DNA from: Humisphaera borealis
GTDB taxonomy: Bacteria > Planctomycetota > Phycisphaerae > Tepidisphaerales > Tepidisphaeraceae
Direction of reading: 5' to 3'
DNA: 64,000 bases
Assembly: GCF_015169395.1 (NCBI RefSeq)
Contig: NZ_CP063458.1
Span: forward strand, 3,348,001-3,412,000
In this document: positions 1 to 64,000 of the stretch, in pieces
How the letters are laid out: the number at the start of each line of letters is the position of its first letter
How positions within the stretch are numbered: the first letter of the stretch is position 1
The notes under the pieces: model-generated
Database searches by the model: none
What the model saw: the letters and a program-made list of their open reading frames with translations, nothing else
What the model was told of the DNA's origin: nothing
Program-made: the position numbers and the translations under genes

Positions 1-19
1 GTATACACAGACGCACTGT

Positions 20-949
20 GTGGCCAGGGGACTTCGTCCGCTCACGATCGCGGCGTACCGCACGGCGCTGCGGCAGTTCGAGTCATACGTGCAGGTCAAG
101 CTGGAGGGCCGGTCGCCCGATCGCATCACGGCCGCCGATGTTCTGGGGTACCTGGAGCATCTGCGCACCGAACGGAAGAACGGAGACTCGTCGATCAACA
201 GGACGGCGACGATCCTCAAGAACTTCTACCGGGCCATGGTGGGCATGGGGCATCTGGAGCCGCGTGCCAACCCGATGGCGCAGTTCCCGCGTCTGCGTCC
301 ACCGACCCGCAAGCTGCCGGTGGTGCTGTCGAGCGAAGAGGTGCAGCGGCTGCTGGAAGCGCCGCCGGGCGACACCGCGATCGGGCTTCGGGATCGGGCG
401 ATCCTCGCACTGCTTTATGGCACGGGGATCCGCGCCAGCGAGTGCGCGGGCCTCAATGAAGCGGACGTGGACCTGTCCGAACGCGAGATCCGTGTGCGCG
501 GGAAGGGAGGCCACGAGCGGTCGGTGCCGTTGAACAGCAGCGTGGTGGAGGTGTTGACCTCGTACCGGCAGCAGCGGGGTGAAGTGGAGCCGCGCGACAG
601 GTTCTTCCAGAGCCGGCGCGGCCAGGGCATGAGCCGGGGCGCGATCTACGAGCGGGTGAAGAAGTACGCCCGGCTGAGCCGGATCCCCAAGGAGATCTCG
701 CCGCACAAGCTGCGTCATACCTTTGCCACTCATCTGGTCAGACGAGGCGTGGACCTGGTGACGATCCGCGACCTGCTGGGCCATCGGTCGATCACCAGCA
801 CACAGGTGTATCTGCATGTGACGGCCGAAGACCTTCGCGCGGCGGCGGACCAGCACCCGATCGGCGATCTGGCGGGCCTGCTGAAGAATCTATTGCCACA
901 GACGAAGCTGCCGTTCCAGCACGCGCCGCCGCGGCGGCAGACCGGCTGA
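20..949 (+). CDS. Tyrosine recombinase (XerC/XerD-like phage-type integrase)
   Basis: A site-specific recombinase that would cut and rejoin DNA through a tyrosine-DNA intermediate. The first ~85 residues form a SAM-like core-binding domain and ~100-275 the catalytic domain. The full active-site set is visible: R138 (GTGIRASE), K162 (RGKGG), H229 and R232 (HKLRHTFATH), H255 (LGHRS) and Y264 (VYLHV). The 309-residue length fits XerC/D-type enzymes. The start used is GTG at 20, but the frame stays open to the window edge, so the true start may lie outside. It sits next to an RHS gene, a dead transposase and a defence-like operon, so it may be an integrase of an accessory element. A chromosomal Xer paralogue cannot be excluded from sequence alone. 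Confidence 0.9.
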   Translation: MARGLRPLTIAAYRTALRQFESYVQVKLEGRSPDRITAADVLGYLEHLRTERKNGDSSINRTATILKNFYRAMVGMGHLEPRANPMAQFPRLRPPTRKLPVVLSSEEVQRLLEAPPGDTAIGLRDRAILALLYGTGIRASECAGLNEADVDLSEREIRVRGKGGHERSVPLNSSVVEVLTSYRQQRGEVEPRDRFFQSRRGQGMSRGAIYERVKKYARLSRIPKEISPHKLRHTFATHLVRRGVDLVTIRDLLGHRSITSTQVYLHVTAEDLRAAADQHPIGDLAGLLKNLLPQTKLPFQHAPPRRQTG

Positions 950-1132
950 GAAGAGCCGAAGAGCTGACAAGAGAGAAGATTGTCGTTGAACGAATCCTCG
1001 CGATCGAGGATAAGGGGATGTTGTTGTCACACGCGGCCATCTGGGGCCAGGAATCACCGGGCCGGGTGTGAAAAGTGACCTGTATCAGAGCTCCGGCGAC
1101 TCGGCCAGGGCTCCCCAACCCCCGTCATCACT

Positions 1133-3724
1133 GTGAGGACATACACCTCCAACTTCCGACGGACTTTTGCGATTCCCGCGAATCGAACTAAATACACGTA
1201 CGATGTGCTCGGCCGGTCGCTGACGGATGCGGTGACGACTCTCGGCAGCGGTGTGAACGGCGTGGTCCGCCGGCTGCAAACCTCTTACAACACGCAGGGT
1301 CTGCCGGAGAAGTTCACGAGCTACGACGCGGCCAGCAGCGGTAGCGTCATCAACGAAGTCCAGCGCGCCTACAACGGCCTCGGCCAGATCATCACCGAGT
1401 ACCAGGCCCACAGCGGCGCGGTGAATACTGGCTCCAGCCCGAAGGTGCAGTATGCTTACACCGAGATGGTCAGCGGCGCGAACCACAGCCGGCTGAAGAG
1501 CATGACGTACCCGAACGGGCGCGTCCTTCGCTACGAGTACAGCAGCGGCATCAACGCCGACACGAGCCGCATCAGCTTCCTCGCCGACGATTCGTCAGGT
1601 TCCGTCGGTACGCACCTTGAAGAGTACAGCTACCTGGGATCAGGCACGATCGTCCGCAAGAACCGCCCCGAGCCGGGCGTGGAACTGACCTACATCAAGC
1701 AGGGCGCCGAACCCGTCGCCGACGCCGGCGATCAGTACACGGGCTTGGACCACTTCGGCCGAATCGCCGACCAGCGCTGGCTGGTGACGTCCGGCGGCAG
1801 CCACACCGACCGCTGGACCTACGCCTACGACCGCAACTCCAACCCGCTGTACAAGAAGAACGAGTTGCAGTCGACGATGTCCGAGCTGTACCACGCCAAC
1901 AGCGGCAGCAGCGGCGACAACAACACGGCGTATGACAAGCTCAACCGCCTGACCGACTTCCGCCGGGGCACGCTCAGTAGCAGCGCCAACAACGGCAGCG
2001 GCCTCGATACGGTCAGCAGCGCCAGCCGCACGCAGGGCTGGAGCCTCGACGCATTGGGCAACTCCACATCCGTGTCGACCAACGGCACACCGGCCAGCCG
2101 CACGCACAACAGCAAGAACCAATCGACTGTGGTCGGTGGGAACAACCTGGCGTTCGATAGCGCCGGCAACACGACGACGGACGACAGCGGCAAGCAGCAC
2201 GTCTACGACGCCTGGAACCGGCTGGTGTCCACAATCGGCGATGCCTACAACGAACCAACGGTAGTGAGCAAATATGACGCGCTCGGCCGGCGGATCGTCT
2301 CCACCAACACCACTTTTCCGGCCGAGGAGCAGACGGTCGTGGATGTTGGCGACCTGTACTACTCGACCGCGTGGCAGGTGGTGGAGGAACGCAACACGAT
2401 CACCGACACTACCCTGGCCAATAGTGAGAACCCCGAGATCGTCGTTACGTTGGCGAATACATCGCAGAACGTCTGGGGCATCAACTACATCGACGATCTG
2501 GTGCTGAGGGACAAAGACGCCGACAACAGCAGCGGCACCGGCAGCCTCGGCAAGTCCGGCAGCGGCCTGGAGCAACGCCTGTACGCCCAGCAGGACGCCA
2601 ATCACAACGTGACGGCGTTGGTGAATACGTCGGGGACGGTGCAACAGCGATTCGTCTACGACCCCTACGGCGTGGCGACGGTACTGGACGCAAGCTGGTC
2701 CGGCACGACCGACGGCTACAACTGGCACTACCGCCACCAGGGAACGCGGTGGGAGTTCAACGCCGAGCTGTACGACGTGAGGAACCGATTCTACAGCCCG
2801 ACCCTGATGCGGTGGATGCAGGAGGATCCGGCGGGGTATGTGGATGGGGCGAGTCTATTGCAGTATGTCGGTGGCAATCCAATTGCATTCGTTGATCCAT
2901 GGGGGTTGCAAGCCGGTGTCGCAGTTCCTAGCGCTGGCAGTGGTGCTGGCGTCAACCCCAGTTCGCAGACAGGAAACGTCGCAGCTAGAGCAGCTGGGCG
3001 GGGAGTGGGCATGTTCCAGATTACGATGGAACTGATGGAAGCAGGAGCATTCAATTCCACGGTCGGCTATGAGTTTCAAATGGCACAACGATTGGGAGCT
3101 TCTGGCCTCTGCATTGATAGCCAGCGAGAAGTTTGGGCTGCTTGGCAGAAGTCCATGGAAGCCGGACGTGCGCACGATAGCGCGGTTATCGACGCTGCGT
3201 TGAACTGGCGGTCAATCCCAGCGCCAGCTCCAGGTGTAATGCTAATCACGCCGGGCACTCCGGCGGCAGGGAACCAATTTGGAACACTCGTCGCACAGAC
3301 CACGGCGCGCGATGCGTCGCGTGCGGCAGCAGCTCAGAGGGCGGCTTGTGCCGCAGCTGCCCAAGCCGATAGAGATGCGGCAGAGCAAGCTATGTTCGAT
3401 CGATGGAGCGACAATTACGTCGCTCGGCTCAGGCGCATGCAAGCAGCCAATAACGTAATCGCGAGTTCGACAGAAGGTTCATCATCAACAGGAGCAAGTG
3501 CAGGCGCTTCTGCCGGGTCCGGGGCCTCCGGCGGAAATCCGAGCACTCAACCAACGCCCAAGGGCTCCGCTGCTCTGGATCAACTCACCAGCATCGCAAA
3601 ATCCCAGAAGCGCCTTTTCCAAGGCGACGAGGAGGTGCCACGGATTATTGATCAGATAACAAAAAGCGAACGGCGTGTCAAGAATCAGTTGGATCGACCT
3701 TACGCACCTGACGATTGGGAGTGA
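1133..3724 (+). CDS. RHS/YD-repeat protein lacking its N-terminal part, with a variable C-terminal tip
   Basis: An 863-residue RHS protein. YD-type repeats (for example YTYDVLGR, YDKLNRL, YDAWNRLV) fill roughly residues 20-500. The RHS-associated core follows at about 505-595 (RFVYDPYG...RFYSPTLMRWMQEDP...) and closes with the typical DPWGL junction. In this family the core marks where the shell ends and an exchangeable toxin begins. The remaining ~265 residues are Ala/Gly/Ser-rich, end in a charged stretch (KSERRVKNQLDRP) and match no toxin I recognise. There is no signal peptide or carrier domain at the start, and repeat-like sequence begins abruptly near 1188 after an in-frame stop at 1076. 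This suggests a 5'-truncated or cassette-like copy. The DNA turns visibly more AT-rich in the tip. The next gene begins 3 bp after the stop. Confidence 0.85.
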   Translation: MRTYTSNFRRTFAIPANRTKYTYDVLGRSLTDAVTTLGSGVNGVVRRLQTSYNTQGLPEKFTSYDAASSGSVINEVQRAYNGLGQIITEYQAHSGAVNTGSSPKVQYAYTEMVSGANHSRLKSMTYPNGRVLRYEYSSGINADTSRISFLADDSSGSVGTHLEEYSYLGSGTIVRKNRPEPGVELTYIKQGAEPVADAGDQYTGLDHFGRIADQRWLVTSGGSHTDRWTYAYDRNSNPLYKKNELQSTMSELYHANSGSSGDNNTAYDKLNRLTDFRRGTLSSSANNGSGLDTVSSASRTQGWSLDALGNSTSVSTNGTPASRTHNSKNQSTVVGGNNLAFDSAGNTTTDDSGKQHVYDAWNRLVSTIGDAYNEPTVVSKYDALGRRIVSTNTTFPAEEQTVVDVGDLYYSTAWQVVEERNTITDTTLANSENPEIVVTLANTSQNVWGINYIDDLVLRDKDADNSSGTGSLGKSGSGLEQRLYAQQDANHNVTALVNTSGTVQQRFVYDPYGVATVLDASWSGTTDGYNWHYRHQGTRWEFNAELYDVRNRFYSPTLMRWMQEDPAGYVDGASLLQYVGGNPIAFVDPWGLQAGVAVPSAGSGAGVNPSSQTGNVAARAAGRGVGMFQITMELMEAGAFNSTVGYEFQMAQRLGASGLCIDSQREVWAAWQKSMEAGRAHDSAVIDAALNWRSIPAPAPGVMLITPGTPAAGNQFGTLVAQTTARDASRAAAAQRAACAAAAQADRDAAEQAMFDRWSDNYVARLRRMQAANNVIASSTEGSSSTGASAGASAGSGASGGNPSTQPTPKGSAALDQLTSIAKSQKRLFQGDEEVPRIIDQITKSERRVKNQLDRPYAPDDWE

Positions 3725-3727
3725 AAA

Positions 3728-4138
3728 ATGCTGAGTGAATCGCAAAAGGAATCAATCAACGAGGCGATCGGTTTCTTAAGAGAAGGCAGGTTTCCGGATG
3801 CGGAATTGTTGCTCATGGAACTTATTAAGGAAAATCCTTCGGATGGAGCAGTGAACTCTTACTTAGCATGGAGTAGGCACCTTCTCGATCGCGATTCGGA
3901 TGCAATAGAGCCAGCGCGCCGAGGCGTGCTGCTTGCGCCAAAATCGGAGAAGGCGTCAACGATTCTCTTTCATGTTCTTATGGCTCTAGGCAAAGCGCAC
4001 GAGGCGTTGCTTGAAATGTGGCGATTCCTGGGCCGAGATTCTCGAGGTGAGTACTTTCAACTATTGTCCGACTTGATGGGGGTCGAGGAACATGCGGACT
4101 CTAAGGAAAAGACTGCCATGGATGTTTCGAGCGACTAA
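3728..4138 (+). CDS. Small TPR-like protein, candidate immunity protein for the RHS tip
   Basis: A 136-residue acidic, helical protein. Residues ~8-110 read as about three tetratricopeptide-like helix pairs (EAIGFLREGRFPDAELLLMEL, then AIEPARRGVLLAPKSEKAST). There is no signal peptide, so it is probably cytoplasmic. The ATG lies 3 bp after the RHS stop, which implies co-translation. Its composition is AT-richer than the RHS core and matches the toxin tip. A small gene directly behind an RHS tip is usually the cognate immunity protein, and that role is inferred from position only. The last codons (KEKTAMDVS) lie in a DNA segment repeated 83 bp downstream. Confidence 0.7.
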   Translation: MLSESQKESINEAIGFLREGRFPDAELLLMELIKENPSDGAVNSYLAWSRHLLDRDSDAIEPARRGVLLAPKSEKASTILFHVLMALGKAHEALLEMWRFLGRDSRGEYFQLLSDLMGVEEHADSKEKTAMDVSSD

Positions 4139-4213
4139 TGAGCGCGGGGGTTCTGCGCCGCCGACATCGGACGGTAATAATGGAAAAGAAAAGACTGCCA
4201 TGAATGTTTCGAA
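4105..4213. repeat. Pair of ~25-bp direct repeats at the end of the immunity gene
   Basis: The segment at 4105-4130 recurs at 4188-4213 with differences only at the first base and at one internal G/A position. Key shared core: AAAAGACTGCCATG. The first copy encodes the immunity C-terminus (EKTAMDVS). The second, read in its own frame, gives EKTAMNVSNRKRG followed by a stop, like the tail of a second immunity gene. The 83-bp spacing is not a multiple of three. Confidence 0.75.
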
Positions 4214-4497
4214 CCGAAAAAGGGGATAAGTGCATGCATCCAAATGTAGCCAAAAAGTGCCGTCGACGGCGGGCGACCGCATCACCCGCTACCGTAGTGT
4301 ACAAATATTCCGCCACACGTTTCATCTTCAGTTTTCGCGGTCGCTGGCGAGTATTCATGCGGTCTTTGGCTGCCACTTTTGAGCGGTTGTTGCGGATCGC
4401 AAGAGAGGTTCAAGGCGGACGTTTCGACATCGGCGCACGCCAGAACGCTTGTCTGCGTTGGAAGACCAGTGCTCGGTGTTGAGAATGTCGGACAAGT
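4214..4497. other. Gap between the RHS cassette and the transposase remnant
   Basis: About 280 bp with no convincing gene. Short open frames exist, but none has a ribosome-binding site plus a recognisable protein. It may be leftover sequence from cassette exchange. Confidence 0.4.
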
Positions 4498-5271
4498 TCA
4501 CGCCGCAGCGCGGTAGTAGTGCTTCAAGACGCAACCCAATCGTCGGCGGCAGACAATCTCGCCGGACTTCGGCGGGTCGCCCGGCGGCGCGATCAGGACT
4601 TGATTCTCTCGTCCTTGGTGCGGGCGTTCCGCGTGGTAGTGTTCGACGTACTCGCGAACCAGCAGATCGAAATGCTCCTGTCCGAAGATGACAAAGCGAT
4701 CAAGACATTCTTCTTGGATCGATCGGTTGAACCGCTCGACAAACGCGTTCATGTTCGGGGCTCGGATGGCAGTCCGCTTAACCTCGCATCCGGCGGCCTT
4801 CATTGCCTCATCGAAAGGCGCGGAAAACATGCCGTCGTTGTCGCGGATAAGATAGGATGCCGGCAGATTGATTGCCTTGGCGCGAGCAACAAACGCTTCT
4901 GCTTGAGCCATCATCCACTCGGCGGTTGGATTGAAGGCGCACGGCGACAGGAACACTCGCCGGGACGCGACGTGCAGGAAGACCAAAACGAAACACTGCC
5001 GAACGCCGGTGACCGTGACGATGTGCCGTGAAAAGAAATCGCATTGCCAGAGCGTCTCGGCGTGGGCCTTCATGAACTCGGCCCACGTTTAGACGTCGCG
5101 ACGCGGTTGCGGGCTGATGCCGGCTTCGCGCAAGGTGTTGACGACGTTCGATTGCGATGTCGTCACGCCGAGTTTGGCGAGTTCGCCGAGAATGCGGGTG
5201 TAGCCTCAGGCGTTCTCGCGGGCGAGTTTGAGGACAAGTTCGCGAAGTTCGTCAACCGATAGTATTGAAAC
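4498..5271 (-). pseudogene. DDE (rve-type) transposase remnant with two in-frame stops
   Basis: Integrase-core transposase of the IS3/IS481-like group common in planctomycetes. The C-terminal 191 residues are intact: first Asp in CDFFS, second in IRDNDGMF, Glu in NAFVERFNRS, then EECLDRFVIFG and the HYHAERPHQG signature. Read upstream in the same frame, homologous sequence continues (VDELRELVLKLAREN, GYTRILGELAKLGV) but is broken by TGA at 5208-5206, at a place where relatives have Trp, and by TAG/TAA-type TAA at 5091-5089. The start of the protein and the element ends are not visible. I consider the copy inactive and a sign of past mobile-element activity beside the RHS cassette. Confidence 0.8.
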
Positions 5272-5484
5272 CTATCGGAATCGCACCTGCTCCAAGATCG
5301 GGGCGATGTGTCGGATGCCTAACAGGAAAAGTTCTACTGGTGTCCCGCTGGTTCCATTGAAAATCAGCGCAATCGATGTATGCGTCGAATCAAAATGAAT
5401 TGAGGCGGCCACCGGAATTGCCCCGAACATTGACTGTCTTTGGCTCAGGGCCAGTCGCCGTATGGTGGGATTGCTGTTTAACAA
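5272..5484 (-). CDS. Possible small protein at the end of the ubiquitin-like operon
   Basis: A 70-residue frame with no recognised family. It begins at a TTG (5484) preceded by a purine-rich AAAGGAAAGG about 8 nt upstream, and follows the DUF6527 gene on the same strand after about 80 bp. The composition (IPVAASIHFDSTHTSIALIF) could form beta strands. It shares its frame with the transposase remnant downstream, so it may be chance. Kept because of the ribosome-binding site and operon position. Confidence 0.25.
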   Translation of the reverse strand: MLNSNPTIRRLALSQRQSMFGAIPVAASIHFDSTHTSIALIFNGTSGTPVELFLLGIRHIAPILEQVRFR

Positions 5485-5563
5485 AAGCTGACCTTTCCTT
5501 TTGCTCCATCGAATAGGCTACGGGGTAGGTGTGAACTCAGACATGTTGCCATTTGATCGCCAA

Positions 5564-5944
5564 TCAAATGGGTCGATTGTCACCACGGCAGCCGCTATCG
5601 GGGCACCAGTCGATCTCACCGCCACGAATCCAGAAATGGCACCGACAGTCGTTGACCTGAAGGACGGACGGTTCGACCGTTGGCCGATTGAGCCAGTCAA
5701 TGCTTACACGCCAGCGAGGTGACTTTCGCGCGGATAGATTCAACATGACCTTTTCTCCGCAGCCTCCGGGGCATAGAAAGCAAATCCATTTTTCGACCGG
5801 GCCGTCGCGGACGACGACAAGTCGGCCAGGCTTCAGTTGCTCCGGTGCCGGGTGGTCTCGCTGCACCCGCGCGACAAAATCGGGTCGCGGGATGATCCGG
5901 CACGCCACAAGAATGAATCGAATCGCTGATCGCATCGTTGTCAT
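5564..5944 (-). CDS. DUF6527 family protein (ubiquitin-like operon component)
   Basis: A 126-residue protein matching my memory of DUF6527, a short family repeatedly found beside ThiF/E2/ubiquitin-like genes. Visible marks are a zinc-knuckle-like C55-x2-C58-x3-C62 (WICFLCPGGCGEK), a central W/R-rich strand (SPRWRVSIDW) and a C-terminal C100-x-C102-H103 (NDCRCHFWIRGGEIDWC). The paired Cys/His suggest a metal-stabilised fold. No catalytic residues are known to me. Its ATG overlaps the TGA of the E1-JAB gene by 4 nt (ATGA), so translation is coupled. It probably serves as an accessory or target-binding part of the conjugation system. Function is inferred from context. Confidence 0.75.
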   Translation of the reverse strand: MTTMRSAIRFILVACRIIPRPDFVARVQRDHPAPEQLKPGRLVVVRDGPVEKWICFLCPGGCGEKVMLNLSARKSPRWRVSIDWLNRPTVEPSVLQVNDCRCHFWIRGGEIDWCPDSGCRGDNRPI

Positions 5945-7371
5945 CCCGTTCGATCAAGGAACGGCGACATGTCGCCGCGTCCCCAGTAGTGCTGTTCTAC
6001 ACATACGCGGCACGTGCCTTCCCGTGGCCCAGGTCGCTTCTCTCCCAGAAGACGATGCTTGTAGACACGGTGCGGCACCGACCCAGCCGAGCGATAACCG
6101 CTGAGGCGATGTAGCAGTTCGTCCACAGCCATGCAGGCCACATGTGTCGTGAAGGTGACGACCGCCGGATTGGGACGGCCTCCGCCACGCACATAGAGCT
6201 CGCCGCGCTCACGCAGCCGGTAATACTCGTCGGGATCGCGACGGAGTAGATCGTCTTCCTGGGCGGTCTTGGGATCGACGACCCCGCGGCAGAGAAGGCA
6301 GCGGTGGCCGGGGCCGACCACACTTACTCGGCCGTCGGCCATCGTGATCCGCGGGGGCGAGCCGTCGACGAAGTCGATACCGATTCCCATGTCGATGACC
6401 GGGATCAGGTAGAAATACGAAAGCCGGTTCAATAGCATTCGACCATCGTGATCGTCGGTGCAGGCGAAGATCACGTCACAAGCCTTGAGTGCGTTCCGGC
6501 AGGCCGGATCGCCTACCCAGCCCTTGAATGTTTCGACGCGCGCACCGAGCCCGATTTCTTCCATGCTGCGCTTGAGGATGTCGGTCTTGGCAAGTCCGCG
6601 ACGCCCGTCCTTGTCACCAACATCGCGCATGGTTGCGCCGTGCAGTCGGTTCAGGTTCGTGAGTTCAGCGGTATCGTCATCAACGGCGAAGATGCGTTGC
6701 GCTCCGAGCCTTGCGAGCAGCAGCCCGACGGCGCTGCCCGTGGCACCGCAGCCAATGATGCCGAAACGCAGCGCCGCAACGTCAGCATTGAGCGCCGGGC
6801 CAAAGGCGAGCGCCTGCCGTGCCAGCGCCTCGACATCACCGGCATTCTCCCGTCCTTCGAAATCGATGAGCAGGCGATCGCCGATCGATCGGATCATTGA
6901 GAGCGGCTTGTGGGTTTTCTTATTGAGCCACACGCGCCCGAACATCCGACGCGGCCCGGCAAGCACCAAGCTGCCCAGCATCTGCTCCGGGCCGTTTCGG
7001 TTTTGGGCGAGTTCGATCAGGGCCGGCTCGTCCGCATCATCCTGTGAAGAAAACCGGTCATACCCACCCGGATGTCCGTGGACATAGACGGGGATCATCC
7101 CGGTATCTCGCGCGCGTTTGAGAACGCGCGTGAAGGTTGCCGTCCGCGCCCGCACATGGTCGGGCGAACTCGTGATGACATCCTCCGCGGCCAGCGGAAT
7201 CACCTCCCGCGACAGCAGGCGAAGTTCGCCGTCGCGTTCCCACGGATCGGACTCGATCGCCGATGTGCCGCACAACAGGTAGGCGACGCCTTCATGGCCG
7301 CTAGCCGGTAAGACGGCCTTGCGAAGCTCGTGAAGGTGCCGCTCCTGGAGGGTGAGGGTGTGGCGGATCAC
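5941..7371 (-). CDS. Fused JAB/JAMM peptidase - E1-like (ThiF) adenylyltransferase
   Basis: A 476-residue two-domain enzyme. Residues ~20-160 form a JAB-type metalloprotease with an intact JAMM motif: H98-x-H100-P101, then S108-x2-D111 (VHGHPGGYDRFSSQDD), with E27 as the likely upstream acid. Residues ~195-470 are an E1/ThiF domain: the G207-x-G209-x2-G212 nucleotide loop (FGIIGCGATGS), acidic residues 231-233, NLNR at 239-242 and CTDDHDGR at 304-311. Two CxxC pairs (C358/C361, C454/C457) look like the E1 zinc site. By family knowledge, the E1 half would adenylate a ubiquitin-like C-terminus and pass it to an E2, while the JAB half would cleave ubiquitin-like bonds. Start and stop overlap both neighbours by 4 nt. 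It is probably cytoplasmic. Confidence 0.92.
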   Translation of the reverse strand: MIRHTLTLQERHLHELRKAVLPASGHEGVAYLLCGTSAIESDPWERDGELRLLSREVIPLAAEDVITSSPDHVRARTATFTRVLKRARDTGMIPVYVHGHPGGYDRFSSQDDADEPALIELAQNRNGPEQMLGSLVLAGPRRMFGRVWLNKKTHKPLSMIRSIGDRLLIDFEGRENAGDVEALARQALAFGPALNADVAALRFGIIGCGATGSAVGLLLARLGAQRIFAVDDDTAELTNLNRLHGATMRDVGDKDGRRGLAKTDILKRSMEEIGLGARVETFKGWVGDPACRNALKACDVIFACTDDHDGRMLLNRLSYFYLIPVIDMGIGIDFVDGSPPRITMADGRVSVVGPGHRCLLCRGVVDPKTAQEDDLLRRDPDEYYRLRERGELYVRGGGRPNPAVVTFTTHVACMAVDELLHRLSGYRSAGSVPHRVYKHRLLGEKRPGPREGTCRVCVEQHYWGRGDMSPFLDRTG

Positions 7372-8186
7372 TTCGTGTCCCTCAGGGCCGCGGAAATCCG
7401 CCGGATCATCGTGTGGATGCCGTCAACGCCGGCTCGCCAGTCGCTGTTGTGCCGGCTCCACTGCTGCCACTGCCGGCCGCCGAAATTGACCAAGACATCC
7501 GCCTTCTCCGGCCAGCCGGACGCGCCCTGCAGCTTGATCCAGGGAAAGCAGTAGAACATGTCCGGGCAGGCATCCGGATAGCCTGCAGGCAGGATCATCA
7601 GCACGTCCGTCGTGGCGTGATCGAAACGGCCGCCGGTGTTAAAGCCCTTGAATACGACTCCTTTCCTCTCGCCGTCGGTCACGGCTTCGACGACCATGTC
7701 GTGGTCGTCAAGAAAGCGCTGGTCCGACTCCGGCAGCACAAGGCACCGCTCACCGGCATTCGTGTCTTCCTTGCCGGTGTAGAAGCGTTCAACGCCCTTG
7801 GGCTCCAGCGGCACGGTCTGACCATCCGACAGGAGCAAGTCTTCCTGGGCGCGGCGTTCCTGCCACACGCGGTAGCCGGCCGGAATACCCGCGAGCCACC
7901 GAAGCTGCGTCTCCGTGATGCTGGCGCTTCCCCAGGGCTGGCGCCGGCCGTCCAACTCGAAGTTGAACGACCGATCGCTGCGGAAGGTAATAAAGATCTT
8001 GTGATCCAGCTCACGCAGATTGACCGTTTCCTCCAAGTCGATGTCTTCGAGCTGCCGGTCGGGGCCAAGGCAGAAAACGAGGTGCTCTTCGACCGGCTGC
8101 TTGCCGGCGAGGGTGAGGATTTGCCGCCCGGTCAAGACCGGATCGGCCGATTCGAAAGGTACTTTGTCGATTTCCAGCTTCTGCAT
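7368..8186 (-). CDS. Double ubiquitin-like (multiubiquitin) domain fused to an E2/UBC fold
   Basis: A 272-residue protein. Two beta-grasp, multiubiquitin-type repeats cover about 1-68 (EIDKVPFESADPVLTGRQIL...FITFRS) and 70-138 (FELDGRRQPWGSASIT...GVERFYTG). An E2/UBC-like domain follows at ~146-270 (LPESDQRFLDDHDM..., LPAGYPDACPDMFYC, WQQWSRHNSDWRAGVDG). Cys207 and Cys213 are the candidates for a thioester cysteine. I cannot settle which, or whether the site is degenerate. There is no C-terminal diglycine; the nearest processing-like point is G138. The start is ATG at 8186, preceded by AAGGA 7 nt upstream; a longer upstream frame exists but lacks this signal. It is the first gene of the operon and its TGA overlaps the E1-JAB ATG. 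Confidence 0.9.
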   Translation of the reverse strand: MQKLEIDKVPFESADPVLTGRQILTLAGKQPVEEHLVFCLGPDRQLEDIDLEETVNLRELDHKIFITFRSDRSFNFELDGRRQPWGSASITETQLRWLAGIPAGYRVWQERRAQEDLLLSDGQTVPLEPKGVERFYTGKEDTNAGERCLVLPESDQRFLDDHDMVVEAVTDGERKGVVFKGFNTGGRFDHATTDVLMILPAGYPDACPDMFYCFPWIKLQGASGWPEKADVLVNFGGRQWQQWSRHNSDWRAGVDGIHTMIRRISAALRDTK

Positions 8187-8316
8187 GACTGTCCTTCCCG
8201 CGGACCGGCAAGGTTGCCGCGAAAAACGATGCCCAAGATGAACCGGCTGCGGAACTCCCGCTGCCTGCCGTGCCCGAAAGCCCGGATGCGTTACGGAGAT
8301 CATTCGCTAAGTTCAT

Positions 8317-8340
8317 CAAGCAGTCAAGTGGCAGTGCTTG
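8317..8340. promoter_or_regulatory. Candidate operator palindrome in the divergent promoter region
   Basis: CAAGCAGT, 8-nt spacer, AGTGCTTG: 7 of 8 positions match as an inverted repeat. A second short palindrome, GGACC-N7-GGTCC, lies at 8382-8398. A TTGAAA (8338) and a TAGTGT (8360), 16 nt apart, resemble a weak plus-strand promoter overlapping the first palindrome. The XRE protein encoded next door is the natural candidate binder. This is sequence pattern only. Confidence 0.35.
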
Positions 8341-8421
8341 AAAAATTTAGCAGCCGGCATAGTGTTGGGGTTGAAGAAGATGGACCGGGACGCGGTCCGC
8401 ACTTTTACTGAATTGGATGCC

Positions 8422-8823
8422 ATGCCTGATGAGAAGGACTGCAACGCGGCCGACGGATCAAAAGGTCAACCACTGGGTGACTACCTCGCCAACGTCCGCA
8501 CGGCCAAGCAGATGTCGCTGCGGGATGTGGAGGAAGCCGCAGCCGGCGTCGTTTCCAACGCGTATCTAAGCCAGCTTGAGCATGGCCGTATCAGTAAGCC
8601 CTCTCCCAATATCCTGCATTGCCTTGCCCGCGTGTACGGCGTCGCCTACGAGACGCTGATGCAGAAGGCGGGCTATATCGCCGCCGCGGTAAACAACGAG
8701 ACGGGCTCCAAGCGCCACGGGCGCGTAGCAACATTTGCCAAGCAGAACCTCACGAACGAGGAAGAAGAATCGCTGCTGGAATATCTCGCATTCCTCCGTT
8801 CGAAAAAGGGGAGGAAGTCGTGA
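8422..8823 (+). CDS. XRE-family helix-turn-helix transcriptional regulator
   Basis: A 133-residue DNA-binding protein. The XRE/Cro-CI helix-turn-helix spans about residues 18-83 (LGDYLANVRTAKQMSLRDVEE, NAYLSQLEHGRISKPSPN, LHCLARVYGVAYETLM). A short charged tail follows, ending in LLEYLAFLRSKKGRK. The start is uncertain: ATG 8422 gives the usual short N-terminus, while ATG 8380 or TTG 8338 would extend it, and the TTG falls in a possible -35 box. The stop overlaps the GTG of the ImmA/IrrE gene by 4 nt (GTGA). The gene is divergent from the ubiquitin-like operon, so it probably represses both directions. Confidence 0.9.
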   Translation: MPDEKDCNAADGSKGQPLGDYLANVRTAKQMSLRDVEEAAAGVVSNAYLSQLEHGRISKPSPNILHCLARVYGVAYETLMQKAGYIAAAVNNETGSKRHGRVATFAKQNLTNEEEESLLEYLAFLRSKKGRKS

Positions 8824-9725
8824 CGCTCGATAGCCTTGACGATGACCAGTTGCGCCAGGTTCGCGATCACGCCCGCAAGGCGCTCGAAAAAGCTGGCGCG
8901 AAGGGATGCTTTCCGACGCCGGTCGACCAAGTGATCGCCGCGGCGAAGCACCTCGTGAACGCCCACGAGGAGATCGATGAAGGGTTCCTCGCCAAGGCCC
9001 GTAAGAAAGTTGGAGGCGCGCTCAAGCGTGCGCTATCCAAGGTGATGGGCGTCCTCGACGTCACCGCCCGCACAATGCATCTCGACAAGCTGGTGCCGAT
9101 CCACAAGCTGCCGTTTCTCAAGCTCCACGAGTTGGGACACGGCGTGCTTCCATGGCAGCGCGAGATGTTCAAACTCACCGAAGATTGTGAGTTGACCATC
9201 GCGCCTGAGGTCAGCGAACTGTTCGAGCGTGAGTCGAACGCCTTTGCGTCCGAGGTGCTCTTCCAGCTCGACAGCTTTACAGATGAAGCAGCTAGCGACG
9301 ACGTTCTGGGGCTGAAAACGCCCCTGCGCCTATCGAAGCGTTATGGCGCGTCCGTCTATTCGAGCATCCGTCGGTACGTCAGCACGAACGCACGTTCCTG
9401 CGCCGTCATCGTTCTGGAGCCGCCTGTCGCCTGTTCTGGCGATGGCTTCGTCGCCAAGCTTCGCCGCGTTGTCGTGTCAAATCAGTTCCACTTCACCTTT
9501 GGCGATATCCGGCTCGCCGAAGAGTTCACGCCCGATGATGAGATCGGCCGCATAGTGCCGGTTGGCGGTAGACGGATGTCGCGTCCCCGCCCCCTCGTGC
9601 TTACCGACCGCAACGGGTCGAAGCACGAGTGCGTTGCTGAGGCATTCGCCCACAAATACAACGTGTTCATCCTCGTTTGCCCAAAGGCGACGCTTACGAA
9701 AAAGATCGTCCTTATCGCAAGCTAG
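8820..9725 (+). CDS. ImmA/IrrE-type metallopeptidase
   Basis: A 301-residue protein. The zinc-protease motif H103-E-L-G-H107 (KLHELGHGV) is followed by acid E138 in the FERESNAFASE helix, the ImmA/IrrE arrangement. The GTG start at 8820 has GGGAGGAAG just upstream and overlaps the XRE stop, so the two are translationally coupled. By family knowledge, ImmA proteases cleave their partner XRE repressor on a stress signal and switch on an adjoining mobile or defence module (ICEBs1 ImmR/ImmA is the model). The C-terminal ~120 residues (VPVGGRRMSRPRPLVLT...CVAEAFAHKYNVFILVC) may be a sensing domain. Its likely job here is derepression of the divergent operon, which is inference. Confidence 0.88.
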   Translation: MTLDSLDDDQLRQVRDHARKALEKAGAKGCFPTPVDQVIAAAKHLVNAHEEIDEGFLAKARKKVGGALKRALSKVMGVLDVTARTMHLDKLVPIHKLPFLKLHELGHGVLPWQREMFKLTEDCELTIAPEVSELFERESNAFASEVLFQLDSFTDEAASDDVLGLKTPLRLSKRYGASVYSSIRRYVSTNARSCAVIVLEPPVACSGDGFVAKLRRVVVSNQFHFTFGDIRLAEEFTPDDEIGRIVPVGGRRMSRPRPLVLTDRNGSKHECVAEAFAHKYNVFILVCPKATLTKKIVLIAS

Positions 9726-9950
9726 TTCAGCAACCAGGCGGCACGGTGACACTCATGCCATCGGTCGCAGTGATTGGGTACTCCCCATACTTCTCCGCTT
9801 GATGTAATAGCGAATCGCCAATAACAAGACCTGCCGTGCGTGCGGCTGCGGTCTTCGACTCGGGCGATGCCGATTCAACCCTTGCTCCCTTCGCGTGCGG
9901 AAGCTTACCGGCCGCGGATGGTTTAGGAGGCAAGTGAAGATCACGATGAT

Positions 9951-9978
9951 GGAGCCAGCGGGAATTGAACCCTAGCCG
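9951..9978 (-). other. tRNA 3'-end-like fragment (possible attachment-site scar)
   Basis: On the minus strand, GGGTTCAATTCCCGC then TGGCTCCA resembles a T-arm plus 3' acceptor strand. No matching 5' acceptor strand (GGAGCCA), D-arm or anticodon arm is found within 100 nt, so it is not a complete tRNA. A lone tRNA 3' end is typical of the att duplicate left by a tRNA-targeting integrase. The rest of 9726-10004 holds nothing else I can identify. Confidence 0.4.
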
Positions 9979-10004
9979 TTCGTAACGTAAAGGAGGAACG
10001 CTGC

Positions 10005-10412
10005 CTATCGTCGCCGCACGATCTTGTGCCCCGCGTGATCCAGGCAATCCCCATCTGGCACCGTCACCTCAAACCCCTCACGCCGATACCAGCCGAGCAG
10101 ATCCCGGTTCTCCTCAATGTCCTTCTGCGTCACGCTCCCGAAGATTTCGCGGACACCTTCCGCATCGGCACGCCGGAGGAACCGCCTCAGGACCTCCGTC
10201 CCGATCTTGTTGCCCCTCAAGGTCCCGACCTGCTTCAACAGCGCCTTCGGCACCTCCACATCCGGGCGGACTTGCATGTCTTCGAGCCTCAGCCGGTCGC
10301 CCTCCCGCGTGCCCAACGCCCGGCACACCCACATGCCATCGAGCGTCGCTTCTAGATTGAAGTCGTCCTCTTCCACATCAAAGTCGAAAGCCAGTTCGTT
10401 TATGATCGTCAC
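10005..10412 (-). CDS. GNAT-like acetyltransferase domain protein
   Basis: A 135-residue protein. The second half has the GNAT flavour: a GNKIGTEVLRRFLRRADAEG helix resembling the acyl-CoA loop/helix region, a strand IFGSVT, then NRDLLGWYRREGFEV, which matches the N-x-x-x-x-x-Y-x-x-x-GF motif of N-acetyltransferases. The first ~50 residues are acidic (FDFDVEEDDFNLEAT) and atypical. The substrate is unknown. It lies alone between two tRNA-like fragments and is read toward the tRNA-end fragment, so it may be cargo of the same accessory region. Confidence 0.6.
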   Translation of the reverse strand: MTIINELAFDFDVEEDDFNLEATLDGMWVCRALGTREGDRLRLEDMQVRPDVEVPKALLKQVGTLRGNKIGTEVLRRFLRRADAEGVREIFGSVTQKDIEENRDLLGWYRREGFEVTVPDGDCLDHAGHKIVRRR

Positions 10413-10584
10413 GGCGGAAGTTTCCCCTTTTCGTTCCCCTTTTCAAATGGGGAACGGTTGCGCGAGGTCCACAAAATCCACGGTGAAAACGGGCGGAAAC
10501 TGCGGAGGAATTAGCGGAAAAGCCGCTTTTGGGGCGGTGATAGGCGGGAATTCATGTTCGGAGCTGTGGCTCTACGCGGCCCGA
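10413..10584. other. Non-coding stretch between the GNAT-like gene and the tRNA-Ser-like fragment
   Basis: No gene is seen. On the minus strand it contains a small AGCGG-CTTTT-CCGCT hairpin (about 10511-10525) and should have held the 3' half of the tRNA-Ser, which is not recognisable. Confidence 0.4.
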
Positions 10585-10623
10585 TTTCAAGACCGGCGCA
10601 ATCGACCACTCTGCCACTCCTCC
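10585..10623 (-). other. tRNA-Ser(UGA)-like 5' half, not a complete tRNA
   Basis: Reading down from 10623, the sequence closely follows a bacterial tRNA-Ser(UGA): acceptor GGAGGAG, D-arm GCAGAGTGGTCGATTGC and anticodon loop CTTGAAA. After the anticodon the match collapses: the 3' side of the anticodon stem has two mismatches, and no normal T-arm appears within the next 60 nt. It is probably a truncated or recombined tRNA gene. Confidence 0.5.
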
Positions 10624-10697
10624 GGGGAGTGCTTTGGAAGACTAGCCGCCTCGGGCGGGATCGTCAAAACTGCCTGCCGTCTTGTGCGGCAGGGCTG

Positions 10698-12008
10698 AGG
10701 GCAATCGCATCTCCTTTTGTCGATGGTTGTGTTTTGTACGGGTTGCGCTTTCTAACTTCTCTCGCTATCACTCCTTCACCGGTCGCGAAGCTTCGCTGGT
10801 AACAACTTTCATCTCCTGAAACGGAGCTTCGCCATGGATGGCCCTGCGACCAGTGGTACCCTGCGCGCGTTTTCCAACCTCCCCGATCCTCGCGGCTGCA
10901 ACGTGATTCACAAACTCCACGACATCCTCGTCATCTCCGTCTGCGCCGTCATCTGCGGTGCCGACGGCTGGGTCGACGTTGAACTCTATGGCAAGAGCAA
11001 GCTCTCCTGGCTGCGAACCTTCCTGGATCTTCCCCACGGCATCCCGTCTCACGACACCTTCGGTCGCGTCTTCGCCAAGCTCCATCCCGACGCCTTCGAG
11101 CAGTGTTTCAACGCCTGGGTCGGCGCGATCGCACAGTCCGCCGGCGGACGACTGATCGCGATCGACGGCAAGGCCATCCGCCGGTCCTTCGAACACGCCT
11201 GGGCCAGGAACAACATGACCCACATGGTCAGCGCGTTCGTCGACGCCCACCGGATGGTCTTCGGCCAGGTCGCCGTGGATGACAAGAGCAATGAGATCGA
11301 GGCGATCCCGCGGCTTTTGGGCCTGTTAGACATTCAGGACGCGACGGTGACGATCGATGCCGCCGGCTGCCAGACGCAGATCGCCAGACAGATCGTCGAT
11401 GCCGGCGGCAACTACGTGCTGTCGGTGAAGGAGAACCAGCCGAGGACCAGGCTTCGCCTCGTCCGACGCTGCACGCGAAGGTCAGGAAGCTGCTGGACGA
11501 AGCGATCCTGAGCGGCATGAAGGACGTGAGCCACGGCGTCCACGAGGAGTTCGACGCCGACCACGGCCGGCTGGACACCCGCAAAGTGTGGGTGATGGAC
11601 GAAGTGCACTGGCTCGGCGACCTATGTCAGCAGTGGCCGGGACTGGCCGGCGTGATCGCGGTCGAACGCAAGCGGGAGGTGCTTGCCGGCAAGAGCAGCG
11701 TCGAGCGGCATTACTTCATCAGCAGCGTCGCAGGGACCGACGCCAGGGCGATGGCGGCGGCGATCCGCGGCCACTGGGCCATCGAGAACAAGCTGCACTG
11801 GCAACTGGACGTGAGCTTCCGCGAGGACGAGCGGCGGATCCGCAAAGGCTATGGTGCGGAGAACTACTCCCGGTTGTGCCGGCTGACGCTCAATCTTCTC
11901 AAGCGGGACAGGAGCATCAAAAACGGGATCCACGGGAAACGGTTAAAGGCAGGTTGGGACGAGCACTACCTGCTCCGTCTGCTAACGACCTGAACATGCA
12001 ATCGCCCT
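10698..12008 (+). mobile_element. ISAs1-family insertion sequence with imperfect terminal repeats and 12-bp flanking repeats
   Basis: A 1.31-kb element. The left end AGGGCAATCGCAT (10698-10710) and right end ATGCAATCGCCCT (11996-12008) are inverted matches at 11 of 13 positions. Immediately outside them the same 12 bp, GCGGCAGGGCTG, occurs at 10686-10697 and 12009-12020, as expected for a target-site duplication, although ISAs1 duplications are usually nearer 8-10 bp. The single transposase gene inside is frameshifted. Confidence 0.75.
10834..11993 (+). pseudogene. ISAs1-family transposase, frameshifted
   Basis: The N-terminal DDE_Tnp_1-associated region (FSNLPDPRGCNVIHKLHDIL) and catalytic core (GRLIAIDGKAIRRSF, TIDAAGCQTQIA, LSVKENQP) are read in one frame to about 11442. 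The rest (DEAILSGMKDVSHG, FISSV, IRGHWAIENKLHWQLDVSF, ending in LRLLTT) is read in another. The join is explained by 23 extra nucleotides at 11443-11465, between the codons for QP and TLHAKVRKLLDEA, giving a +2 shift. That insert contains a small inverted repeat (CGAGG/CCTCG). Restoring the frame would give a full-length ISAs1 transposase, so this copy is probably inactive. A sequencing artefact of 23 nt seems unlikely. Confidence 0.85.
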
Positions 12009-12052
12009 GCGGCAGGGCTGCGGCGGCCAAGGGCTCGGCGGCCCCGGTACCA

Positions 12053-12454
12053 CTACGCTTTCACGCGTTTGACCATCACCTCGCGGGTCCTCGGGCCGTC
12101 GAACTCGCAGAGGTAGATGCCCTGCCACTGCCCCAGCAGCATCCGCCCCGCCTCGATCAGGACCGTCACGCTGTTGCCGACCATCGCCGTTTTCAGATGG
12201 CTGTCGCTGTTGCCTTCGGAGTGGCGGTAGTACGACTCCTTCTTTGGCACCAGCTCGTCCAGCTTTCTCAGCAGATCGTGCTGCACATCGGGGTCGGCGT
12301 TTTCTTGGATGGTGACGCCCGCCGTCGTGTGGGGGACGTAGACGATCACGTAGCCGCTCTCGATGTCGTCGCACAGCCTTGCGACCTCGTCGGTGATCTC
12401 GACCATCTGCGATCGTCGCTGCGTGCGGACTGAAATCGTCGTCACTGCGGGCAT
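12053..12454 (-). CDS. yjbQ: YjbQ/UPF0047 family protein (secondary thiamine-phosphate synthase enzyme)
   Basis: A 133-residue protein that matches the UPF0047 family over its full length. The family signatures are present: HTTAGVTIQENADPDVQHDLL, RHSEGNSDSHLKTAMVGNS and LGQWQGIYLCEFDGPR. Some members show weak thiamine-phosphate synthase activity, but the physiological role is unclear. It is cytoplasmic, with no signal peptide. It starts 49 bp from the end of the gene behind it on the same strand, so a short operon is possible. It lies just outside the IS right end and marks the return to ordinary chromosomal genes. Confidence 0.92.
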   Translation of the reverse strand: MPAVTTISVRTQRRSQMVEITDEVARLCDDIESGYVIVYVPHTTAGVTIQENADPDVQHDLLRKLDELVPKKESYYRHSEGNSDSHLKTAMVGNSVTVLIEAGRMLLGQWQGIYLCEFDGPRTREVMVKRVKA

Positions 12455-12503
12455 GGGCTGGGCTCCTTCGCGTTCAGGATAGGCGATCGCGTCGCGATGC
12501 GCC

Positions 12504-13037
12504 TCATGCTTCGCCGCGGTCGTTCATCCCGGCGATCGCGCGGTTCAACGCCGCCCGCAGGGGTTGGGTCAGGTGAACGTTGCTCGCCGGGCGCAGGTTG
12601 AGTTTCACGCCGCGCTCCCGGCGGAAGAATCGTCCGTCGCGGACGAACAGTCGACCGACGACGATCCACGTGCCGGGGAACACTTTCGACAGCAGGACTG
12701 CCGTCGCGAGCGCTGCCGGCAGTTCCCCCGAGCCGACGCGGGCGATCGCCAGGTATTCGCCGTCGGGGACGACGTGAATCGCCAGCTGCAGGCCGAAGTG
12801 CACTTCGGCCGCCGTCGCCACTTGGGCCACGCGGGTTGCGGCATCGCGCGGCCAGGCCTGTTCGCCGGCGGCAAGCTGATGCCGCAGGGCCCGGCCGGTC
12901 TGCGGCTTGATCAGCGCCTGGATGACGGCCAGTTCCCGCTCCGGCGAGATGCGCGGAATCGCGAGCAGAATCTCAGCCGCCGGCGGGTTACGGCGGCGGC
13001 CTTTCAGCGACGGGATGGGGCTCATCGGGCTTCGCAA
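12504..13037 (-). CDS. Hypothetical protein
   Basis: A 177-residue protein with no family I recognise. The N-terminus is basic and Pro-rich (PSLKGRRRNPPAAEILL). The centre has a globular alpha/beta look (VHFGLQLAIHVVPDGEYLAIARVG) and a hydrophobic segment (LATAVLLSKVFPGTWIVVGRLFV) too short and interrupted to be a confident membrane span. It sits 49 bp upstream of the YjbQ gene on the same strand, so co-transcription is plausible. Coding character is supported by an uninterrupted high-GC frame and typical codon use. No function can be assigned. Confidence 0.7.
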   Translation of the reverse strand: MRSPMSPIPSLKGRRRNPPAAEILLAIPRISPERELAVIQALIKPQTGRALRHQLAAGEQAWPRDAATRVAQVATAAEVHFGLQLAIHVVPDGEYLAIARVGSGELPAALATAVLLSKVFPGTWIVVGRLFVRDGRFFRRERGVKLNLRPASNVHLTQPLRAALNRAIAGMNDRGEA

Positions 13038-13075
13038 GAGCCGATGGTAGGCCGCCGATCAGGCCCAAACGACAG

Positions 13076-13106
13076 AGCCGCCCCGGGGCGGTCGCCCGGA
13101 GCGGCT
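13076..13106. terminator. GC-rich hairpin between two minus-strand genes
   Basis: AGCCGC...GCGGCT arms with an inner GGGCG/CGCCC pair, flanked on the plus side by a T-rich run. It lies downstream of the LysM lipoprotein gene and may end its transcript, though the T-run is on the other strand. Confidence 0.35.
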
Positions 13107-13166
13107 TGTTCGTTTCTTTCGGCACGTCATCACGGGCATTTGCCCGCCTGACATTGTTCTATCGGC

Positions 13167-13616
13167 TTACGGGATCACGATCTTCTGGCCGACCTTCACC
13201 GCATCGGGATTCATGTTCGGGTTGGCGGCGGCGATCTTCTTCCACTTGTTGCCGTCGCCGTACTGTGCACGTGCGATGGACGTCAGCGTGTCGCCCTTCT
13301 GAACGGTGTACGTCTTCCCGGCCGCCGCGACGGCGACAGGTTCGACGGCAACGGGCTCGGCCGGAGCGACATACGCCGGCTTGGCGGCAACGCGCGTGCT
13401 GTTGGACGCCGGTGCCGGCTTGTACGCCGGGCTCTTGTAGGTCGGGCCGGCGTAGGGTGCGGGCTCGGCCGCCGGCACGGGCTGGTTGCTGACCTGGGCC
13501 TGCTGCGGGCCGACGTCCAGCACCGAGCCTTCGGCCTTGGGCTTCTCGGTCGTGCAGCCGACGTTGATCATCGTCAGGATCAGGAACAGCGGGATACCGG
13601 GCAGTGCGAACTTCAC
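13167..13616 (-). CDS. LysM-domain lipoprotein
   Basis: With the GTG start at 13616 (AAGGAG 7-8 nt upstream) the protein is 149 residues. It opens with a lipoprotein-type signal, MKFALPGIPLFLILTMINVG then Cys21, followed by a Pro/Ala-rich linker and a C-terminal LysM domain (KTYTVQKGDTLTSIARAQYG... to ...AVKVGQKIVIP). LysM binds peptidoglycan or chitin-like glycans, so this is an envelope-anchored, glycan-binding protein. The frame stays open upstream to an ATG at 13871 that also has a good GGAGG site. That start would add 85 Pro/Lys-rich residues and turn the signal into an internal membrane segment. I prefer the shorter form. Confidence 0.8.
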   Translation of the reverse strand: MKFALPGIPLFLILTMINVGCTTEKPKAEGSVLDVGPQQAQVSNQPVPAAEPAPYAGPTYKSPAYKPAPASNSTRVAAKPAYVAPAEPVAVEPVAVAAAGKTYTVQKGDTLTSIARAQYGDGNKWKKIAAANPNMNPDAVKVGQKIVIP

Positions 13617-14113
13617 GAGCAGGCTCCTTCCGTGCGATCGTCCCCTGCGGGGCGATGTGAACACCACCGCTCGTCGGCCCTCCTTGGCCTTGGGCGATAC
13701 GGGGCACAGAGGTGTTATCGGACGCTTGGCCGACGAATCTTCAGCCTTCTCCGGTCGCAGCGCCACTTTCGATACCGGGGCAGGCGTCAGTGCCGGCCAG
13801 AGCGGGTTCTTCGTCGGGGCGGGTGCCTTGTGCTTCGGAACCTCGAACTTCATGTTGATCGGCAACGACATCGAAAGTCCTCCTCGTCCGGAAAAAACCG
13901 ACGCCCCAACATCATCCGGGACGTCTGTTCTGGAGATCGGCGGGATCGATACGCTGCTGAGCAATTTCGACGGCAGATCTATGCGTGTATTGCGTAGAAC
14001 CGCGTCAGCACTGACGGGCATAACACCTGTAACGGAAGGGCAAAGTCCGCCGCGACAGCCGATGTCGTCGATCTGGCGGTATAAGATGCCTCGCGCCGGC
14101 CGACGGCGCGTGC

Positions 14114-15082
14114 ATGAGCCCCTACCTGTCACTCACCCTTCTGATGCTGGCCGCCGGCGGCTTGCTGCTCCTTGCGGTCGTCCATCTGATGGCCCGCGCC
14201 CTGACGCGGCCGCCGAGAATGACCGACGGAAAGGCGATGCACATCCTGCTCCGGCTCACGCCGAAAGACGTCGGCCTGCGCTTCGAGCCCACGACCTTCG
14301 AGGTGCGCGACGTCATCGCCGACGGCAAGCTGAAACTTGCGGCCTGGTGGATGGCGGCGGATGAGGCTTCGCAGAAGACGGTCGTCGTCGTTCACGGCTA
14401 CGCCGACGCCAAGGTCGGCGCGCTCGCCTGGGCACCGGTCTGGCACGAGCTGGGGTTCAACATCCTCGCCGTCGATTTGCGAGCCCATGGCGACAGCGAA
14501 GGCGTCCTCTGCACCGGCGGGTTCGCCGAGCGGCACGACCTGGAGCAGGTCGTCCATCAGCTCGTCGCCGGCAAGCCGCAGGAAACGCGAACGCTGATGC
14601 TCTTTGGGGTAAGTCTTGGAGCGGCGGCGGTTGCCGGGACGGCCGCGCTGCTGGCGCCGATCGACGGCCCGGCCGCTGCTCCCCCGCTGCTCGCCGGCGT
14701 GGTGCTCGAAAGCCCGTTCGCGGACTTCCGCTCGGCCAGCATGGCGCACTTCGACCTGCTGGGTCTGCCCGGGGGACGAATCGCCTGGCTGGCGCTTCGC
14801 CACGCCGAACGGCTGACGTCTGCACGATTCGACGACGTTCGGCCGGTCGATCTGATCGGCCGCATCGGCTGTCCCCTGCTCGTGCTGGCGGCGAGCAACG
14901 ATGCGTATCTGGACGCCGAGGAATCGGCGGACATCGAACGCGCCGTCGCCGCCCGCCCGGCAACGGCCGGGCCGTCCGTCTATCGCCGATTCGAAGGCGT
15001 GGAACACCTGATGGCGGTGATTGCTGAGCCTAACGATTATCGCGAAACGCTGAGGAGCTTTGTGGACCGGGCAGATCGGTAA
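14114..15082 (+). CDS. Membrane-anchored alpha/beta hydrolase
   Basis: A 322-residue serine hydrolase. An N-terminal hydrophobic helix (residues ~4-27, LSLTLLMLAAGGLLLLAVVH) anchors it or exports it. The fold then shows the oxyanion HGYADAKVG, the nucleophile elbow GVSLGAAA, the acid in LVLAASNDAYLD and the histidine in GVEHLMAV, in the usual order for BAAT/esterase-like or YqkD/BD-FAE-type enzymes. The length fits the family with an added anchor. The substrate is unknown. It is transcribed away from the LysM gene and is followed by a palindromic repeat. Confidence 0.85.
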   Translation: MSPYLSLTLLMLAAGGLLLLAVVHLMARALTRPPRMTDGKAMHILLRLTPKDVGLRFEPTTFEVRDVIADGKLKLAAWWMAADEASQKTVVVVHGYADAKVGALAWAPVWHELGFNILAVDLRAHGDSEGVLCTGGFAERHDLEQVVHQLVAGKPQETRTLMLFGVSLGAAAVAGTAALLAPIDGPAAAPPLLAGVVLESPFADFRSASMAHFDLLGLPGGRIAWLALRHAERLTSARFDDVRPVDLIGRIGCPLLVLAASNDAYLDAEESADIERAVAARPATAGPSVYRRFEGVEHLMAVIAEPNDYRETLRSFVDRADR

Positions 15083-15096
15083 CCCTGGCGAAGTTC

Positions 15097-15186
15097 GGGT
15101 GGCATGGGCAAGCGTACTCGCTTGCCCGTGGTGAACGCCATCCGACGTTCGCCACGGGCAACGGGGTACCGTTGCCCATGCCACCC
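15097..15186. repeat. Palindromic repeat family 1, copy A (nested inverted repeats)
   Basis: Outer arms GGGTGGCATGGGCAA and TTGCCCATGCCACCC are perfectly complementary over 15 bp. Nested inside, TTGCCCGTGGTGAACG pairs with CGTTCGCCACGGGCAA with one mismatch. Related copies lie at 20440-20479 and 34823-34905. Confidence 0.85.
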
Positions 15187-15247
15187 GACATCGGCCCGCC
15201 GGCCAGATCTCGCATCGCACCCATTGAGGTGACAACGCCCAACAGAA

Positions 15248-15275
15248 AAGCCGCACACTTTAAGATGTGCGGCTT
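15248..15275 (-). terminator. Intrinsic terminator of the DUF3500 gene
   Basis: A 10-bp perfect stem (AAGCCGCACA/TGTGCGGCTT) with an 8-nt loop. On the minus strand it is followed by a TTTTC run, 30 nt after the stop of the DUF3500 gene. Confidence 0.75.
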
Positions 15276-15304
15276 CAGGTTTACTGGTGCCACTGAGCTG
15301 AAGG

Positions 15305-16402
15305 TCACGCCTTCACGTTCGGATCGCGGATGTTCACCCACGTGTGGACGTGCGGCGCGCCGCGGAAGTACCAGACCATGTTCGGCCCTTCGACCTGCCA
15401 GACGTCCCAGATGCCGTCGTTGCCGAGGTCGCCGGCCTTGAAGAACGCCATGTGCAGGTTCTCCATCCCGCCGGCTTCGACGAGTTTCATCGCCTCGTCG
15501 GCGTCGGCCTTGCGGAACGGGGCAAGCAGATCGTCGAGCACCTTCTTCACCAGGCCCTGCTGGTCCTTCGAGAGCTCGCTCATCGGGATGCCCGGCAGGC
15601 CCTGCTTCTTGCCGGTCAGCTTGACGGTGTTCGTGTGGTCTTCCTTGCGAGGCGTGTCGAGCAGCGCGATCTTCTGCTGCTTGCCGTCGAGCGCCTTGTA
15701 CACCTCGTTCGCCCGCAGCGCCTGATACCAGTAGGCGTTCTTCGGGTGATCGGGCTTTTCGTTGAAGCCCTGCGCGGCGTGGCCGTAGAAAATCGGCCCG
15801 CCGAACGCCGCCCCTTCCACCGAGTTGCCGTCGCACCGGCGGGTACAGTGCCGCCCGGTCAGGACGAACTCGAACTTGTTCTTCGCGGCGTCGCTCGCCG
15901 ACGCATTGGGCTCGCCGAACATCGCCATCGCGCACTCGGCCGAGAAGCTGCCCTCGCCGCTGCCGTCGTGCTCGACCTGGTCGAACACCTTCTGCGCATA
16001 CTCCGGGCTGTGCAGGCCCATGAAGATCTGTTTGACCAGGTCACACTGGTCGGGCGTGAGCGCCTCTTTCATCGTCTGCTTGACGATCGTCCAGTTGTTG
16101 TCCACCTTCAGCCGCAGCGGGTGATCGAACGGGAAGCAGAGGATCTTCTTCTGCTCCTCCTTCAGCGAGCCATAGAGCTGGGCGACCAGCGTCTCGCTGC
16201 TGGCGACTTTCACGCCGCCGCCGGTCGTCGATGCGACGGCATCGGCTGCGGAGGCGGTCCGCCCCACCACCAGATCGAACAGCCCAGCCGAAGCGGCCGC
16301 ACCGAACATCGCGGCACCGGTCGCCTTCTTGATCAGGTCGCGGCGGGTGGTCAGAGACGAGAAAGCCTTGTCGGCAGAGGTAACGCGGTCGGTCCGATCC
16401 AT
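15305..16402 (-). CDS. Tat-exported DUF3500 family protein
   Basis: A 365-residue protein starting at ATG 16402 (AAAGGA 6-7 nt upstream). A twin-arginine signal lies at about 19-54 (TTRRDLIKKATGAAMFG then AAASAGLF), so a folded, perhaps cofactor-bearing protein is exported. The rest matches DUF3500: LSPEYAQKVF-like helices, a FEFVLTGRHCTRRCDGNS segment with two Cys and two His-rich stretches (GHAAQGF, RGAPHVHTWVNI). The family is of unknown function. The conserved His/Cys and Tat export suggest metal or haem binding, which is inference. It is a single-gene transcript bounded by a terminator. Confidence 0.82.
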   Translation of the reverse strand: MDRTDRVTSADKAFSSLTTRRDLIKKATGAAMFGAAASAGLFDLVVGRTASAADAVASTTGGGVKVASSETLVAQLYGSLKEEQKKILCFPFDHPLRLKVDNNWTIVKQTMKEALTPDQCDLVKQIFMGLHSPEYAQKVFDQVEHDGSGEGSFSAECAMAMFGEPNASASDAAKNKFEFVLTGRHCTRRCDGNSVEGAAFGGPIFYGHAAQGFNEKPDHPKNAYWYQALRANEVYKALDGKQQKIALLDTPRKEDHTNTVKLTGKKQGLPGIPMSELSKDQQGLVKKVLDDLLAPFRKADADEAMKLVEAGGMENLHMAFFKAGDLGNDGIWDVWQVEGPNMVWYFRGAPHVHTWVNIRDPNVKA

Positions 16403-16603
16403 GGGGGGGTCCTTTCGTGAAGAAGTGTGGGGCGTATTGTGACGTTTGGGGGGTGCGAAAGACAACAGGAATCTGATTCACCAGGCTCGGCAAGCGGATC
16501 ACCGACGTCCCAATAGCGCCCAACCTCTGGCCTGTCCTCGTGTCTAAGCAATAGTGCCCGCTTCCGGGCTGTTGCGGCGGAAGTGGAATCACCGGAGGCG
16601 ATC

Positions 16604-17017
16604 ATGCAAAAACGAACCAACGTTGTTCTGGCTTTCGGGCTGCTGGCGGCACTGGTCGCCGGCACGGGTTGCTCATCAGGTGCCGGCAACGGCGCGGTCA
16701 TTGGCGGCGCCAGCGGCGCCGGCCTGGGCGCGATCATCGGCAACAATTCGCACGGGCGAACGCTCGAAGGCGCCCTCATCGGCGGCGCGATCGGCACCCT
16801 CGCCGGCGCGGCGATCGGCGACAGCTACGACCGCGACCAGCGCCAGTCCCGCCACGACGACCGGTACTACGACGACAGCCGTCGCGGCGGCGGCGTCCGC
16901 TACGAGCGGTACGAAACCCGCCGCTACGAACCCTGCCCGTCCGACTACTACGAGTACCGTGATTACCGCGGCTATCGCGGCGGGTATACGGAGTATCGGG
17001 AGTATCGACGGTACTGA
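16604..17017 (+). CDS. Glycine-zipper lipoprotein (YMGG/OmpA-like zipper)
   Basis: A 137-residue protein with ATG at 16604 preceded by GGAGG. The lipoprotein signal runs to Cys23 (LLAALVAGTGC). A glycine-zipper pair of helices follows (AVIGGASGAGLGAIIGN, ALIGGAIGTLAGAAIGD), typical of envelope proteins that pack helices in or on a membrane. The C-terminal half is a Tyr/Arg/Asp-rich low-complexity tail (YRDYRGYRGG). It probably sits in the outer membrane or periplasm as a structural protein. Confidence 0.85.
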   Translation: MQKRTNVVLAFGLLAALVAGTGCSSGAGNGAVIGGASGAGLGAIIGNNSHGRTLEGALIGGAIGTLAGAAIGDSYDRDQRQSRHDDRYYDDSRRGGGVRYERYETRRYEPCPSDYYEYRDYRGYRGGYTEYREYRRY

Positions 17018-17080
17018 CGGCTGTGAGCTGTTGGAACTTCGCGTCGATATCACCATGAGCCCTTGGTACGATCAGGGCGT

Positions 17081-17506
17081 ATGCCTCGCGACCGGTGGCG
17101 TAAATTCTTTCGACTGGGGTTTCACCCAACTGACGGGTATCCGTTTCTAGACCCGGATCTTCGCCTTACGCTCGAAAAGAAGTGCCGATCTCGCTTTGAT
17201 GATAAGCAGCATTTGGGGCGGGCTCTGGCATTCGCAGGGGTGATCGTGGGGAATATCTTACTCGGCGTCTTCCTTCTTCGTCCGCTGGAGAGGCAGGCGT
17301 CACTGTCATTTCCAGTATCCGTTTTGCGAGGCATGTTCCTTACAGGCAGCATGATCTGGGTAACGTCCCGCTTCTTCGGAAGTCGACTGAGCGATTACAT
17401 GAAAGAAGAGATCCGGAACCACGGTTGTTGCACGACTTGCGGATACAACTTATCGGCAACGCCGGACCGATGCCCCGAGTGCGGGACATCGCGATTTGAC
17501 GTTTAA
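17081..17506 (+). CDS. Small membrane protein with a planctomycete C-terminal zinc ribbon
   Basis: A 141-residue protein. Two hydrophobic helices (LAFAGVIVGNILLGVFLL and VLRGMFLTGSMIWVTSRFF) are followed by a cytosolic-type zinc ribbon, C-x2-C...C-x2-C (CTTCGYNLSATPDRCPECG). This ribbon is a hallmark of small planctomycete membrane proteins of unknown role. The start is placed at ATG 17081; TTG 17063 is an alternative. It is a free-standing gene between a lipoprotein and a sugar-nucleotide dehydrogenase. Confidence 0.75.
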   Translation: MPRDRWRKFFRLGFHPTDGYPFLDPDLRLTLEKKCRSRFDDKQHLGRALAFAGVIVGNILLGVFLLRPLERQASLSFPVSVLRGMFLTGSMIWVTSRFFGSRLSDYMKEEIRNHGCCTTCGYNLSATPDRCPECGTSRFDV

Positions 17507-17595
17507 GTTTTGGGGTCCTTGTCTCACGCGTAAGGTCTCGCTGTCGGAAAACCAATTGCATCACCACGCCCCATGCCCGAAGATCGCGCTAACCT

Positions 17596-18906
17596 ATGAC
17601 CCTCCCCGCCCGCATCGCCGATTCTTCCGCCGTTGTCGCCGTGATGGGCTTGGGGTACGTGGGATTGCCGCTGCTGGCGGCGTTTCATCGGGCGGGATTG
17701 CCGGTGCTGGGGTTTGATATTGATCCGGCGAAGATCGACGCGCTACGCCGGGGGGAGAACTATCTGACCCATTTGGGTAAGGCGCTGGTGAGCGACATGG
17801 TCGCCGCCGGGCGGTGTGAGTTCACTGCCGACCCGGCCCGATTGTCGGCCGCCGATGCGGTCATCGTCTGTGTGCCGACGCCGCTGGGGAAGCACCTTGA
17901 ACCCGACCTGACCTACATCACCCGCAGCACTGATGCGATCGCCGAGCACCTTCGGCCGGGGCAGCTGATCGTGCTGGAAAGCTCCACCTACCCGCGGACC
18001 ACGCGCGACGTGATGCTGCCGCGGCTCGAGCGCGGCGGGCGCGTCTGTGGGAAAGATTTCTACCTCGCCTACTCGCCGGAGCGCGAAGACCCCGGCCGCA
18101 AGGACCACTCGACACAGACCATTCCCAAGCTCGTCGGTGGGATCGACGCCGTCAGCGGCGAACTGGCAGCGGCGCTGTACCGCAAGGCGATCGCGCAGGT
18201 GATCCCGGTGAAATCGGCGGAGGTCGCCGAGGCGGCGAAGATCCTGGAGAACGTCTACCGCGCCGTGAACATCGCGCTGGTGAACGAGATGAAAGTCGTG
18301 CTGACGGCGATGGGTATCGACGTCTGGGAGGTCATCGCCGCCGCGAGCACCAAGCCGTTCGGCTTCCAGGCGTTCTATCCGGGGCCGGGGCTGGGCGGGC
18401 ACTGCATTCCGATCGACCCTTACTACCTAACGTGGAAAGCCCGTGAAGTGGGCATGCCGACGCGCTTCATTGAACTGGCCGGCGAAGTGAACCGGGGCAT
18501 GCCGGATTACGTCGTCCGGCGGACGATCGAGGCCCTGAACACCCGAAGTAAGGCCGTCCGCGGCAGCCGAATCCTGGTGCTGGGGCTCGCGTACAAGCCC
18601 GACATCGACGACGTTCGCGAGAGCCCGAGTTTTGAACTGATCGAGAAACTGGAAGACCTGGGAGCCGAGGTCGATTACAGCGACCCCCACGTGCCGGCGA
18701 CGCACAAGATGCGTAAGTACGACCTGAAGATGGCAAGCGTTCCGCTGTCGGAAGCGACACTCGCATCGTACGACTGCGTGATCGTCTCCACCCACCACTC
18801 GGCGTTCAACTGGCAGACGATCGCCGATCATTCGAAACTGATCGTCGATACGCGGAACGCGCTGTCGAAGGTCAGGGGGCCGCGCGAACATATTGTGTCG
18901 GCGTGA
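17596..18906 (+). CDS. Nucleotide-sugar dehydrogenase, UDP-GlcNAc/UDP-N-acetylhexosamine type (WbpA/TviB-like)
   Basis: A 436-residue NAD-dependent four-electron oxidase that turns a UDP-N-acetylhexosamine into the uronic acid for surface polysaccharides. The NAD-binding GLGYVGLPLL is at 18-27. The middle domain has the AEAAKILENVYRAVNIAL helix, the catalytic Cys270 lies in GLGGHCIPIDPYY, and the C-terminal domain carries LVLGLAYKPDIDDVRESPS. The PIDPYYLTWK and AEAAKILEN motifs favour the WbpA/TviB branch over UDP-glucose dehydrogenase. A second, Ugd-type paralogue is at 39344-40696. It is followed by a CCACGG/CCGTGG hairpin. Confidence 0.9.
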   Translation: MTLPARIADSSAVVAVMGLGYVGLPLLAAFHRAGLPVLGFDIDPAKIDALRRGENYLTHLGKALVSDMVAAGRCEFTADPARLSAADAVIVCVPTPLGKHLEPDLTYITRSTDAIAEHLRPGQLIVLESSTYPRTTRDVMLPRLERGGRVCGKDFYLAYSPEREDPGRKDHSTQTIPKLVGGIDAVSGELAAALYRKAIAQVIPVKSAEVAEAAKILENVYRAVNIALVNEMKVVLTAMGIDVWEVIAAASTKPFGFQAFYPGPGLGGHCIPIDPYYLTWKAREVGMPTRFIELAGEVNRGMPDYVVRRTIEALNTRSKAVRGSRILVLGLAYKPDIDDVRESPSFELIEKLEDLGAEVDYSDPHVPATHKMRKYDLKMASVPLSEATLASYDCVIVSTHHSAFNWQTIADHSKLIVDTRNALSKVRGPREHIVSA

Positions 18907-18963
18907 GATGGATCGTTTAGAGATAACACTGCCGCCCACGGAAGCGGTCCGCGGGGAATGGAA

Positions 18964-18992
18964 AACCCACGGGCAGCTGTCCGTGGGCGTTC
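18964..18992 (+). terminator. Hairpin after the UDP-GlcNAc dehydrogenase gene
   Basis: AACCCACGG...CCGTGGGCGTT stem-loop 58 nt after the stop. Almost the same hairpin follows the other UDP-sugar dehydrogenase gene at 40727-40756. Confidence 0.6.
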
Positions 18993-19028
18993 GTTTGCCG
19001 ATCAGGCAATGCTACCGGTGGTTCCGAT

Positions 19029-19226
19029 CTACCGGTGTTTCCGGCGAACGATGCTCGCGAGCGCCGAAACGAACTCACGAAACGCCGACCGGCGCGGGGT
19101 GCCGGGGGAATGGCGGGATTCAAGAATCGCGAGCCGATCGACATTCTTGCGGCGTTTGTCGCGGTGGTACCCCTCGTACGAACGGTTGGGGCGACGATAG
19201 ACGTTAAACACTCCCTTGAGCGACAC
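19029..19226 (-). CDS. Possible small basic protein
   Basis: A 65-residue, strongly basic frame starting at GTG 19226, with GAGGGAG about 8 nt upstream. The sequence (VYRRPNRSYEGYHRDKRRK) resembles no family I know. It is the only plausible gene in the gap 18993-19354. Support is the ribosome-binding site alone, so it may be spurious. Confidence 0.3.
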   Translation of the reverse strand: MSLKGVFNVYRRPNRSYEGYHRDKRRKNVDRLAILESRHSPGTPRRSAFREFVSALASIVRRKHR

Positions 19227-19354
19227 GGTGACTGCTCCCTCATCGCGACCCGACCAGCGTCGGGCAGGCGGTTGGTAAAGGTGACGCCTGATCTTAGCAC
19301 AGGTTCGACGCCGGCCAACGGGAGAATCTCCCTCGCGCCAGCCCGACACGCAAT

Positions 19355-20287
19355 TCAAGGGTGTACGGGAACGGCGCGCGGCTCGGTGCCGGCGGGCAAC
19401 GCGGCGGCGGATTCACTTACGCCGGCGGCGGCTGTCGCGTTCGGTAACACGACCGGCCCGCTCTGGGCAGTCGCCAGCCCGGCATCGACGAGCTTGCCGC
19501 GCGGCCAAGGCTGCCGAACCAGATCGAGCACCAGGCATACCGTGACCTTGATGACATAATACAGCCCGTCGAAGAGCCTGATGCTGCTCTGCCCGGTCTT
19601 ACGGTGCCGCATCTGTACGCCGAGCTCGCTGATGCGATAGCCCGACCGGTGCAGCAGCAGGATGACTTCGGGTTCGGGGTAGTCTTCGGGGTACCAATGG
19701 GCGAAGGCGCGGATCACCCGCCGATTGGCCGCCCGGAAACCGCTGGTGCAGTCGGTGATCGGCAGGCCGGTGAAGGTGCGGATCACGCCCCGCAGAAACC
19801 ATGCCCCCAGCGCCCGCGACGCGGTTTGCCGGTAATGCACCTTACCGAGGTAGCGCGAGCCGACGACAAAATCGGAGCCGCTTTTGGACAGCTCGTCGAT
19901 CAGCCGACCGACTTCGCGCGGCCGGTGCTGGCCGTCGCCGTCCACCTGCACGGCGATATCGTATCCGTGCAGCGCGGCGTAGCGATAGCCCGCCTGCATC
20001 GCCCCGCCAATGCCCAGGTTGAAGGGCAACGTGACAACGGCGGTCCCTTCGGGCACCTGGCGGACGGTGTCGTCGGTGGAGCCGTCGTCGATCACCAGGA
20101 TATCGCAGGTCGGCAAGGCCCGGCGCAGCCGAAGAACCAGCCGGCGGACCGAGGCACCTTCATTGAATGCAGGGATGAGCAGCAGACAACGCGACCCCGG
20201 CGGCACGCAAAGCGGATGCGGTCGCAGCCCGGGCGAAGTTGTCGGGGAATGGCGCTCCATGGACGGCGGCAATGCCTTGCCCGACAT
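19355..20287 (-). CDS. Family 2 glycosyltransferase (DPM1/DPG-synthase-like)
   Basis: A 310-residue GT-A enzyme. It shows LIPAFNEGASV, the sugar-nucleotide-binding VIDDGSTDDT, the metal-binding D-x-D in VQVDGDGQHRP, then GSRYLGK and TDCTSGFRA, which resemble dolichol-phosphate mannosyl/glucosyl synthases. The C-terminus has one hydrophobic helix (YVIKVTVCLVLDLV), not the multi-span region of some relatives. The likely role is transferring a sugar to a lipid carrier or surface glycan at the membrane. The start may be slightly downstream of 20287. It faces the UDP-GlcNAc dehydrogenase gene convergently. Confidence 0.88.
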   Translation of the reverse strand: MSGKALPPSMERHSPTTSPGLRPHPLCVPPGSRCLLLIPAFNEGASVRRLVLRLRRALPTCDILVIDDGSTDDTVRQVPEGTAVVTLPFNLGIGGAMQAGYRYAALHGYDIAVQVDGDGQHRPREVGRLIDELSKSGSDFVVGSRYLGKVHYRQTASRALGAWFLRGVIRTFTGLPITDCTSGFRAANRRVIRAFAHWYPEDYPEPEVILLLHRSGYRISELGVQMRHRKTGQSSIRLFDGLYYVIKVTVCLVLDLVRQPWPRGKLVDAGLATAQSGPVVLPNATAAAGVSESAAALPAGTEPRAVPVHP

Positions 20288-20399
20288 CTTACTCGATGAA
20301 TCCGGACGCGACGAGAATGAGGCTAACGGTGCGGAAAATGCACGACCACCACGGAGAGCGCTCCTTCGCTGGCGGGCCTGAAACTGCCGTCATGAACAA

Positions 20400-20429
20400 A
20401 AGACCGCCGCGGGAGTCCGCGGCGGTCTT
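20400..20429 (-). terminator. Intrinsic terminator downstream of the CsgG-like gene
   Basis: A perfect AAGACCGCCGCGG/CCGCGGCGGTCTT stem with a 4-nt loop. On the minus strand it is followed by TTTTGTT. It lies beyond repeat copy B. Confidence 0.75.
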
Positions 20430-20439
20430 GCTTGATTCG

Positions 20440-20479
20440 GGGTGGCATGGGCAAGCGAGTACGTTTGCCCATGCCACCC
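20440..20479. repeat. Palindromic repeat family 1, copy B (short form)
   Basis: GGGTGGCATGGGCAA and TTGCCCATGCCACCC arms as in copy A, but joined by only about 10 nt. The nested inner hairpin is missing. Confidence 0.85.
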
Positions 20480-20487
20480 AAACTTTG

Positions 20488-21489
20488 CTACTCGATCTTC
20501 GTTCCGTCCTTCGGGCAGAACTTGGCGCCCGCGGGGACTGGAGCGCCACACTCGGGGCAGAACTTCTTGGCCGTCACCGCGGCCGGAGCCGGTGAGGGCG
20601 TGGGTTCCGGCGTTACGGCCGGGGTCGGCGCGGGTGCAACGGCCGGTTGCGGTTCGATCGGCGTCGGGGCAGCGGCCTTTGGCGTCGTCGGTGTCAGGTT
20701 CGCCTTGGTGACCTTCGCGAGCTTCGCGTCGAGGTCGGGCAGCATCTTCTTGATCGCGTCATCGAACGCGAGCCGAAGCACGCGGCCGCAGTCGTCTTCG
20801 GTCACCGTAATCTGGGCGTCATTCTTCGTGCCAAAACCCATCACCTGGATGCCCATCGAATCGGCCGAGTCGGTGCGGTTGAACTCGGAAAACTGGCTGC
20901 ACAGGATCTTGCCGGTGGTCGGCTCGACAATGCGGATGTCCACACCGATCTGCGTGTTGATCGCGACGTTCTTCTGATCGAAGCCGGTTTCGCCGCCGCC
21001 GAACTTGTTGCCGATGAGCGACCCGAGGCCGCCGGCATTGACGCCGGTCTGCGTCGCGTCCTGCTTGATGCGGAAGCTGGTCACTTTGCCGATCAGCAGA
21101 TACTGGGCACCCAGCACCTGTCCGGCCTTGGCCATCTGGTCAGGGCGGACAATGCCTTCCATGTTCTGTTCGGCGAGCAACTGCTGGACCTGGGCACGCT
21201 CGACCATTTCGAACCGGCGCGTCTGATCGAGCAGCGTGGTGAGCTGGTCGGCGGCGACGGCGGCAAGCTGCTGCTTGTCTCCCTTGAATCCGCCGGGCGT
21301 CGTCACCTCAAGGAACGGCGGCACCGCGCCACGCGGGACGGGAGCGCTCGACGGCGGCGGCGGGTAAATGCCCACGTTCGCGGTCAGCGTATCGCGGCCG
21401 GCCGTCTCGCCCGTCTTGGCACATCCGCTGCCAATACTCAACAAAGCCACGGCCAAACCGCACGACAAGTTCCGGAAAGATCGCTTCAT
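20488..21489 (-). CDS. CsgG/HfaB-like outer-membrane lipoprotein with C-terminal zinc ribbon
   Basis: A 333-residue protein starting at ATG 21489. The signal ends in a lipobox, LLSIGSGC (Cys ~23). Residues ~60-240 carry CsgG-like sequence: DQLTTLLDQTRRFEMVERAQ, LLAEQNMEGIV, GAQYLLIGKVTSF, VDIRIVEPTTGKIL. CsgG proteins form secretion pores or envelope-stress complexes. A Pro/Ala linker leads to an unusual C-terminal C-x2-C...C-x2-C ribbon (FCPECGAPVPAGAKFCPKDG). A zinc ribbon on an exported lipoprotein is odd. Start choice and signal make export likely. Confidence 0.82.
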   Translation of the reverse strand: MKRSFRNLSCGLAVALLSIGSGCAKTGETAGRDTLTANVGIYPPPPSSAPVPRGAVPPFLEVTTPGGFKGDKQQLAAVAADQLTTLLDQTRRFEMVERAQVQQLLAEQNMEGIVRPDQMAKAGQVLGAQYLLIGKVTSFRIKQDATQTGVNAGGLGSLIGNKFGGGETGFDQKNVAINTQIGVDIRIVEPTTGKILCSQFSEFNRTDSADSMGIQVMGFGTKNDAQITVTEDDCGRVLRLAFDDAIKKMLPDLDAKLAKVTKANLTPTTPKAAAPTPIEPQPAVAPAPTPAVTPEPTPSPAPAAVTAKKFCPECGAPVPAGAKFCPKDGTKIE

Positions 21490-21625
21490 GACAGACTCCT
21501 TGTTTCCCTCGCCCTGGTTCCCACGCTGACGTGGCAACAACGCCGTCAAAGTGTACCAGATGTCGGGAACCCGGTTAACCGAAGTCGGCGCTCCACTTCG
21601 CTTGTCCGTCCCCGGTCTTGCGCGA

Positions 21626-23080
21626 TCATGGCTTGGCCGACGATCCGCTCAGCGGAACGGGCGAGAAACCTTTGATCAGGTCCCCGGTCTTGGCGTCGAA
21701 GAGCCGAACGGTGCCGTCGAACCCCGCGGCGGCGATCGCCGAGCCGTCGGGCTTCCAAGCGACGGCGTAGACCGGGCCGGAGAACTCGTCGAGCGTCAGC
21801 AGCTCCTTGCCCTGCGACGGCGGCGGCGGACGCGGGGCGCGGCGGCCGGTCGCCGGGCGGGCAGCGGCGGGCTTCTTCATCGCCGGGTCGGCCGGCTTGC
21901 CCTTGGCATCGTAAACGTGCACGCGATCCAACGTGCCCAGCGCCACCTGTGTGCCGTCGGGGTTGAACGCGACCGCGCTGATCGCCGCGGGCAGGCGGTC
22001 GAACTGCATCAGCAGGTTGGTGTCGTTGCGGCCGGCGGTGCGGCCCTGGTTGTCGGAGATCTTGTAGATACGGGCGACGCCCAGGTCCCCGCCGTAAACG
22101 ATCTGCTCTTCCTTCGGATGGCGTGCGACGCACAGCACCTGTTCGACCGGGTTGTTGATGTCGTCGATGAATCGGCCAGTCTCGACATCGACCAGCTTCA
22201 TCGCCTTATCGCGGCCGCCGGTCACCATCTGCTTGCCGTCGAGTGTGAAGGTGGTGGCGAGCACCCAGTCGGCGTGGGCGCGGAAGTCGGTCAGCACCTT
22301 GCCGGTTTCGATGTCGATCCGCCGGGCAACCTTGTCCGCCCCGCCGACGCCGACCGTTTTGCCGTCCGGCGAGAACGAGATTCCGTAGAGCGAATCGGTC
22401 GCCGGCTGGAAGACCTTTTTCACTTTCAGTGTTTTGGCATCCCAGATCTGCACCTGCCCGAACTCGCCGGGCGCGCCGCCGGCAACGCCGATGAGCGATC
22501 CGTCCTTGCTGAACGCGACAGACTCGATCCGCGGGCATTCGCCGATCAACCGCCCGGCGATCTTCGTTTCGCCCGACGTGCCGACGTCGTGAACGACCAC
22601 CTCGTGATAACCGCTGACCGCCAGTTGCTTGCCATCCGGCGACCAGGCGATGGACGTCACCACCGGCGGGACGGTGTAAACGGGCGTGGCAATCTTGGCC
22701 ATGCCGGGGGCGATGGTGTCGTCCTTGGCCCCCTGCTTGATCCACCGTTCGATCAGCGAACGCTCGTCTTTGGTCAGCGGCTTGCCTTCGCCTTGCGGCG
22801 GCATCTCGGGCTCGTCGCCGCTGCAGACCTCCAGCAGCTTCGACTTGGCCGGTTCGCCGGGGACGACGATCGCGCCCTTCTTGCTCCCCTTCATGAGCGA
22901 CGCGTAGGTCGTCATGTCGAGGTCGAACTTGCTCTTGTCCGGCTTGTGACAGGCGTTGCAACTGGCGTTGAGAAGCGGACGCAGGTCTTTCGTAAACGAG
23001 ACCGGCGCGGAGGTATCGGCCGCGCGGACGGTACCAGCCACGAACATGAGGGCGATCAGTGTCGTTTTGCGGATCATCAT
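21626..23080 (-). CDS. Planctomycete cytochrome C-like domain plus WD40 repeat protein
   Basis: A 484-residue exported protein. After the signal peptide (IRKTTLIALMFVAGTVRAA), a PSCyt1-type c-haem domain has C41-NAC-H45 (ASCNACHKP) and MPPQGEGKPLT. At least six WD40-like blades follow (SIAWSPDGKQLAVSG, SVAFSKDGSLIGVAGG, GISFSPDGKTVGVGG, TTFTLDGKQMVTGG, AVAFNPDGTQVALG, AVAWKPDGSAIAAAG). This combination is common in planctomycetes and usually sits with DUF1501/PSD1 genes, as here. The role is unknown; periplasmic redox or glycan handling has been suggested. It is the last gene of the four-gene minus-strand set. Confidence 0.9.
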   Translation of the reverse strand: MMIRKTTLIALMFVAGTVRAADTSAPVSFTKDLRPLLNASCNACHKPDKSKFDLDMTTYASLMKGSKKGAIVVPGEPAKSKLLEVCSGDEPEMPPQGEGKPLTKDERSLIERWIKQGAKDDTIAPGMAKIATPVYTVPPVVTSIAWSPDGKQLAVSGYHEVVVHDVGTSGETKIAGRLIGECPRIESVAFSKDGSLIGVAGGAPGEFGQVQIWDAKTLKVKKVFQPATDSLYGISFSPDGKTVGVGGADKVARRIDIETGKVLTDFRAHADWVLATTFTLDGKQMVTGGRDKAMKLVDVETGRFIDDINNPVEQVLCVARHPKEEQIVYGGDLGVARIYKISDNQGRTAGRNDTNLLMQFDRLPAAISAVAFNPDGTQVALGTLDRVHVYDAKGKPADPAMKKPAAARPATGRRAPRPPPPSQGKELLTLDEFSGPVYAVAWKPDGSAIAAAGFDGTVRLFDAKTGDLIKGFSPVPLSGSSAKP

Positions 23081-23113
23081 TACTCCGTATCGCGCTTCTG
23101 CTGGTCGCGTTCC

Positions 23114-23284
23114 GTGACACGGGTTTCCAACCCGTGCTAGCGGCGCACGAACGTCAGTCAGTTTTCATCCTCAGTGAAAGCTCTTCTCTTTTGCTTCAAC
23201 CAACCCGAAGAAAGAAGGCTTCACAGAAGATGGACGGCTTATTTACTACCACGCACCACGCACGGCTTGGAAAGCCGTGTCACG
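23114..23284. repeat. Palindromic repeat family 2, element 1
   Basis: Left end GTGACACGGGTTTCCAACCC and right end CACGGCTTGGAAAGCCGTGT are each self-complementary and also face each other in inverted orientation about 120 bp apart. The element fills the gap between the cytochrome-WD40 and PPC genes and is the most diverged of three. Confidence 0.75.
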
Positions 23285-23318
23285 GACAGCTTTCACGGTC
23301 AGCCACACACCGCCGCTG

Positions 23319-26300
23319 CTACTTCTCCACCACAGTGATCGGGAACGCGGGGCTGTACTGCACGTAGGTGTCGTTCCCGACCGTTGCCTCGGCTCTCAAC
23401 ACCACCACGCGCGTGCCAACTTCGGCATTGGCCTTGGCCTTGATCGCCAGCTTTCCGAAGCTCTGCTCCGGCGTCAGTGTCAGTGGTGTGATGTCGAAGT
23501 TCTTGCTGATCGGCGTCGGCATGCGCGTCGCGGGGTCACGGCCCGCGCTGAAGCCTTCCAGCGTCACCTTCACCGGGCCGGCGAAAGCGCCGGTTCGGCT
23601 GATGGGTACGGGAATCGTCGTATTGCGATTACGAACGACCGAAATCGGGAACTCCGGCAGCTTCGTCTTCAGTTCCGCCAGCCGCTGCCGCGACGGCTCC
23701 AGCGACGGCGCGATCGTCCGGAAGTATGCCGCGACCTCGTCCTTCTGCTGCGGCGTACGCTTGTCTTCGGCGATCTTCAGGACATCGAGGATCGATCCCG
23801 GCACGCTCGACGTTGCCGCCGACGCATCGGCCGTCCCCAGTGCCCACAGCCGGAATCGGCCGAGCGTAAAGCCCTTGTGCACGGGGTGGGCGAACTCGAG
23901 GTTGATCGAGAGCTGTTGCGCGTCGCCGGCGGCGACGATCGGCAGCTTCGGAAAGAACGTTGCGGTATGCGCCATCCCCGACATTGGTGCGATCGCCCAG
24001 CCGGTCTCGGGGTTGTCATCGAGCACGCCAGCGATGCCATAGCCGTTCTGCTCGTGGGTGGCGCGGGCGTCGCGCAGTTTGACCGGCGTCGATTCGCCGG
24101 GCTTGGCACCCGGGACGGCGACATCGATCTTCGTCAGCACGAAGTTGCCCTTGTTTTGCCCGGGGCCGCTCGACGGATACCGCTCGTCGGGCAGCGCCTC
24201 CAGCCGAATGGCGGTGATCGCCTTCAGCGGCGAGCGGGCGGCGATCTGGTAGCTTTCATTGGCCGGCACGGGGCCCGACGCCGCGACCGAGCCGTCCTTC
24301 TCCCGCGTGAGCGTGGTTCCGCCGGTGCCGCGGGCACTGGTGACATCGATCGGCGTCCAGGCGAAGCCGGCGGCGACCGTCTGTTCCCATTCTTTTCGTT
24401 CGGCATCCAGCGCCGGGCTGCCGGCGGCAAGTGCCGCCTCGAGCCGGGCGACTTCGGCGATCGGGCCGATGCTCGAACGAAGCCCTTCTAGCTTCGCGCG
24501 ATCGGCCTGCAGTTCCGGTGCGATCGATCGGTAATACGCCGCCAGCTGCGCCTTCTGCGGCTCGGTCCGCTTGTCGGCCGGCGTCTTGAGCGCCGCGGCG
24601 ACGGCGGCGGGGGCCGAGTCGGTCTGGCGGTTCTTCACCTCGGGATCGTCGGTCAGCGCGATCCGGAACCGTCCGATCGTGTGCTGCTCGCCGTAATACT
24701 GAATCATGGTGGCGGTAACGATCACCTCGCCGGCCGGGACGGGCTCTTCGGGGAAGAACCACGCCGTCTGCGGCTTGCCCGTGCCGCCGAAGATGGCCCA
24801 GCCGTCCTGAAGGTTGTTGTTCGCCGCCCCGATCACCGCGTAGCCGTCCTGTTCAAACGTCGCCTTGGCGGCGGTGAACGCGACCGGCCTGGTGTTCTTC
24901 GGATCGCTCTTGGCGGCGACACTGACCGCGAACGAATGAAGGACGAAATTGCCCGCCGCACTGCGACCGGGGCCGTTGTTCGGTAGCGACGGGTCCGGGA
25001 TCACTTCCAGCCGCACGCCGGTCACCTGCTTCAGGTTGGCCGTGCCGATGATCGTGAACGTGTCCTTGTCCGGCAGTTTTCCCGATTGAAGAATCGACCC
25101 GTCCGGCTGTTTCTTGAGATCGGCTCCGCCAGCCGATTCGGTGCTGGTGACGTCCACCACCTGCCACTGCTGGGCACCCTCGTACTTCTTTTCCCACTCT
25201 GCCTGGGCCTTGTCGATCGCCGGCGACGGCGCGTTGAGCCTGGCGTACAGCGCCTGCACCTGGTCAGGATAGTCGGCCAGTTGCTGGGGCGAGATCTGCG
25301 CCAGCGAGTCCACGCCGACCGGCGCCGCCGGGAGAACCGTCAGGTAGGTGCCGCGCACGCTGCGGCCGTCGTCCTCGGCCTGCCCGAAGCGAACCGCCTG
25401 CTGCGCCCCGGCCGAGCCGACGGCCTTCAGGCGGATCGGATAGTTGCCCATCGCCGCATCCGCCGACGCCGACAGCGTGAAGATGCCGCTGGTCTTCTCG
25501 CCGATCATCGCCGGCCCGCCACTGACAGCCACGCCCGGCGGCAGGCCTTCGATCGTGACGGCGACATCGCCCTTGTAGCCGTTGAGACGGACAATTTCGC
25601 ACCACAGCTTCGTGTTGCCACCGCGACTGAGCCGCGGCGTATCGGGCATGAACCGAACCGCAAAGTCCGCCGGCACGCCCGCAGACTGCACGAAGCTGAC
25701 GCGATACCGATGGCTCGTCCCACCGGCAAACGTCAGGTCGCGAATGCTGACGATGTAATCGCCGGGATCGAAGTTGCGGGTGAGCTTGGCTTCGGATTCG
25801 CCCGCTCCGTTGTTCTGGTCGAGAACCGCACCCTTGGCGTCGCGAAGCGTCAGCAACGCATCGACCGGCGAGCCATCCTGGCGGGCGATCGCTTCGATCG
25901 TGATCGGCTGCTTCGTGGGGACGGTGAATCGATAGAAGTCTTCCTCGCCCGACCGGCTCAGAATCCCCGACACCTCCGCCGGCAGGCTGACAGGCATCGC
26001 CTTATCGATCGACGTATTGGTCGGCGTCTCGGCGAGCGGAGCGACATCGGAGACGGCGAACGGGACGGCATTGGACCAGCCAACCGGCGTCTTGAAACGC
26101 AGCGGGATCTCGCCGCGAACCTCTTCGCTCGACGACCCCGTCGCCGATGCCAGATCGACCGTCTGCGTGGCGCTCTTCCCCAGGTTGTAGCCGATCGCGG
26201 TCACCTGTACCGACGTGCCGCGACGGCCGCTGGCCGGCAGCAGCGATTCGACGAACGGAATCTCGCCGGCGTCGATGCGATACGTGTAGGTTGCGCCGCC

Positions 26301-27005
26301 TTTGTACTGAAGGTCGCGCACGTGCAGCGTGTACGCGCCGTCGGCCGGCACTTCGAAGACGACCGTGGGATCGGCCTCGGCGGTCACCGTCTCCTGGCGA
26401 TACGAGATCTTCCGCGGCATCTCCCGACCCGAGGCGTCGAGCACCGATACCACCGGCTGTAACGCCGACCCCAGCCGGGTCGCGTACAGGTCGAAAACAA
26501 GCGACTGCCCCTTCTTTGCCTCAAAGCGGTAGTCGTCCAGATCGCCGCCGGCATCCAGCCGGCCGACGATGCTCGTCGGGAGAACAATCGACTGGGCTTC
26601 CTTCGGCGAGTTGTTGGGCTCGGCATCGATGGTCGCGCCGTACTGCCCCACCGTCACAGGGATCGGCCGCGTAACGCCCGCAGGCGTCGCGATGCGCAGC
26701 TCGCGAACGCCCAGTTCAGCACCCGCCGCGGCCGAGAGCTTTACCTTGACGGCGGTGACCGGCTGCTTCTTGCTCTCGGCAGCCTTGTCGACGATCAGCT
26801 CGGCCGAGAGACCGGCGGCGTCGGTCAACAGAACCTGCGTCGCGCCGGCAAGGTTCGATCCGCCCAGCGTGATCTCCTGCGACTGCCCCTGCTTCAGGTA
26901 GAGCGGCGCAGACCCCGCAAGTTGGGGCGCGGGCTGGGCGAGGGAGACGCAATCTGCGAAGCAGAATACAGATGCAAAAGCGATAAGCGGAACGGTAATG
27001 CGCAT
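23319..27005 (-). CDS. Large exported protein with PPC-type domains and a duplicated discoidin-like module
   Basis: A 1228-residue protein with a signal peptide (MRITVPLIAFASVFCFAD) and start at ATG 27005 (ATG 27029 is possible but lies in a repeat). The N-terminal third has an IPT/TIG-like block and two bacterial pre-peptidase C-terminal-like domains (LDAGGDLDDYRFEAKKGQ and LSRSGEEDFYRFTVPTKQ). The central and C-terminal parts carry the same ~260-residue module twice, at about 595-860 and 862-1125 (WQVVDVTS...ADL / WTPIDVTS...TTL; ...GPGR.AAGNFVL / ...GPGQNKGNFVL). It is the characteristic planctomycete partner of DUF1501 and PSD1 proteins. Probably periplasmic; no catalytic residues are seen. 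Confidence 0.88.
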   Translation of the reverse strand: MRITVPLIAFASVFCFADCVSLAQPAPQLAGSAPLYLKQGQSQEITLGGSNLAGATQVLLTDAAGLSAELIVDKAAESKKQPVTAVKVKLSAAAGAELGVRELRIATPAGVTRPIPVTVGQYGATIDAEPNNSPKEAQSIVLPTSIVGRLDAGGDLDDYRFEAKKGQSLVFDLYATRLGSALQPVVSVLDASGREMPRKISYRQETVTAEADPTVVFEVPADGAYTLHVRDLQYKGGATYTYRIDAGEIPFVESLLPASGRRGTSVQVTAIGYNLGKSATQTVDLASATGSSSEEVRGEIPLRFKTPVGWSNAVPFAVSDVAPLAETPTNTSIDKAMPVSLPAEVSGILSRSGEEDFYRFTVPTKQPITIEAIARQDGSPVDALLTLRDAKGAVLDQNNGAGESEAKLTRNFDPGDYIVSIRDLTFAGGTSHRYRVSFVQSAGVPADFAVRFMPDTPRLSRGGNTKLWCEIVRLNGYKGDVAVTIEGLPPGVAVSGGPAMIGEKTSGIFTLSASADAAMGNYPIRLKAVGSAGAQQAVRFGQAEDDGRSVRGTYLTVLPAAPVGVDSLAQISPQQLADYPDQVQALYARLNAPSPAIDKAQAEWEKKYEGAQQWQVVDVTSTESAGGADLKKQPDGSILQSGKLPDKDTFTIIGTANLKQVTGVRLEVIPDPSLPNNGPGRSAAGNFVLHSFAVSVAAKSDPKNTRPVAFTAAKATFEQDGYAVIGAANNNLQDGWAIFGGTGKPQTAWFFPEEPVPAGEVIVTATMIQYYGEQHTIGRFRIALTDDPEVKNRQTDSAPAAVAAALKTPADKRTEPQKAQLAAYYRSIAPELQADRAKLEGLRSSIGPIAEVARLEAALAAGSPALDAERKEWEQTVAAGFAWTPIDVTSARGTGGTTLTREKDGSVAASGPVPANESYQIAARSPLKAITAIRLEALPDERYPSSGPGQNKGNFVLTKIDVAVPGAKPGESTPVKLRDARATHEQNGYGIAGVLDDNPETGWAIAPMSGMAHTATFFPKLPIVAAGDAQQLSINLEFAHPVHKGFTLGRFRLWALGTADASAATSSVPGSILDVLKIAEDKRTPQQKDEVAAYFRTIAPSLEPSRQRLAELKTKLPEFPISVVRNRNTTIPVPISRTGAFAGPVKVTLEGFSAGRDPATRMPTPISKNFDITPLTLTPEQSFGKLAIKAKANAEVGTRVVVLRAEATVGNDTYVQYSPAFPITVVEK

Positions 27006-27023
27006 GGGTGTGGTTAGAAAGCG

Positions 27024-27146
27024 GCTCATCAGTGACACGGGCTTCTAGCCCGTGCGCGCAGCGATGGAGTCGAAAACGCTTGATACGAAGATCGGACCTA
27101 CTACAAACTCGCCAGCACGGGCTGGAAGCCCGTGTCACTGATGAGC
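27024..27146. repeat. Palindromic repeat family 2, element 2
   Basis: Ends GCTCATCAGTGACACGGGC and GCCCGTGTCACTGATGAGC are perfect complements over 19 bp. Each end is also a small hairpin (CACGGGCTTCTAGCCCGTG). The inner segment resembles element 3. Confidence 0.88.
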
Positions 27147-27201
27147 GTCCCATCCTCGCTATATGGCACTCCACTCCCCGCCAACGATCAATTCACGCTG
27201 G

Positions 27202-28668
27202 TTAACTGAACAACTTCAACACCGGGTCCGCCTGCACGAGTTCTCTCGGCTGGCCGAGGTGGTTGTTGACGATCGTGTGCGGATGGATGCCCATCGCGTG
27301 ATACACCGTCGCGAGCAACTGCGTCGGGTGGACGCCGTCTTCCTGCGGCGCGCTGGCGGTCTTGTCGCTCTTGCCGAAGACCGCGCCGCGGGCGATGCCG
27401 CCGCCGGCCATCAGGCTCGTGTAGCAGTACGGCCAGTGGTCGCGGCCGTCGGGGCCGTTGGTGTTGCCGCTTGTGCTGACGCCCAGCTTCGGGCTGCGGC
27501 CGAACTCGCCGATCGCCAGCACGATCGTGTCCTTGAGCAGTCCGCGTTCTTCCAGGTCGGCGATCAGCGCCGGCAGGCCGCTGTCGAGCTTCGGGCAGTG
27601 CAGGTTCTTGAGCGGGCCGAAGTTCGCCGCGTGCGTGTCCCAGGCGTCCACTGTCGGGTTGCCGTTGGCGACGGCGGGCCAGTTGACCTGCACCACGCGG
27701 GTGCCGGCTTCGATCAATCGTCGGGCGACCAGCAGGCTCTGGCCGAACGTGTGCATGCCGTACTTCTCGCGCGTCTCTTTCTTCTCTTCGGTCAGGTCGA
27801 ACGCCTTGCGGGCCCGGCCGGAGATGACCAGTTCCAGCGCCTTCTTGTCGTATTCGCCCAGCGCGTGCTCCTCGACCGCCTTCTCGATCTCGGGCATCTG
27901 GCTGTTGACCTTGTCCAGGATCGTCGCCCGACGGCTCATCCGCTGGACCGACACTTCCTGACGCAGCGCCAGGTCGGTGATGTTCAGTTCCTTGGCCGGG
28001 TCCTGGAACAGGTAGTACGGGTCGGCGGCGGCGCCCAGGAAGCCGGCCGTGCCACCCTTGCCGACGACGCCCGATTCCTGCAGCGGTCGCGGCAGCATGA
28101 CGAACGGCAGCATCGGGTCCTTCGGCGGACGGATCTTGCTGATCTGCGCACCCATGCACGGGTAATCCGCCCGGTTCGGCGGCTCGAGCTGGCCGCTCGG
28201 CGACACCTTGTCCGGCGTGTAGCCGGTCATCATCTGGTAGATCGCGGCGGTGTGGTTGAACAACCCGGCCGGCGTGTAGCTGACGGAGCGGATGAGCGTG
28301 GTCTTGTCCATCACCTTCGCGAGGTTGGGCATGACTTCGCTGACGTATTCGCCTTTGATCGCGGTCGGGATCGGCTTGAACTGCCCGCGGATGTTGTCGG
28401 GGGCATCGGGCTTGGGGTCCCAGATGTCGATGTGGCTCGGACCGCCTTGCAGGAAGATGAAGATGAAGTTCTTGGCCTTGCCGAACCCCACCTGCTTGTC
28501 GCCGCCGGCGATGGGGGTGATGGTCGGCGCGGCGGCGCTGGCGGCCGATTCGAGCTTCAGCAGATTGGCGAGCGAAACGCCCAGCAACCCCGCCCCGCCG
28601 ACGCGAAGCAGTTCGCGCCGAGAAACGCCGTCACAGGTCCAGCCGCGTTGTCCAGGGATTGAAAGCAT
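27202..28668 (-). CDS. DUF1501 family protein (Tat-exported, sulfatase-like fold)
   Basis: A 488-residue protein of the alkaline-phosphatase/sulfatase-like superfamily. A Tat signal lies at ~16-46 ([20 protein letters not shown]). The DUF1501 core includes [18 protein letters not shown], a partly conserved metal-site segment near the N-terminus, [13 protein letters not shown] in the middle, and IGEFGRSPK...[18 protein letters not shown] near the end, which supply the Asp/His ligands. It almost always accompanies a PSD1/DUF1549-DUF1553 gene, encoded just upstream here. The function is unproven; a hydrolase on sulfated or phosphorylated glycans is a common guess. Confidence 0.93.
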
Positions 28669-28695
28669 GGTTCAAATCTCCGTCTTTGGTCGACT

Positions 28696-28813
28696 CCGTC
28701 AGTGACACGGGCTTCCAGCCCGTGCGGGTGACGTTGGAGTCGAGTTGTCTGCTTCGCAAATCTTCTCTACTACCAGCTCGCTCGCACGGGCTGGAAGCCC
28801 GTGTCACTGACGG
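28696..28813. repeat. Palindromic repeat family 2, element 3
   Basis: Ends CCGTCAGTGACACGGGCTTC and GAAGCCCGTGTCACTGACGG are perfect inverted repeats. Each contains its own CACGGGCTTCCAGCCCGTG hairpin. It lies between the DUF1501 and PSD1 genes. Confidence 0.9.
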
Positions 28814-28830
28814 GCCGTCTCATTCACAGA

Positions 28831-31341
28831 TCACCGGTTGAACAAAAACGCCGGGCTGTTCATCAGCGCCCAGGCGACGTCCTGCGCCACATCCAGCCGC
28901 TGCTTGGGATCGGTGCCCAGCTCGTCGGCGAGTTTCATCTCTTCGGCCGTCGGCATGCGGCTGAGGGTGCCGAGGTAGATCTCCTCGACGACCTTCCTGT
29001 TGTCCTTTTCCTTCTCGACCAGCTTGCCGATGCTGCTCGCCGGATCGGTGACCGCACCGCTGATGAGCGGACCGTTCACCAAGTTCAGGGCGTGTGCCAG
29101 ACTCATGTTGCTCGTGCGTTCGCACTCGCACGCCGTCTCACGCTTCGGCCGGCCGAAGAGTTTCAGGAAGTCGCTGCCGGTGTCGGTCAACCCGTCGGCG
29201 AGATACACCGCCCGCATGCCGTCGGGCAGGCCCTGCACCTTCGGCTTTACGCCCGCGGCGAGGCCGACCGCGTCCATCATCTGCTCGGCACTCAGCCGCC
29301 GCGGCAGGAAATGGCTGAAGTTGATCTTGTCGTCGTTGTTCCAGTGATTGGCGACGACCGACGCTTGGTACGTTCGGCTGGTGACGATCGTCCGCACCAA
29401 CTGCTGCATGTTGAACCCGCTCTTGACGAACTCGTCCGTCAGCGCGTCCAGCAGTTCAGGATTGCTCGGCGGGTTGCTCGCCCGGATGTCATCGACCGGG
29501 TCGATGATGCCGACGCCGAAGAAGTAGCTCCACGTGCGGTTGACGTAGCTCCTGGCGAACAGCGGGTTGTCCTTGCTGGTCATCCAGCGGGCGAACGCCT
29601 CCTGCCGCACGCGGGCGTCTTCCAGGTTCGGCTGCTCGCCGTAGGGGACGTGCGGCGCGAGCGCCATCGTGGTCTTCGGGTAGATGTTCTCGCCGCCGCG
29701 GAAGTTGGTGTAGACGATCTCTTCCCCGGCGCGGGTGCCCGGCTTGAACGAGACGCGGGCGAAGAACGCGCCGAACTCGTAATACTGCTGCTGCGTCCAC
29801 TTCTCGAACGGGTGGTCGTGGCACTTGTTGCAGTTGAACCGCACGCCGAGGAACGTCTGGCTGATGTCCTCGGTCATCTTGTTGGGCGTCAACTGCTTCT
29901 TGTCGTCGAGGTCCTTCAGCGCCCGGTAGTAGTTGACGGCGGGGTTCGTCAGGTTGCTGCCCTGAGCGGTGATCAGCTCGTACGCGAACTGGTCGTAAGG
30001 CTTGTTCTGCGCGATCGATTCGCGAATCCATTCGCGGAACGCCCAGACGCCCTTCTCGCCCAGCGCCTTCTGGTTGCACTGGAGCAGGTCGGCCCACTTG
30101 TTCGACCAGATCGCGACGTAGTCCTTCGAGCCGAGCAACTGGTCGACCAACTGCCGGCGTTTCTCCTGGCTGGGGGACTGCGACGTCAGGAACGCCCGAG
30201 CCACATCGGCCGTCGGCGGCAGGCCGGTGAGATCGAGGTACACCCGACGGAGGTAATCGGCATCGGTGCACTCTTCGCTGGGGAGGATCTTGCGCTTCTC
30301 GAGCTTCGCGTTGACGTGCTTGTCGATGAAGTTGTATTCGGCCGTCGGTTTGAACGCGAAGCCGGCGCGATCTCCCATGATCGACACCCCGACGGCAGCG
30401 TAAGCACCTTCGTACCTCACGAGCACCGCGGCCTCGCCGCGACGCAGGCCGGTCACCTTCGCGCCGTCCACCTGAACCGCCTCGATGTTGCTGGCGGAAA
30501 ACACCGCATCACGCGTGACGTCACGCGTCGAACCGTCGGCGTAATGGGCAACAACGACGATCCGCTGCGTGCGGCCTGCAATGTCGAGTGCCACCATCGC
30601 GGGGACGACTTCGATCTTTGTCGGTTTGGCGGTCTTAAGTTCGGTTTCGGGCTTAAGGCCCTGGGCGATCCAGTCGCGAATGATGTTGTAGTGGCGGTCG
30701 CCGGGCTTGATGACCTGCTTGCCCTCGTGCGGCACGATGCCGGCGGGCTTCATCAGCATGAGCGACTTGTCGGGTTCCACACGGTTCACCCGGCGGCCCT
30801 GGAGGGCGTTCACCAGCACGTTGTAGTCGTAGTCGGCGTCGTAACCGCGGAGGGATAGCTTAAAGCCGTTCTTCCCCTGGGCGGACCCGTGACAGGTGCC
30901 CATGTTGCAGCCGGTGGAGGCGAGCACGGGCATGACGTCTTTGCCGAAGCGGATGTCGGGTGTGTCGATGCCGGCCACCTTGACGGGTAAGGCGATCGAC
31001 TGACCGGCGGCCGAGACCTTGACCTGGGTGTCGCCGGCGGCGACCGGGGCGATGTATCGGCCGTCAACGATCTTCACGCCTGAGCCGGGCTCCAGCGTGG
31101 CGATGTCGGTCAGGTCGTACTTCTGTCCGTCGGCGGCGATGCCCCAGACCAGCACCTGCCGGGCGTCGGAGGCATTGGCCAAACCGAGCGACGACGGTTG
31201 GAGTTCGATCTTACGGATCTCGGGCAAGGCGGCCTTGGGCAGCGCCGAGCCACCGACGGCCGGTGCCCCAGCCAACGCGGTGCCCGCAAGCGACAGCAAG
31301 CCAAAACCCAAGCTTAGAAAAAATCGATACTTACGATCCAT
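28831..31341 (-). CDS. PSD1-type DUF1549/DUF1553 protein with Ig-like and cytochrome-like domains
   Basis: An 836-residue exported protein; ATG 31341 has GAGGAAGGG upstream. After the signal (KYRFFLSLGFGLLSLAGTALA) comes an Ig-like (BIG2) domain. A cytochrome-like segment follows with a C-x4-C-H variant (STGCNMGTCHGSAQGKNG) near residue 145. A second BIG2-like domain (TQRIVVVAHYADGSTRDVT) comes next. Then DUF1549 (PSEECTDADYLRRVYLDLTGLPPT) leads into DUF1553 (FARSYVNRTWSYFFGVGIIDPVDDIRASNPPSNPELLD). It is the first gene of the minus-strand set with the DUF1501, PPC and WD40 genes. The C-x4-C-H spacing is not the standard C-x2-C-H, so haem binding is uncertain. Confidence 0.92.
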   Translation of the reverse strand: MDRKYRFFLSLGFGLLSLAGTALAGAPAVGGSALPKAALPEIRKIELQPSSLGLANASDARQVLVWGIAADGQKYDLTDIATLEPGSGVKIVDGRYIAPVAAGDTQVKVSAAGQSIALPVKVAGIDTPDIRFGKDVMPVLASTGCNMGTCHGSAQGKNGFKLSLRGYDADYDYNVLVNALQGRRVNRVEPDKSLMLMKPAGIVPHEGKQVIKPGDRHYNIIRDWIAQGLKPETELKTAKPTKIEVVPAMVALDIAGRTQRIVVVAHYADGSTRDVTRDAVFSASNIEAVQVDGAKVTGLRRGEAAVLVRYEGAYAAVGVSIMGDRAGFAFKPTAEYNFIDKHVNAKLEKRKILPSEECTDADYLRRVYLDLTGLPPTADVARAFLTSQSPSQEKRRQLVDQLLGSKDYVAIWSNKWADLLQCNQKALGEKGVWAFREWIRESIAQNKPYDQFAYELITAQGSNLTNPAVNYYRALKDLDDKKQLTPNKMTEDISQTFLGVRFNCNKCHDHPFEKWTQQQYYEFGAFFARVSFKPGTRAGEEIVYTNFRGGENIYPKTTMALAPHVPYGEQPNLEDARVRQEAFARWMTSKDNPLFARSYVNRTWSYFFGVGIIDPVDDIRASNPPSNPELLDALTDEFVKSGFNMQQLVRTIVTSRTYQASVVANHWNNDDKINFSHFLPRRLSAEQMMDAVGLAAGVKPKVQGLPDGMRAVYLADGLTDTGSDFLKLFGRPKRETACECERTSNMSLAHALNLVNGPLISGAVTDPASSIGKLVEKEKDNRKVVEEIYLGTLSRMPTAEEMKLADELGTDPKQRLDVAQDVAWALMNSPAFLFNR

Positions 31342-31988
31342 CAGAGGCCCTTCCTCGCTGGACATCGACCGTGACATCGAACCTGGGAACCGCCCGATCA
31401 TCTCAAAGGCGATCCACAAGCCGACCTACCGAACACGTTCTCACGCCAAACGAAATGCGTTGGCGCAACGCGGGCTGCGCCAAAGTCAGATGATGTTACC
31501 TCGTAGCGGGTGGGATGTTCGAATGATTTTTCCAGCCGGGGTCGATTCGGAAATTCGCTTGACCCCCAAGGCTGAAAACCTAAAATATGGCGAACGCAGT
31601 CGCTCCCTTGGGTGGCGGTCGTCAGGACGATCTTGTTGTGGACTCGCCTGGCTCAGGCCGTTTTCGCGTTCTCCGTCTCCGGCTCTGAAACGACAAGGGA
31701 TGAACGCCAAGACGTCTTCAACGGCGGGGAACTCCTGGCTTCTCGGCGCCGTTCGGTTCAATCGTGGCGCGGCCCAAATTGCACTATCTTGCTGAACGCC
31801 CAGTGGTCTGCAGTTGAAGGATTTGGCAGGTTGTCCGGGAGCGAGTGCGCAAAACTACGAATTTCCCAAATCAAAGCCATTGCCGACCGTCGAAACCGGC
31901 CGCCTGGCGCGAGCGGCCCTAAACGTCGCACGGCGGACCGACACAACAGGAAGATCAGATTCATCTTCATCTGGAACGAGGACTAACC
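31342..31988. other. Intergenic region upstream of two divergent genes
   Basis: About 650 bp with no convincing gene. Open frames lack ribosome-binding sites and family resemblance. It must carry the promoter of the PSD1 gene set (minus) and of the exported coiled-coil protein (plus). I could not pick out a clear promoter motif. Confidence 0.5.
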
Positions 31989-32684
31989 ATGCGATCCATC
32001 TCCGGCCTGCTCCGATTTGTCTCCGGCGGCGCTCTCGGCGTAACCGTCCTGTTGGCGGGAACCGCCGGGGCTCAGCAGCCTCCGGCTCAGCCGCAACCTG
32101 GCCAGGCCCAACCCGGCCAGCCCGCCCCCGCCGGTGACGAGCGACCGGACTGGCAGAAGCGGATCGAAGATTTCCGCAAGCGCGCCGACGACCGCATGAA
32201 GACCCTGCTTCAGGCCAGTGATGAGGAGTACGCGGTCCTGAAACCCCGGATCGAAAAACTGCAGGGCCTGCAGATGTCGAACGACTCGCGCGTGATGGGC
32301 TTCGGCATGCTCATGGGTGGTGGCGGCGGCGCGCAATCCTGGCGCACCCGCGCCTCTGAAGTCCCCGAAGGTCAGCGGCAGGAACGCAAACCCGATGAAC
32401 CCGGCGCGGCCCGCCCGGCCGGTGGACCTCCCGGCGGCGCGGCCGGCGGACTGATGGCGATGTTCGGCGTGCAAAGCAACCCGGCGATGGACAAGGCCCG
32501 CGAGATTCAGCAGGCGTTGGAATCCAAGGAAGCAACCGCCGAGACACTTAAGACCAAGCTCGCCGAGCTGCGAGCCCTCAAGAAGCAGGCCAAGGAAGAG
32601 ATAACCCGGACGCAGGAAGAGCTGCGGCAACTCTGCACGGTGCGGCAGGAGACGGTGCTGGTGTTGATGGGGGTTTTGGAATAG
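31989..32684 (+). CDS. Exported coiled-coil hypothetical protein
   Basis: A 231-residue protein with a signal peptide (LGVTVLLAGTAGAQQ) and a Pro/Gln linker. A helical segment follows (DWQKRIEDFRKRADDRMKTLLQASDEEYAVL), then a Gly-rich middle. The C-terminal coiled coil (IQQALESKEATAETLKTKLAELRALKKQAKEEI, given here only as the kind of heptad pattern seen around residues 170-215) closes it. The pattern resembles planctomycete periplasmic Spy/LTXXQ-like proteins, but no such motif is firm. Presumably periplasmic. Confidence 0.7.
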   Translation: MRSISGLLRFVSGGALGVTVLLAGTAGAQQPPAQPQPGQAQPGQPAPAGDERPDWQKRIEDFRKRADDRMKTLLQASDEEYAVLKPRIEKLQGLQMSNDSRVMGFGMLMGGGGGAQSWRTRASEVPEGQRQERKPDEPGAARPAGGPPGGAAGGLMAMFGVQSNPAMDKAREIQQALESKEATAETLKTKLAELRALKKQAKEEITRTQEELRQLCTVRQETVLVLMGVLE

Positions 32685-32745
32685 CGGCGAACGATGTCTT
32701 TGCTGCGTTCTCTGGAACTCGTTCGAAACGTCGGGAACCCAGCCA

Positions 32746-33036
32746 GTGATTCGGGAGACCGAGTACACCGAGCGGGCCGTCGGATACAATACAGCCGTGG
32801 ACGTGCCGACTCCGACAGATTCTCGTTCGATTGACCGGGAGCTTCTTGAGTTCCTGAACGGCCCGCCGCCACAGGATGAGAACGGGATCGACCTGAGCAT
32901 CATTCGCGAGAACCTGAGCCTCTCGATGGAAGAGCGTGCAGAACGTCACTACCAGGCTCGCTTGTTCATCGAGAGGTTGAACCGATCGCGGGGCACGAAT
33001 GGACCCTTTCCTGCAATTGATCAAGAGACTGAGTGA
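32746..33036 (+). CDS. Small protein of the kind paired with nucleotidyltransferase genes
   Basis: A 96-residue acidic protein. The C-terminal half (DLSIIRENLSLSMEERAERHYQARLFIERLNRSR) matches my recollection of a short family found directly upstream of AbiEii/MNT-type nucleotidyltransferase genes in planctomycetes. A truncated start of such a partner overlaps its 3' end. The relation to toxin-antitoxin modules is inference. The start could also be a downstream codon near 32797. Confidence 0.55.
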   Translation: MIRETEYTERAVGYNTAVDVPTPTDSRSIDRELLEFLNGPPPQDENGIDLSIIRENLSLSMEERAERHYQARLFIERLNRSRGTNGPFPAIDQETE

Positions 33037-33106
33037 TCACGACGTTCGTTTCGTGCTGATTGGGGAGAAAGGGCGGCGATCAACGGATGACCAAGGCAAA
33101 TCGTGA
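32999..33106 (+). pseudogene. Remnant of a nucleotidyltransferase-like gene
   Basis: Thirty-five codons overlapping the previous gene by 38 bp. The start reads MDPFLQLIKRLSDHDVRFVL then IG, the usual opening of nucleotidyltransferases that continue with a GG-x(n)-hG/S motif. Here the sequence breaks off into EKGRRSTDDQGKS and a stop. Only the first ~22 residues look genuine, so the catalytic part has been lost. Confidence 0.5.
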
Positions 33107-33123
33107 TGTCGATCCCATCTCCC

Positions 33124-33432
33124 TCAGATCGGCCCCACATCCTCGCCACGCCACAAACGCACGGCGTTTCTCGCGGCCGCCCAGGCGAGCGATCCCGGCA
33201 GCGCCAGACATAGGAATGAAACCACCGCAGCGGGAATCGGCATGGCCCCTTTCACGAATGCCGCCCAGACAAACACAGCCAGCATTGAAAGCGTCAGTAC
33301 TACGAAGAACACTGTGTAGAACACCGCACGGCACAGGCGAAACCAGCGGATCGGTGTGCGCTGCTCCTTGCCGTACTCCAGGACGGGTGCTGGGGTCGGC
33401 TCACGCGGTTCGATCTTCGGTGGAACTTCCAT
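33124..33432 (-). CDS. Small membrane protein, hypothetical
   Basis: A 102-residue protein. After a hydrophilic, Pro-rich N-terminus, two membrane helices are clear (AVFYTVFFVVLTLSMLAVFV and AAVVSFLCLALPGSLAWAAA), with a short basic loop at the end. No family is recognised. It lies 18 bp downstream of asd on the same strand and may be co-transcribed with it. Confidence 0.65.
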   Translation of the reverse strand: MEVPPKIEPREPTPAPVLEYGKEQRTPIRWFRLCRAVFYTVFFVVLTLSMLAVFVWAAFVKGAMPIPAAVVSFLCLALPGSLAWAAARNAVRLWRGEDVGPI

Positions 33433-33450
33433 TGAGCTCCGAGCCGTGTC

Positions 33451-34452
33451 TCACACAAGCCGCTCGGCGATCTGCACGGCGTTGGTCGCCGCGCCTTTGC
33501 GGATCTGGTCGCCGCTGACGAACAGGTCGATGCCTTTGCCGTCGTCGCGGCTGATGTCCTGCCGAATTCGGCCGGCGTAAACCAGGTCCTGGTTGCTGGT
33601 TTCCAGGGGCATGGGAAAGTAGTTGTTCGCCGGGTCGTCGACGATCTTGATGCCCGGCGCCTTGCTCAGGATCTGCCGAACCTGGTCGGCGGTGATGGGG
33701 CGCTCGAACTCGACGTTGATGCTCTCGCTGTGGGCGCGGGGGATGGGCACGCGAACGCAGGTCGCGGTGATCATGATCTTGGGGTCGCCGAAGATCTTGC
33801 GCGTCTCCAGGACCATCTTGTTCTCTTCCTCGTTGTAGCCGTTGTCGGCGACCTTCGAGTTGTGCGAGAAGACGTTGTTGAAGATCTGGTGCGGGAACTT
33901 TTCCTTCAGGATCGGCTGGCCGGCGGCGAACGCCTTCTGCTGGGCTTCGAGCTCGTAAAGGCCCCATGCGCCCGCGCCGCTGACGGCCTGGTAGGTGCTG
34001 ACGATGACCCGCTTGACCTTGTTAACCTTGTAGAGCGGCCAGACGGCGACATTCATGATGATCGTCGAGCAGTTGGGGTTGGCGATGACGCCGTTGTGCT
34101 TGTGGATCGCCTCGGGGTTGACCTCGGGCACCACCAGCGGCACGCCTTCCTTCATGCGGAACGCCGAGCTGTTATCGACGACCACCGCACCGGCTGAGAC
34201 CGCGGCGGGGGCGAACTCCTTGGAGATGCTGCCGCCGGCCGAGAAGAGCGCGATCTGGACGTCCTTGAAGCTGTCCTTGGTCAGCTCTTCGATCAGGTAT
34301 TCCTTGCCGTTGAAGGTCGCGGTCTTGCCCGCGCTGCGGGCCGAGGCCAACAGCTTGAGGTTCTTGATCGGAAAGTTCCGCTCCGCCAGGACGGTGAGGA
34401 ACTCTTGACCCACAGCGCCGGTGGCGCCGACGACGGCAACATTGACGGACAT
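33451..34452 (-). CDS. asd: Aspartate-semialdehyde dehydrogenase
   Basis: A 333-residue NADP-dependent enzyme converting aspartyl phosphate to aspartate semialdehyde, the branch point to lysine/diaminopimelate, methionine and threonine. The Rossmann motif AVVGATGAVGQEF opens the protein and the catalytic Cys128 is in NPNCSTII. TYQAVSGAG follows, and the substrate-binding ITATCVRVPIPRAHS segment lies near residues 226-240. The length is standard for bacterial Asd. Hom and an ApgM-type gene later in the window belong to the same pathway. Confidence 0.96.
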   Translation of the reverse strand: MSVNVAVVGATGAVGQEFLTVLAERNFPIKNLKLLASARSAGKTATFNGKEYLIEELTKDSFKDVQIALFSAGGSISKEFAPAAVSAGAVVVDNSSAFRMKEGVPLVVPEVNPEAIHKHNGVIANPNCSTIIMNVAVWPLYKVNKVKRVIVSTYQAVSGAGAWGLYELEAQQKAFAAGQPILKEKFPHQIFNNVFSHNSKVADNGYNEEENKMVLETRKIFGDPKIMITATCVRVPIPRAHSESINVEFERPITADQVRQILSKAPGIKIVDDPANNYFPMPLETSNQDLVYAGRIRQDISRDDGKGIDLFVSGDQIRKGAATNAVQIAERLV

Positions 34453-34933
34453 GGCGACCTCTGAAGTTTCGGTCGATCGTCTCGACCGAGGAAAACGCAG
34501 CCCTTCGGGCTTGCCGCTGAAAGGACCGGCTTAAAACAAAAATGCCACAGACTCACCGACGGGACCTCAACGCAGCCGAACGACCAAAACTCACAGAGCC
34601 CTCGAGACGCGCGCTTAGTGCGTCGTCGTGGCTTTGCGGGTTTTGAGTTTCGTTCGAGAAAGCTGCATGGGTGCGTCTGGCAAATCTGTGGCTTTAACAC
34701 GTCGTATACGACGCTCGGTTGAGATTTTGAGCAGTGGTCGCCGCGAATGCAAGAGGATTTGAATGATTTCTCGACCAGGCAGGCTCGTCCAATGCCGTCC
34801 GCGCCTTGGCACACTTTTCACAGGGTGGCATGGGCAAATGTACTCGCTTGCCCGTGGCGGCCGACGTCCGAGACGGCTATCGGAGTACCGTTACCCACGC
34901 CACCCAATCCTCATTCTTATCCACGACAAAGCA
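34453..34933. other. Intergenic region containing repeat copy C
   Basis: About 480 bp between asd and the epimerase gene. Apart from the palindromic repeat at 34823-34905, no gene is supported. It should contain the asd promoter. Confidence 0.5.
34823..34905. repeat. Palindromic repeat family 1, copy C
   Basis: GGGTGGCATGGGCAAATGTACTCG on the left and GGAGTACCGTTACCCACGCC on the right, with a central TTGCCCGTGGCGG...CGGCTA-like segment. The organisation is the same as copy A but more diverged. Confidence 0.8.
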
Positions 34934-35941
34934 CTAAATGTGCTGGCGTCCTTCCAACCCTTGTACGACGGCCTGCCGCCGGGCGGGGCGCGGCGAGCCC
35001 GCTTTGTCCGCCAGGTCCGATCGATGCGCCCGGGCAATATCGGCCGCGGCCTTGGACCAGTCGGGGAAGTCAAACTCGAACCCGGCCTCGAGCAGCCGGC
35101 CGGGCACGACCCGGCGGCTTTTGAGGAGCAGTTCGGTCTCGGTCCGCAGGAAGAACGCGCCGACCTCCAACATCAGTTTCGTCGCCGGCAGGCCGATCTT
35201 CACGCCCGCCGCTCGCCGCAGGATTCGCATGAACTCGCGGTTGGGAATGGGGTTCGGCGACGAAAGGTTGATCGGGCCTTGGATGTGCGAGTTCTCGATC
35301 AGGAACTCGATCGACCGGCAGAAGTCGACCAGGTGCATCCAACTGACGAATTGCGTGCCTTTGCCCAGCGTTCCACCCAGGCGCTTGCGGACGATGTTGT
35401 AGAACGCCTCGAAGACGCCCCCGGTGCCGGGGCCCATGACCATCGCGGCGCGGAGGGCAACATTGCGCGTCCTGGGAGTGTCGGCGGTGAAGAAAGCCGC
35501 CTCCCACTTCTGGCAGACGTCGACCGAGAAGCCGTTGCCGATCTCGCCGGTGGCCTCGTCCATCGGGCGGTCCTCGGCGTGACGGTAGATGGTGGCGCTG
35601 GCGGCGTTGATCCAGAGCGGCGGCGGCGACTTGGAGCCCGCGATCGCCTCGCCGATGACACGCGTGCTGTCGAGCCGGCTGGCGTAGATCTCCTGCTTGT
35701 TCTTCTCGTTGTACCGGCAGTTGACGGTGCGACCGGCCAGGTTGAGGACGACGTCCGCGCCGTCGAGTTCCGTCGTCCACCTGCCCGGCGTTCGGCCATC
35801 CCACGGCAGGACGCGGGCAACACTCGATCCGGAAGGGCTGCGGCTCAGAACGGTGACGTCCCACCCCTTGTTGCCGAACCATTCGGCCAGATGCCGGCCC
35901 AGGTAACCGTTCCCACCCGGTATGATCATGCGTCGGGTCAT
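34934..35941 (-). CDS. TIGR01777-type NAD(P)-dependent epimerase (SDR39U1/YfcH family)
   Basis: A 335-residue extended SDR. The Rossmann signature is modified to PGGNGYLGRHLAEWF. NLAGRTVNCRYNEKNKQEI and the WINAASATIYRHA segment are typical of YfcH/TIGR01777 proteins, and the C-terminus (FMRILRRAAGVKIGLPATK) is DUF1731-like. The family's substrate is unknown, though a sugar nucleotide is likely. It is a single gene with no obvious partner on the minus strand. Confidence 0.88.
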   Translation of the reverse strand: MTRRMIIPGGNGYLGRHLAEWFGNKGWDVTVLSRSPSGSSVARVLPWDGRTPGRWTTELDGADVVLNLAGRTVNCRYNEKNKQEIYASRLDSTRVIGEAIAGSKSPPPLWINAASATIYRHAEDRPMDEATGEIGNGFSVDVCQKWEAAFFTADTPRTRNVALRAAMVMGPGTGGVFEAFYNIVRKRLGGTLGKGTQFVSWMHLVDFCRSIEFLIENSHIQGPINLSSPNPIPNREFMRILRRAAGVKIGLPATKLMLEVGAFFLRTETELLLKSRRVVPGRLLEAGFEFDFPDWSKAAADIARAHRSDLADKAGSPRPARRQAVVQGLEGRQHI

Positions 35942-36120
35942 CGGAGCGCTCCTTTCAATCGGAGCATACGGAATGTTTCACCGGCTGCTGAAAGTTTCAT
36001 CGGATTTGCCGCGACAGCGTTTAGACTTCGGGAAGGTTTCGATCGGCTTTGGAAACTGGAAATCGGGCAGAGTGCACCCAATGAGTTTCTAATGGGCCCG
36101 AAAGAGCCAGGGGAGTGCGA

Positions 36121-36456
36121 GTGAAGCTCTGGAAATTGGCTATCAGCTTTGGTGCAGGATTCCTGGTGGCGACGGTCATCGGGCTGACCGCGGTTGTCCC
36201 GGTCCTTCAGGACCAGTGGGAGATGAAAGTCGGCAGCGATTACTGTGCTCCGCTGCGTTCTATCCACAGTGAAATTGAAGTTACGGCAGCCGAGGAAGGT
36301 GCATTTCGCACGCGGGCTCAGCTTCAAGCATTGAATAATCAGTTCACGTCGTTCACCGTCGGTGGGACAACGCCGCATGACTGGGAGCCTGCGATTCAGG
36401 CGGCTGGGAAGTCGGCGACGAAACCTGCGGGGCCGGCATCGCGGCCATCGCCGTGA
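36121..36456 (+). CDS. Small membrane-anchored hypothetical protein
   Basis: A 111-residue protein with one N-terminal membrane helix (LAISFGAGFLVATVIGLTAVVPVL), then a soluble stretch (LRSIHSEIEVTAAEEGAFRTRAQLQA) and a Pro/Ala-rich end. The GTG at 36121 follows AGGGGAG at 5 nt; GTG 36115 is a less likely alternative. No family is recognised. Confidence 0.6.
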   Translation: MKLWKLAISFGAGFLVATVIGLTAVVPVLQDQWEMKVGSDYCAPLRSIHSEIEVTAAEEGAFRTRAQLQALNNQFTSFTVGGTTPHDWEPAIQAAGKSATKPAGPASRPSP

Positions 36457-36512
36457 TTGATGAATCGCTGCTTGAGTGTTGCTCTTGCTTTATTACCCCT
36501 TAGATTGCCCTC

Positions 36513-37472
36513 ATGACACGCGCTTTGATCACCGGTGGGGCAGGATTCATCGGCTCGCACCTCGCCGAACGGCTCATCCGTGACGGGCGGGAGGTGACCG
36601 TTCTCGATGATTTCAGCACCGGCCGGATGGAGAACCTGGGCGCACTCGTTGGTAAGCCGGGCTTCCAGATCGTTCGCGACTCGGTGGAGAACAGTCATAC
36701 CGTCAACACCCTGATGGCGGCCTGCGATGAGGTGTATCACCTGGCGTCAGCGGTCGGCGTGCAACTGGTGCTCGACGAGCCAGTGCGGACGATCCGCACG
36801 ACGATTCACGGCACCGAAGTCGTCCTGGAAGCCGCCAACCGGTTTCGTCGGCCGGTGCTGATCACCAGCTCTTCCGAGGTCTATGGCAAAGGCGCGAAAG
36901 TGCCCTTCAGTGAGGACGACGATGTGGTCATGGGGCCGACCGTGACCGCGCGCTACTGCTATGCGTACTGCAAAGGAATCGACGAGTTCCTCGGCCTCGC
37001 CTACCACAAGCAGTACGGCCTGCCGGTGACGATCGTCCGGCTGTTCAACACCGTCGGGCCGCGGCAGGTGGGTCGCTATGGCATGGTGCTACCACGCTTC
37101 GTGGCAGCCGCCAAGGCGAATGAACCGCTGAAAGTTCATGGCGACGGCACGCAAACGCGCTGTTTCTGCCATGTCGGCGATGTGGTCGATGCGATCGTGC
37201 GGCTGGTGGCGACGCCGGCGGCGCAGGGGAGAGTCTTCAATCTCGGCGGCGAAGAAGAGATATCGATCAAGGAACTGGCAAGCCGCGTCATCGCGGCGAC
37301 AGGGTCGTCCAGCCGGATCGAGCATCTGACCATTCGAGAGGCGTACGGGCAGCAGTTTGATGACATGCCCCGCCGGGCACCCGATCTTCGTCGCATCCGT
37401 GAGGCGATCGGCTTCGCGCCCCGACATTCGTTGGCGCAGATCATCGCGGCGGTCGTTGCTTCGCCTGCTTAG
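36513..37472 (+). CDS. NAD-dependent sugar-nucleotide epimerase/dehydratase (extended SDR)
   Basis: A 319-residue protein. The NAD loop is TGGAGFIGSH (residues 7-16), followed by LDDFSTGRMENL, HLASAVGV, the SSSEVYG segment with the catalytic Ser/Thr, and YAYCK as the Y-x3-K. The RCFCHVGDVVDAIVRLV stretch is typical of UDP-glucuronate decarboxylase/GalE-like enzymes. It probably makes a UDP-sugar for surface polysaccharide: Ugd (39344) would supply UDP-glucuronate, and the WecA-like enzyme follows within 210 bp. Epimerase versus decarboxylase cannot be decided. Confidence 0.88.
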   Translation: MTRALITGGAGFIGSHLAERLIRDGREVTVLDDFSTGRMENLGALVGKPGFQIVRDSVENSHTVNTLMAACDEVYHLASAVGVQLVLDEPVRTIRTTIHGTEVVLEAANRFRRPVLITSSSEVYGKGAKVPFSEDDDVVMGPTVTARYCYAYCKGIDEFLGLAYHKQYGLPVTIVRLFNTVGPRQVGRYGMVLPRFVAAAKANEPLKVHGDGTQTRCFCHVGDVVDAIVRLVATPAAQGRVFNLGGEEEISIKELASRVIAATGSSSRIEHLTIREAYGQQFDDMPRRAPDLRRIREAIGFAPRHSLAQIIAAVVASPA

Positions 37473-37680
37473 AAGGCTTTCCAGGCCGAGCCGAACCTCG
37501 GTTATCAGACGGCGGTATAGCAGTTGGTCATCTTTGTGACGTCCGCGGCACTTAGGACTGCCTTGGCCGATGAAGTCTTAACAGCACGCGAGTTGGTTGC
37601 GAATCGAACAGGGCTTATGATGGACCGTCCGGATGTCGGGCCATTAGTCGGGGGTGGGTTGCCGACCGTTTGATCCATCT

Positions 37681-39111
37681 ATGTTCTGCACGCTCGCCCA
37701 ATTGTCACCCCGGGTTTACGGCATCGATCAGGTGCTGTCGCCCTACGTCTACGTCTTTTACGCCTCGTTCATCGTGGCCTTCGTCTTTACGCCGATCATG
37801 CGGATGGTCGCGATCCACTACAACATCGTCGACAATCCGGATCGCCTGCGAAAGATGCACCAGTCCCCGGTCGCGTACCTCGGCGGGATCGCCATTTTCC
37901 TGGGGTTGCTGGCCGGACTGGCGATCAGCCAATACCTGAGCCTGCATCGATCCGAGCCCGGCTGGCCGAGTCCGCATCCGGGCATCAAGTTCAGTATCGT
38001 GCTCGGTGCCTTGATCATTGTGCTACTCGGGCTTTGGGACGATCTGCTGGGGGTCCGCCCGACGGGGAAGATCATCGGCCAGGTGGCGGTCGCAATCCTG
38101 CTCCTTCTGGACGACGTCGGCTCGCAATGCACCCGAAGCCTGCTCGAAAACCTGTTGATGAAGATCTTCCAGCTGATCGGACCGGTGGATTCATCGGGCG
38201 CGGCGATCGGGCCGGATCTGGTGAACTCCACCTGGTTTCAGCCGCTGGTTTATGTCACCAGTAGCCTGCTGGTGGTCGTGGTCGTGGTTGGGTGCTGCAA
38301 TGCAACCAATCTGATGGACGGCCTGGACGGTTTGTGCGGCGGGGTCACCGCGATCATCGCTTTCGGATTCGTTTTCATCGCCGTTCACCTCGCGATGTAT
38401 GGCGGCGGACTGAACACCAACTGGGATGCGCTTCGCGTGATCCTGGGGCTGGCGATTCTCGGCGCGGTGCTCGGCTTTGTGCCCTACAACTTCAACCCGG
38501 CGTCTATCTTCATGGGCGACGCCGGCAGCATGCTCCTCGGCTTCGTCTGTGCCGTCATGATCATCCTGATGGCACAGGAACGCCCCAAGTGGTTTCTGGC
38601 GGCGATGGTGATGTTCGCGCTTCCTGTGCTCGACACAACCCTTGCTTTCGCCCGACGCTGGATCGCCGGCCGACCCTTGTTCTCCGCCGATGCCCAGCAC
38701 TTCCACCACCAGCTCGTTCAGCGTGGATTCACGGTCAAGCAAACCGTCCTGATCAGTTACGGGTTGGCGGTCTTCTTTGCTCTGCTGGGCGCGACGATCG
38801 TTTTCATCCGAACGCGTTACTCCGTCGCGATCTATCTCGTGACGTTCGGTTCGATCGTCGTTGCTGCCTACAAGATCGGCATGGTTCACGAACGCCCCCG
38901 CGGCGGAAGACCCAGCACGCTCGAAGATGCCACGACGAATCGGAACACCGAAGTCGTCAATTCGGGTGAAGCGTTCGAGGTTCAGGGTAAGACTGCCGTC
39001 ACCGCCGATACCGGTGGTATCGGCAGTGGCGGTTCCGAAGCGGGGTCTGCGAGCCGTGATACAGCCGACCCGGCCGTGCATCGGCAGGCGAGCATTCCTC
39101 CTGCTGCGTAA
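37681..39111 (+). CDS. WecA/TagO-like undecaprenyl-phosphate sugar-1-phosphate transferase
   Basis: A 476-residue integral membrane enzyme with about 10-11 helices. It starts glycan assembly by moving a HexNAc-1-phosphate onto undecaprenyl phosphate. Family motifs in order: NPDRLRKMHQSPVAYLGGI (substrate loop), LLGLWDDLLGVRPTGK (DD), NATNLMDGLDGLCGG, IFMGDAGSMLLGF and the HFHHQLVQRG loop. The His-rich motif points to the WecA/TagO subgroup over MraY. The ~75-residue Ser/Thr/Gly-rich tail after the last helix is extra. ATG 37681 is used; GTG 37654 is possible. It fits the sugar-nucleotide genes on both sides. Confidence 0.92.
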   Translation: MFCTLAQLSPRVYGIDQVLSPYVYVFYASFIVAFVFTPIMRMVAIHYNIVDNPDRLRKMHQSPVAYLGGIAIFLGLLAGLAISQYLSLHRSEPGWPSPHPGIKFSIVLGALIIVLLGLWDDLLGVRPTGKIIGQVAVAILLLLDDVGSQCTRSLLENLLMKIFQLIGPVDSSGAAIGPDLVNSTWFQPLVYVTSSLLVVVVVVGCCNATNLMDGLDGLCGGVTAIIAFGFVFIAVHLAMYGGGLNTNWDALRVILGLAILGAVLGFVPYNFNPASIFMGDAGSMLLGFVCAVMIILMAQERPKWFLAAMVMFALPVLDTTLAFARRWIAGRPLFSADAQHFHHQLVQRGFTVKQTVLISYGLAVFFALLGATIVFIRTRYSVAIYLVTFGSIVVAAYKIGMVHERPRGGRPSTLEDATTNRNTEVVNSGEAFEVQGKTAVTADTGGIGSGGSEAGSASRDTADPAVHRQASIPPAA

Positions 39112-39343
39112 TGCAAACCACACGTCCACGATGCTGCCGCTCTGATTCCCGCACTATGTTGCCAAGTTGATAATTTGGGTCATATTTGCCGGACCTACCG
39201 TTGCTTGAATCGCGTGTCAGAAGCAAAGATAAGTCGGACGGCGTTTTTGCCGATTCTCACCAAGGCTGGCGTCCTCATGGTCGCCTGAGCAGGGAGGCAT
39301 CGCCTCCGGCCGCACTCGATCGAAGTCATCAGGAAGGTTTCTC

Positions 39344-40696
39344 ATGGACGTTGCAATCATTGGCTGTGGTTACGTAGGCCTCGTCACCGGTACCTGTCTC
39401 GCCGCGATCGGTCACACCGTGAAGGGTGTCGAGAAGGATCCGAGAAAGCTCAAGACGTTGCAGGACGGGCACTGCCCGATCTTTGAACCCGGTCTGCAGG
39501 AACTGCTGAACGAGAACTATGCCTCCGGGCAGATCCAGTTCACGGGCAACGTCAAGGACGCCGTCCGCGACGCCGAGGTCGTCTTCCTCTGCGTCGGCAC
39601 GCCGCCCAAGCCCGACGGCACCGTCGACATGAGCTTCCTCGAAGGCGCTGGCAAGGAAGTTTGCGACGCGCTGGCCGAGATGAACAGCGAGTACCTGGTG
39701 ACGATCGTGGTCAAGTCCACGGTCCCCGCCGGCACCAACCGCAAGCTTTACAACTTCCTCCGCGAGCAGACCAAGGCTCACGTGCAGGTCGTTTCCAACC
39801 CCGAGTTCCTCAAGGAAGGCACCGCGGTTCAGGACTGCATGAACCCCGACCGCATCGTCATCGGCGGCGAAAGCCCCGAAGCCTTCCGCATGATGCGCCG
39901 GCTCTACGACCCGCTCATCAAGCGCGAAGACAACTTCATGACGATGAACTGGGAGTCGGCCGAGCTGACCAAGTACGCCGCCAACAGCATGCTCGCCGCC
40001 CGAATCTCGTTCATGAATGAGATGACCATCCTCTGCGAGTTCTACGGCGCCGACGTCGAAGACATCCGCAAGGGTATCGGCAGCGATAACCGCATCGGAC
40101 CGGCGTTCCTTCGCGCCGGCTGCGGCTACGGCGGGTCCTGCTTCCCGAAAGACGTTGCCGCGATGGAGCACATCTCCAAGGCCGCCGGCTACGAAAACTT
40201 GTTCACCAACGCGATCCAGACCGTCAACAAGAATCAGAAGAAGCGGTTCGTCGACAAGATCGAGGCCAAACTCGGCCGCCCGATCGCCGGCGCGACGATC
40301 GCTGTCTGGGGCCTGGCGTTTAAGGCCGACACCGACGACATCCGCGAGTCCGCCGCGCTGGACGTCATCCAGTACCTGCTCGACAAGGGCGCCACGGTCC
40401 GCGCCCACGACTACAAGGGCATGGAGCACATGAAGCAGGTGTTCAAGGACCAGGTCGAGTGGTGCACCGATCCGGTCACCGCCGCCGCCGGTGCCGACGC
40501 CGTCGCGCTGACGACCGATTGGCCGCAGTACACCACCCTTCCGTTCCGCAAGATCGCGGCGACCATGAACCAGCCGATGATCTTCGACGGCCGCAACTGC
40601 CTGCACCGCGACGTCATGCGGGAGAACGGTTTCCAGTACTTCCCGATGGGCCGCCCGCCGGTCGAGAACAAGCTGCGGTTGAAGAACAAGGTGTAA
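39344..40696 (+). CDS. ugd: UDP-glucose 6-dehydrogenase
   Basis: A 450-residue NAD-dependent enzyme converting UDP-glucose to UDP-glucuronate. The NAD motif is IIGCGYVGLVTGTC (residues 5-18), VVKSTVPAGTN follows, then NPEFLKEGTAV. The catalytic Cys266 lies in GYGGSCFPKDV, with WGLAFKADTDDIRESAA and the WCTDP segment in the C-terminal domain. The ATG at 39344 follows GGAAGG. The product feeds glucuronate-, galacturonate- or xylose-containing surface glycans, consistent with the neighbouring epimerase and WecA-like genes. Confidence 0.96.
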   Translation: MDVAIIGCGYVGLVTGTCLAAIGHTVKGVEKDPRKLKTLQDGHCPIFEPGLQELLNENYASGQIQFTGNVKDAVRDAEVVFLCVGTPPKPDGTVDMSFLEGAGKEVCDALAEMNSEYLVTIVVKSTVPAGTNRKLYNFLREQTKAHVQVVSNPEFLKEGTAVQDCMNPDRIVIGGESPEAFRMMRRLYDPLIKREDNFMTMNWESAELTKYAANSMLAARISFMNEMTILCEFYGADVEDIRKGIGSDNRIGPAFLRAGCGYGGSCFPKDVAAMEHISKAAGYENLFTNAIQTVNKNQKKRFVDKIEAKLGRPIAGATIAVWGLAFKADTDDIRESAALDVIQYLLDKGATVRAHDYKGMEHMKQVFKDQVEWCTDPVTAAAGADAVALTTDWPQYTTLPFRKIAATMNQPMIFDGRNCLHRDVMRENGFQYFPMGRPPVENKLRLKNKV

Positions 40697-40726
40697 TCGC
40701 CGGAACCTCTACCTGAGCCAAATGGA

Positions 40727-40756
40727 AACGCCCACGGACTGCTGTCCGTGGGCGTT
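40727..40756 (+). terminator. Terminator hairpin after ugd
   Basis: A perfect AACGCCCACGGAC/GTCCGTGGGCGTT stem, 30 nt after the stop and followed by a moderately T-rich run. It is nearly the same as the hairpin at 18964-18992 after the paralogous dehydrogenase gene. Confidence 0.75.
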
Positions 40757-40798
40757 CTCATTGCGTTTGCTTCGTCGCGTCAGCGCATCCCTAATCGA

Positions 40799-41557
40799 TC
40801 ACCTGAACCCACCGGCAATCACGAGGGTCTCGCCGGTAATCCATGCCGATTCGGGAGACGACAGGAACACCACGGCCGGGGCGATATCCCCGGGTTGGCC
40901 GATACGACCCAGCGGGGTCTGGGCTTCGATCATCTTGCGGAAGCCGCTCTCGTCCGCGGTGATGCCTGCCGTCGCCGTGCCCTCGGTTTCCACCATGCCG
41001 GGGTTCACGGAGTTCACACGCACCTTCTTGGGCCCGAGCTCCTTGGCGAGCGTACGGGTGATGGCGTCCACCGACGCCTTGGACGCGGAATAGACCGCAG
41101 TGCCGGCCGGGGTGTTGGTCGATACCACTGAGCTGACATTGACGATGCTCCCGCCCGCGTCGCCAAACAACTTGACTGCCTCACGAGACGCAAGCAGCAG
41201 GCCCAGCACGTTCAGGTCGGTGGTCTTATGGAAGTGCTCGGCGGTGATCTGGTCAAGCGAGGCGAACTCGTAGATGCCGGCATTGTTAACGAGAACATCC
41301 AACCGACCGAAGGCCTTGCCGGTCTCCCCGAAAAGCCGAACTACATCGGTTTCCTTGGATACGTCCGCCTGGATCGCAACGGCCTTGCCGCCGGCGGCGA
41401 CGATCTCTTGGACGACCTTGTCGGCCCCGCCTTTGCTGCTGGCGTAGTTGACGACGACCGATGCGCCCTCGGCCGCGAGATGACTCGCGATCGACGCGCC
41501 GATTCCCTTCGAGGCTCCTGTAACGACAGCAACTTTACCTGCGAGTTTCTTCGACAT
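40799..41557 (-). CDS. Short-chain dehydrogenase/reductase (FabG-like SDR)
   Basis: A 252-residue classical SDR starting at ATG 41557 after AAAGGA. The cofactor loop is TGASKGIGAS, followed by NNAGIYEFASL, the SSVVS strand with the catalytic Ser, and YSASKAS as the Y-x3-K. The VNSVNPGMVETEG and SPESAWITGETLVIAGG ends are complete. The sequence resembles glucose/3-oxoacyl-type reductases used in stress or lipid metabolism. The substrate is undetermined. Single gene, convergent with ugd. Confidence 0.92.
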   Translation of the reverse strand: MSKKLAGKVAVVTGASKGIGASIASHLAAEGASVVVNYASSKGGADKVVQEIVAAGGKAVAIQADVSKETDVVRLFGETGKAFGRLDVLVNNAGIYEFASLDQITAEHFHKTTDLNVLGLLLASREAVKLFGDAGGSIVNVSSVVSTNTPAGTAVYSASKASVDAITRTLAKELGPKKVRVNSVNPGMVETEGTATAGITADESGFRKMIEAQTPLGRIGQPGDIAPAVVFLSSPESAWITGETLVIAGGFR

Positions 41558-41730
41558 GATGGGTCCTTTCGTGTCCCCGATGTGGGGTGTTTCACCGTTC
41601 GATGCCGCAATCGCGGCGATGTGACAACGATCAGAAATTACCGCAAACATTTCACAGAACCGGCGCGGTGACGCCCGGTTTCTTTAAATCCGTTCACGTT
41701 TGTTTCCTGCGGCGGTAGTCAGGGGTGCCA

Positions 41731-42372
41731 ATGTCTTCCCCCGCTGCTCCATCGAAAATCCGCCTGCTGATCGTAGACGACCATTTCATGGTGCGTCTCG
41801 GGCTTGCCAGTGCGCTGAATCTGGAAGAGGACATGGAGGTCATCGCCGAAGGCCGCACCGGTGCCGAGGCGGTCAGCCTGTTTCAATCGCTGCGGCCAGA
41901 CGTCGTCGTGATTGACTACCAATTGCCGGAACTGAACGGCGCAGAAGCGACGGCGGCCATTCGCGCGATTGATCGATCGGCCCGGGTGATCGTGCTGTCT
42001 GTCTTCAAGGGAGAGGAAGATGTTCACCGCGCCGTGCAGGCCGGGGCCTCGGGTTATCTGCCCAAGGCGAGCGAGCCCGGCGAACTGATGGACGCGATTC
42101 GTGCCATCCATGCCGGTGGAACCTATTTCCCGCCGGCGATCAATGCCGCGCTCGAGACCCGGGCTGGCCGCGGGCAACTGTCGGATCGCGAAATGCAGGT
42201 GCTGGAGGCGATCGTCCGCGGCCGAAGCAACAAGGAGATCGCGATCGCGCTGGGGATCAGCGAAAACACGGTGAAAGTTCACACGACGCGCGTGTTCGAA
42301 AAACTAAACGTCGCCGATCGGATGGAAGCGATCACCGCCGCGATCAGCCGGGGAATCGTGCATCTGGCATGA
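41731..42372 (+). CDS. NarL/LuxR-family response regulator
   Basis: A 213-residue protein. The receiver domain (~10-125) has the acidic pair in LLIVDDHFMVR, the phospho-acceptor Asp in VVVIDYQLPELNG, the switch Ser in VIVLSVF and Lys in GYLPKAS. A GerE/LuxR helix-turn-helix follows (~150-210: LSDREMQVLEAIVRGRSNKEIAIALGIS and TVKVHTTRVFEKLNV). No histidine kinase gene is adjacent, so it is an orphan here. Start ATG 41731; GTG 41725 is possible. Confidence 0.95.
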   Translation: MSSPAAPSKIRLLIVDDHFMVRLGLASALNLEEDMEVIAEGRTGAEAVSLFQSLRPDVVVIDYQLPELNGAEATAAIRAIDRSARVIVLSVFKGEEDVHRAVQAGASGYLPKASEPGELMDAIRAIHAGGTYFPPAINAALETRAGRGQLSDREMQVLEAIVRGRSNKEIAIALGISENTVKVHTTRVFEKLNVADRMEAITAAISRGIVHLA

Positions 42373-42417
42373 GCGCGATGACAGCCGGGGGAATTCGGCG
42401 TACAACGCCGGCCACCC

Positions 42418-43140
42418 ATGACCGCGCCATCCGAACCTTCGCCACCCCAGGCCGACCGCCGTGTTTCGCTTCGGTCGCGCGTTTCAGACGATCTGGCGTA
42501 CATCCTTCCGTTCTTCGCGTTCATCCTGCTGACGTCTCTCGCGGGGCAATTCCCCGACGCATACCCTGTCTTTTATGCGATCAAGGCCGTCGTCGCCGCA
42601 GGATTGCTCGTCTGGCTCTGGCCGCTTTTCACGAAGATCAAGTGGGACTACTGGTGGCTTGGCGTCATCGCCGGCGTGATCGGCATCTTTCAATGGGTGC
42701 CGATGCAGCTTTGGCTGCAGGCAAACTTCGCGTTCTTCAGGCCGCCGCCGCCCGACACCGTCTTCAACCCGTATCAGAAAATCCAACCCGACTGGCTCTG
42801 CTGGGCCTGGATTGCCGTCCGCATACTCAGCGCTTCGCTGGTCGTTCCACTGATGGAAGAGCTCTTCTGGCGCGACTACCTCTGGCGGCGGATCATTGCC
42901 CCCAATGATTTCAAACTCGCTACCGTCGGCGAATGGGATTGGCGGGCGTACGTCGGTGTCTCACTGGCGTTTGCCGTCGTGCATGGCAACTGGTGGCTGA
43001 CTTCCATTGTCTGGGGCTTTATGGTCGGCGGACTGCTGCTCTATACGCGCAGCCTGGGGGCGTGCATCGTCATGCACGCGACGACCAATGCCCTTCTGGC
43101 GGCGTACGTGCTGTACTACCAGGACTGGGCGTTCTGGTAG
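42418..43140 (+). CDS. CPBP-family intramembrane metalloprotease
   Basis: A 240-residue membrane protein with six or so helices. The CPBP/Abi/Rce1-like signatures are present: E-E-x3-R in PLMEELFWRDYLWRR, the F-x3-H of FAVVHGNWW, and a final H-x3-N (MHATTNALL). The overall layout resembles the CAAX-protease-related subgroup TIGR03008. It probably cleaves a membrane protein or processes exported peptides; the target is unknown. The start lies 45 bp after the response-regulator stop, so co-transcription is likely. Confidence 0.88.
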   Translation: MTAPSEPSPPQADRRVSLRSRVSDDLAYILPFFAFILLTSLAGQFPDAYPVFYAIKAVVAAGLLVWLWPLFTKIKWDYWWLGVIAGVIGIFQWVPMQLWLQANFAFFRPPPPDTVFNPYQKIQPDWLCWAWIAVRILSASLVVPLMEELFWRDYLWRRIIAPNDFKLATVGEWDWRAYVGVSLAFAVVHGNWWLTSIVWGFMVGGLLLYTRSLGACIVMHATTNALLAAYVLYYQDWAFW

Positions 43141-43164
43141 GACTACTCACGTCGCTCCAGTCCC

Positions 43165-43265
43165 AGGAGCCGCGCACGAAGTGTGTTCACGCGAGTAAGC
43201 GGAAATGGACCCCGAAGCGTTGCGGTTCCCGCTTACTCCGTGAGTACACTTCGTGCGCGGCTCCT
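43165..43265. repeat. 101-bp palindromic intergenic element
   Basis: Left arm AGGAGCCGCGCACGAAGTGT and right arm ACACTTCGTGCGCGGCTCCT are perfect complements over 20 bp. The complementarity continues imperfectly (GTAAGCGG/CCGCTTAC) for nearly 40 bp around a ~25-nt centre. It lies between the CPBP gene and the aminotransferase gene. Confidence 0.9.
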
Positions 43266-43336
43266 AAATTTCTACACGCTACACGTTCGACCCCTCCTCC
43301 CCTATCATCTGGCGTCCATTTGCAACCCCTGACCCG

Positions 43337-44558
43337 ATGACGCACCCGAATCCGGACAATCCCACGTTTTCCCCCCGTCGGCTGTACCTCGACAACGCCG
43401 CGACGAGTTTCCCCAAGCCGCGGACCGTCACCGATGCGATGGTCCGCTACGCCACTCAACTGGGCGCCTCCGCCGGCCGGGGTGCGTACCAGGAGGCGAT
43501 CGAGACCGGCGCGCTGATTCACGAATGCCGCCGACGGCTCAATCGGCTCTTGAACGGCGAAAAGGCCGAGCATTTCGTCTTCACGCTGAATTGCTCCGAC
43601 GCTCTGAACCTCGCGATCAAAGGCCTGATCGACCCTGCCCGCCAGCCTGCCCATGCGATTTGCACGCACATCGACCACAACTCGATCCTGCGGCCGCTGA
43701 ACGAGCTCGAGTCCCGCGGCTGGATTTCACAGACGCAGGTGCCGGTCGATTCGGCGACAGGCCTGGTCGACCCTGACGACATCCGCCGGGCCATTCGGCC
43801 GGAAACGAAACTCGTCGCGATCACGCACGCCAGCAATGTGACGGGCACCGTTCAACCGATCCGGGAGATCGGGCGCATCTGCCGGGAGCGGGCGGTGCCG
43901 TTCATTGTGGACGCGGCACAATCCGTCGGACATCTGCCCATTGACGTGCGGGCCGATTGCATCGATCTGCTAGCCGCCCCCGGCCACAAGGCGCTGCTGG
44001 GGCCACTGGGCACAGGGTTCCTGTACATCCGCCCGGGGCTGGAAAAGTCACTGCGCACCCTGCGCGAAGGCGGCACCGGCTCGGTGTCCGAACTGGCGAC
44101 GCAGCCGGACTTCATGCCCGACAAGTACGAGCCCGGCAGTCATAACGCGATCGGTATCATCGGGCTGAGCGAAGGCGTGAAATGGGTGCTGGAGCAGGGC
44201 ATCGAGACCCTGCACGCTCACGAGATGGACCTGGTGCACCTTCCTCGAAGGCGTCTCAGACATCGACGGCCTCACCTACTTCGGCCCCCAGGGCGTACGA
44301 AACCGCATCGGCGTATTCGCCATCCGCATCGACGGGTATGACCCCCAGGAGCTGTCGGCGATTCTTGAAACCAGCTACGGCATTCTCAGCCGATCCGGCA
44401 TCCATTGTGCCCCGCTCGCCCACCAGGCGATCGGCACCGCCGCAACCGGCGGTGCGACGCGGCTGAGCTTCGGGCCGTTTTTGAGCAAGCAGGATGTGAA
44501 GTTCGCGACCGACGCGTTGTCCGAAGTCGCCGCGAGTCGGCCGGTCATGTCGCGGTGA
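43337..44558 (+). pseudogene. Class-V aminotransferase / cysteine desulfurase-like gene, frameshifted
   Basis: A PLP enzyme of the SufS/Csd-like fold. The first frame covers ~300 residues: YLDNAATSFPKP, THIDHNSILRPL, the PLP-binding DAAQSVGH and the Schiff-base Lys in APGHKALLGPLG. After MDLVH at about 44239 the homologous sequence jumps frame to FLEGVSDIDGLTYFGPQG, continuing with RNRIGVFAIR and the Cys-bearing SRSGIHCAPLAHQAIGT to the stop at 44558. The net shift is +1 (or -2) within 44237-44241. Both parts look under selection, so either a recent mutation or a sequence error is possible. If repaired, it would be about 407 residues. Confidence 0.85.
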
Positions 44559-44580
44559 TCGGCAGACGTAACCTGGAAAT

Positions 44581-44655
44581 GATTAGCGGTCGCACCGTAG
44601 GTGCACTCCTAGGTCTTAGTCCCGGAAGAGTGCACCTACGGTGCGACCGCTAATC
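44581..44655. repeat. Perfect 28-bp inverted repeat between convergent genes
   Basis: The left arm begins GATTAGCGGTCGCACCGTAG and the right arm ends CTACGGTGCGACCGCTAATC. All 28 bp pair perfectly around a 19-nt loop. It lies 22 bp after the aminotransferase stop and 36 bp before the end of the sugar isomerase-like gene, so it may terminate both transcripts. Confidence 0.93.
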
Positions 44656-44691
44656 GTTGAAGTCAGCCCAGTGTGCTCAAACCCAGTGTGC

Positions 44692-45555
44692 TCAGCCCAG
44701 GATCTTCTTCAGGAACGCCAGCCCGTCGCTCGCCAGCGAATCCTGCGTGGGAGCAAGCACCCGCCAGATGGCGGCGGCGGCGGCGATGCTCTTGGTCTTG
44801 GGGGTAAAGCTCTCGATCACCGCGTCGCTGTCGTAGCCGATTTCCTTCAGCGCCTTGGCGGTGCCTTCCCAGTCGATGTTCTTGCCGCTGCCGGGCGCGC
44901 CGCGGTCGTTCTCGCAGGTGTGGAAGTGGAACAGCCGGCCCTTGGCCCGCTTGATGGCCTCGTAGGTGTCCTTTTCCTCGATGTTCATGTGGAACGTATC
45001 GAGGTGGAAGCCGACGTTCTTCTCGCCGATGTCGTTGAGCAGTTTCTCGCACTGCTCTGACGTGTTCACCAGGTCGGTCTCGAAACGGTTCAGCGGCTCG
45101 ACGGCGATCCGCACACCCAGGTTCGCAGCGCGCTTGGCGGCTTCCTTCAGGCCTTTGACGGCCAGGTCCCATTCGACCTTCTTCTGTTCCGGCGTCACAT
45201 GCCGACGCTTGCCGACGGCCGAGTAGCTGGGGCCCGCCAGCGTGGGGCAGCCGCTCTTGGCGCAGATCTCCAACGCCTTGGTGATGTAGTTGAGCGAGTT
45301 TTCGCGGATGCTGGCGTCTTCGTGGGTCAGGTCACGGTCGGGGCCGAACGCGCCGCAGATGACCAGCCGCAGACCGGTCGCCTGGGCACGTTCCTTCAGC
45401 TTGGCCGGGTCGACGTGCGAGGGGTCTTCGAGGCCGAACTCGAAGCTGTCGAAGCCCATCTTCTTGGCCTTGTCGAGCAACGCGAGCGACTCCGGATCGC
45501 TGGTGGTGAAAGGAGAGGTCCAGATCCACGCGTTAACGCCGATTTTGATGCTCAT
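44692..45555 (-). CDS. Sugar phosphate isomerase/epimerase (xylose isomerase-like TIM barrel)
   Basis: A 287-residue AP-endonuclease-2/TIM-barrel protein. ATG 45555 follows GGAGGAAA. Metal-site residues appear in the usual places: RIAVEPLNRFETDL (Glu), GFHLDTFHMNIEE (Asp and His), FHFHTCENDRG (His, Glu) and VIESFTP (Glu). This is the D-tagatose/L-ribulose 3-epimerase-like layout, converting ketoses by C3 epimerisation. The exact sugar cannot be read from sequence. Single gene on this strand. Confidence 0.88.
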   Translation of the reverse strand: MSIKIGVNAWIWTSPFTTSDPESLALLDKAKKMGFDSFEFGLEDPSHVDPAKLKERAQATGLRLVICGAFGPDRDLTHEDASIRENSLNYITKALEICAKSGCPTLAGPSYSAVGKRRHVTPEQKKVEWDLAVKGLKEAAKRAANLGVRIAVEPLNRFETDLVNTSEQCEKLLNDIGEKNVGFHLDTFHMNIEEKDTYEAIKRAKGRLFHFHTCENDRGAPGSGKNIDWEGTAKALKEIGYDSDAVIESFTPKTKSIAAAAAIWRVLAPTQDSLASDGLAFLKKILG

Positions 45556-45631
45556 AGTCACTTTCCTCCGACCGGTCATTGAGAGAACAATTGGGAACGG
45601 AAAGGTAAACGCCGGGGCAGGTTCTGGCAAT

Positions 45632-45750
45632 GTGATTCGACGGTTGATTGTCGGCGGTCGACAGTTGATCGTCGGGAAGGCCCGACTTCGACAATCCACA
45701 CCCCACCATCGACGAGCGACACTCAACTTTCGACAATCCACGCTCAACCT
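45632..45750. repeat. Short repeated motifs upstream of the sugar isomerase and hom genes
   Basis: TTCGACAATCCAC occurs at 45687-45699 and again, slightly extended, at about 45729-45742. Inverted relatives (TTGATTGTCGG, TTGATCGTCGG) lie at 45644-45675. The arrangement looks like a degenerate palindromic repeat in the divergent promoter region. Confidence 0.5.
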
Positions 45751-45825
45751 TGCTTCCCCTGCGCCCCGTCCTTACATTTCCGCGTTCGATTCGTTCCGCT
45801 TTCGTGCCGTGCTTCGGATTTACTC

Positions 45826-47154
45826 ATGACCCAAACGTCGATCGGGATCTGTCTTCTTGGCTGTGGCGTTGTCGGCAGCGGCGTCGTCAAGTTGCTGCGC
45901 GAACAGCGCGAGCTTCTGGCCCGTCGAACGAATCTGGCGTTTGATATCCGCCATGTCGTCGTCAGGGACGTGGCCAAACATGCGGCCGGCGAGGGCAACC
46001 TCCCCTACACGTCGAACGCCGCCGCTGCGATCGACGACCCTGCTGTTCAGATCGTCATTGAAGTCATGGGAGGGCGCGACCCGGCGCTGGCCCATATCGA
46101 ACGGGCCCTAAAGCTCGGCAAGCCGGTCGTCACCGCCAACAAAAGCCTGCTCGCCGAGCGCGGACCGGAACTGTTTTCCCTCGCCCGCAAGCACGGCTCG
46201 TGCATTGCGTTCGAAGCCAGCACCGGCGGCGGCATTCCGATCATCGACGCCATCTCCCGGGGCCTGGTCGCCAACCGCATTGACGCGCTTGTCGGCATCG
46301 TCAACGGCACATGCAACGTCATCCTCACCCGGATGACCCGCAACGGCTGGAGTTACCACCAAGCGCTGACCGAAGCCCAGAAGCTGGGCTTTGCCGAGGC
46401 CGACCCCACGCTCGACGTTTCCGGCCGCGACGCGGCACAGAAGCTCGCGCTGCTGTCGGGCCTGGCGTTCAACGCCCGCGTCGCCGAGAAGGACATCCAG
46501 ATCGAAGGCGTCGCCGACCTGCAATCAGCCGACATCAAGTTTGCCGGCGATCTGGGTTACGTCATCAAGCTGCTGGCGATCGCCGAGCGGCAGCCGGACG
46601 GGCGACTGGCATTACGCGTCCATCCCACACTCGTAAGCAAATCAGACGTCCTGGCCGAAGTGAGCGGGCCATTCAACGCAATCAGTGTCTACGGCCACGC
46701 GCTGGGCCACGCTCTGTTCTACGGCCGCGGTGCCGGCCAGATGCCGACGGCGAGCGCGGTCGTTGCCGACCTGGTGCAGACGGCAATCGGCGTGGTGCCG
46801 CTGGCGTTCAAGAAGCTCAACATCTTCCCCGACGCCGCCGAACCGGCACAGATCCTCCCCGCCAACGAGATCACCAGCCGATACTACCTGCGGCTGAGCG
46901 TGAAAGACCAGCCCGGCGTAATGGGCGCAGTGAGCCAGGTGCTCGGCCAACACGGCATCAGCATCAGTGCGATCCTACAGCACGAAGTCGCCGAAGACGC
47001 CGACGGCGTGCCGATCGTGCCGATCGTTATCACAACGCACCGGGCTCAGGAAGGCGCGGTACGGGCGAGCCTCAAGCAGATCGACGCGCTATCGACGGTG
47101 CGCGCGCCGAGCGTGTGCCTGCGGATCATCGATCAGCCGAAGGAGTTCGCGTAG
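45826..47154 (+). CDS. hom: Homoserine dehydrogenase
   Basis: A 442-residue NAD(P)-dependent enzyme reducing aspartate semialdehyde to homoserine. It shows the nucleotide loop LLGCGVVGSGVV (10-21), VVTANKSLLAERGPELF with the catalytic Lys, GGGIPIIDAIS, VNGTCNVILTRM, and GFAEADPTLDVSGRDAAQKLA. A C-terminal ACT domain (YYLRLSVKDQPGVMG, ISISAILQHE) suggests feedback control by threonine. The length is typical of monofunctional Hom. The ApgM-type gene downstream may provide the next step. Confidence 0.96.
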   Translation: MTQTSIGICLLGCGVVGSGVVKLLREQRELLARRTNLAFDIRHVVVRDVAKHAAGEGNLPYTSNAAAAIDDPAVQIVIEVMGGRDPALAHIERALKLGKPVVTANKSLLAERGPELFSLARKHGSCIAFEASTGGGIPIIDAISRGLVANRIDALVGIVNGTCNVILTRMTRNGWSYHQALTEAQKLGFAEADPTLDVSGRDAAQKLALLSGLAFNARVAEKDIQIEGVADLQSADIKFAGDLGYVIKLLAIAERQPDGRLALRVHPTLVSKSDVLAEVSGPFNAISVYGHALGHALFYGRGAGQMPTASAVVADLVQTAIGVVPLAFKKLNIFPDAAEPAQILPANEITSRYYLRLSVKDQPGVMGAVSQVLGQHGISISAILQHEVAEDADGVPIVPIVITTHRAQEGAVRASLKQIDALSTVRAPSVCLRIIDQPKEFA

Positions 47155-47187
47155 GGCGCTAGCCGCAGGTCAACGATCTGCGCGACA

Positions 47188-47574
47188 TCAGGAGGACGAC
47201 AGTGCGTCGTCGCTCACAGGCCTGCATAGATCGCGTTCTTCTCGCCAATCGCTCACAAACGGAATCAAGGTATCCCCGGCGACATCGATGTAGATGACTT
47301 TGTCATTCGTGAGGGCGAGCCCCCAACCCGGCCAGTGATCCGACACTACAACGTCGACAACCGTCTCGCCACAGCATTGCTCGGCCCTATAGACGGTCTT
47401 GTACCGAATGCCCGTGTCAAACTGCACGAATTGGAAACTCGGGAGATGGAGTGTACGACCGTCCGCCAATAAGACGAGGCAGTCGACGGTTCCGATGGAA
47501 TAGTCAGAGTGGCACACCATCGGCATCTCCAGCACTCGGATGACTCTAGCGCCAATGATGTCGTCTCGCCGCAT
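47188..47574 (-). CDS. Hypothetical protein
   Basis: A 128-residue protein, mostly beta-rich (VDCLVLLADGRTLHLPSFQFVQF, VIYIDVAGDTLIPFVSDW), with a cysteine pair (QCCGETVV). No family is recognised. It is oriented against hom and the ApgM-type gene and lies between them, so it is probably an insertion into that pair. Moderate coding support only. Confidence 0.5.
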   Translation of the reverse strand: MRRDDIIGARVIRVLEMPMVCHSDYSIGTVDCLVLLADGRTLHLPSFQFVQFDTGIRYKTVYRAEQCCGETVVDVVVSDHWPGWGLALTNDKVIYIDVAGDTLIPFVSDWREERDLCRPVSDDALSSS

Positions 47575-47662
47575 ATCGATACCCGTTAACCGTTGTCTTG
47601 AACTCGTCGTACTCGTAGTCTAGCCCCGCAACGTTGGATTCGTGAGAGAGACGCCTATTGCC

Positions 47663-48862
47663 ATGAAATACGCCATCATCATCCCCGACGGCGCGGCCGA
47701 CGAGCCGCTGGCCGAACTGGGCGGGAAGACGCCGCTGGAAGCCGCCGCCACGCCGAACATGGACCGCATCGCGCAGATGGGCCGGATCGGTTTAGTGCGC
47801 ACCGTGCCCGACGGGTTCGAGAGCGGGTCCGATGTCGCCACCATGTCGCTGCTGGGCTACGACCCGGCCGTCTACCACACCGGCCGGGCACCGCTGGAAG
47901 CCGCGGCTCAGAGCATTCCGCTTGATCCGACCGACTGGGTTTTCCGCTGCAATCTCGTCACCACGCGTGGCGGCTTGATGAAGGACCACTCGGCCGGCGG
48001 CATCAGCAATGTCGATGCGCGGCAGCTGCTGGTGGATCTGGCCGAGGTGCTCAAAGAACCGGGCTTCGAGATCTACCACGGCGTCAGCTACCGCAACCTG
48101 ATGGTCTACCGCGGGTCTCAGGATTTCGAACTGAAGACCAAGCCGCCACACGAAATCCCCGAGGAGCCGGCCGAGAAATGGCTGCCGACCGGGACCGGTT
48201 CCGACATCCTTCGGCGAATGACGGAGACCTCGGCGAAGCTGTTCGCGAATCACCCGATCAACGTCGCCAGGCGTCAGGCCGGCATCAATGAAGCGACGCA
48301 GATCTGGCTCTGGGGCCAGGGCCACGCCCCGGCGATGCCGAAGTTCGCCGAGCGGTTCGGCGTCGCCAAGGGGTGCATGATCACCGGCGTCGATCTGCTC
48401 CGCGGCTTGGCGTCACTGTTGGGCTGGGACTGCCACGAAGTGGACGGCATGACCAGCTTCCACGACACCAACTACATCGGCCAGGGCATCGACACGGCGA
48501 AGATGCTCGACAAGTACGACCTGGTTCTCAGCCACGTCGAATCGCCGGACGAGGCGAGCCACCAGGCCGACTGGAAGACGAAAATCGAAGCGATCGAGGC
48601 GATCGACAATCACGTCGTCGGCCCGGTGCTGGCCAAGATGCAGTCCTACCCCGACTGGCGGATCATGGTTCTGCCGGACCACCCGACCAACATCAGCACC
48701 CGAAAGCACGGCTACGCCCCCACGCTCTTCGCAATCGCCGGGACCGGCGTGAAAGCCGCCGGCGCCAAGGCGTACAGCGAGCCGATCGCCGACGCGAGCG
48801 GGCTGAAGCTCGACAAGGGGCACGAGCTGATGGAGTTCTTCCTGCGCAGCAGCGGGGGCTGA
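47663..48862 (+). CDS. apgM: ApgM-type phosphoglycerate mutase family enzyme, probable homoserine kinase
   Basis: A 399-residue alkaline-phosphatase-fold enzyme of the archaeal-type, cofactor-independent phosphoglycerate mutase family. Metal and active-site residues: Asp in IIPDGAADEPL, the phospho-Ser in SGSDVATMSLLGYDP, DEASHQADW, and LPDHPTNISTRKHGY near the end. Members close to threonine genes fall in TIGR02535, a group proposed to be the homoserine kinase of organisms without ThrB. Here it follows hom, so phosphorylation of homoserine is a credible role; glycolytic mutase activity is the alternative. Start ATG 47663. Confidence 0.9.
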   Translation: MKYAIIIPDGAADEPLAELGGKTPLEAAATPNMDRIAQMGRIGLVRTVPDGFESGSDVATMSLLGYDPAVYHTGRAPLEAAAQSIPLDPTDWVFRCNLVTTRGGLMKDHSAGGISNVDARQLLVDLAEVLKEPGFEIYHGVSYRNLMVYRGSQDFELKTKPPHEIPEEPAEKWLPTGTGSDILRRMTETSAKLFANHPINVARRQAGINEATQIWLWGQGHAPAMPKFAERFGVAKGCMITGVDLLRGLASLLGWDCHEVDGMTSFHDTNYIGQGIDTAKMLDKYDLVLSHVESPDEASHQADWKTKIEAIEAIDNHVVGPVLAKMQSYPDWRIMVLPDHPTNISTRKHGYAPTLFAIAGTGVKAAGAKAYSEPIADASGLKLDKGHELMEFFLRSSGG

Positions 48863-48892
48863 TCGCGGCGGCTCGCCGCACTCGAGGGATTG

Positions 48893-50125
48893 TCAGCAGA
48901 CGGCAAGCACTTCGCGCAACCCCAGGAGAATCTCGCTCGCCGCCCAGGCCTCCTCGGGGCCGGCGGAGCTGACGAATTGCTCCCAGTGCGGCAGACCGAT
49001 CTGGATGAACTGGGCAACCGCCGCCTTGTCGTCGAGCAGCGCCCCGAGCTTGGCGATCGCCATGGTCTCTGACGCCCGAATCCCCCGACGCGACACGCGC
49101 TCGCCGGTTCGCCCGTAGTAGTGCGAATAAACTTTGCCGTCGCTGGCGAGCTTGTTCTTCACGAAAGCCAAGACCTTCCGGGCGATCCCTGATTCTCCCT
49201 TTGCGATCGTGGCGGCGGTGGTGCAGGCGTTGTTCGTCTGCACGATGTCGTTCGGGGAAAACACCGACACATCGATCCCCCAGTACATCGTCTTGAGTTC
49301 CGGCTGCACCAGGTCGTACAGCAGCCCGCACGGCGTCGGTGTACGGCGCATCAGCTCGTAGCTCCTGGCGGCCAGGTCGGCGATCGGCTTGTGTGCCGCC
49401 GGATCAGATTCGCGAATGTCGTCGGCAACCGCATGCAGAAAGTCGGCGTCGTAATCGATGACGTAGGTGTTGTTGGCAAAGGATCGACTGCCGAAGCTGA
49501 AGTAATTACGGATCAGCCAGATGTCCTGGTCGATCGTGTAGTGCCTGCCGTAGCCGTCGAGGATCGTCAGCGCGAGCGACTTGTCCTGCGGCCGATTCAA
49601 CACCTTGCCACTGGCCCAGAGCGCACGGGCCATGCGCAGGCCCTCGGTGGTGCCTGACGCATCGGGCTGCACCTTGATCGCCCGCCGCCAGAGCACAAAT
49701 CCCGTAGTGAATGGGTCGTCCGCCTTGTCGATGATCACATGTTCGACGGCGAACTGGCGGAGCTTCAGGTAGGGTTCGAGGTCGCCGGCGCGGGCGAAGT
49801 GCTCCATGAGCTGGGCGAGTTCGACGGTGTAGACGAACGTATCGCTCGGCGACTTTCCCGGACGGGCCACCGTTTCGGCGCCGCCCATCGCCCAGACGCG
49901 GGCCTTGTCGTGCAGTCGATCGCGCAGGTCATTCAGGCGCGGTACGTAAGGAGCCAGGTCGGCCGCGTCAGCCTGCGGATGAGTTTGCGGGCTGAGGCTT
50001 GTAACGAACCCCGCCATGGCAGCGAGGGCACCCGCTTCCAGGCATTCCCGACGCGAGGGAACGCGGTCCATCAATCGCCTGAGGCGCGAACGTGGTTTTA
50101 CAAGTTTACCCGGCTGCTGATCCAT
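48893..50125 (-). CDS. Exported six-hairpin glycosidase-like protein (possible GH8 relative)
   Basis: A 410-residue protein. A twin-arginine-like signal lies near residue 25 (SRRECLEAGALAAMAGFV). The body looks like an (alpha/alpha)6 barrel: ELAQLMEHFARAGDLEPYLKLRQF, PDASGTTEGLRMARALWASG, ILDGYGRHY and WLIRNYFSFGSRSFANNTYVIDYD. Those Asp/Glu-rich stretches recall glycoside hydrolase family 8, which cleaves beta-1,4-glucans and xylans. I cannot confirm the catalytic acids, so the enzyme class is tentative. It may act on the cell's own exopolysaccharide or a substrate. Confidence 0.65.
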   Translation of the reverse strand: MDQQPGKLVKPRSRLRRLMDRVPSRRECLEAGALAAMAGFVTSLSPQTHPQADAADLAPYVPRLNDLRDRLHDKARVWAMGGAETVARPGKSPSDTFVYTVELAQLMEHFARAGDLEPYLKLRQFAVEHVIIDKADDPFTTGFVLWRRAIKVQPDASGTTEGLRMARALWASGKVLNRPQDKSLALTILDGYGRHYTIDQDIWLIRNYFSFGSRSFANNTYVIDYDADFLHAVADDIRESDPAAHKPIADLAARSYELMRRTPTPCGLLYDLVQPELKTMYWGIDVSVFSPNDIVQTNNACTTAATIAKGESGIARKVLAFVKNKLASDGKVYSHYYGRTGERVSRRGIRASETMAIAKLGALLDDKAAVAQFIQIGLPHWEQFVSSAGPEEAWAASEILLGLREVLAVC

Positions 50126-50190
50126 GCAGTGCCCTCGCACCGGCGGCGACTGTAATAAGCCGCCGGCGCGAGGGCAAACCGTTGCGTTTG

Positions 50191-51834
50191 CTACTTGGTT
50201 CCCAGGATGCAGACGGTGCTCGGCTTTGCTTTTGCGGCGATTTCTTCGGCGCTTAGCGTTTTGCCGTCGGTGGTTCCCGGTTTCAGCGTCACGCTGTTCT
50301 TCGCGAGGAACCGCCGAACCATGCCGGCGCTGATGCCCAGTCCGTAGCTGTCTTCCAGCCGCGATGCCACCGTTTTCATGCTGACGATCGCCATGACATT
50401 GCCGTAACGATCCAGGATGGGCCCGCCGGAATTACCGGGGTTCACCTTGGCATCGACCATGATGTCAGGGCCGTTGGCCTGCTTGGCCGCGGAACTGACG
50501 ATGCCGCGGGTGATCTTCACGGCGGCCCCGAGGCGGTCGATCATAGGGAAGCCGATCACCGTGCATTCGGCGCCATCGCCGGGCGCATCGGTGGGGGCCA
50601 GTTGCATGACCGTGAGCGTTTGTTTGGCGTCTACCTTGATGCGGACCAGGGCCAGATCCTGCTGGTCGTCGATCACCACGACCTCGCCCGACCGCTGCAG
50701 GTCTGATCCGCCGGGCCCTGCGCCTTTCAGGATGACCATCAGCGTCTTGGCGCCTTCGACCACGTGACGGTTGGTCAGGATCAGCCCGTCGGCAGCCACG
50801 ATGAAGCCCGTACCGCTCCACATCGCTTCGTGCTCGGCGCCGCCGCGACCGCCGCGGTTCTCCTTCATCAGCGGGACGATCAGGTACGAGTCGCCGGGGC
50901 CGGACAGGTTGTACTTGCCGGCGAGCAATCGAGCGGCGCCTTCGGCCTCCTTGATATCCGCGCGACGGCGCAGCACCTCGGGCGCACTCGAGATGGCGGT
51001 AATCAGGTTGTGAACGATCTCCCTGCGGTCCCCCTTCTGGAGGGCCTTGGTCATCAGCGGGATGCCGACGTCGTATCGGCGTTTGACGCAGTGCAACAGC
51101 CCCTGGTTGGCGAGCACTTCGGGCGCATCGGGGCGGATCGCCGAGGCTTTTGCGAACCACTCCGCTGCCTTCTTCTCGTCATGTTGGATCATGTAGATGT
51201 AGGCGAGCTGAAAGTTCGACTCGAAGCTGTTGGGATAGACCGCCGCCGCTTCCTCCAGCTTCTTGACCGCCTGGAGGGTCTGCTGCTGTTCGATGAGTTC
51301 GTCGGCTTCCTTCTGCAACGCCGTCGCCTTGGCGAGGATCGCCTTGCGCTCGTCGCCGCCGATCCACTTGCCCTTGATCTTTTCGGCGCTGCTGTCGGCA
51401 AGCGCCTTCCACTTGGCATGCTCTTCCCGCGCGGCGGGCAAGTCGGGGCTGTTCTCGGGGGCGTTGTCCAGGAATTGTTGCCACAGCGTGACGGCAGCCA
51501 GCGCGCTGTCGACGACCGTGCACCGGGACTTGGTCACGTTGAAGTTGACGGCGATCTTCGGAGCCGCGCCTGGGGAAGCCGGCGTCGTTCCGGCGGCAGG
51601 CGTTCCCGCCGCCGGCGCAGCGGCCCCCTTGTCGATCGAGACCACTTCTTCCTTGGTCAGTTTGTAGGTCTGTCCGTCACTACTGCGAACCCAGTAGCCA
51701 CTGCCCTGGGGAATGACCGTCCCCTCAATGACTCGGCCGTCCTTCAATTTCACGCGATCAGCCGACACCGACGAGGCCAAAACCAGCGTCGCCGCCACAC
51801 CGAGAAGTGTCCCGATTCGAAACTCGTTCAACAT
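50191..51834 (-). CDS. Exported trypsin-like (HtrA-type) serine protease with TPR-like region
   Basis: A 547-residue protein from ATG 51834. After the signal (LLGVAATLVLASSVSA) comes a short SH3-like strand region (VKLKDGRVIEGTVIPQGSGY). An alpha-helical TPR-like part follows (LEEAAAVYPNSFESNFQLAYIYMIQHDEKK, residues ~200-330). The trypsin-like domain (~350-520) has the His of LTNRHVV, the Asp of DLALVRI and the Ser of NPGNSGGPI. No PDZ domain is seen, unlike classic DegP. It probably handles or regulates misfolded envelope proteins. Confidence 0.9.
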   Translation of the reverse strand: MLNEFRIGTLLGVAATLVLASSVSADRVKLKDGRVIEGTVIPQGSGYWVRSSDGQTYKLTKEEVVSIDKGAAAPAAGTPAAGTTPASPGAAPKIAVNFNVTKSRCTVVDSALAAVTLWQQFLDNAPENSPDLPAAREEHAKWKALADSSAEKIKGKWIGGDERKAILAKATALQKEADELIEQQQTLQAVKKLEEAAAVYPNSFESNFQLAYIYMIQHDEKKAAEWFAKASAIRPDAPEVLANQGLLHCVKRRYDVGIPLMTKALQKGDRREIVHNLITAISSAPEVLRRRADIKEAEGAARLLAGKYNLSGPGDSYLIVPLMKENRGGRGGAEHEAMWSGTGFIVAADGLILTNRHVVEGAKTLMVILKGAGPGGSDLQRSGEVVVIDDQQDLALVRIKVDAKQTLTVMQLAPTDAPGDGAECTVIGFPMIDRLGAAVKITRGIVSSAAKQANGPDIMVDAKVNPGNSGGPILDRYGNVMAIVSMKTVASRLEDSYGLGISAGMVRRFLAKNSVTLKPGTTDGKTLSAEEIAAKAKPSTVCILGTK

Positions 51835-51991
51835 GTGCAAACCCCGACGAATTGCCCCGGCGCAGCAGCACTCCCCAAAAAGCGCGTGACTGGCGAAGGT
51901 TGGCAAAAGTCTACCAACTTCGTCATGGAATTGCGCCGGTTATTATCACAATGATAACGTCATGTAGTCAGACCGCGCAGGAGTGCCGAGC

Positions 51992-52480
51992 TCATCCGCG
52001 TCCGCCTTCCAGTTCCTTACGCGTGACAGCGTGCCGGTGGCGGAACATCGACTCGAGCTGCCGTCGAACAAACATCCAGTCGGCCACCTTCCCCAGCGGC
52101 CCGAGGGGCACCCGATAGGTGACGATATCAATCAGCCTGGAAGTTCCAGGGCCCGTCTCTTCCATCTGGTGCTCGTGCCGCCAGGCCGCGAACGGCCCCG
52201 AAAGCTGCACATCGACAAATCGCGCCTGCCGCGAGTCGTTCTGCCGTGAGGGCGGCTCGAACTCGATGATGCTGGCGACCCAGTTCAGACGCTTCCCGAG
52301 CGGGCCGCGCACATTCATCTTCACCTGTTGCCCGACACGCGCCGGCAGGTCGGCCGCGATAATGCGCACGTCGCTGCCGGGCGGCGACAGCAACGGAAGC
52401 GCCCGGCTCACGTCCTGATGAAACGCCCAGAGGTCATCCAGCGACGCGGCAAGTGTCAACTCGAACTTAAGGGTCGGCAT
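51992..52480 (-). CDS. SRPBCC (START-like) domain protein
   Basis: A 162-residue helix-grip protein (FELTLAASLDDLWAFHQDV opening, PPGSDV, GPLGKRLNWVASIIEFEPP, GPGTSRLIDIVTYRVPLGPLG). It resembles the YfiT/CPBP-independent ligand-binding SRPBCC proteins that bind small hydrophobic molecules. No catalytic residues are assigned. Single gene on this strand; the neighbour on the plus side is divergent. Confidence 0.85.
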   Translation of the reverse strand: MPTLKFELTLAASLDDLWAFHQDVSRALPLLSPPGSDVRIIAADLPARVGQQVKMNVRGPLGKRLNWVASIIEFEPPSRQNDSRQARFVDVQLSGPFAAWRHEHQMEETGPGTSRLIDIVTYRVPLGPLGKVADWMFVRRQLESMFRHRHAVTRKELEGGRG

Positions 52481-52578
52481 GACCGCAATCGTACGCTCAA
52501 ACCATGACGCTTTAGCAACTTTACAGATCGATGAACGTCTTTAGGGTTGACCGCCCGGTCGAATCGTTCGAGGTCACT

Positions 52579-53790
52579 ATGACGACATCCGCCAGCGACA
52601 CCGACCCGCGCGGAAACCGACGCCGCCGGCACCTCGTGCGCCAGATCATGGTGTTTTTGGCGCTGGGGCTGATCTTGAATATTGCCGTAGCGCTGATCCT
52701 TTCCATGGCGATCGATGCATTCGCGGCGCCGAGCACTTCGCTCACGACCTCGACCGGCGTCGATGAAAAATGGACGGTCAGCCGGTACGAATCGCCGGGT
52801 TCGACCGCGGTCATCTCGGAGCACGCCGCCGCCGTCAGTTGGAGCTACCGCCAGGCCTGCGGCGCGCCGGACACGCCTTTCGCCGGCGACCAGGTCACCG
52901 CCTGGGCACCGTCCAGCACGGACGCGGCGATCGAATGGCTCGAACTCGATTTCAAGACCGCTGTCACTCCCGCTTCGGTCAAAGTCGTCGAGACGTACAA
53001 CCCCGGCGGGCTGTTCAAGGTCGAGGCGTACCGACCTGATGGAACATCCGTCGTCGCGTGGGAAGGAACCGACCCGACACCGCCCGGATCCGGCATGGGA
53101 ACCAGCGAGGTGCCGCTGAAGATCGACTTCCCCACGCGAACCGTGCGCATCTGGATCGACTCACCAAAGGTCGCCGGCTGGAACGAGATCGACGCCGTCG
53201 GGCTGGTAGACCAATCGGGCAACGTCCAATGGGCGTCGGCAGCGCGTGCCAGCAGCTACTACGGGCAAAGCGGCTATCAGTCCGCTGCGATCCCGGCTTC
53301 CGGCAGCGGTTCCTACACAACGAGCGGCCCCAAGCCGGCCGATCTGCTTCCTTCATTCGGCGGGCTGGATGCCAGGAGCACTGCGGTTTCGGACGGCAGT
53401 GCCAATCTTGAACGCCGCATCGTCGTTGGTTACGGCTGGCCGATGCGATCGCTGTGGATGGTGTATCCCGACAGCGCCATCGTGCCGACTCCGACCTACC
53501 TCAACAGTTACTCGACCCCGACAGCGTCCTCTGTGCCGAAGCGATCGGTCCTGCCGCTCCTGCCGGCCTGGCCGGGTTTCGTCGTCAACACCCTGCTATA
53601 TGCACTGATCCTGTGGGCGTTCTACGTCATCGCGGTCAGGCCCCGGCGGTTCATCGTAGAAGTCGGTCGCATTCGCCGCGGCGCATGCCTTCAGTGCGGG
53701 TATAACCTCGGCTACGACTTCGTCCGCGGATGCCCGGAGTGCGGCTGGCGACGCGACCACCGAACCAGCGGGCCTTCCCATCACGCCTAG
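52579..53790 (+). CDS. Membrane protein with discoidin-like domains and a planctomycete zinc ribbon
   Basis: A 403-residue protein. One membrane helix near the N-terminus (VFLALGLILNIAVALILSM) and one near the C-terminus (FVVNTLLYALILWAFYVIAV) enclose an exported part. Two galactose-binding-like (F5/8-type) strands are seen in it (AIEWLELDFKTAVTPASVKVVETYNPGG, VRIWIDSPKVAGWNEIDAVGL). The tail ends in the CLQCGYNLGYDFVRGCPECG zinc ribbon. Start ATG 52579; an upstream ATG at 52531 is possible. The family is known in planctomycetes only as hypothetical. Confidence 0.75.
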   Translation: MTTSASDTDPRGNRRRRHLVRQIMVFLALGLILNIAVALILSMAIDAFAAPSTSLTTSTGVDEKWTVSRYESPGSTAVISEHAAAVSWSYRQACGAPDTPFAGDQVTAWAPSSTDAAIEWLELDFKTAVTPASVKVVETYNPGGLFKVEAYRPDGTSVVAWEGTDPTPPGSGMGTSEVPLKIDFPTRTVRIWIDSPKVAGWNEIDAVGLVDQSGNVQWASAARASSYYGQSGYQSAAIPASGSGSYTTSGPKPADLLPSFGGLDARSTAVSDGSANLERRIVVGYGWPMRSLWMVYPDSAIVPTPTYLNSYSTPTASSVPKRSVLPLLPAWPGFVVNTLLYALILWAFYVIAVRPRRFIVEVGRIRRGACLQCGYNLGYDFVRGCPECGWRRDHRTSGPSHHA

Positions 53791-53855
53791 GCCGACGGAC
53801 ATTCCGCAGAACGCACGGCACGCATAGTGGCAACGCCGAGAGAGTCGATCCATTC

Positions 53856-56800
53856 CTACTTCTGTGCCCGACCGTCCACCGTCCAGAAGATGGCATTCTT
53901 CACGACGTTTTGTGCATACCGGTTCTGAAATCCAAGGATGCCCCACACGTTGGTGCCGAGTAAGCCGCTGGTCAGGTCGAGACTCGTCACGATCACCGCA
54001 CCCGGATTGGGCCCGGCTTTGTCCCCCGGTTTTGCGGAGGTGGCCGGCGTCAGAATCTGCAGGGTGCCAATCCCCCCGCCGAGCCGTTCCAGCGTGTACC
54101 CACGCACGATCGTCTTGCCGACGTCTTCCATCCCGGGCGCCCCGGCCGACATCAGCGGATGGCCGGGGTCCAGCAGCCTTGCGAATCGGTCGGGAAACGC
54201 CTTGACGAGCAGTGTCTCACGAACCTCTGTGTCGAACGCGTTCATCCCGCCGGTCGGGTCGATCAGTACCACGCCGCCGGCCTCTACGTAAGACCGCAGC
54301 GCGGCCGCGTCGGCGTCGGTGAAGCCCACCCGCGCCGTCCCCGTCAGGTGCGCCATCGGATGGCTGAAAACGGTGTCGGCCTTGAGATCTCCCAGCTTCA
54401 CCGGCTGGATCTCCAGCCGCGTGCCTGTCGTCTGCTGGAACCAGTTGCCGTAGCGTTCCCAGGCGCCGGGCTCGGGATCCCAGTTTCCGCCGTATTGAAT
54501 GCGGGCGATCCGGATAGTGTCGACCGGTGCCGCGGCCGGCCGTTCGATCCAGGCCGAGTCGAGGCGGTTGCGAAGGTCGCGTTTGCCGGCGGCGTAGACG
54601 AACAGGTTCATGCCGAAGTGGAATGACGACAGCATCCGCGTCTTGGTCTCGGAATCGGGCGCGACCACCGTCGCCGGCCGGGCCGGGTCGGGCCTCGCCT
54701 CGAACGCGCGATCCGCCCGCTGTTGCCACTTGAGCGTGATGTCGCTCGGCGAGTGCACCATCAGCAGCCGGCTGCCGTTCGAAACGCCCAGCAGCGCGGG
54801 CCGAGCCGTCAGCTTGTAGACGCTGCTCCAGATCGCATGGTTTTCCGGCACATCGGTCAGTTCATAGGGAAACAGCTTGGCCGCCAGCTCGCGGGCCCAC
54901 TTGTCGAACGTGGGTGACCCCGCGTCGGCATGCGTAAAGATCATCCCGCCGGATCGCACGAAGCTCCGCAGCTTTGCCAGATGCTCGTCGGTCAGCTTCG
55001 GCGGCTCGTGGCTCGCGATGTAGAGGATCGGGCTGTCGGTCCAGTCGGTCCAGGGGTTTTCGACATTCACCACCTGCCAGTTGATCGGCCGCTCGAACTG
55101 CCTGCCGGCAAAGCGGGCCATGTTCGACGCATCGCGTGGCCGGTTCGACCAGTAGCCGTCGAACCGGAGCTTGTTCATGAGAATCGGGTGTCGTCCGCGC
55201 GAGAGGAACAGCACCGCGTAAGACGTATCAACGACGCCGTCGCCCCAGGAGCCGTTGGTTAACTGCTTCTTGACGATCTGCTCGGCCAGTTCGCGATACC
55301 AGTCGTGCGCTCCGAAGTGCTTGAAGCCGCTGGCCAGGCCGACGCGCTCGATCCCGTACAGGGAATAGCCCCACCAGTTCCCGTTGCGGACTTTCACCGA
55401 ATTATCGCCGCGCTCGAACCATTCCAGACCTTTGCGCAGCGCCGGCGAGAAGGGCTCCCGTCCGACCGTGCCGCTGGTGGTCGGCGGTTCCAGGTATTCG
55501 TGGGCAACGAACAGTGATGCCAACCCGGCACAGGTCATCGTCAGCCGCCCGGTGCCGCTTCCACTTTCGACGTATCCCCACTGTCCGTCGGGGATCTGCG
55601 TGTTGGTCCAGTGGCGATCAACGGCCTTCCAGAAGGCCATCGGCACTTCGATGCGAGGGTCGGCTTCGATACCCGACCAGACTCCCAGCAACCCGTACTG
55701 GCTGTTGGAGTTGTCCCAGGAACCGTTGCGCGAGGGAAAGTTGCCCCGCTGGACCAAGTTCCGGAAGTCGCCGCTGTATCCGAAAGCGCCCCCGTCCGTG
55801 GTGCCCAGGAGCCAATCAACATCATTGGCCATGACTTTGAAGTCTTCCGGGCGGTTGAACAGCGCGAGGCACGTGGCGCGCAATCCGCGGGCGTAGGTCT
55901 GGTGAGCGCCTTCGATCGGCAGCGCGCGAAGGGCCTCGAGTCGCGCCCGCATCTCGGCTCCGCGATGGCTGATGCGCGGGTCGTCGATCGCCTGGCCGGC
56001 CTGCAGCAGCGCGTAGACCGCCAGTGCATCCAGCCCGGCGAAGTACGCCGCGTCGCCGCCGCGCTCCCGGCCGATGACGAGGTTCGTTTTTCCGTCGAAC
56101 TGCTTGAGCAGGTAGTTCACACCCGACTGGATCGATTCCCCGATCTCCGCGTCGGTCAGCGGCGCATCGGCCGCACGCCTGACGGGTCGCGGGGCGGGTC
56201 GCGTGCGGGCCGGCGGCGACTCGCGTCCGACGCGCGGCTCCGTGACCGACGCCACCTGCGTGGACGGTGCCACCCGCGGGTTCGGATCCACTCCCGTCCC
56301 GACCGCCGGCGGACGAACCGTCGTGGTCGCCGTCGCTCCCGGATTCGCCTTGGTGCCGGGCTCGGTCACCACCGCCTGCGTGGCCGGCGGCGGCGGAGCG
56401 ACCACCACGGCCGGCTCGGCCAGTCGGCTCAGCAGCAGTCCGTAGACGCGCTTGGCATCGTCGCGCGCCGACTGCACGATCTCCCGCAGACGCTCGTCGT
56501 GAACCTCGCGCCCTCCGATCAGATCGTCGATCTTCCGGTAGCGGTCGTGAGACTCCTTCAATGCCCCGCGGACGGCAAACGCCTCGGCCTCGGCTTTAAA
56601 CTGCGCGACGGTCGGGTAGGCCTGCTTCTCCCACGAGTTGAACCAATTGACCTGCCCGGTCCACACCAGTGCGATCAGAACCACCGCCGCCGCCGACAGC
56701 ATGCCCAGCAGCGCCCACCAGAACGGATGCCCGTGGCGGTGATGGCCTTCGACGAGCTTGAGCTGGCCCGCGCGATGCGCCGCCAGCACGGTGCGGATAT

Positions 56801-57575
56801 CGTCGTCGGTCGGCATCCCTCCCGCCGGCATGACACCCCGCGGCTCTTCTCGAATTGCCGGCTGGATGTCCGTGTCGGCCAGTGGGTCATGCCGCTGGTT
56901 TGCCGCGACTGGGGCGACGGCAGTCGGCGTGACCTGCTGCACCGGTTGCGGCGGCGGGATCCACGGCGGCGCCATCGCCAGCCGCTGCTGCTCCAGATCG
57001 GGGTCCGGTGGCTCGATTCGTGTCGGTACCAGGCGTGGCGGAACCTGGCGAGGCGGAGCCGCTGGGACAGCGGCGGCGGGAACGGGTGGAGGTTTCGTCG
57101 CCGGGATTGCCGCGACCGCCGCCCAGGGCGGCACCTCCGAATCGTCGCCGGGCAACTCGGCTGATACGACAAAGTTCCCCTCGTGGCCCTGCGTCGGCTC
57201 GGGTACCGGTTCGAACGCCGGCTGGGGAGCGGCGGGCTCAGGCCGATCGATCGCCGCAAGGGGAACGTTGTCCGGGGACGGCGGCGTAGAAAGCGGTGCT
57301 TCGCGCTGGACCTGCACCTCAGGAGCCAGAGGCGTCAAAGCCCCTTGAGGCTCTGGAGCCCGCGCCGTGCCGTCCCCCGAAATCAGCAGAGCCTCCAGAA
57401 CCGGAATCGCGGAAGGATCGTCCACCACCGGTCCGAGCAACGGCGGCGCGGGCATCTGCATGCGAGCGCCACAGGCCCGACAAAACACCTGCGCCCCAGG
57501 CTCCACGTTCTCGACCCTCAGGCCCTTGCCGCAGGCGGGGCATCGCACTTTGAACACGACCGCTGCGGCCATCAA
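53856..57575 (-). CDS. Giant membrane protein: zinc ribbon, alpha/alpha toroid and tandem DUF4159 domains
   Basis: A 1239-residue protein. The N-terminus is a zinc ribbon (VRCPACGKGLRV, VFCRACGARMQMP, ~10-45). A long Pro/Ala-rich disordered region follows to ~280, then a membrane helix at ~285-310 (FWWALLGMLSAAAVVLIALVW). Residues ~490-790 form an alpha/alpha toroid of prenyltransferase/squalene-cyclase type (TDAEIGESIQSGVNYLLKQF, WGYSLYGIERVGLASGF, TNGSWGDGVVDTSYAVLFLSRG). Two DUF4159 domains come last, ~795-930 and ~1020-1225 (YIASHEPPKLTDEHLAKLRSF; VGFTDADAAALRSYVEAGG). The cytosolic N-terminus and exported enzyme-like part may link sensing to envelope work. Role unknown. Confidence 0.88.
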   Translation of the reverse strand: MMAAAVVFKVRCPACGKGLRVENVEPGAQVFCRACGARMQMPAPPLLGPVVDDPSAIPVLEALLISGDGTARAPEPQGALTPLAPEVQVQREAPLSTPPSPDNVPLAAIDRPEPAAPQPAFEPVPEPTQGHEGNFVVSAELPGDDSEVPPWAAVAAIPATKPPPVPAAAVPAAPPRQVPPRLVPTRIEPPDPDLEQQRLAMAPPWIPPPQPVQQVTPTAVAPVAANQRHDPLADTDIQPAIREEPRGVMPAGGMPTDDDIRTVLAAHRAGQLKLVEGHHRHGHPFWWALLGMLSAAAVVLIALVWTGQVNWFNSWEKQAYPTVAQFKAEAEAFAVRGALKESHDRYRKIDDLIGGREVHDERLREIVQSARDDAKRVYGLLLSRLAEPAVVVAPPPPATQAVVTEPGTKANPGATATTTVRPPAVGTGVDPNPRVAPSTQVASVTEPRVGRESPPARTRPAPRPVRRAADAPLTDAEIGESIQSGVNYLLKQFDGKTNLVIGRERGGDAAYFAGLDALAVYALLQAGQAIDDPRISHRGAEMRARLEALRALPIEGAHQTYARGLRATCLALFNRPEDFKVMANDVDWLLGTTDGGAFGYSGDFRNLVQRGNFPSRNGSWDNSNSQYGLLGVWSGIEADPRIEVPMAFWKAVDRHWTNTQIPDGQWGYVESGSGTGRLTMTCAGLASLFVAHEYLEPPTTSGTVGREPFSPALRKGLEWFERGDNSVKVRNGNWWGYSLYGIERVGLASGFKHFGAHDWYRELAEQIVKKQLTNGSWGDGVVDTSYAVLFLSRGRHPILMNKLRFDGYWSNRPRDASNMARFAGRQFERPINWQVVNVENPWTDWTDSPILYIASHEPPKLTDEHLAKLRSFVRSGGMIFTHADAGSPTFDKWARELAAKLFPYELTDVPENHAIWSSVYKLTARPALLGVSNGSRLLMVHSPSDITLKWQQRADRAFEARPDPARPATVVAPDSETKTRMLSSFHFGMNLFVYAAGKRDLRNRLDSAWIERPAAAPVDTIRIARIQYGGNWDPEPGAWERYGNWFQQTTGTRLEIQPVKLGDLKADTVFSHPMAHLTGTARVGFTDADAAALRSYVEAGGVVLIDPTGGMNAFDTEVRETLLVKAFPDRFARLLDPGHPLMSAGAPGMEDVGKTIVRGYTLERLGGGIGTLQILTPATSAKPGDKAGPNPGAVIVTSLDLTSGLLGTNVWGILGFQNRYAQNVVKNAIFWTVDGRAQK

Positions 57576-57733
57576 GCGTCCTCAAAACAAAGGCCGTCGT
57601 CCGTATCTCGGAAGTTCACTCGGGAACGATGTCATTTCAACGAGTCTTTACGGAACTCACAACCGGTAAGTTCCGGCCGCCAGGCGATGGATTGAACGCG
57701 GCGCGGCCCGGGCGACCGTCCGGTCCGCCTACC

Positions 57734-58264
57734 TTACAGCCGCCCCGCCAGTTCGTGCCCGTCGATCTTGACCGTCTGGCCGTTCGCCTGCGCGTCCTTG
57801 AGGTCCTTCTCGCTGTAGACCAGCACTTCGTCGCTGGCAGGCTTGTTCGTGGTGTGATCGATCTTCTGTAATCCGACTTCCCCGTTCTGCTGGCTGACGG
57901 GAACGTAGTAGTCGTCTTTGCGCTGGCGAGCCGCCTGGCGGTCCTGCTCGGCGACGCGGGCGGCTTCCTGGCGGGCGCGGGCTTCCTCGGCCTCGCTGGC
58001 TTGGCGCTTGTACTTGGCGTCGGCGGCGAAGAAGGTTATCACGCCCGCCGCCACACCCACACCCGCGGCGATCCCCGCCGCCGTCCCCGTCTTCACACCG
58101 GCGGCCTTGAGTCCGATAAACGTCAGCGCACCCGCCCCCGCCCCGACGAGCCCGCCATCCGCGGCGGCATTGCCGGTGCACCCACTCATGAACATCGATC
58201 CACAGAGCAGCAGCGTCGTTCCGTAAACGCCGGCACGGCTTTTGGGGGTTGTGATTCGCTTCAT
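57734..58264 (-). CDS. Glycine-zipper lipoprotein with coiled-coil segment
   Basis: A 176-residue protein. The lipoprotein signal is SRAGVYGTTLLLCGSMFMSG, with Cys ~29. The glycine-zipper helices follow (GGLVGAGAGALTFIGLKAAG, AAGIAAGVGVAAGVITFFA), then a charged coiled coil (YKRQASEAEEARARQEAARV) and a beta-rich tail (EVLVYSEKDLKDAQANG). It is probably an outer-membrane/periplasmic structural or stress protein, a second member of the group after the 16604-17017 gene. Confidence 0.82.
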   Translation of the reverse strand: MKRITTPKSRAGVYGTTLLLCGSMFMSGCTGNAAADGGLVGAGAGALTFIGLKAAGVKTGTAAGIAAGVGVAAGVITFFAADAKYKRQASEAEEARARQEAARVAEQDRQAARQRKDDYYVPVSQQNGEVGLQKIDHTTNKPASDEVLVYSEKDLKDAQANGQTVKIDGHELAGRL

Positions 58265-59087
58265 GGCATTACCCAGCGAAAGATTAAACGGAGTACCAGG
58301 CTATCGGCAGCCCGTCTCAGATCCGTTTTGCAACGCAAAGCCAACGGGCCCGACATCGCCGAACCCGTTCCTGACGTCAAAATCAACGTTCAACGGGGTT
58401 GCCGTTGGGTTTGATTTGGGAAATTCGATGTTTCTGCGCCATACGTGTTCCGGACGCACAGTGCGGCCGAACCGCAACGAAAACGAAGAGAACGCGAAGG
58501 CGCGAAGCCGCGAAGAAAACGCGAAGAAGGATCGGCAGATATGTGCCGTGAGCTCTCACTTGGCCGACAATTGATTCGCCGACCTTCGCGGCTTCTTCGT
58601 GCCTTCGCGCCTTCGCGTTCTCTTCGTTTCGGGGGACGGCTCGGTCGCGCTGTGCGCCTCGGTGAAATCGATGGCCCAATCGCTTGGAGTGTTCCAGCGA
58701 CCGGCGAGAGCCACCCTATTCACGACTCTCCTGTTCGTATTTTATTAGGACAACATTGCCGTGGAAGCTTTTCTTTTCGCGCTCACGGCCGTCTGCCCCC
58801 TTGGACACTGCCGATGTCGATAAGTTGGCCCGCCCGGATCAGGTCTGTTGTTGAAGGTGCCGTCCGACGCGACAAGTACGACTTGCGACAGCATCAGCCG
58901 GATGGGGCATCCGCCAGCCGCACCCTGGGGACGCCAAACTCACAAGTTGTTGTCCCCGAATAAGCTGTCACGTTGTAAGATAACCCCGCTGGCAAGACCG
59001 GCCGAACCGCCCCGTAGCGCTCCGTAGTTCTCTTGATCAGGACGCTTGTCCGCCGTGCCGGACCTTCCGGACAACGGGGGACAACAG
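58265..59087. other. Intergenic region with a large palindromic repeat
   Basis: About 820 bp between the glycine-zipper lipoprotein gene and the FHA gene. No coding sequence is convincing. It contains the inverted-repeat element at 58454-58660; the remainder should carry the two promoters, which I could not place. Confidence 0.5.
58454..58660. repeat. About 205-bp imperfect palindromic element
   Basis: The left half contains GAAGAGAACGCGAAGGCGCG and CGAAGCCGCGAAG. The right half contains their complements (CTTCGCGGCTTC, CGCGCCTTCGCGTTCTCTTC). Outer segments GCACAGTGCGGCCGAACC and the complement of GGCTCGGTCGCGCTGTGC also pair imperfectly. The centre holds a short unpaired stretch. Confidence 0.8.
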
Positions 59088-60779
59088 ATGGACGAACCTC
59101 TCATGGCAAGCGAATACCTCCCCACCATGGCTGGAACCACCGCGCCGGGCATTACCGCCCCGCCGACTTCCGGCAGCCAGACGCTCCGCGTGATCCATCT
59201 CACCGGCAGCAACGCCGGCACCACGCAGGAACTCGCGCCGGGGCAGGTCCAGGTCGGGCGGCATCCGGAGAGCCGGGTGCGGTTTGATCACACCGTCGAT
59301 TTCCTGGTGTCCACCCGCCATGGGCAGTTCTCGTTCGAGCAGGGGCAGTGGTACATCATCGACACCAACTCGACCAATGGCACCTGGGTGAGCGGCGCCC
59401 GCGTGCAACGCCAGGCATTGACGCAGGGCATGCTCGTCGTGCTCGGTACGCCAGGCGCGGCCGGAAGCGCTTCGTTCAAGGTGGATCTCGACGGCACGGC
59501 GACAACTGGCATCCCCGACGGCGAAGGCGCGTTCGCCCAGGAGCCGCCGTCGTCATCCGAGATGGTCCGTTTCGTCTGCCAGAGTTGTGGCGCGATCGAT
59601 ACCGCCCCGGCGGTGGACATCGGTCAGAACGTGGATTGCGGCGTCTGCGGCAAAAAGACCAAGGTCGTGCCGATGTCGCCGACGCAGGGCAGCCAGCGAT
59701 CGGCCGGTGCGCCGCCGGTCGCGTCGGGTCCGCCGCCTGTCATTCCGGGCAGCGCCGCACCAGGTTCGCAGCACCCCAAGGCGATCATTCCCGAGGACGC
59801 CGGCTTCTTCGGCGGCATCATCGGTAACGTCAAAGGCGCCATCCACCGGATGAAGGAGAAGAAGGAGCTCAACCGCGACATCGCCGCGATCGAGCAACAG
59901 ATTCCGGCGATCGAGTCGGCCCTTCAGCAGGCGGCTACTTCGCTGGGCGCCGAGCTCTGGCAGTCGGCCGGGGCGGCGACGGCGGCGTCGCACGAAAAGA
60001 TCAAGCCGTTCCGGGCGACCGACAAGCTGGCCGCGCTCGATGCCTCCGTCGAGCAGGTGAAGGAACGTCGCAAGGCCGCCGAGGAAGAGGCGTCGAAGCA
60101 CGCCGCCGACCACCAGCACTGGCTGGAAGAGTGGCAGGCACGACATGCCACGCTGGAAGGCGACCTGGCGCTGGCGGTGCAGACGCTCGCCGACGCCCGC
60201 GCCGAGCAGGCCCGCGCCCGCCAGGCGGTCGCCGCCACCGCGAGCGAGCGGTCACCGGCAATGGCAGCGATCTCCGCCCGGCTGACCGAGCTCTCCACCG
60301 AAGCCGCCGGCGAACCGAAGGACGACTTCGCCAGCCGATACCAGTCGGCGATGGAGGAACTGGAAACGTCGTTGGTCACGCTCAAGGCGCCCCTGGCGGA
60401 CTGGGCCGACAAGGTCGCCGCCCGCACCGCCGCTGCCGAAGCGCTCGACCGATCGACCCAGGCCCACGCCGAGGCGACGGCGAAGGTCGCCGCCTCGAAC
60501 CAGGAGAAGTCGGCGAAAGAGGCGGCTCGCGCCGGGCAGGAGCGGGCCCATCAGCAGGCATTGCAGTCGCTGTCGGCGGAAGTCGATCGCATTCGCCAGC
60601 AAGCCCCTGCGTTGCACGCCGACCTCGGCCGGCAGTTTGTCGAACTTCAGCAGGCACCGGCGATCGACCCCCCGCCGGGTTCGCTCGCGGCGGCCAAGGC
60701 CGCCCTCGACCGACTGAAACAGGCCCAGGCGACGATCGCCGAGAAGAAAAAGCGGTTGACGGAGTTGGAGGCGGGATGA
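59088..60779 (+). CDS. FHA-domain protein with zinc ribbon and long coiled coil
   Basis: A 563-residue protein. The FHA domain (~35-130) shows GRHPESRV, the S-x-R-H of STRHGQFS and NSTNGTWV, the phosphothreonine-binding residues. A zinc ribbon follows near ~155-195 (CQSCGAIDTAPAVDIGQNVDCGVC). From ~250 on, long Ala/Glu/Gln-rich helices form a coiled coil (AAEEEASKHAADHQHWLEEW; SLSAEVDRIRQQ). It is cytoplasmic, with no membrane helix. The Ser/Thr kinase gene starts 113 bp downstream, so the FHA domain probably reads its phosphorylation. ATG 59088 follows GGGGGA. Confidence 0.88.
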   Translation: MDEPLMASEYLPTMAGTTAPGITAPPTSGSQTLRVIHLTGSNAGTTQELAPGQVQVGRHPESRVRFDHTVDFLVSTRHGQFSFEQGQWYIIDTNSTNGTWVSGARVQRQALTQGMLVVLGTPGAAGSASFKVDLDGTATTGIPDGEGAFAQEPPSSSEMVRFVCQSCGAIDTAPAVDIGQNVDCGVCGKKTKVVPMSPTQGSQRSAGAPPVASGPPPVIPGSAAPGSQHPKAIIPEDAGFFGGIIGNVKGAIHRMKEKKELNRDIAAIEQQIPAIESALQQAATSLGAELWQSAGAATAASHEKIKPFRATDKLAALDASVEQVKERRKAAEEEASKHAADHQHWLEEWQARHATLEGDLALAVQTLADARAEQARARQAVAATASERSPAMAAISARLTELSTEAAGEPKDDFASRYQSAMEELETSLVTLKAPLADWADKVAARTAAAEALDRSTQAHAEATAKVAASNQEKSAKEAARAGQERAHQQALQSLSAEVDRIRQQAPALHADLGRQFVELQQAPAIDPPPGSLAAAKAALDRLKQAQATIAEKKKRLTELEAG

Positions 60780-60891
60780 GAGAGGTGTCGGGGTGGACCT
60801 CGTCCCCAATTGCCCCAAACAGGGCTATGAACTTATGACTTTCTGTTCTCTCTAACCCCGGGACCCTTTTCGCGCGTTGTCGTCGTTGTCC

Positions 60892-63800
60892 ATGGCCATC
60901 TCGCCGTTACAAGATCCTTACCTTCGCGACGTGCCGACGGTCGACGGGTACAAAGTACTCGAGCCCGCCGTCATCGTGGAGAAACTGCCGGAAGGCGGCA
61001 TGGCCGCCGTCTATCGCGGCATGCACCTCGATCTCAAGGTCGAGGTGGCGGTCAAGGTGCTCAAGCGCACCGGCGAGAGCGCCTACAGCGCCCAGGCCGT
61101 CGCACGGTTTCGCCAGGAAGCCGAGCAGGCCGCACGGCTGAACGACCCCAACCTCGTCCGCATCTACGATTTTCCCGCCAATCGCCTGGGTCTGCTCTAC
61201 CTGGTGATGGAGTACATCGACGGCGAAACGCTGGAGAGCCGCATCCATCGCAAAGGCCGGCTGCACCCGCACGAAGCCGCCACCATCGCGATGCTCGCGA
61301 CCCGCGGCCTGCACAACGCCCATAGCGAAGGCGTCATCCATCGCGACATCAAGCCGCCGAACATCCTGCTGAGCAAGAAGGGGAAGGTGAAAGTCACCGA
61401 CCTCGGCATCGCCAAGGCACAGGACTCGGCGGCAATGGGCATGACGCAGGAGATCACCCTCCTGGGCACGCCACAGTACATGTCGCCGGAACTGTGGCGC
61501 GGGGCACGGTTCGCGTCGGCGGCCAGCGATGTGTTTGCAATGGGCGCGACGCTGGCGTTCATGCTCACCGGGCGACACGTGCTCGACGGGCAGGACGCGC
61601 AGGAGATCATGCACCGCGTGCTTACCGAGGGGTTCCCGGACCTCGGCAAGATTGCCGCCGACACACCGCCGGCACTGGTCGAGATCACCCGACTGTGCAC
61701 GCTGACGGACCCCCGGCAGCGCATTACCGTCGAAGCGCTGCTGGCCCAGTTGGGCACCGTTATCGCAGGCTACGGCGGTGAGTTTCCGCTGGCCGACCCC
61801 AAGGCAGGCGCGACGGTCCAGCCCCTGTCGCCCACCCGGTTCCCCAGTCGCGGCGACCTGGAAGTCATCCGCAAGAAGATCGATGAGATCGACGCGGCAT
61901 TGTCCGAGCCCAAGCCCGTGCCGCGGACCATGCGGGTGACGGACGACCCGTCGACCGCCGCGGCGGCGATGCAGGCATTTCTCGGCGAGCAGCAGAAGCC
62001 CAAGGCGCCAGTCCCGCGCACGCCGCCGCCCCCGCCGGCGCCACGGCAGGTCATCCAGCCGCAGCAGCCGCCACAAACCAAAAAGCCCGAGCCCGCCTAC
62101 GTGGCCCCGGCCAGCTATCCGCCGACGTCGCAGCATCCGCCGGCCCAGGTCTACTTCGGACCGGCCGGCAAGGGCCGAAAGCAGAAGAAAAAGAGTGGCG
62201 TAGGCGGCGCGCTGTTCGTGCTGCTGCTGCTGGCGCTGATCGCCGGCACCGGCGTTTTTGCGGTGCAGGAGGGTTGGCTGGCGCAGCTGCAGGCGTATCT
62301 GACGAAGAACGACCCGCCTGCCACTCAACCGACCACACAGTCCGCCACACAGCCGACGACCCGGACGGCGTTGTGGGACCCGGCGACGCGGCCCGTCAGC
62401 GCCGCCACGCAGGCGATCGCGAATGCGGCCACACAGTCGGTCGCAACGTCGCAACCCGCCGTCGCGACGACGCGCCCGACAATTCCGGCCACCCAACACT
62501 TGGTGGCGACTACCCGACCCGTCGCGACACAGCCGGTCGTCATCGGCCCGGCCACCCGGCCGGAAAACCCGCTCGGCAAAACGCCTGACCTTGTCGCCAC
62601 CCGACCCGCGACGACGCGCCCGATCGAGGTCGCCACCACCAAGCCCGTCGGCCCGGTCGTGAATCCGCTCGAGAACAAGAACCCACCGGACAAGCCGGTC
62701 GTCGGCATGACGGCGTACGAGGTCTCGAAGAAGGCGATCGCCGATGACGTCCGCCAGGGCAATTGGAACTCGGCACTCACCCGCCTGGCCGAGCTGCGCC
62801 GGCTCGCCGTGCTCGAAAGCAAAACCGCCGACTTCGCGACCTCCGCCGACAGCGTGCTGACGGCGTTCCGTGCCGACCAGTCGATCCTGAGCCTCCGCCG
62901 CAAGAACTACCCCACGCTCGAAACGCTGATGCAGCCGGCGTTCGCCGAGGGGTCCAGCGTCGCGGCGCTGTTGATGGCGGAGTTCTGGCTCGACTACGAA
63001 GGTGCCGGGGCGACCAAGCGGCTGCGCGCCCTCGACGACACCAACGGTTTCGCCCAGGTCGTTCGCTTTCTCGAACAGGTCAAGCCCGCCAGCCCGCAGG
63101 CGGCCGAGGCGAAGAAATACCTGCACGATGCGCGCCTGCGACAGGTCGATCATCTGGCCGACAAGAAGAACTGGGCGGGCCTGGTCGCCTGGCTGTCGGA
63201 GATCCCGGTCGACGAACTGACCAAGATGCGCGACGCCGGCCAGAGCGCACCTTACGCTCAGGCGATGCAGACCGTCGGCGACCAGTTGCAGCGCCTCTGG
63301 ACCGAAAACAAGGACCTGGCCGAACGACAGCAGATCGTCCGCGACCCGCGACCGCTCGCCCCGTTCGCCAATGCCGGCAGCGTTCCGGCGGCCATCCTGC
63401 TGGCCGAATCGCTGCTGCGCTACCAGGGCGAAGGCCCTGCCCGGCGGATGGTCAGCACCGACGCCGAAGGCAGCTTCGCCCGCATTATCGAGCTCTGCGT
63501 CAAGGCACAGGCCAGCACCGACCCGGCGATTTCCGCCGCCGCGGGCGCTTATCTCTTCGACGCTTATGCCGCCTCAGTCGCCGATGCGGGTTTGAAGAAG
63601 AACTGGGCCACCGCCGTGGACAGCCTGGCCCGGGGCATCGTGCCGCTGACCGGCGATCAGCGGACGGCGTGGATGAAGCTTGCGGAAAAGACGCTGATGG
63701 ATTTCCGCGCCGACGCCGCCGACCTGGACAAACGCCGGGAGACCTACCCGGACCTGACGAACCAGCTCGAGCCCTTGGCTCTGGGCAAGGTGCATGCGGC

Positions 63801-64000
63801 GATGCTGGTGCAGTCGGAGCGGTACATGAGCTTCGACAAGGCGACACCACCGCGGGTATCGCCGGTGGCCGGCGATCCGGAGTTCCGGCTGACGCTGGAC
63901 CTGCTGTCGAAGGTGATCGAAGCCCCCGCCACGCCGGCCGATGTGCGGGCCGCCGCACTGGACCGCCAGTGGGACGTCTACGCCTACTACGCCCGCAAGT
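60892..64000 (+). CDS. Transmembrane Ser/Thr protein kinase (Hanks type), partial at the window edge
   Basis: At least 1036 residues, open at the right edge. The kinase domain (~20-290) has a loop LPEGGMAAVYRG with Pro in place of the first Gly, the Lys of VAVKVLKR (K55), Glu in RFRQEAEQA, HRD at 150-152 (VIHRDIKPPNIL), the D170-L-G variant of DFG, and GTPQYMSPE. A Pro-rich linker leads to one membrane helix at about 437-457 (GVGGALFVLLLLALIAGTGVF). The outside part is Thr/Pro-rich, then helical (WNSALTRLAELRRLAVLESK, LAERQQIVRDPRPLAPFAN). It most likely pairs with the FHA protein. The start has no clear ribosome-binding site but aligns with the family. Confidence 0.9.
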   Translation, partial: MAISPLQDPYLRDVPTVDGYKVLEPAVIVEKLPEGGMAAVYRGMHLDLKVEVAVKVLKRTGESAYSAQAVARFRQEAEQAARLNDPNLVRIYDFPANRLGLLYLVMEYIDGETLESRIHRKGRLHPHEAATIAMLATRGLHNAHSEGVIHRDIKPPNILLSKKGKVKVTDLGIAKAQDSAAMGMTQEITLLGTPQYMSPELWRGARFASAASDVFAMGATLAFMLTGRHVLDGQDAQEIMHRVLTEGFPDLGKIAADTPPALVEITRLCTLTDPRQRITVEALLAQLGTVIAGYGGEFPLADPKAGATVQPLSPTRFPSRGDLEVIRKKIDEIDAALSEPKPVPRTMRVTDDPSTAAAAMQAFLGEQQKPKAPVPRTPPPPPAPRQVIQPQQPPQTKKPEPAYVAPASYPPTSQHPPAQVYFGPAGKGRKQKKKSGVGGALFVLLLLALIAGTGVFAVQEGWLAQLQAYLTKNDPPATQPTTQSATQPTTRTALWDPATRPVSAATQAIANAATQSVATSQPAVATTRPTIPATQHLVATTRPVATQPVVIGPATRPENPLGKTPDLVATRPATTRPIEVATTKPVGPVVNPLENKNPPDKPVVGMTAYEVSKKAIADDVRQGNWNSALTRLAELRRLAVLESKTADFATSADSVLTAFRADQSILSLRRKNYPTLETLMQPAFAEGSSVAALLMAEFWLDYEGAGATKRLRALDDTNGFAQVVRFLEQVKPASPQAAEAKKYLHDARLRQVDHLADKKNWAGLVAWLSEIPVDELTKMRDAGQSAPYAQAMQTVGDQLQRLWTENKDLAERQQIVRDPRPLAPFANAGSVPAAILLAESLLRYQGEGPARRMVSTDAEGSFARIIELCVKAQASTDPAISAAAGAYLFDAYAASVADAGLKKNWATAVDSLARGIVPLTGDQRTAWMKLAEKTLMDFRADAADLDKRRETYPDLTNQLEPLALGKVHAAMLVQSERYMSFDKATPPRVSPVAGDPEFRLTLDLLSKVIEAPATPADVRAAALDRQWDVYAYYARK

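Follow-up and report, generated by a model that had tools for sequence, protein, structure and literature searches.

The window analysed here, a 64,000-nucleotide stretch of a planctomycete genome that consists of a single contig of 7.19 Mb, carries an operon that very probably belongs to the Bub (bacterial ubiquitination-like) family, is under the control of CapH and CapP and is carried as a mobile five-gene cassette. The operon is an intact Bub member from a planctomycete, and the type of system is already known. On the minus strand lie genes for a 272-residue fusion of two ubiquitin-like domains to an E2 (UBL-UBL-E2, equivalent to BubA plus BubB; 7368–8186), a 476-residue JAMM(JAB)-E1 fusion (JAB-E1, equivalent to BubCD; 5941–7371) and a 126-residue DUF6527 protein, the probable equivalent of BubE (5564–5944). 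A preliminary description of the region had reported these three open reading frames, and all are present, on the minus strand, where it had placed them. Its limits, 5564–8186, were too narrow, as two plus-strand genes at 8422–9725 belong to the same cassette. These are divergent from the trio and encode a 133-residue CapH-like HTH repressor (8422–8823) and a 301-residue CapP-like ImmA/IrrE metallopeptidase (8820–9725), so that the unit comprises five genes. The main additions to the preliminary description are this five-gene unit, an invariant junction glycine (Gly145) and a list of residues, together with an E2 that has no catalytic Cys and the finding that the cassette is mobile and under purifying selection.

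Neighbouring genes of the minus-strand trio share four bases each. The ATGA-type overlaps described earlier apply to JAB-E1 and DUF6527 only; UBL-UBL-E2 and JAB-E1 overlap by GTGA, the start codon of JAB-E1 being the GTG at 7371, and capH and capP also overlap by GTGA. The true start of the UBL-UBL-E2 gene is likely the ATG at 8186, because the sister locus L003 carries 1-nt insertions and deletions immediately upstream. A longer version starting at ATG 8303 was rejected, as its frame upstream of 8186 is broken by these indels. Conservation with L003 backs the capH start at 8422, while a TTG start at 8338 was discarded as it falls within an inverted repeat (see below) and the stretch to 8422 is poorly conserved. 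Profile searches identified the window locus as the sole one in the genome with Prok-E2_E and DUF6527, and UBL-UBL-E2 is the sole Multi_ubiq protein of the genome.

Pfam assigned two Multi_ubiq domains (3.5e-22) and a Prok-E2_E domain (2e-40) to UBL-UBL-E2. The PDB relatives of the UBL half identified by phmmer are the multi-ubiquitin proteins 8u38, 9d5b and 9d59, while those of the E2 half are Citrobacter BubB (9eav_D and 9eae_C). These assignments place the first gene inside the ubiquitin-like/E2 families, and the operon, as expected of a Bub member, encodes a multi-ubiquitin UBL protein. The second UBL spans residues from about 74 to 139 and the E2 residues 151–269, with a flexible junction (141–148) that contains Gly145 between them. 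Structure prediction drew on an alignment of proteins from the window and from other loci. The AlphaFold2 model of UBL-UBL-E2 is of moderate quality (pLDDT 64), with the first UBL poorly modelled. Its best Foldseek match is BubB 9eae_C (rmsd 1.6 Å over 122 columns, TMt 0.85), onto which the E2 half superposed. The linker 141–148 was modelled at low confidence, as expected of an exposed joint that can be cut, low confidence alone being no proof of flexibility.

The column of Gly145, at the UBL/E2 junction, contains Gly in 26/26 aligned UBL proteins. Alignment programs may favour identical residues; the ends of separately encoded UBLs are independent of this bias. In Synechocystis pSYSX, Nostoc pC052_E and the planctomycete locus L042 the separate UBL stops directly after the junction Gly, with C-terminal ends such as TTTEG and QTEG, and the remaining separate UBLs extend 2–8 residues past it. 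For L065, a relative of the crystallised proteins on a Citrobacter plasmid, the junction residue is Gly229, the precise end of the construct named in the title of PDB entry 9ea8, BubA(155-229). As the junction Gly is invariant and both some of the split UBLs and BubA(155-229) end there, the fusion is probably a precursor that is cut after this residue. A more tentative proposal, which we regard as possible, is that the fusion is a built-in polyprotein supplying modifier and E2 in a 1:1 ratio. Release by DUF6527 and/or the JAMM domain through a cut after Gly145 would then make a protease step within a damage-induced operon, rather than E2 synthesis, the start of conjugation; or else the fused UBL might stay uncut and work in cis on the E2 to which it is joined. 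If true, each of these arrangements would be a control step that is not known to have been described for bacterial ubiquitin-like pathways.

The E2 domain displays the motif W243-S244-R245-H246 (WSRH), corresponding to a Ser-x-His motif in Bub-type relatives. Ser occupies the Ser244 column in 28/29 of the E2 sequences compared, the exception being a Cys in the outlier locus L056. No conserved Cys was found in the E2 domain, the cysteines of the window protein not being kept among the sequences compared. The earlier assignment as an E2 is correct as to family, Prok-E2_E of the BubB type, but it had missed that Ser, rather than Cys, is found at the conserved motif. In L056 (4722–5246, G041) a related E2 adjoining a JAB-E1 carries Cys within WWCYE at the Ser column and may link the cysteine and serine chemistries. 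The Bub E1 and E2 reportedly act via oxyester intermediates.

JAB-E1 was assigned to ThiF (1.4e-30) and Prok-JAB (1.8e-6) by Pfam, and its closest PDB relative in phmmer searches is Citrobacter BubCD (9ea4_A; 1.2e-31 over residues 9–428). The JAMM site reads H98-x-H100-x7-S108-x2-D111, the E1 domain has GCGATGS at 207, and two CxxC pairs are located at 358/361 and 454/457. His98, His100, Ser108 and Asp111, together with an upstream Glu, are kept in 27/31 aligned sequences, the other four lacking the domain, being fragmentary or aligning poorly. Gly, Asp, Arg and Lys columns of the E1 nucleotide site are nearly invariant. The window contains a BubCD-type E1 fused to a JAMM domain, the active-site residues being intact by column counts, and neighbourhood comparison found this order of genes in distant genomes too. 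The mutated Asp104 of 9ea8 and 9eae has the number of the JAMM Asp in the L065 protein. Both CxxC pairs are kept in the window clade and lost in Citrobacter BubCD; by analogy with ThiF/MoeB, they probably bind zinc. The alignment showed no conserved Cys, Ser or Thr column that stood out as the E1 acceptor residue. In an E1 tree, midpoint-rooted without an outgroup, the window protein groups with the planctomycete locus L041 and with cyanobacterial and proteobacterial plasmid cassettes, and the Citrobacter branch stands apart.

The third gene matches DUF6527 in Pfam (3.3e-24), as does the third gene of the Citrobacter plasmid locus (1e-31), showing that the two operons share a third-gene family. 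An alignment of 18 planctomycete, cyanobacterial and proteobacterial sequences revealed invariant residues at C58, P59, C62, P76, W78, P92, S93, C100, H103 and W113; among these, the pattern of C58, C62, S93, C100 and H103 fits a metal site, a Ser-His dyad or both. The AlphaFold2 model (pLDDT 82) predicts an N-terminal helix (2–14) and a β-rich body. Profile search, Foldseek and VIA-align found no credible solved relative, the weak rows having Z ≤ 3.5. In the viral fold library BFVD, two small viral proteins, A0A8E7FZU2 (E 7e-7) and A0A7S5UXZ9 (E 3e-4), have a fold like that of the model and could be virus-borne relatives. DUF6527 is also found at L050, L051 and L054, beside E1-like proteins that gave no JAMM match and had no Prok-E2_E gene detected in their vicinity, which suggests a second type of operon that uses this family. 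A literature search on DUF6527 and BubE returned nothing useful.

Bub operons are said to encode a family of Ser-His proteases, and from the residue pattern we lean towards a protease role for DUF6527. As the model matches nothing solved, this role has no structural support here. An alternative, which we hold to be possible but distinctly less probable, is that DUF6527 is a zinc-binding, E3-like adaptor that picks targets and has no protease activity, the JAMM domain performing all of the cutting; this would depart from the preferred explanation only as to what the third gene does. The role of DUF6527, undefined according to the preliminary description, is not wholly so: the section of Iyer et al. 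2006 (PMC1779556) on this operon type proposed a Zn-finger/E3-like adaptor for its Cys-rich protein, sll6052 of Synechocystis. This is probably the DUF6527 gene of the Synechocystis locus L061, as it is small and Cys-rich and from that organism. The invariance of C58, C62, C100 and H103, which fit a metal site, and a fold like nothing known are consistent with an adaptor. The invariant S93 and H103 also fit the Ser-His dyad that Ye et al. are reported to describe for a protease of Bub operons, and beyond UBL-E2 and JAB-E1 the Citrobacter operon conserves DUF6527 alone; both observations argue for the protease.

The lack of a catalytic Cys bears on a second alternative, in which the E2-like domain would be an RWD-like module that binds the UBL without being active itself. 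The UBL would then not be cut off, the fusion would serve as a scaffold, and JAB-E1 would act alone, for example in ThiF/MoeB-like sulfur transfer or a small-molecule reaction. The relevant section of Iyer et al. 2006 (PMC1779556) indeed read the Cys-less E2-like domain as catalytically inactive, and the E1s of the window clade retain the paired CxxC typical of ThiF/MoeB. We nevertheless consider this quite improbable: Ser-x-His is kept as strictly as an active site, with Cys in the same column of one outlier; the invariant junction Gly is where split UBLs naturally end; separate E2 genes adjoin separate UBL genes elsewhere; and the solved Bub complexes (PDB) contain E1 with E2 and E1 with UBL. 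The prospect that the operon is instead a Bil (BilABCD, ISG15-like) antiphage operon is slighter still. The operon does encode a tandem-UBL modifier together with E1, E2 and JAMM, and the UBLs match the 8u38 chain, named Ubl-BilA by its depositors. The Bil E2, however, is of the Cys type (CEHH motif; PMC11354881), and the Bil E1 (BilD) and JAMM (BilC) are encoded by separate genes, whereas the window combines a Ser E2 with a single JAMM-E1 open reading frame and DUF6527, and its E1 and E2 are matched best by BubCD and BubB.

PADLOC identified capH (1.2e-4, scored on the longer open reading frame 8338–8823) and capP (2.3e-12). The CapH-like protein matches HTH_31 in Pfam. The CapP-like translation carries HELGH and matches Peptidase_M78 at 9e-4, slightly below the curated Pfam cut-off, the PADLOC capP match being clear. 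The two genes show the arrangement of CapH and CapP, an HTH protein followed by an HExxH ImmA/IrrE peptidase, adjoining the operon promoter and divergent from the operon with a shared intergenic region. A repeat search between the divergent genes identified a strandless inverted repeat (8306–8351), GCTAAGTTCATCAAGCA-N12-TGCTTGAAAAATTTAGC, with 17-nt arms (8306–8322 and 8335–8351) that are 82% complementary. L003 contains the same repeat with arms of 23 nt, and the pattern derived from it occurs once in the 7.19 Mb genome; we regard it as a candidate CapH operator. Plasmids of Pseudanabaena, Synechocystis, Nostoc and Jiella carry a divergent HTH and ImmA/IrrE pair next to the promoter, while in Methylomagnum and Shinella plasmids the pair lies on the same side, with two genes inserted between. 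On the Jiella plasmid (L064, 7400–9841) a second such pair, with a GNAT and a small regulator, is found downstream of the cassette, and in Shinella (L063) a GNAT and small-regulator insert lies upstream of the UBL gene. CapW or CapH with CapP occurs at 219/544 Bub operons, and ssDNA activates CapP, which cleaves CapH (PMC13373217).

In blastn comparison with L003, only 5519–9766, the region of the five genes, matches (91%), and the flanks are unrelated. All five genes have dN/dS of 0.10–0.14 in this comparison, and the arrangement therefore does not consist of chance open reading frames. The cassette is mobile and under purifying selection. IS remnants occur on both sides, an rve_3 integrase-core fragment (4498–5073, minus strand) on one and a DDE_Tnp_1 transposase split across two frames (10834–11993, plus strand) on the other. 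At 1133–4138 (plus strand) an RHS-repeat protein of 863 residues is directly followed by a small TPR-like open reading frame (3728–4138), in what looks like a polymorphic-toxin/immunity style. The nearest named relative with the cassette is a Phycisphaerales MAG. The distribution is sparse and patchy, with Prok-E2_E above cut-off in 13/392 genomes of a phylum sample, and relatives of UBL-E2 occur in 166 plasmid records, of which 71 are conjugative. For JAB-E1, one weak partial match was found in phages and none in viral contigs. Conservation of the five-gene cassette with CapH and CapP extends from planctomycetes to plasmids of cyanobacteria and proteobacteria. In Nostoc pC052_E (L066, 1741–10810) it lies in a defence island, between a restriction-modification pair and a nucleotidyltransferase with a SAVED-domain gene (CBASS-like). 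The sister cassette is adjoined by a 425-residue protein (L003, 6273–7550) whose C-terminal part appears, by eye only, restriction-endonuclease-like.

In the working that we propose, CapH would act at the inverted repeat to keep the divergent promoter, shared by both transcription units, closed until ssDNA or DNA damage activates CapP, whereupon cleavage of CapH would allow expression of the operon. The JAMM domain and/or DUF6527 would cut the UBL-UBL-E2 precursor behind Gly145, which would release the E2 from a double-UBL modifier whose C-terminal Gly is now free. Once Gly145 is adenylated by the E1 domain, the UBL would be linked to Ser244 of the E2 by an oxyester in place of a cysteine thioester, and from there would presumably pass to a target. 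Removal of the UBL may be mediated by the JAMM domain, and perhaps by DUF6527, the division of labour between the two proteases being conjectural. Gly145, Ser244, Asp111, Ser93 and His103 are precise residues at which a ubiquitin-like pathway without an E2 cysteine may be probed, and the split version on Synechocystis pSYSX, in a model strain, would be convenient for functional tests. The operon may have an antiviral or stress role; phage defence is offered as a hypothesis, since, according to PMC13373217, no protection against phage has been demonstrated for Bub operons.

Protein families, PDB relatives, the predicted UBL-E2 fold, active residues and gene order agree, computationally, with the earlier view that the operon serves ubiquitin-like conjugation and has E2, E1 and JAMM parts. 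That view had called the Bil/Bub systems related; as to Bub, the operon is itself a member, its closest structures being BubB and BubCD. The window adds an example, from a planctomycete (Phycisphaerales-type) genome, of a Bub operon whose active sites are intact. Structures of the Citrobacter proteins BubA, BubB and BubCD are available (PDB 9ea4, 9ea8, 9eae and 9eav; Ye et al. 2026 and Gong et al. 2025, both as cited in PMC13373217). The Citrobacter plasmid locus has the same order of fused UBL-E2, JAB-E1 and DUF6527, the E2 Ser-x-His, the junction Gly and the JAMM and E1 sites. It differs in encoding three UBL domains rather than two, in a BubCD without the paired CxxC that the window E1 keeps, and in two other upstream genes where the window has CapH and CapP as regulators; identity between the proteins is low, and the host of the window operon is a planctomycete. 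Compared with Bil (BilABCD), the operon shares tandem UBLs, E1, E2 and JAMM, but Bil has a Cys E2, separate genes and no DUF6527. The CapH and CapP pairs of CBASS and other defence operons likewise combine an HTH repressor with an ImmA/IrrE peptidase adjoining the operon promoter, while the window pair adjoins a Bub operon, a pairing that is known already (PMC13373217).

The preliminary description rightly held that operons of this kind were known from comparative genomics, the layout being type 6e of Iyer, Burroughs and Aravind 2006 (PMC1779556). In the section of that account on type 6e, one to three UBLs have an optional C-terminal E2-like domain without Cys, JAB is N-terminal to E1, and a small Cys-rich protein is present, with sll6052 as the Synechocystis example. 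The same section makes no mention of a CapH/CapP pair and reads the E2 as inactive. The loci of Synechocystis pSYSX (L061) and Nostoc pC052_E (L066) have the same five genes in the same orientation, CapP and CapH being divergent from UBL, E2, JAB-E1 and DUF6527, with about 47% identity to UBL-E2; in contrast to the window, UBL and E2 are separate genes there, and the UBL ends exactly at the Gly.
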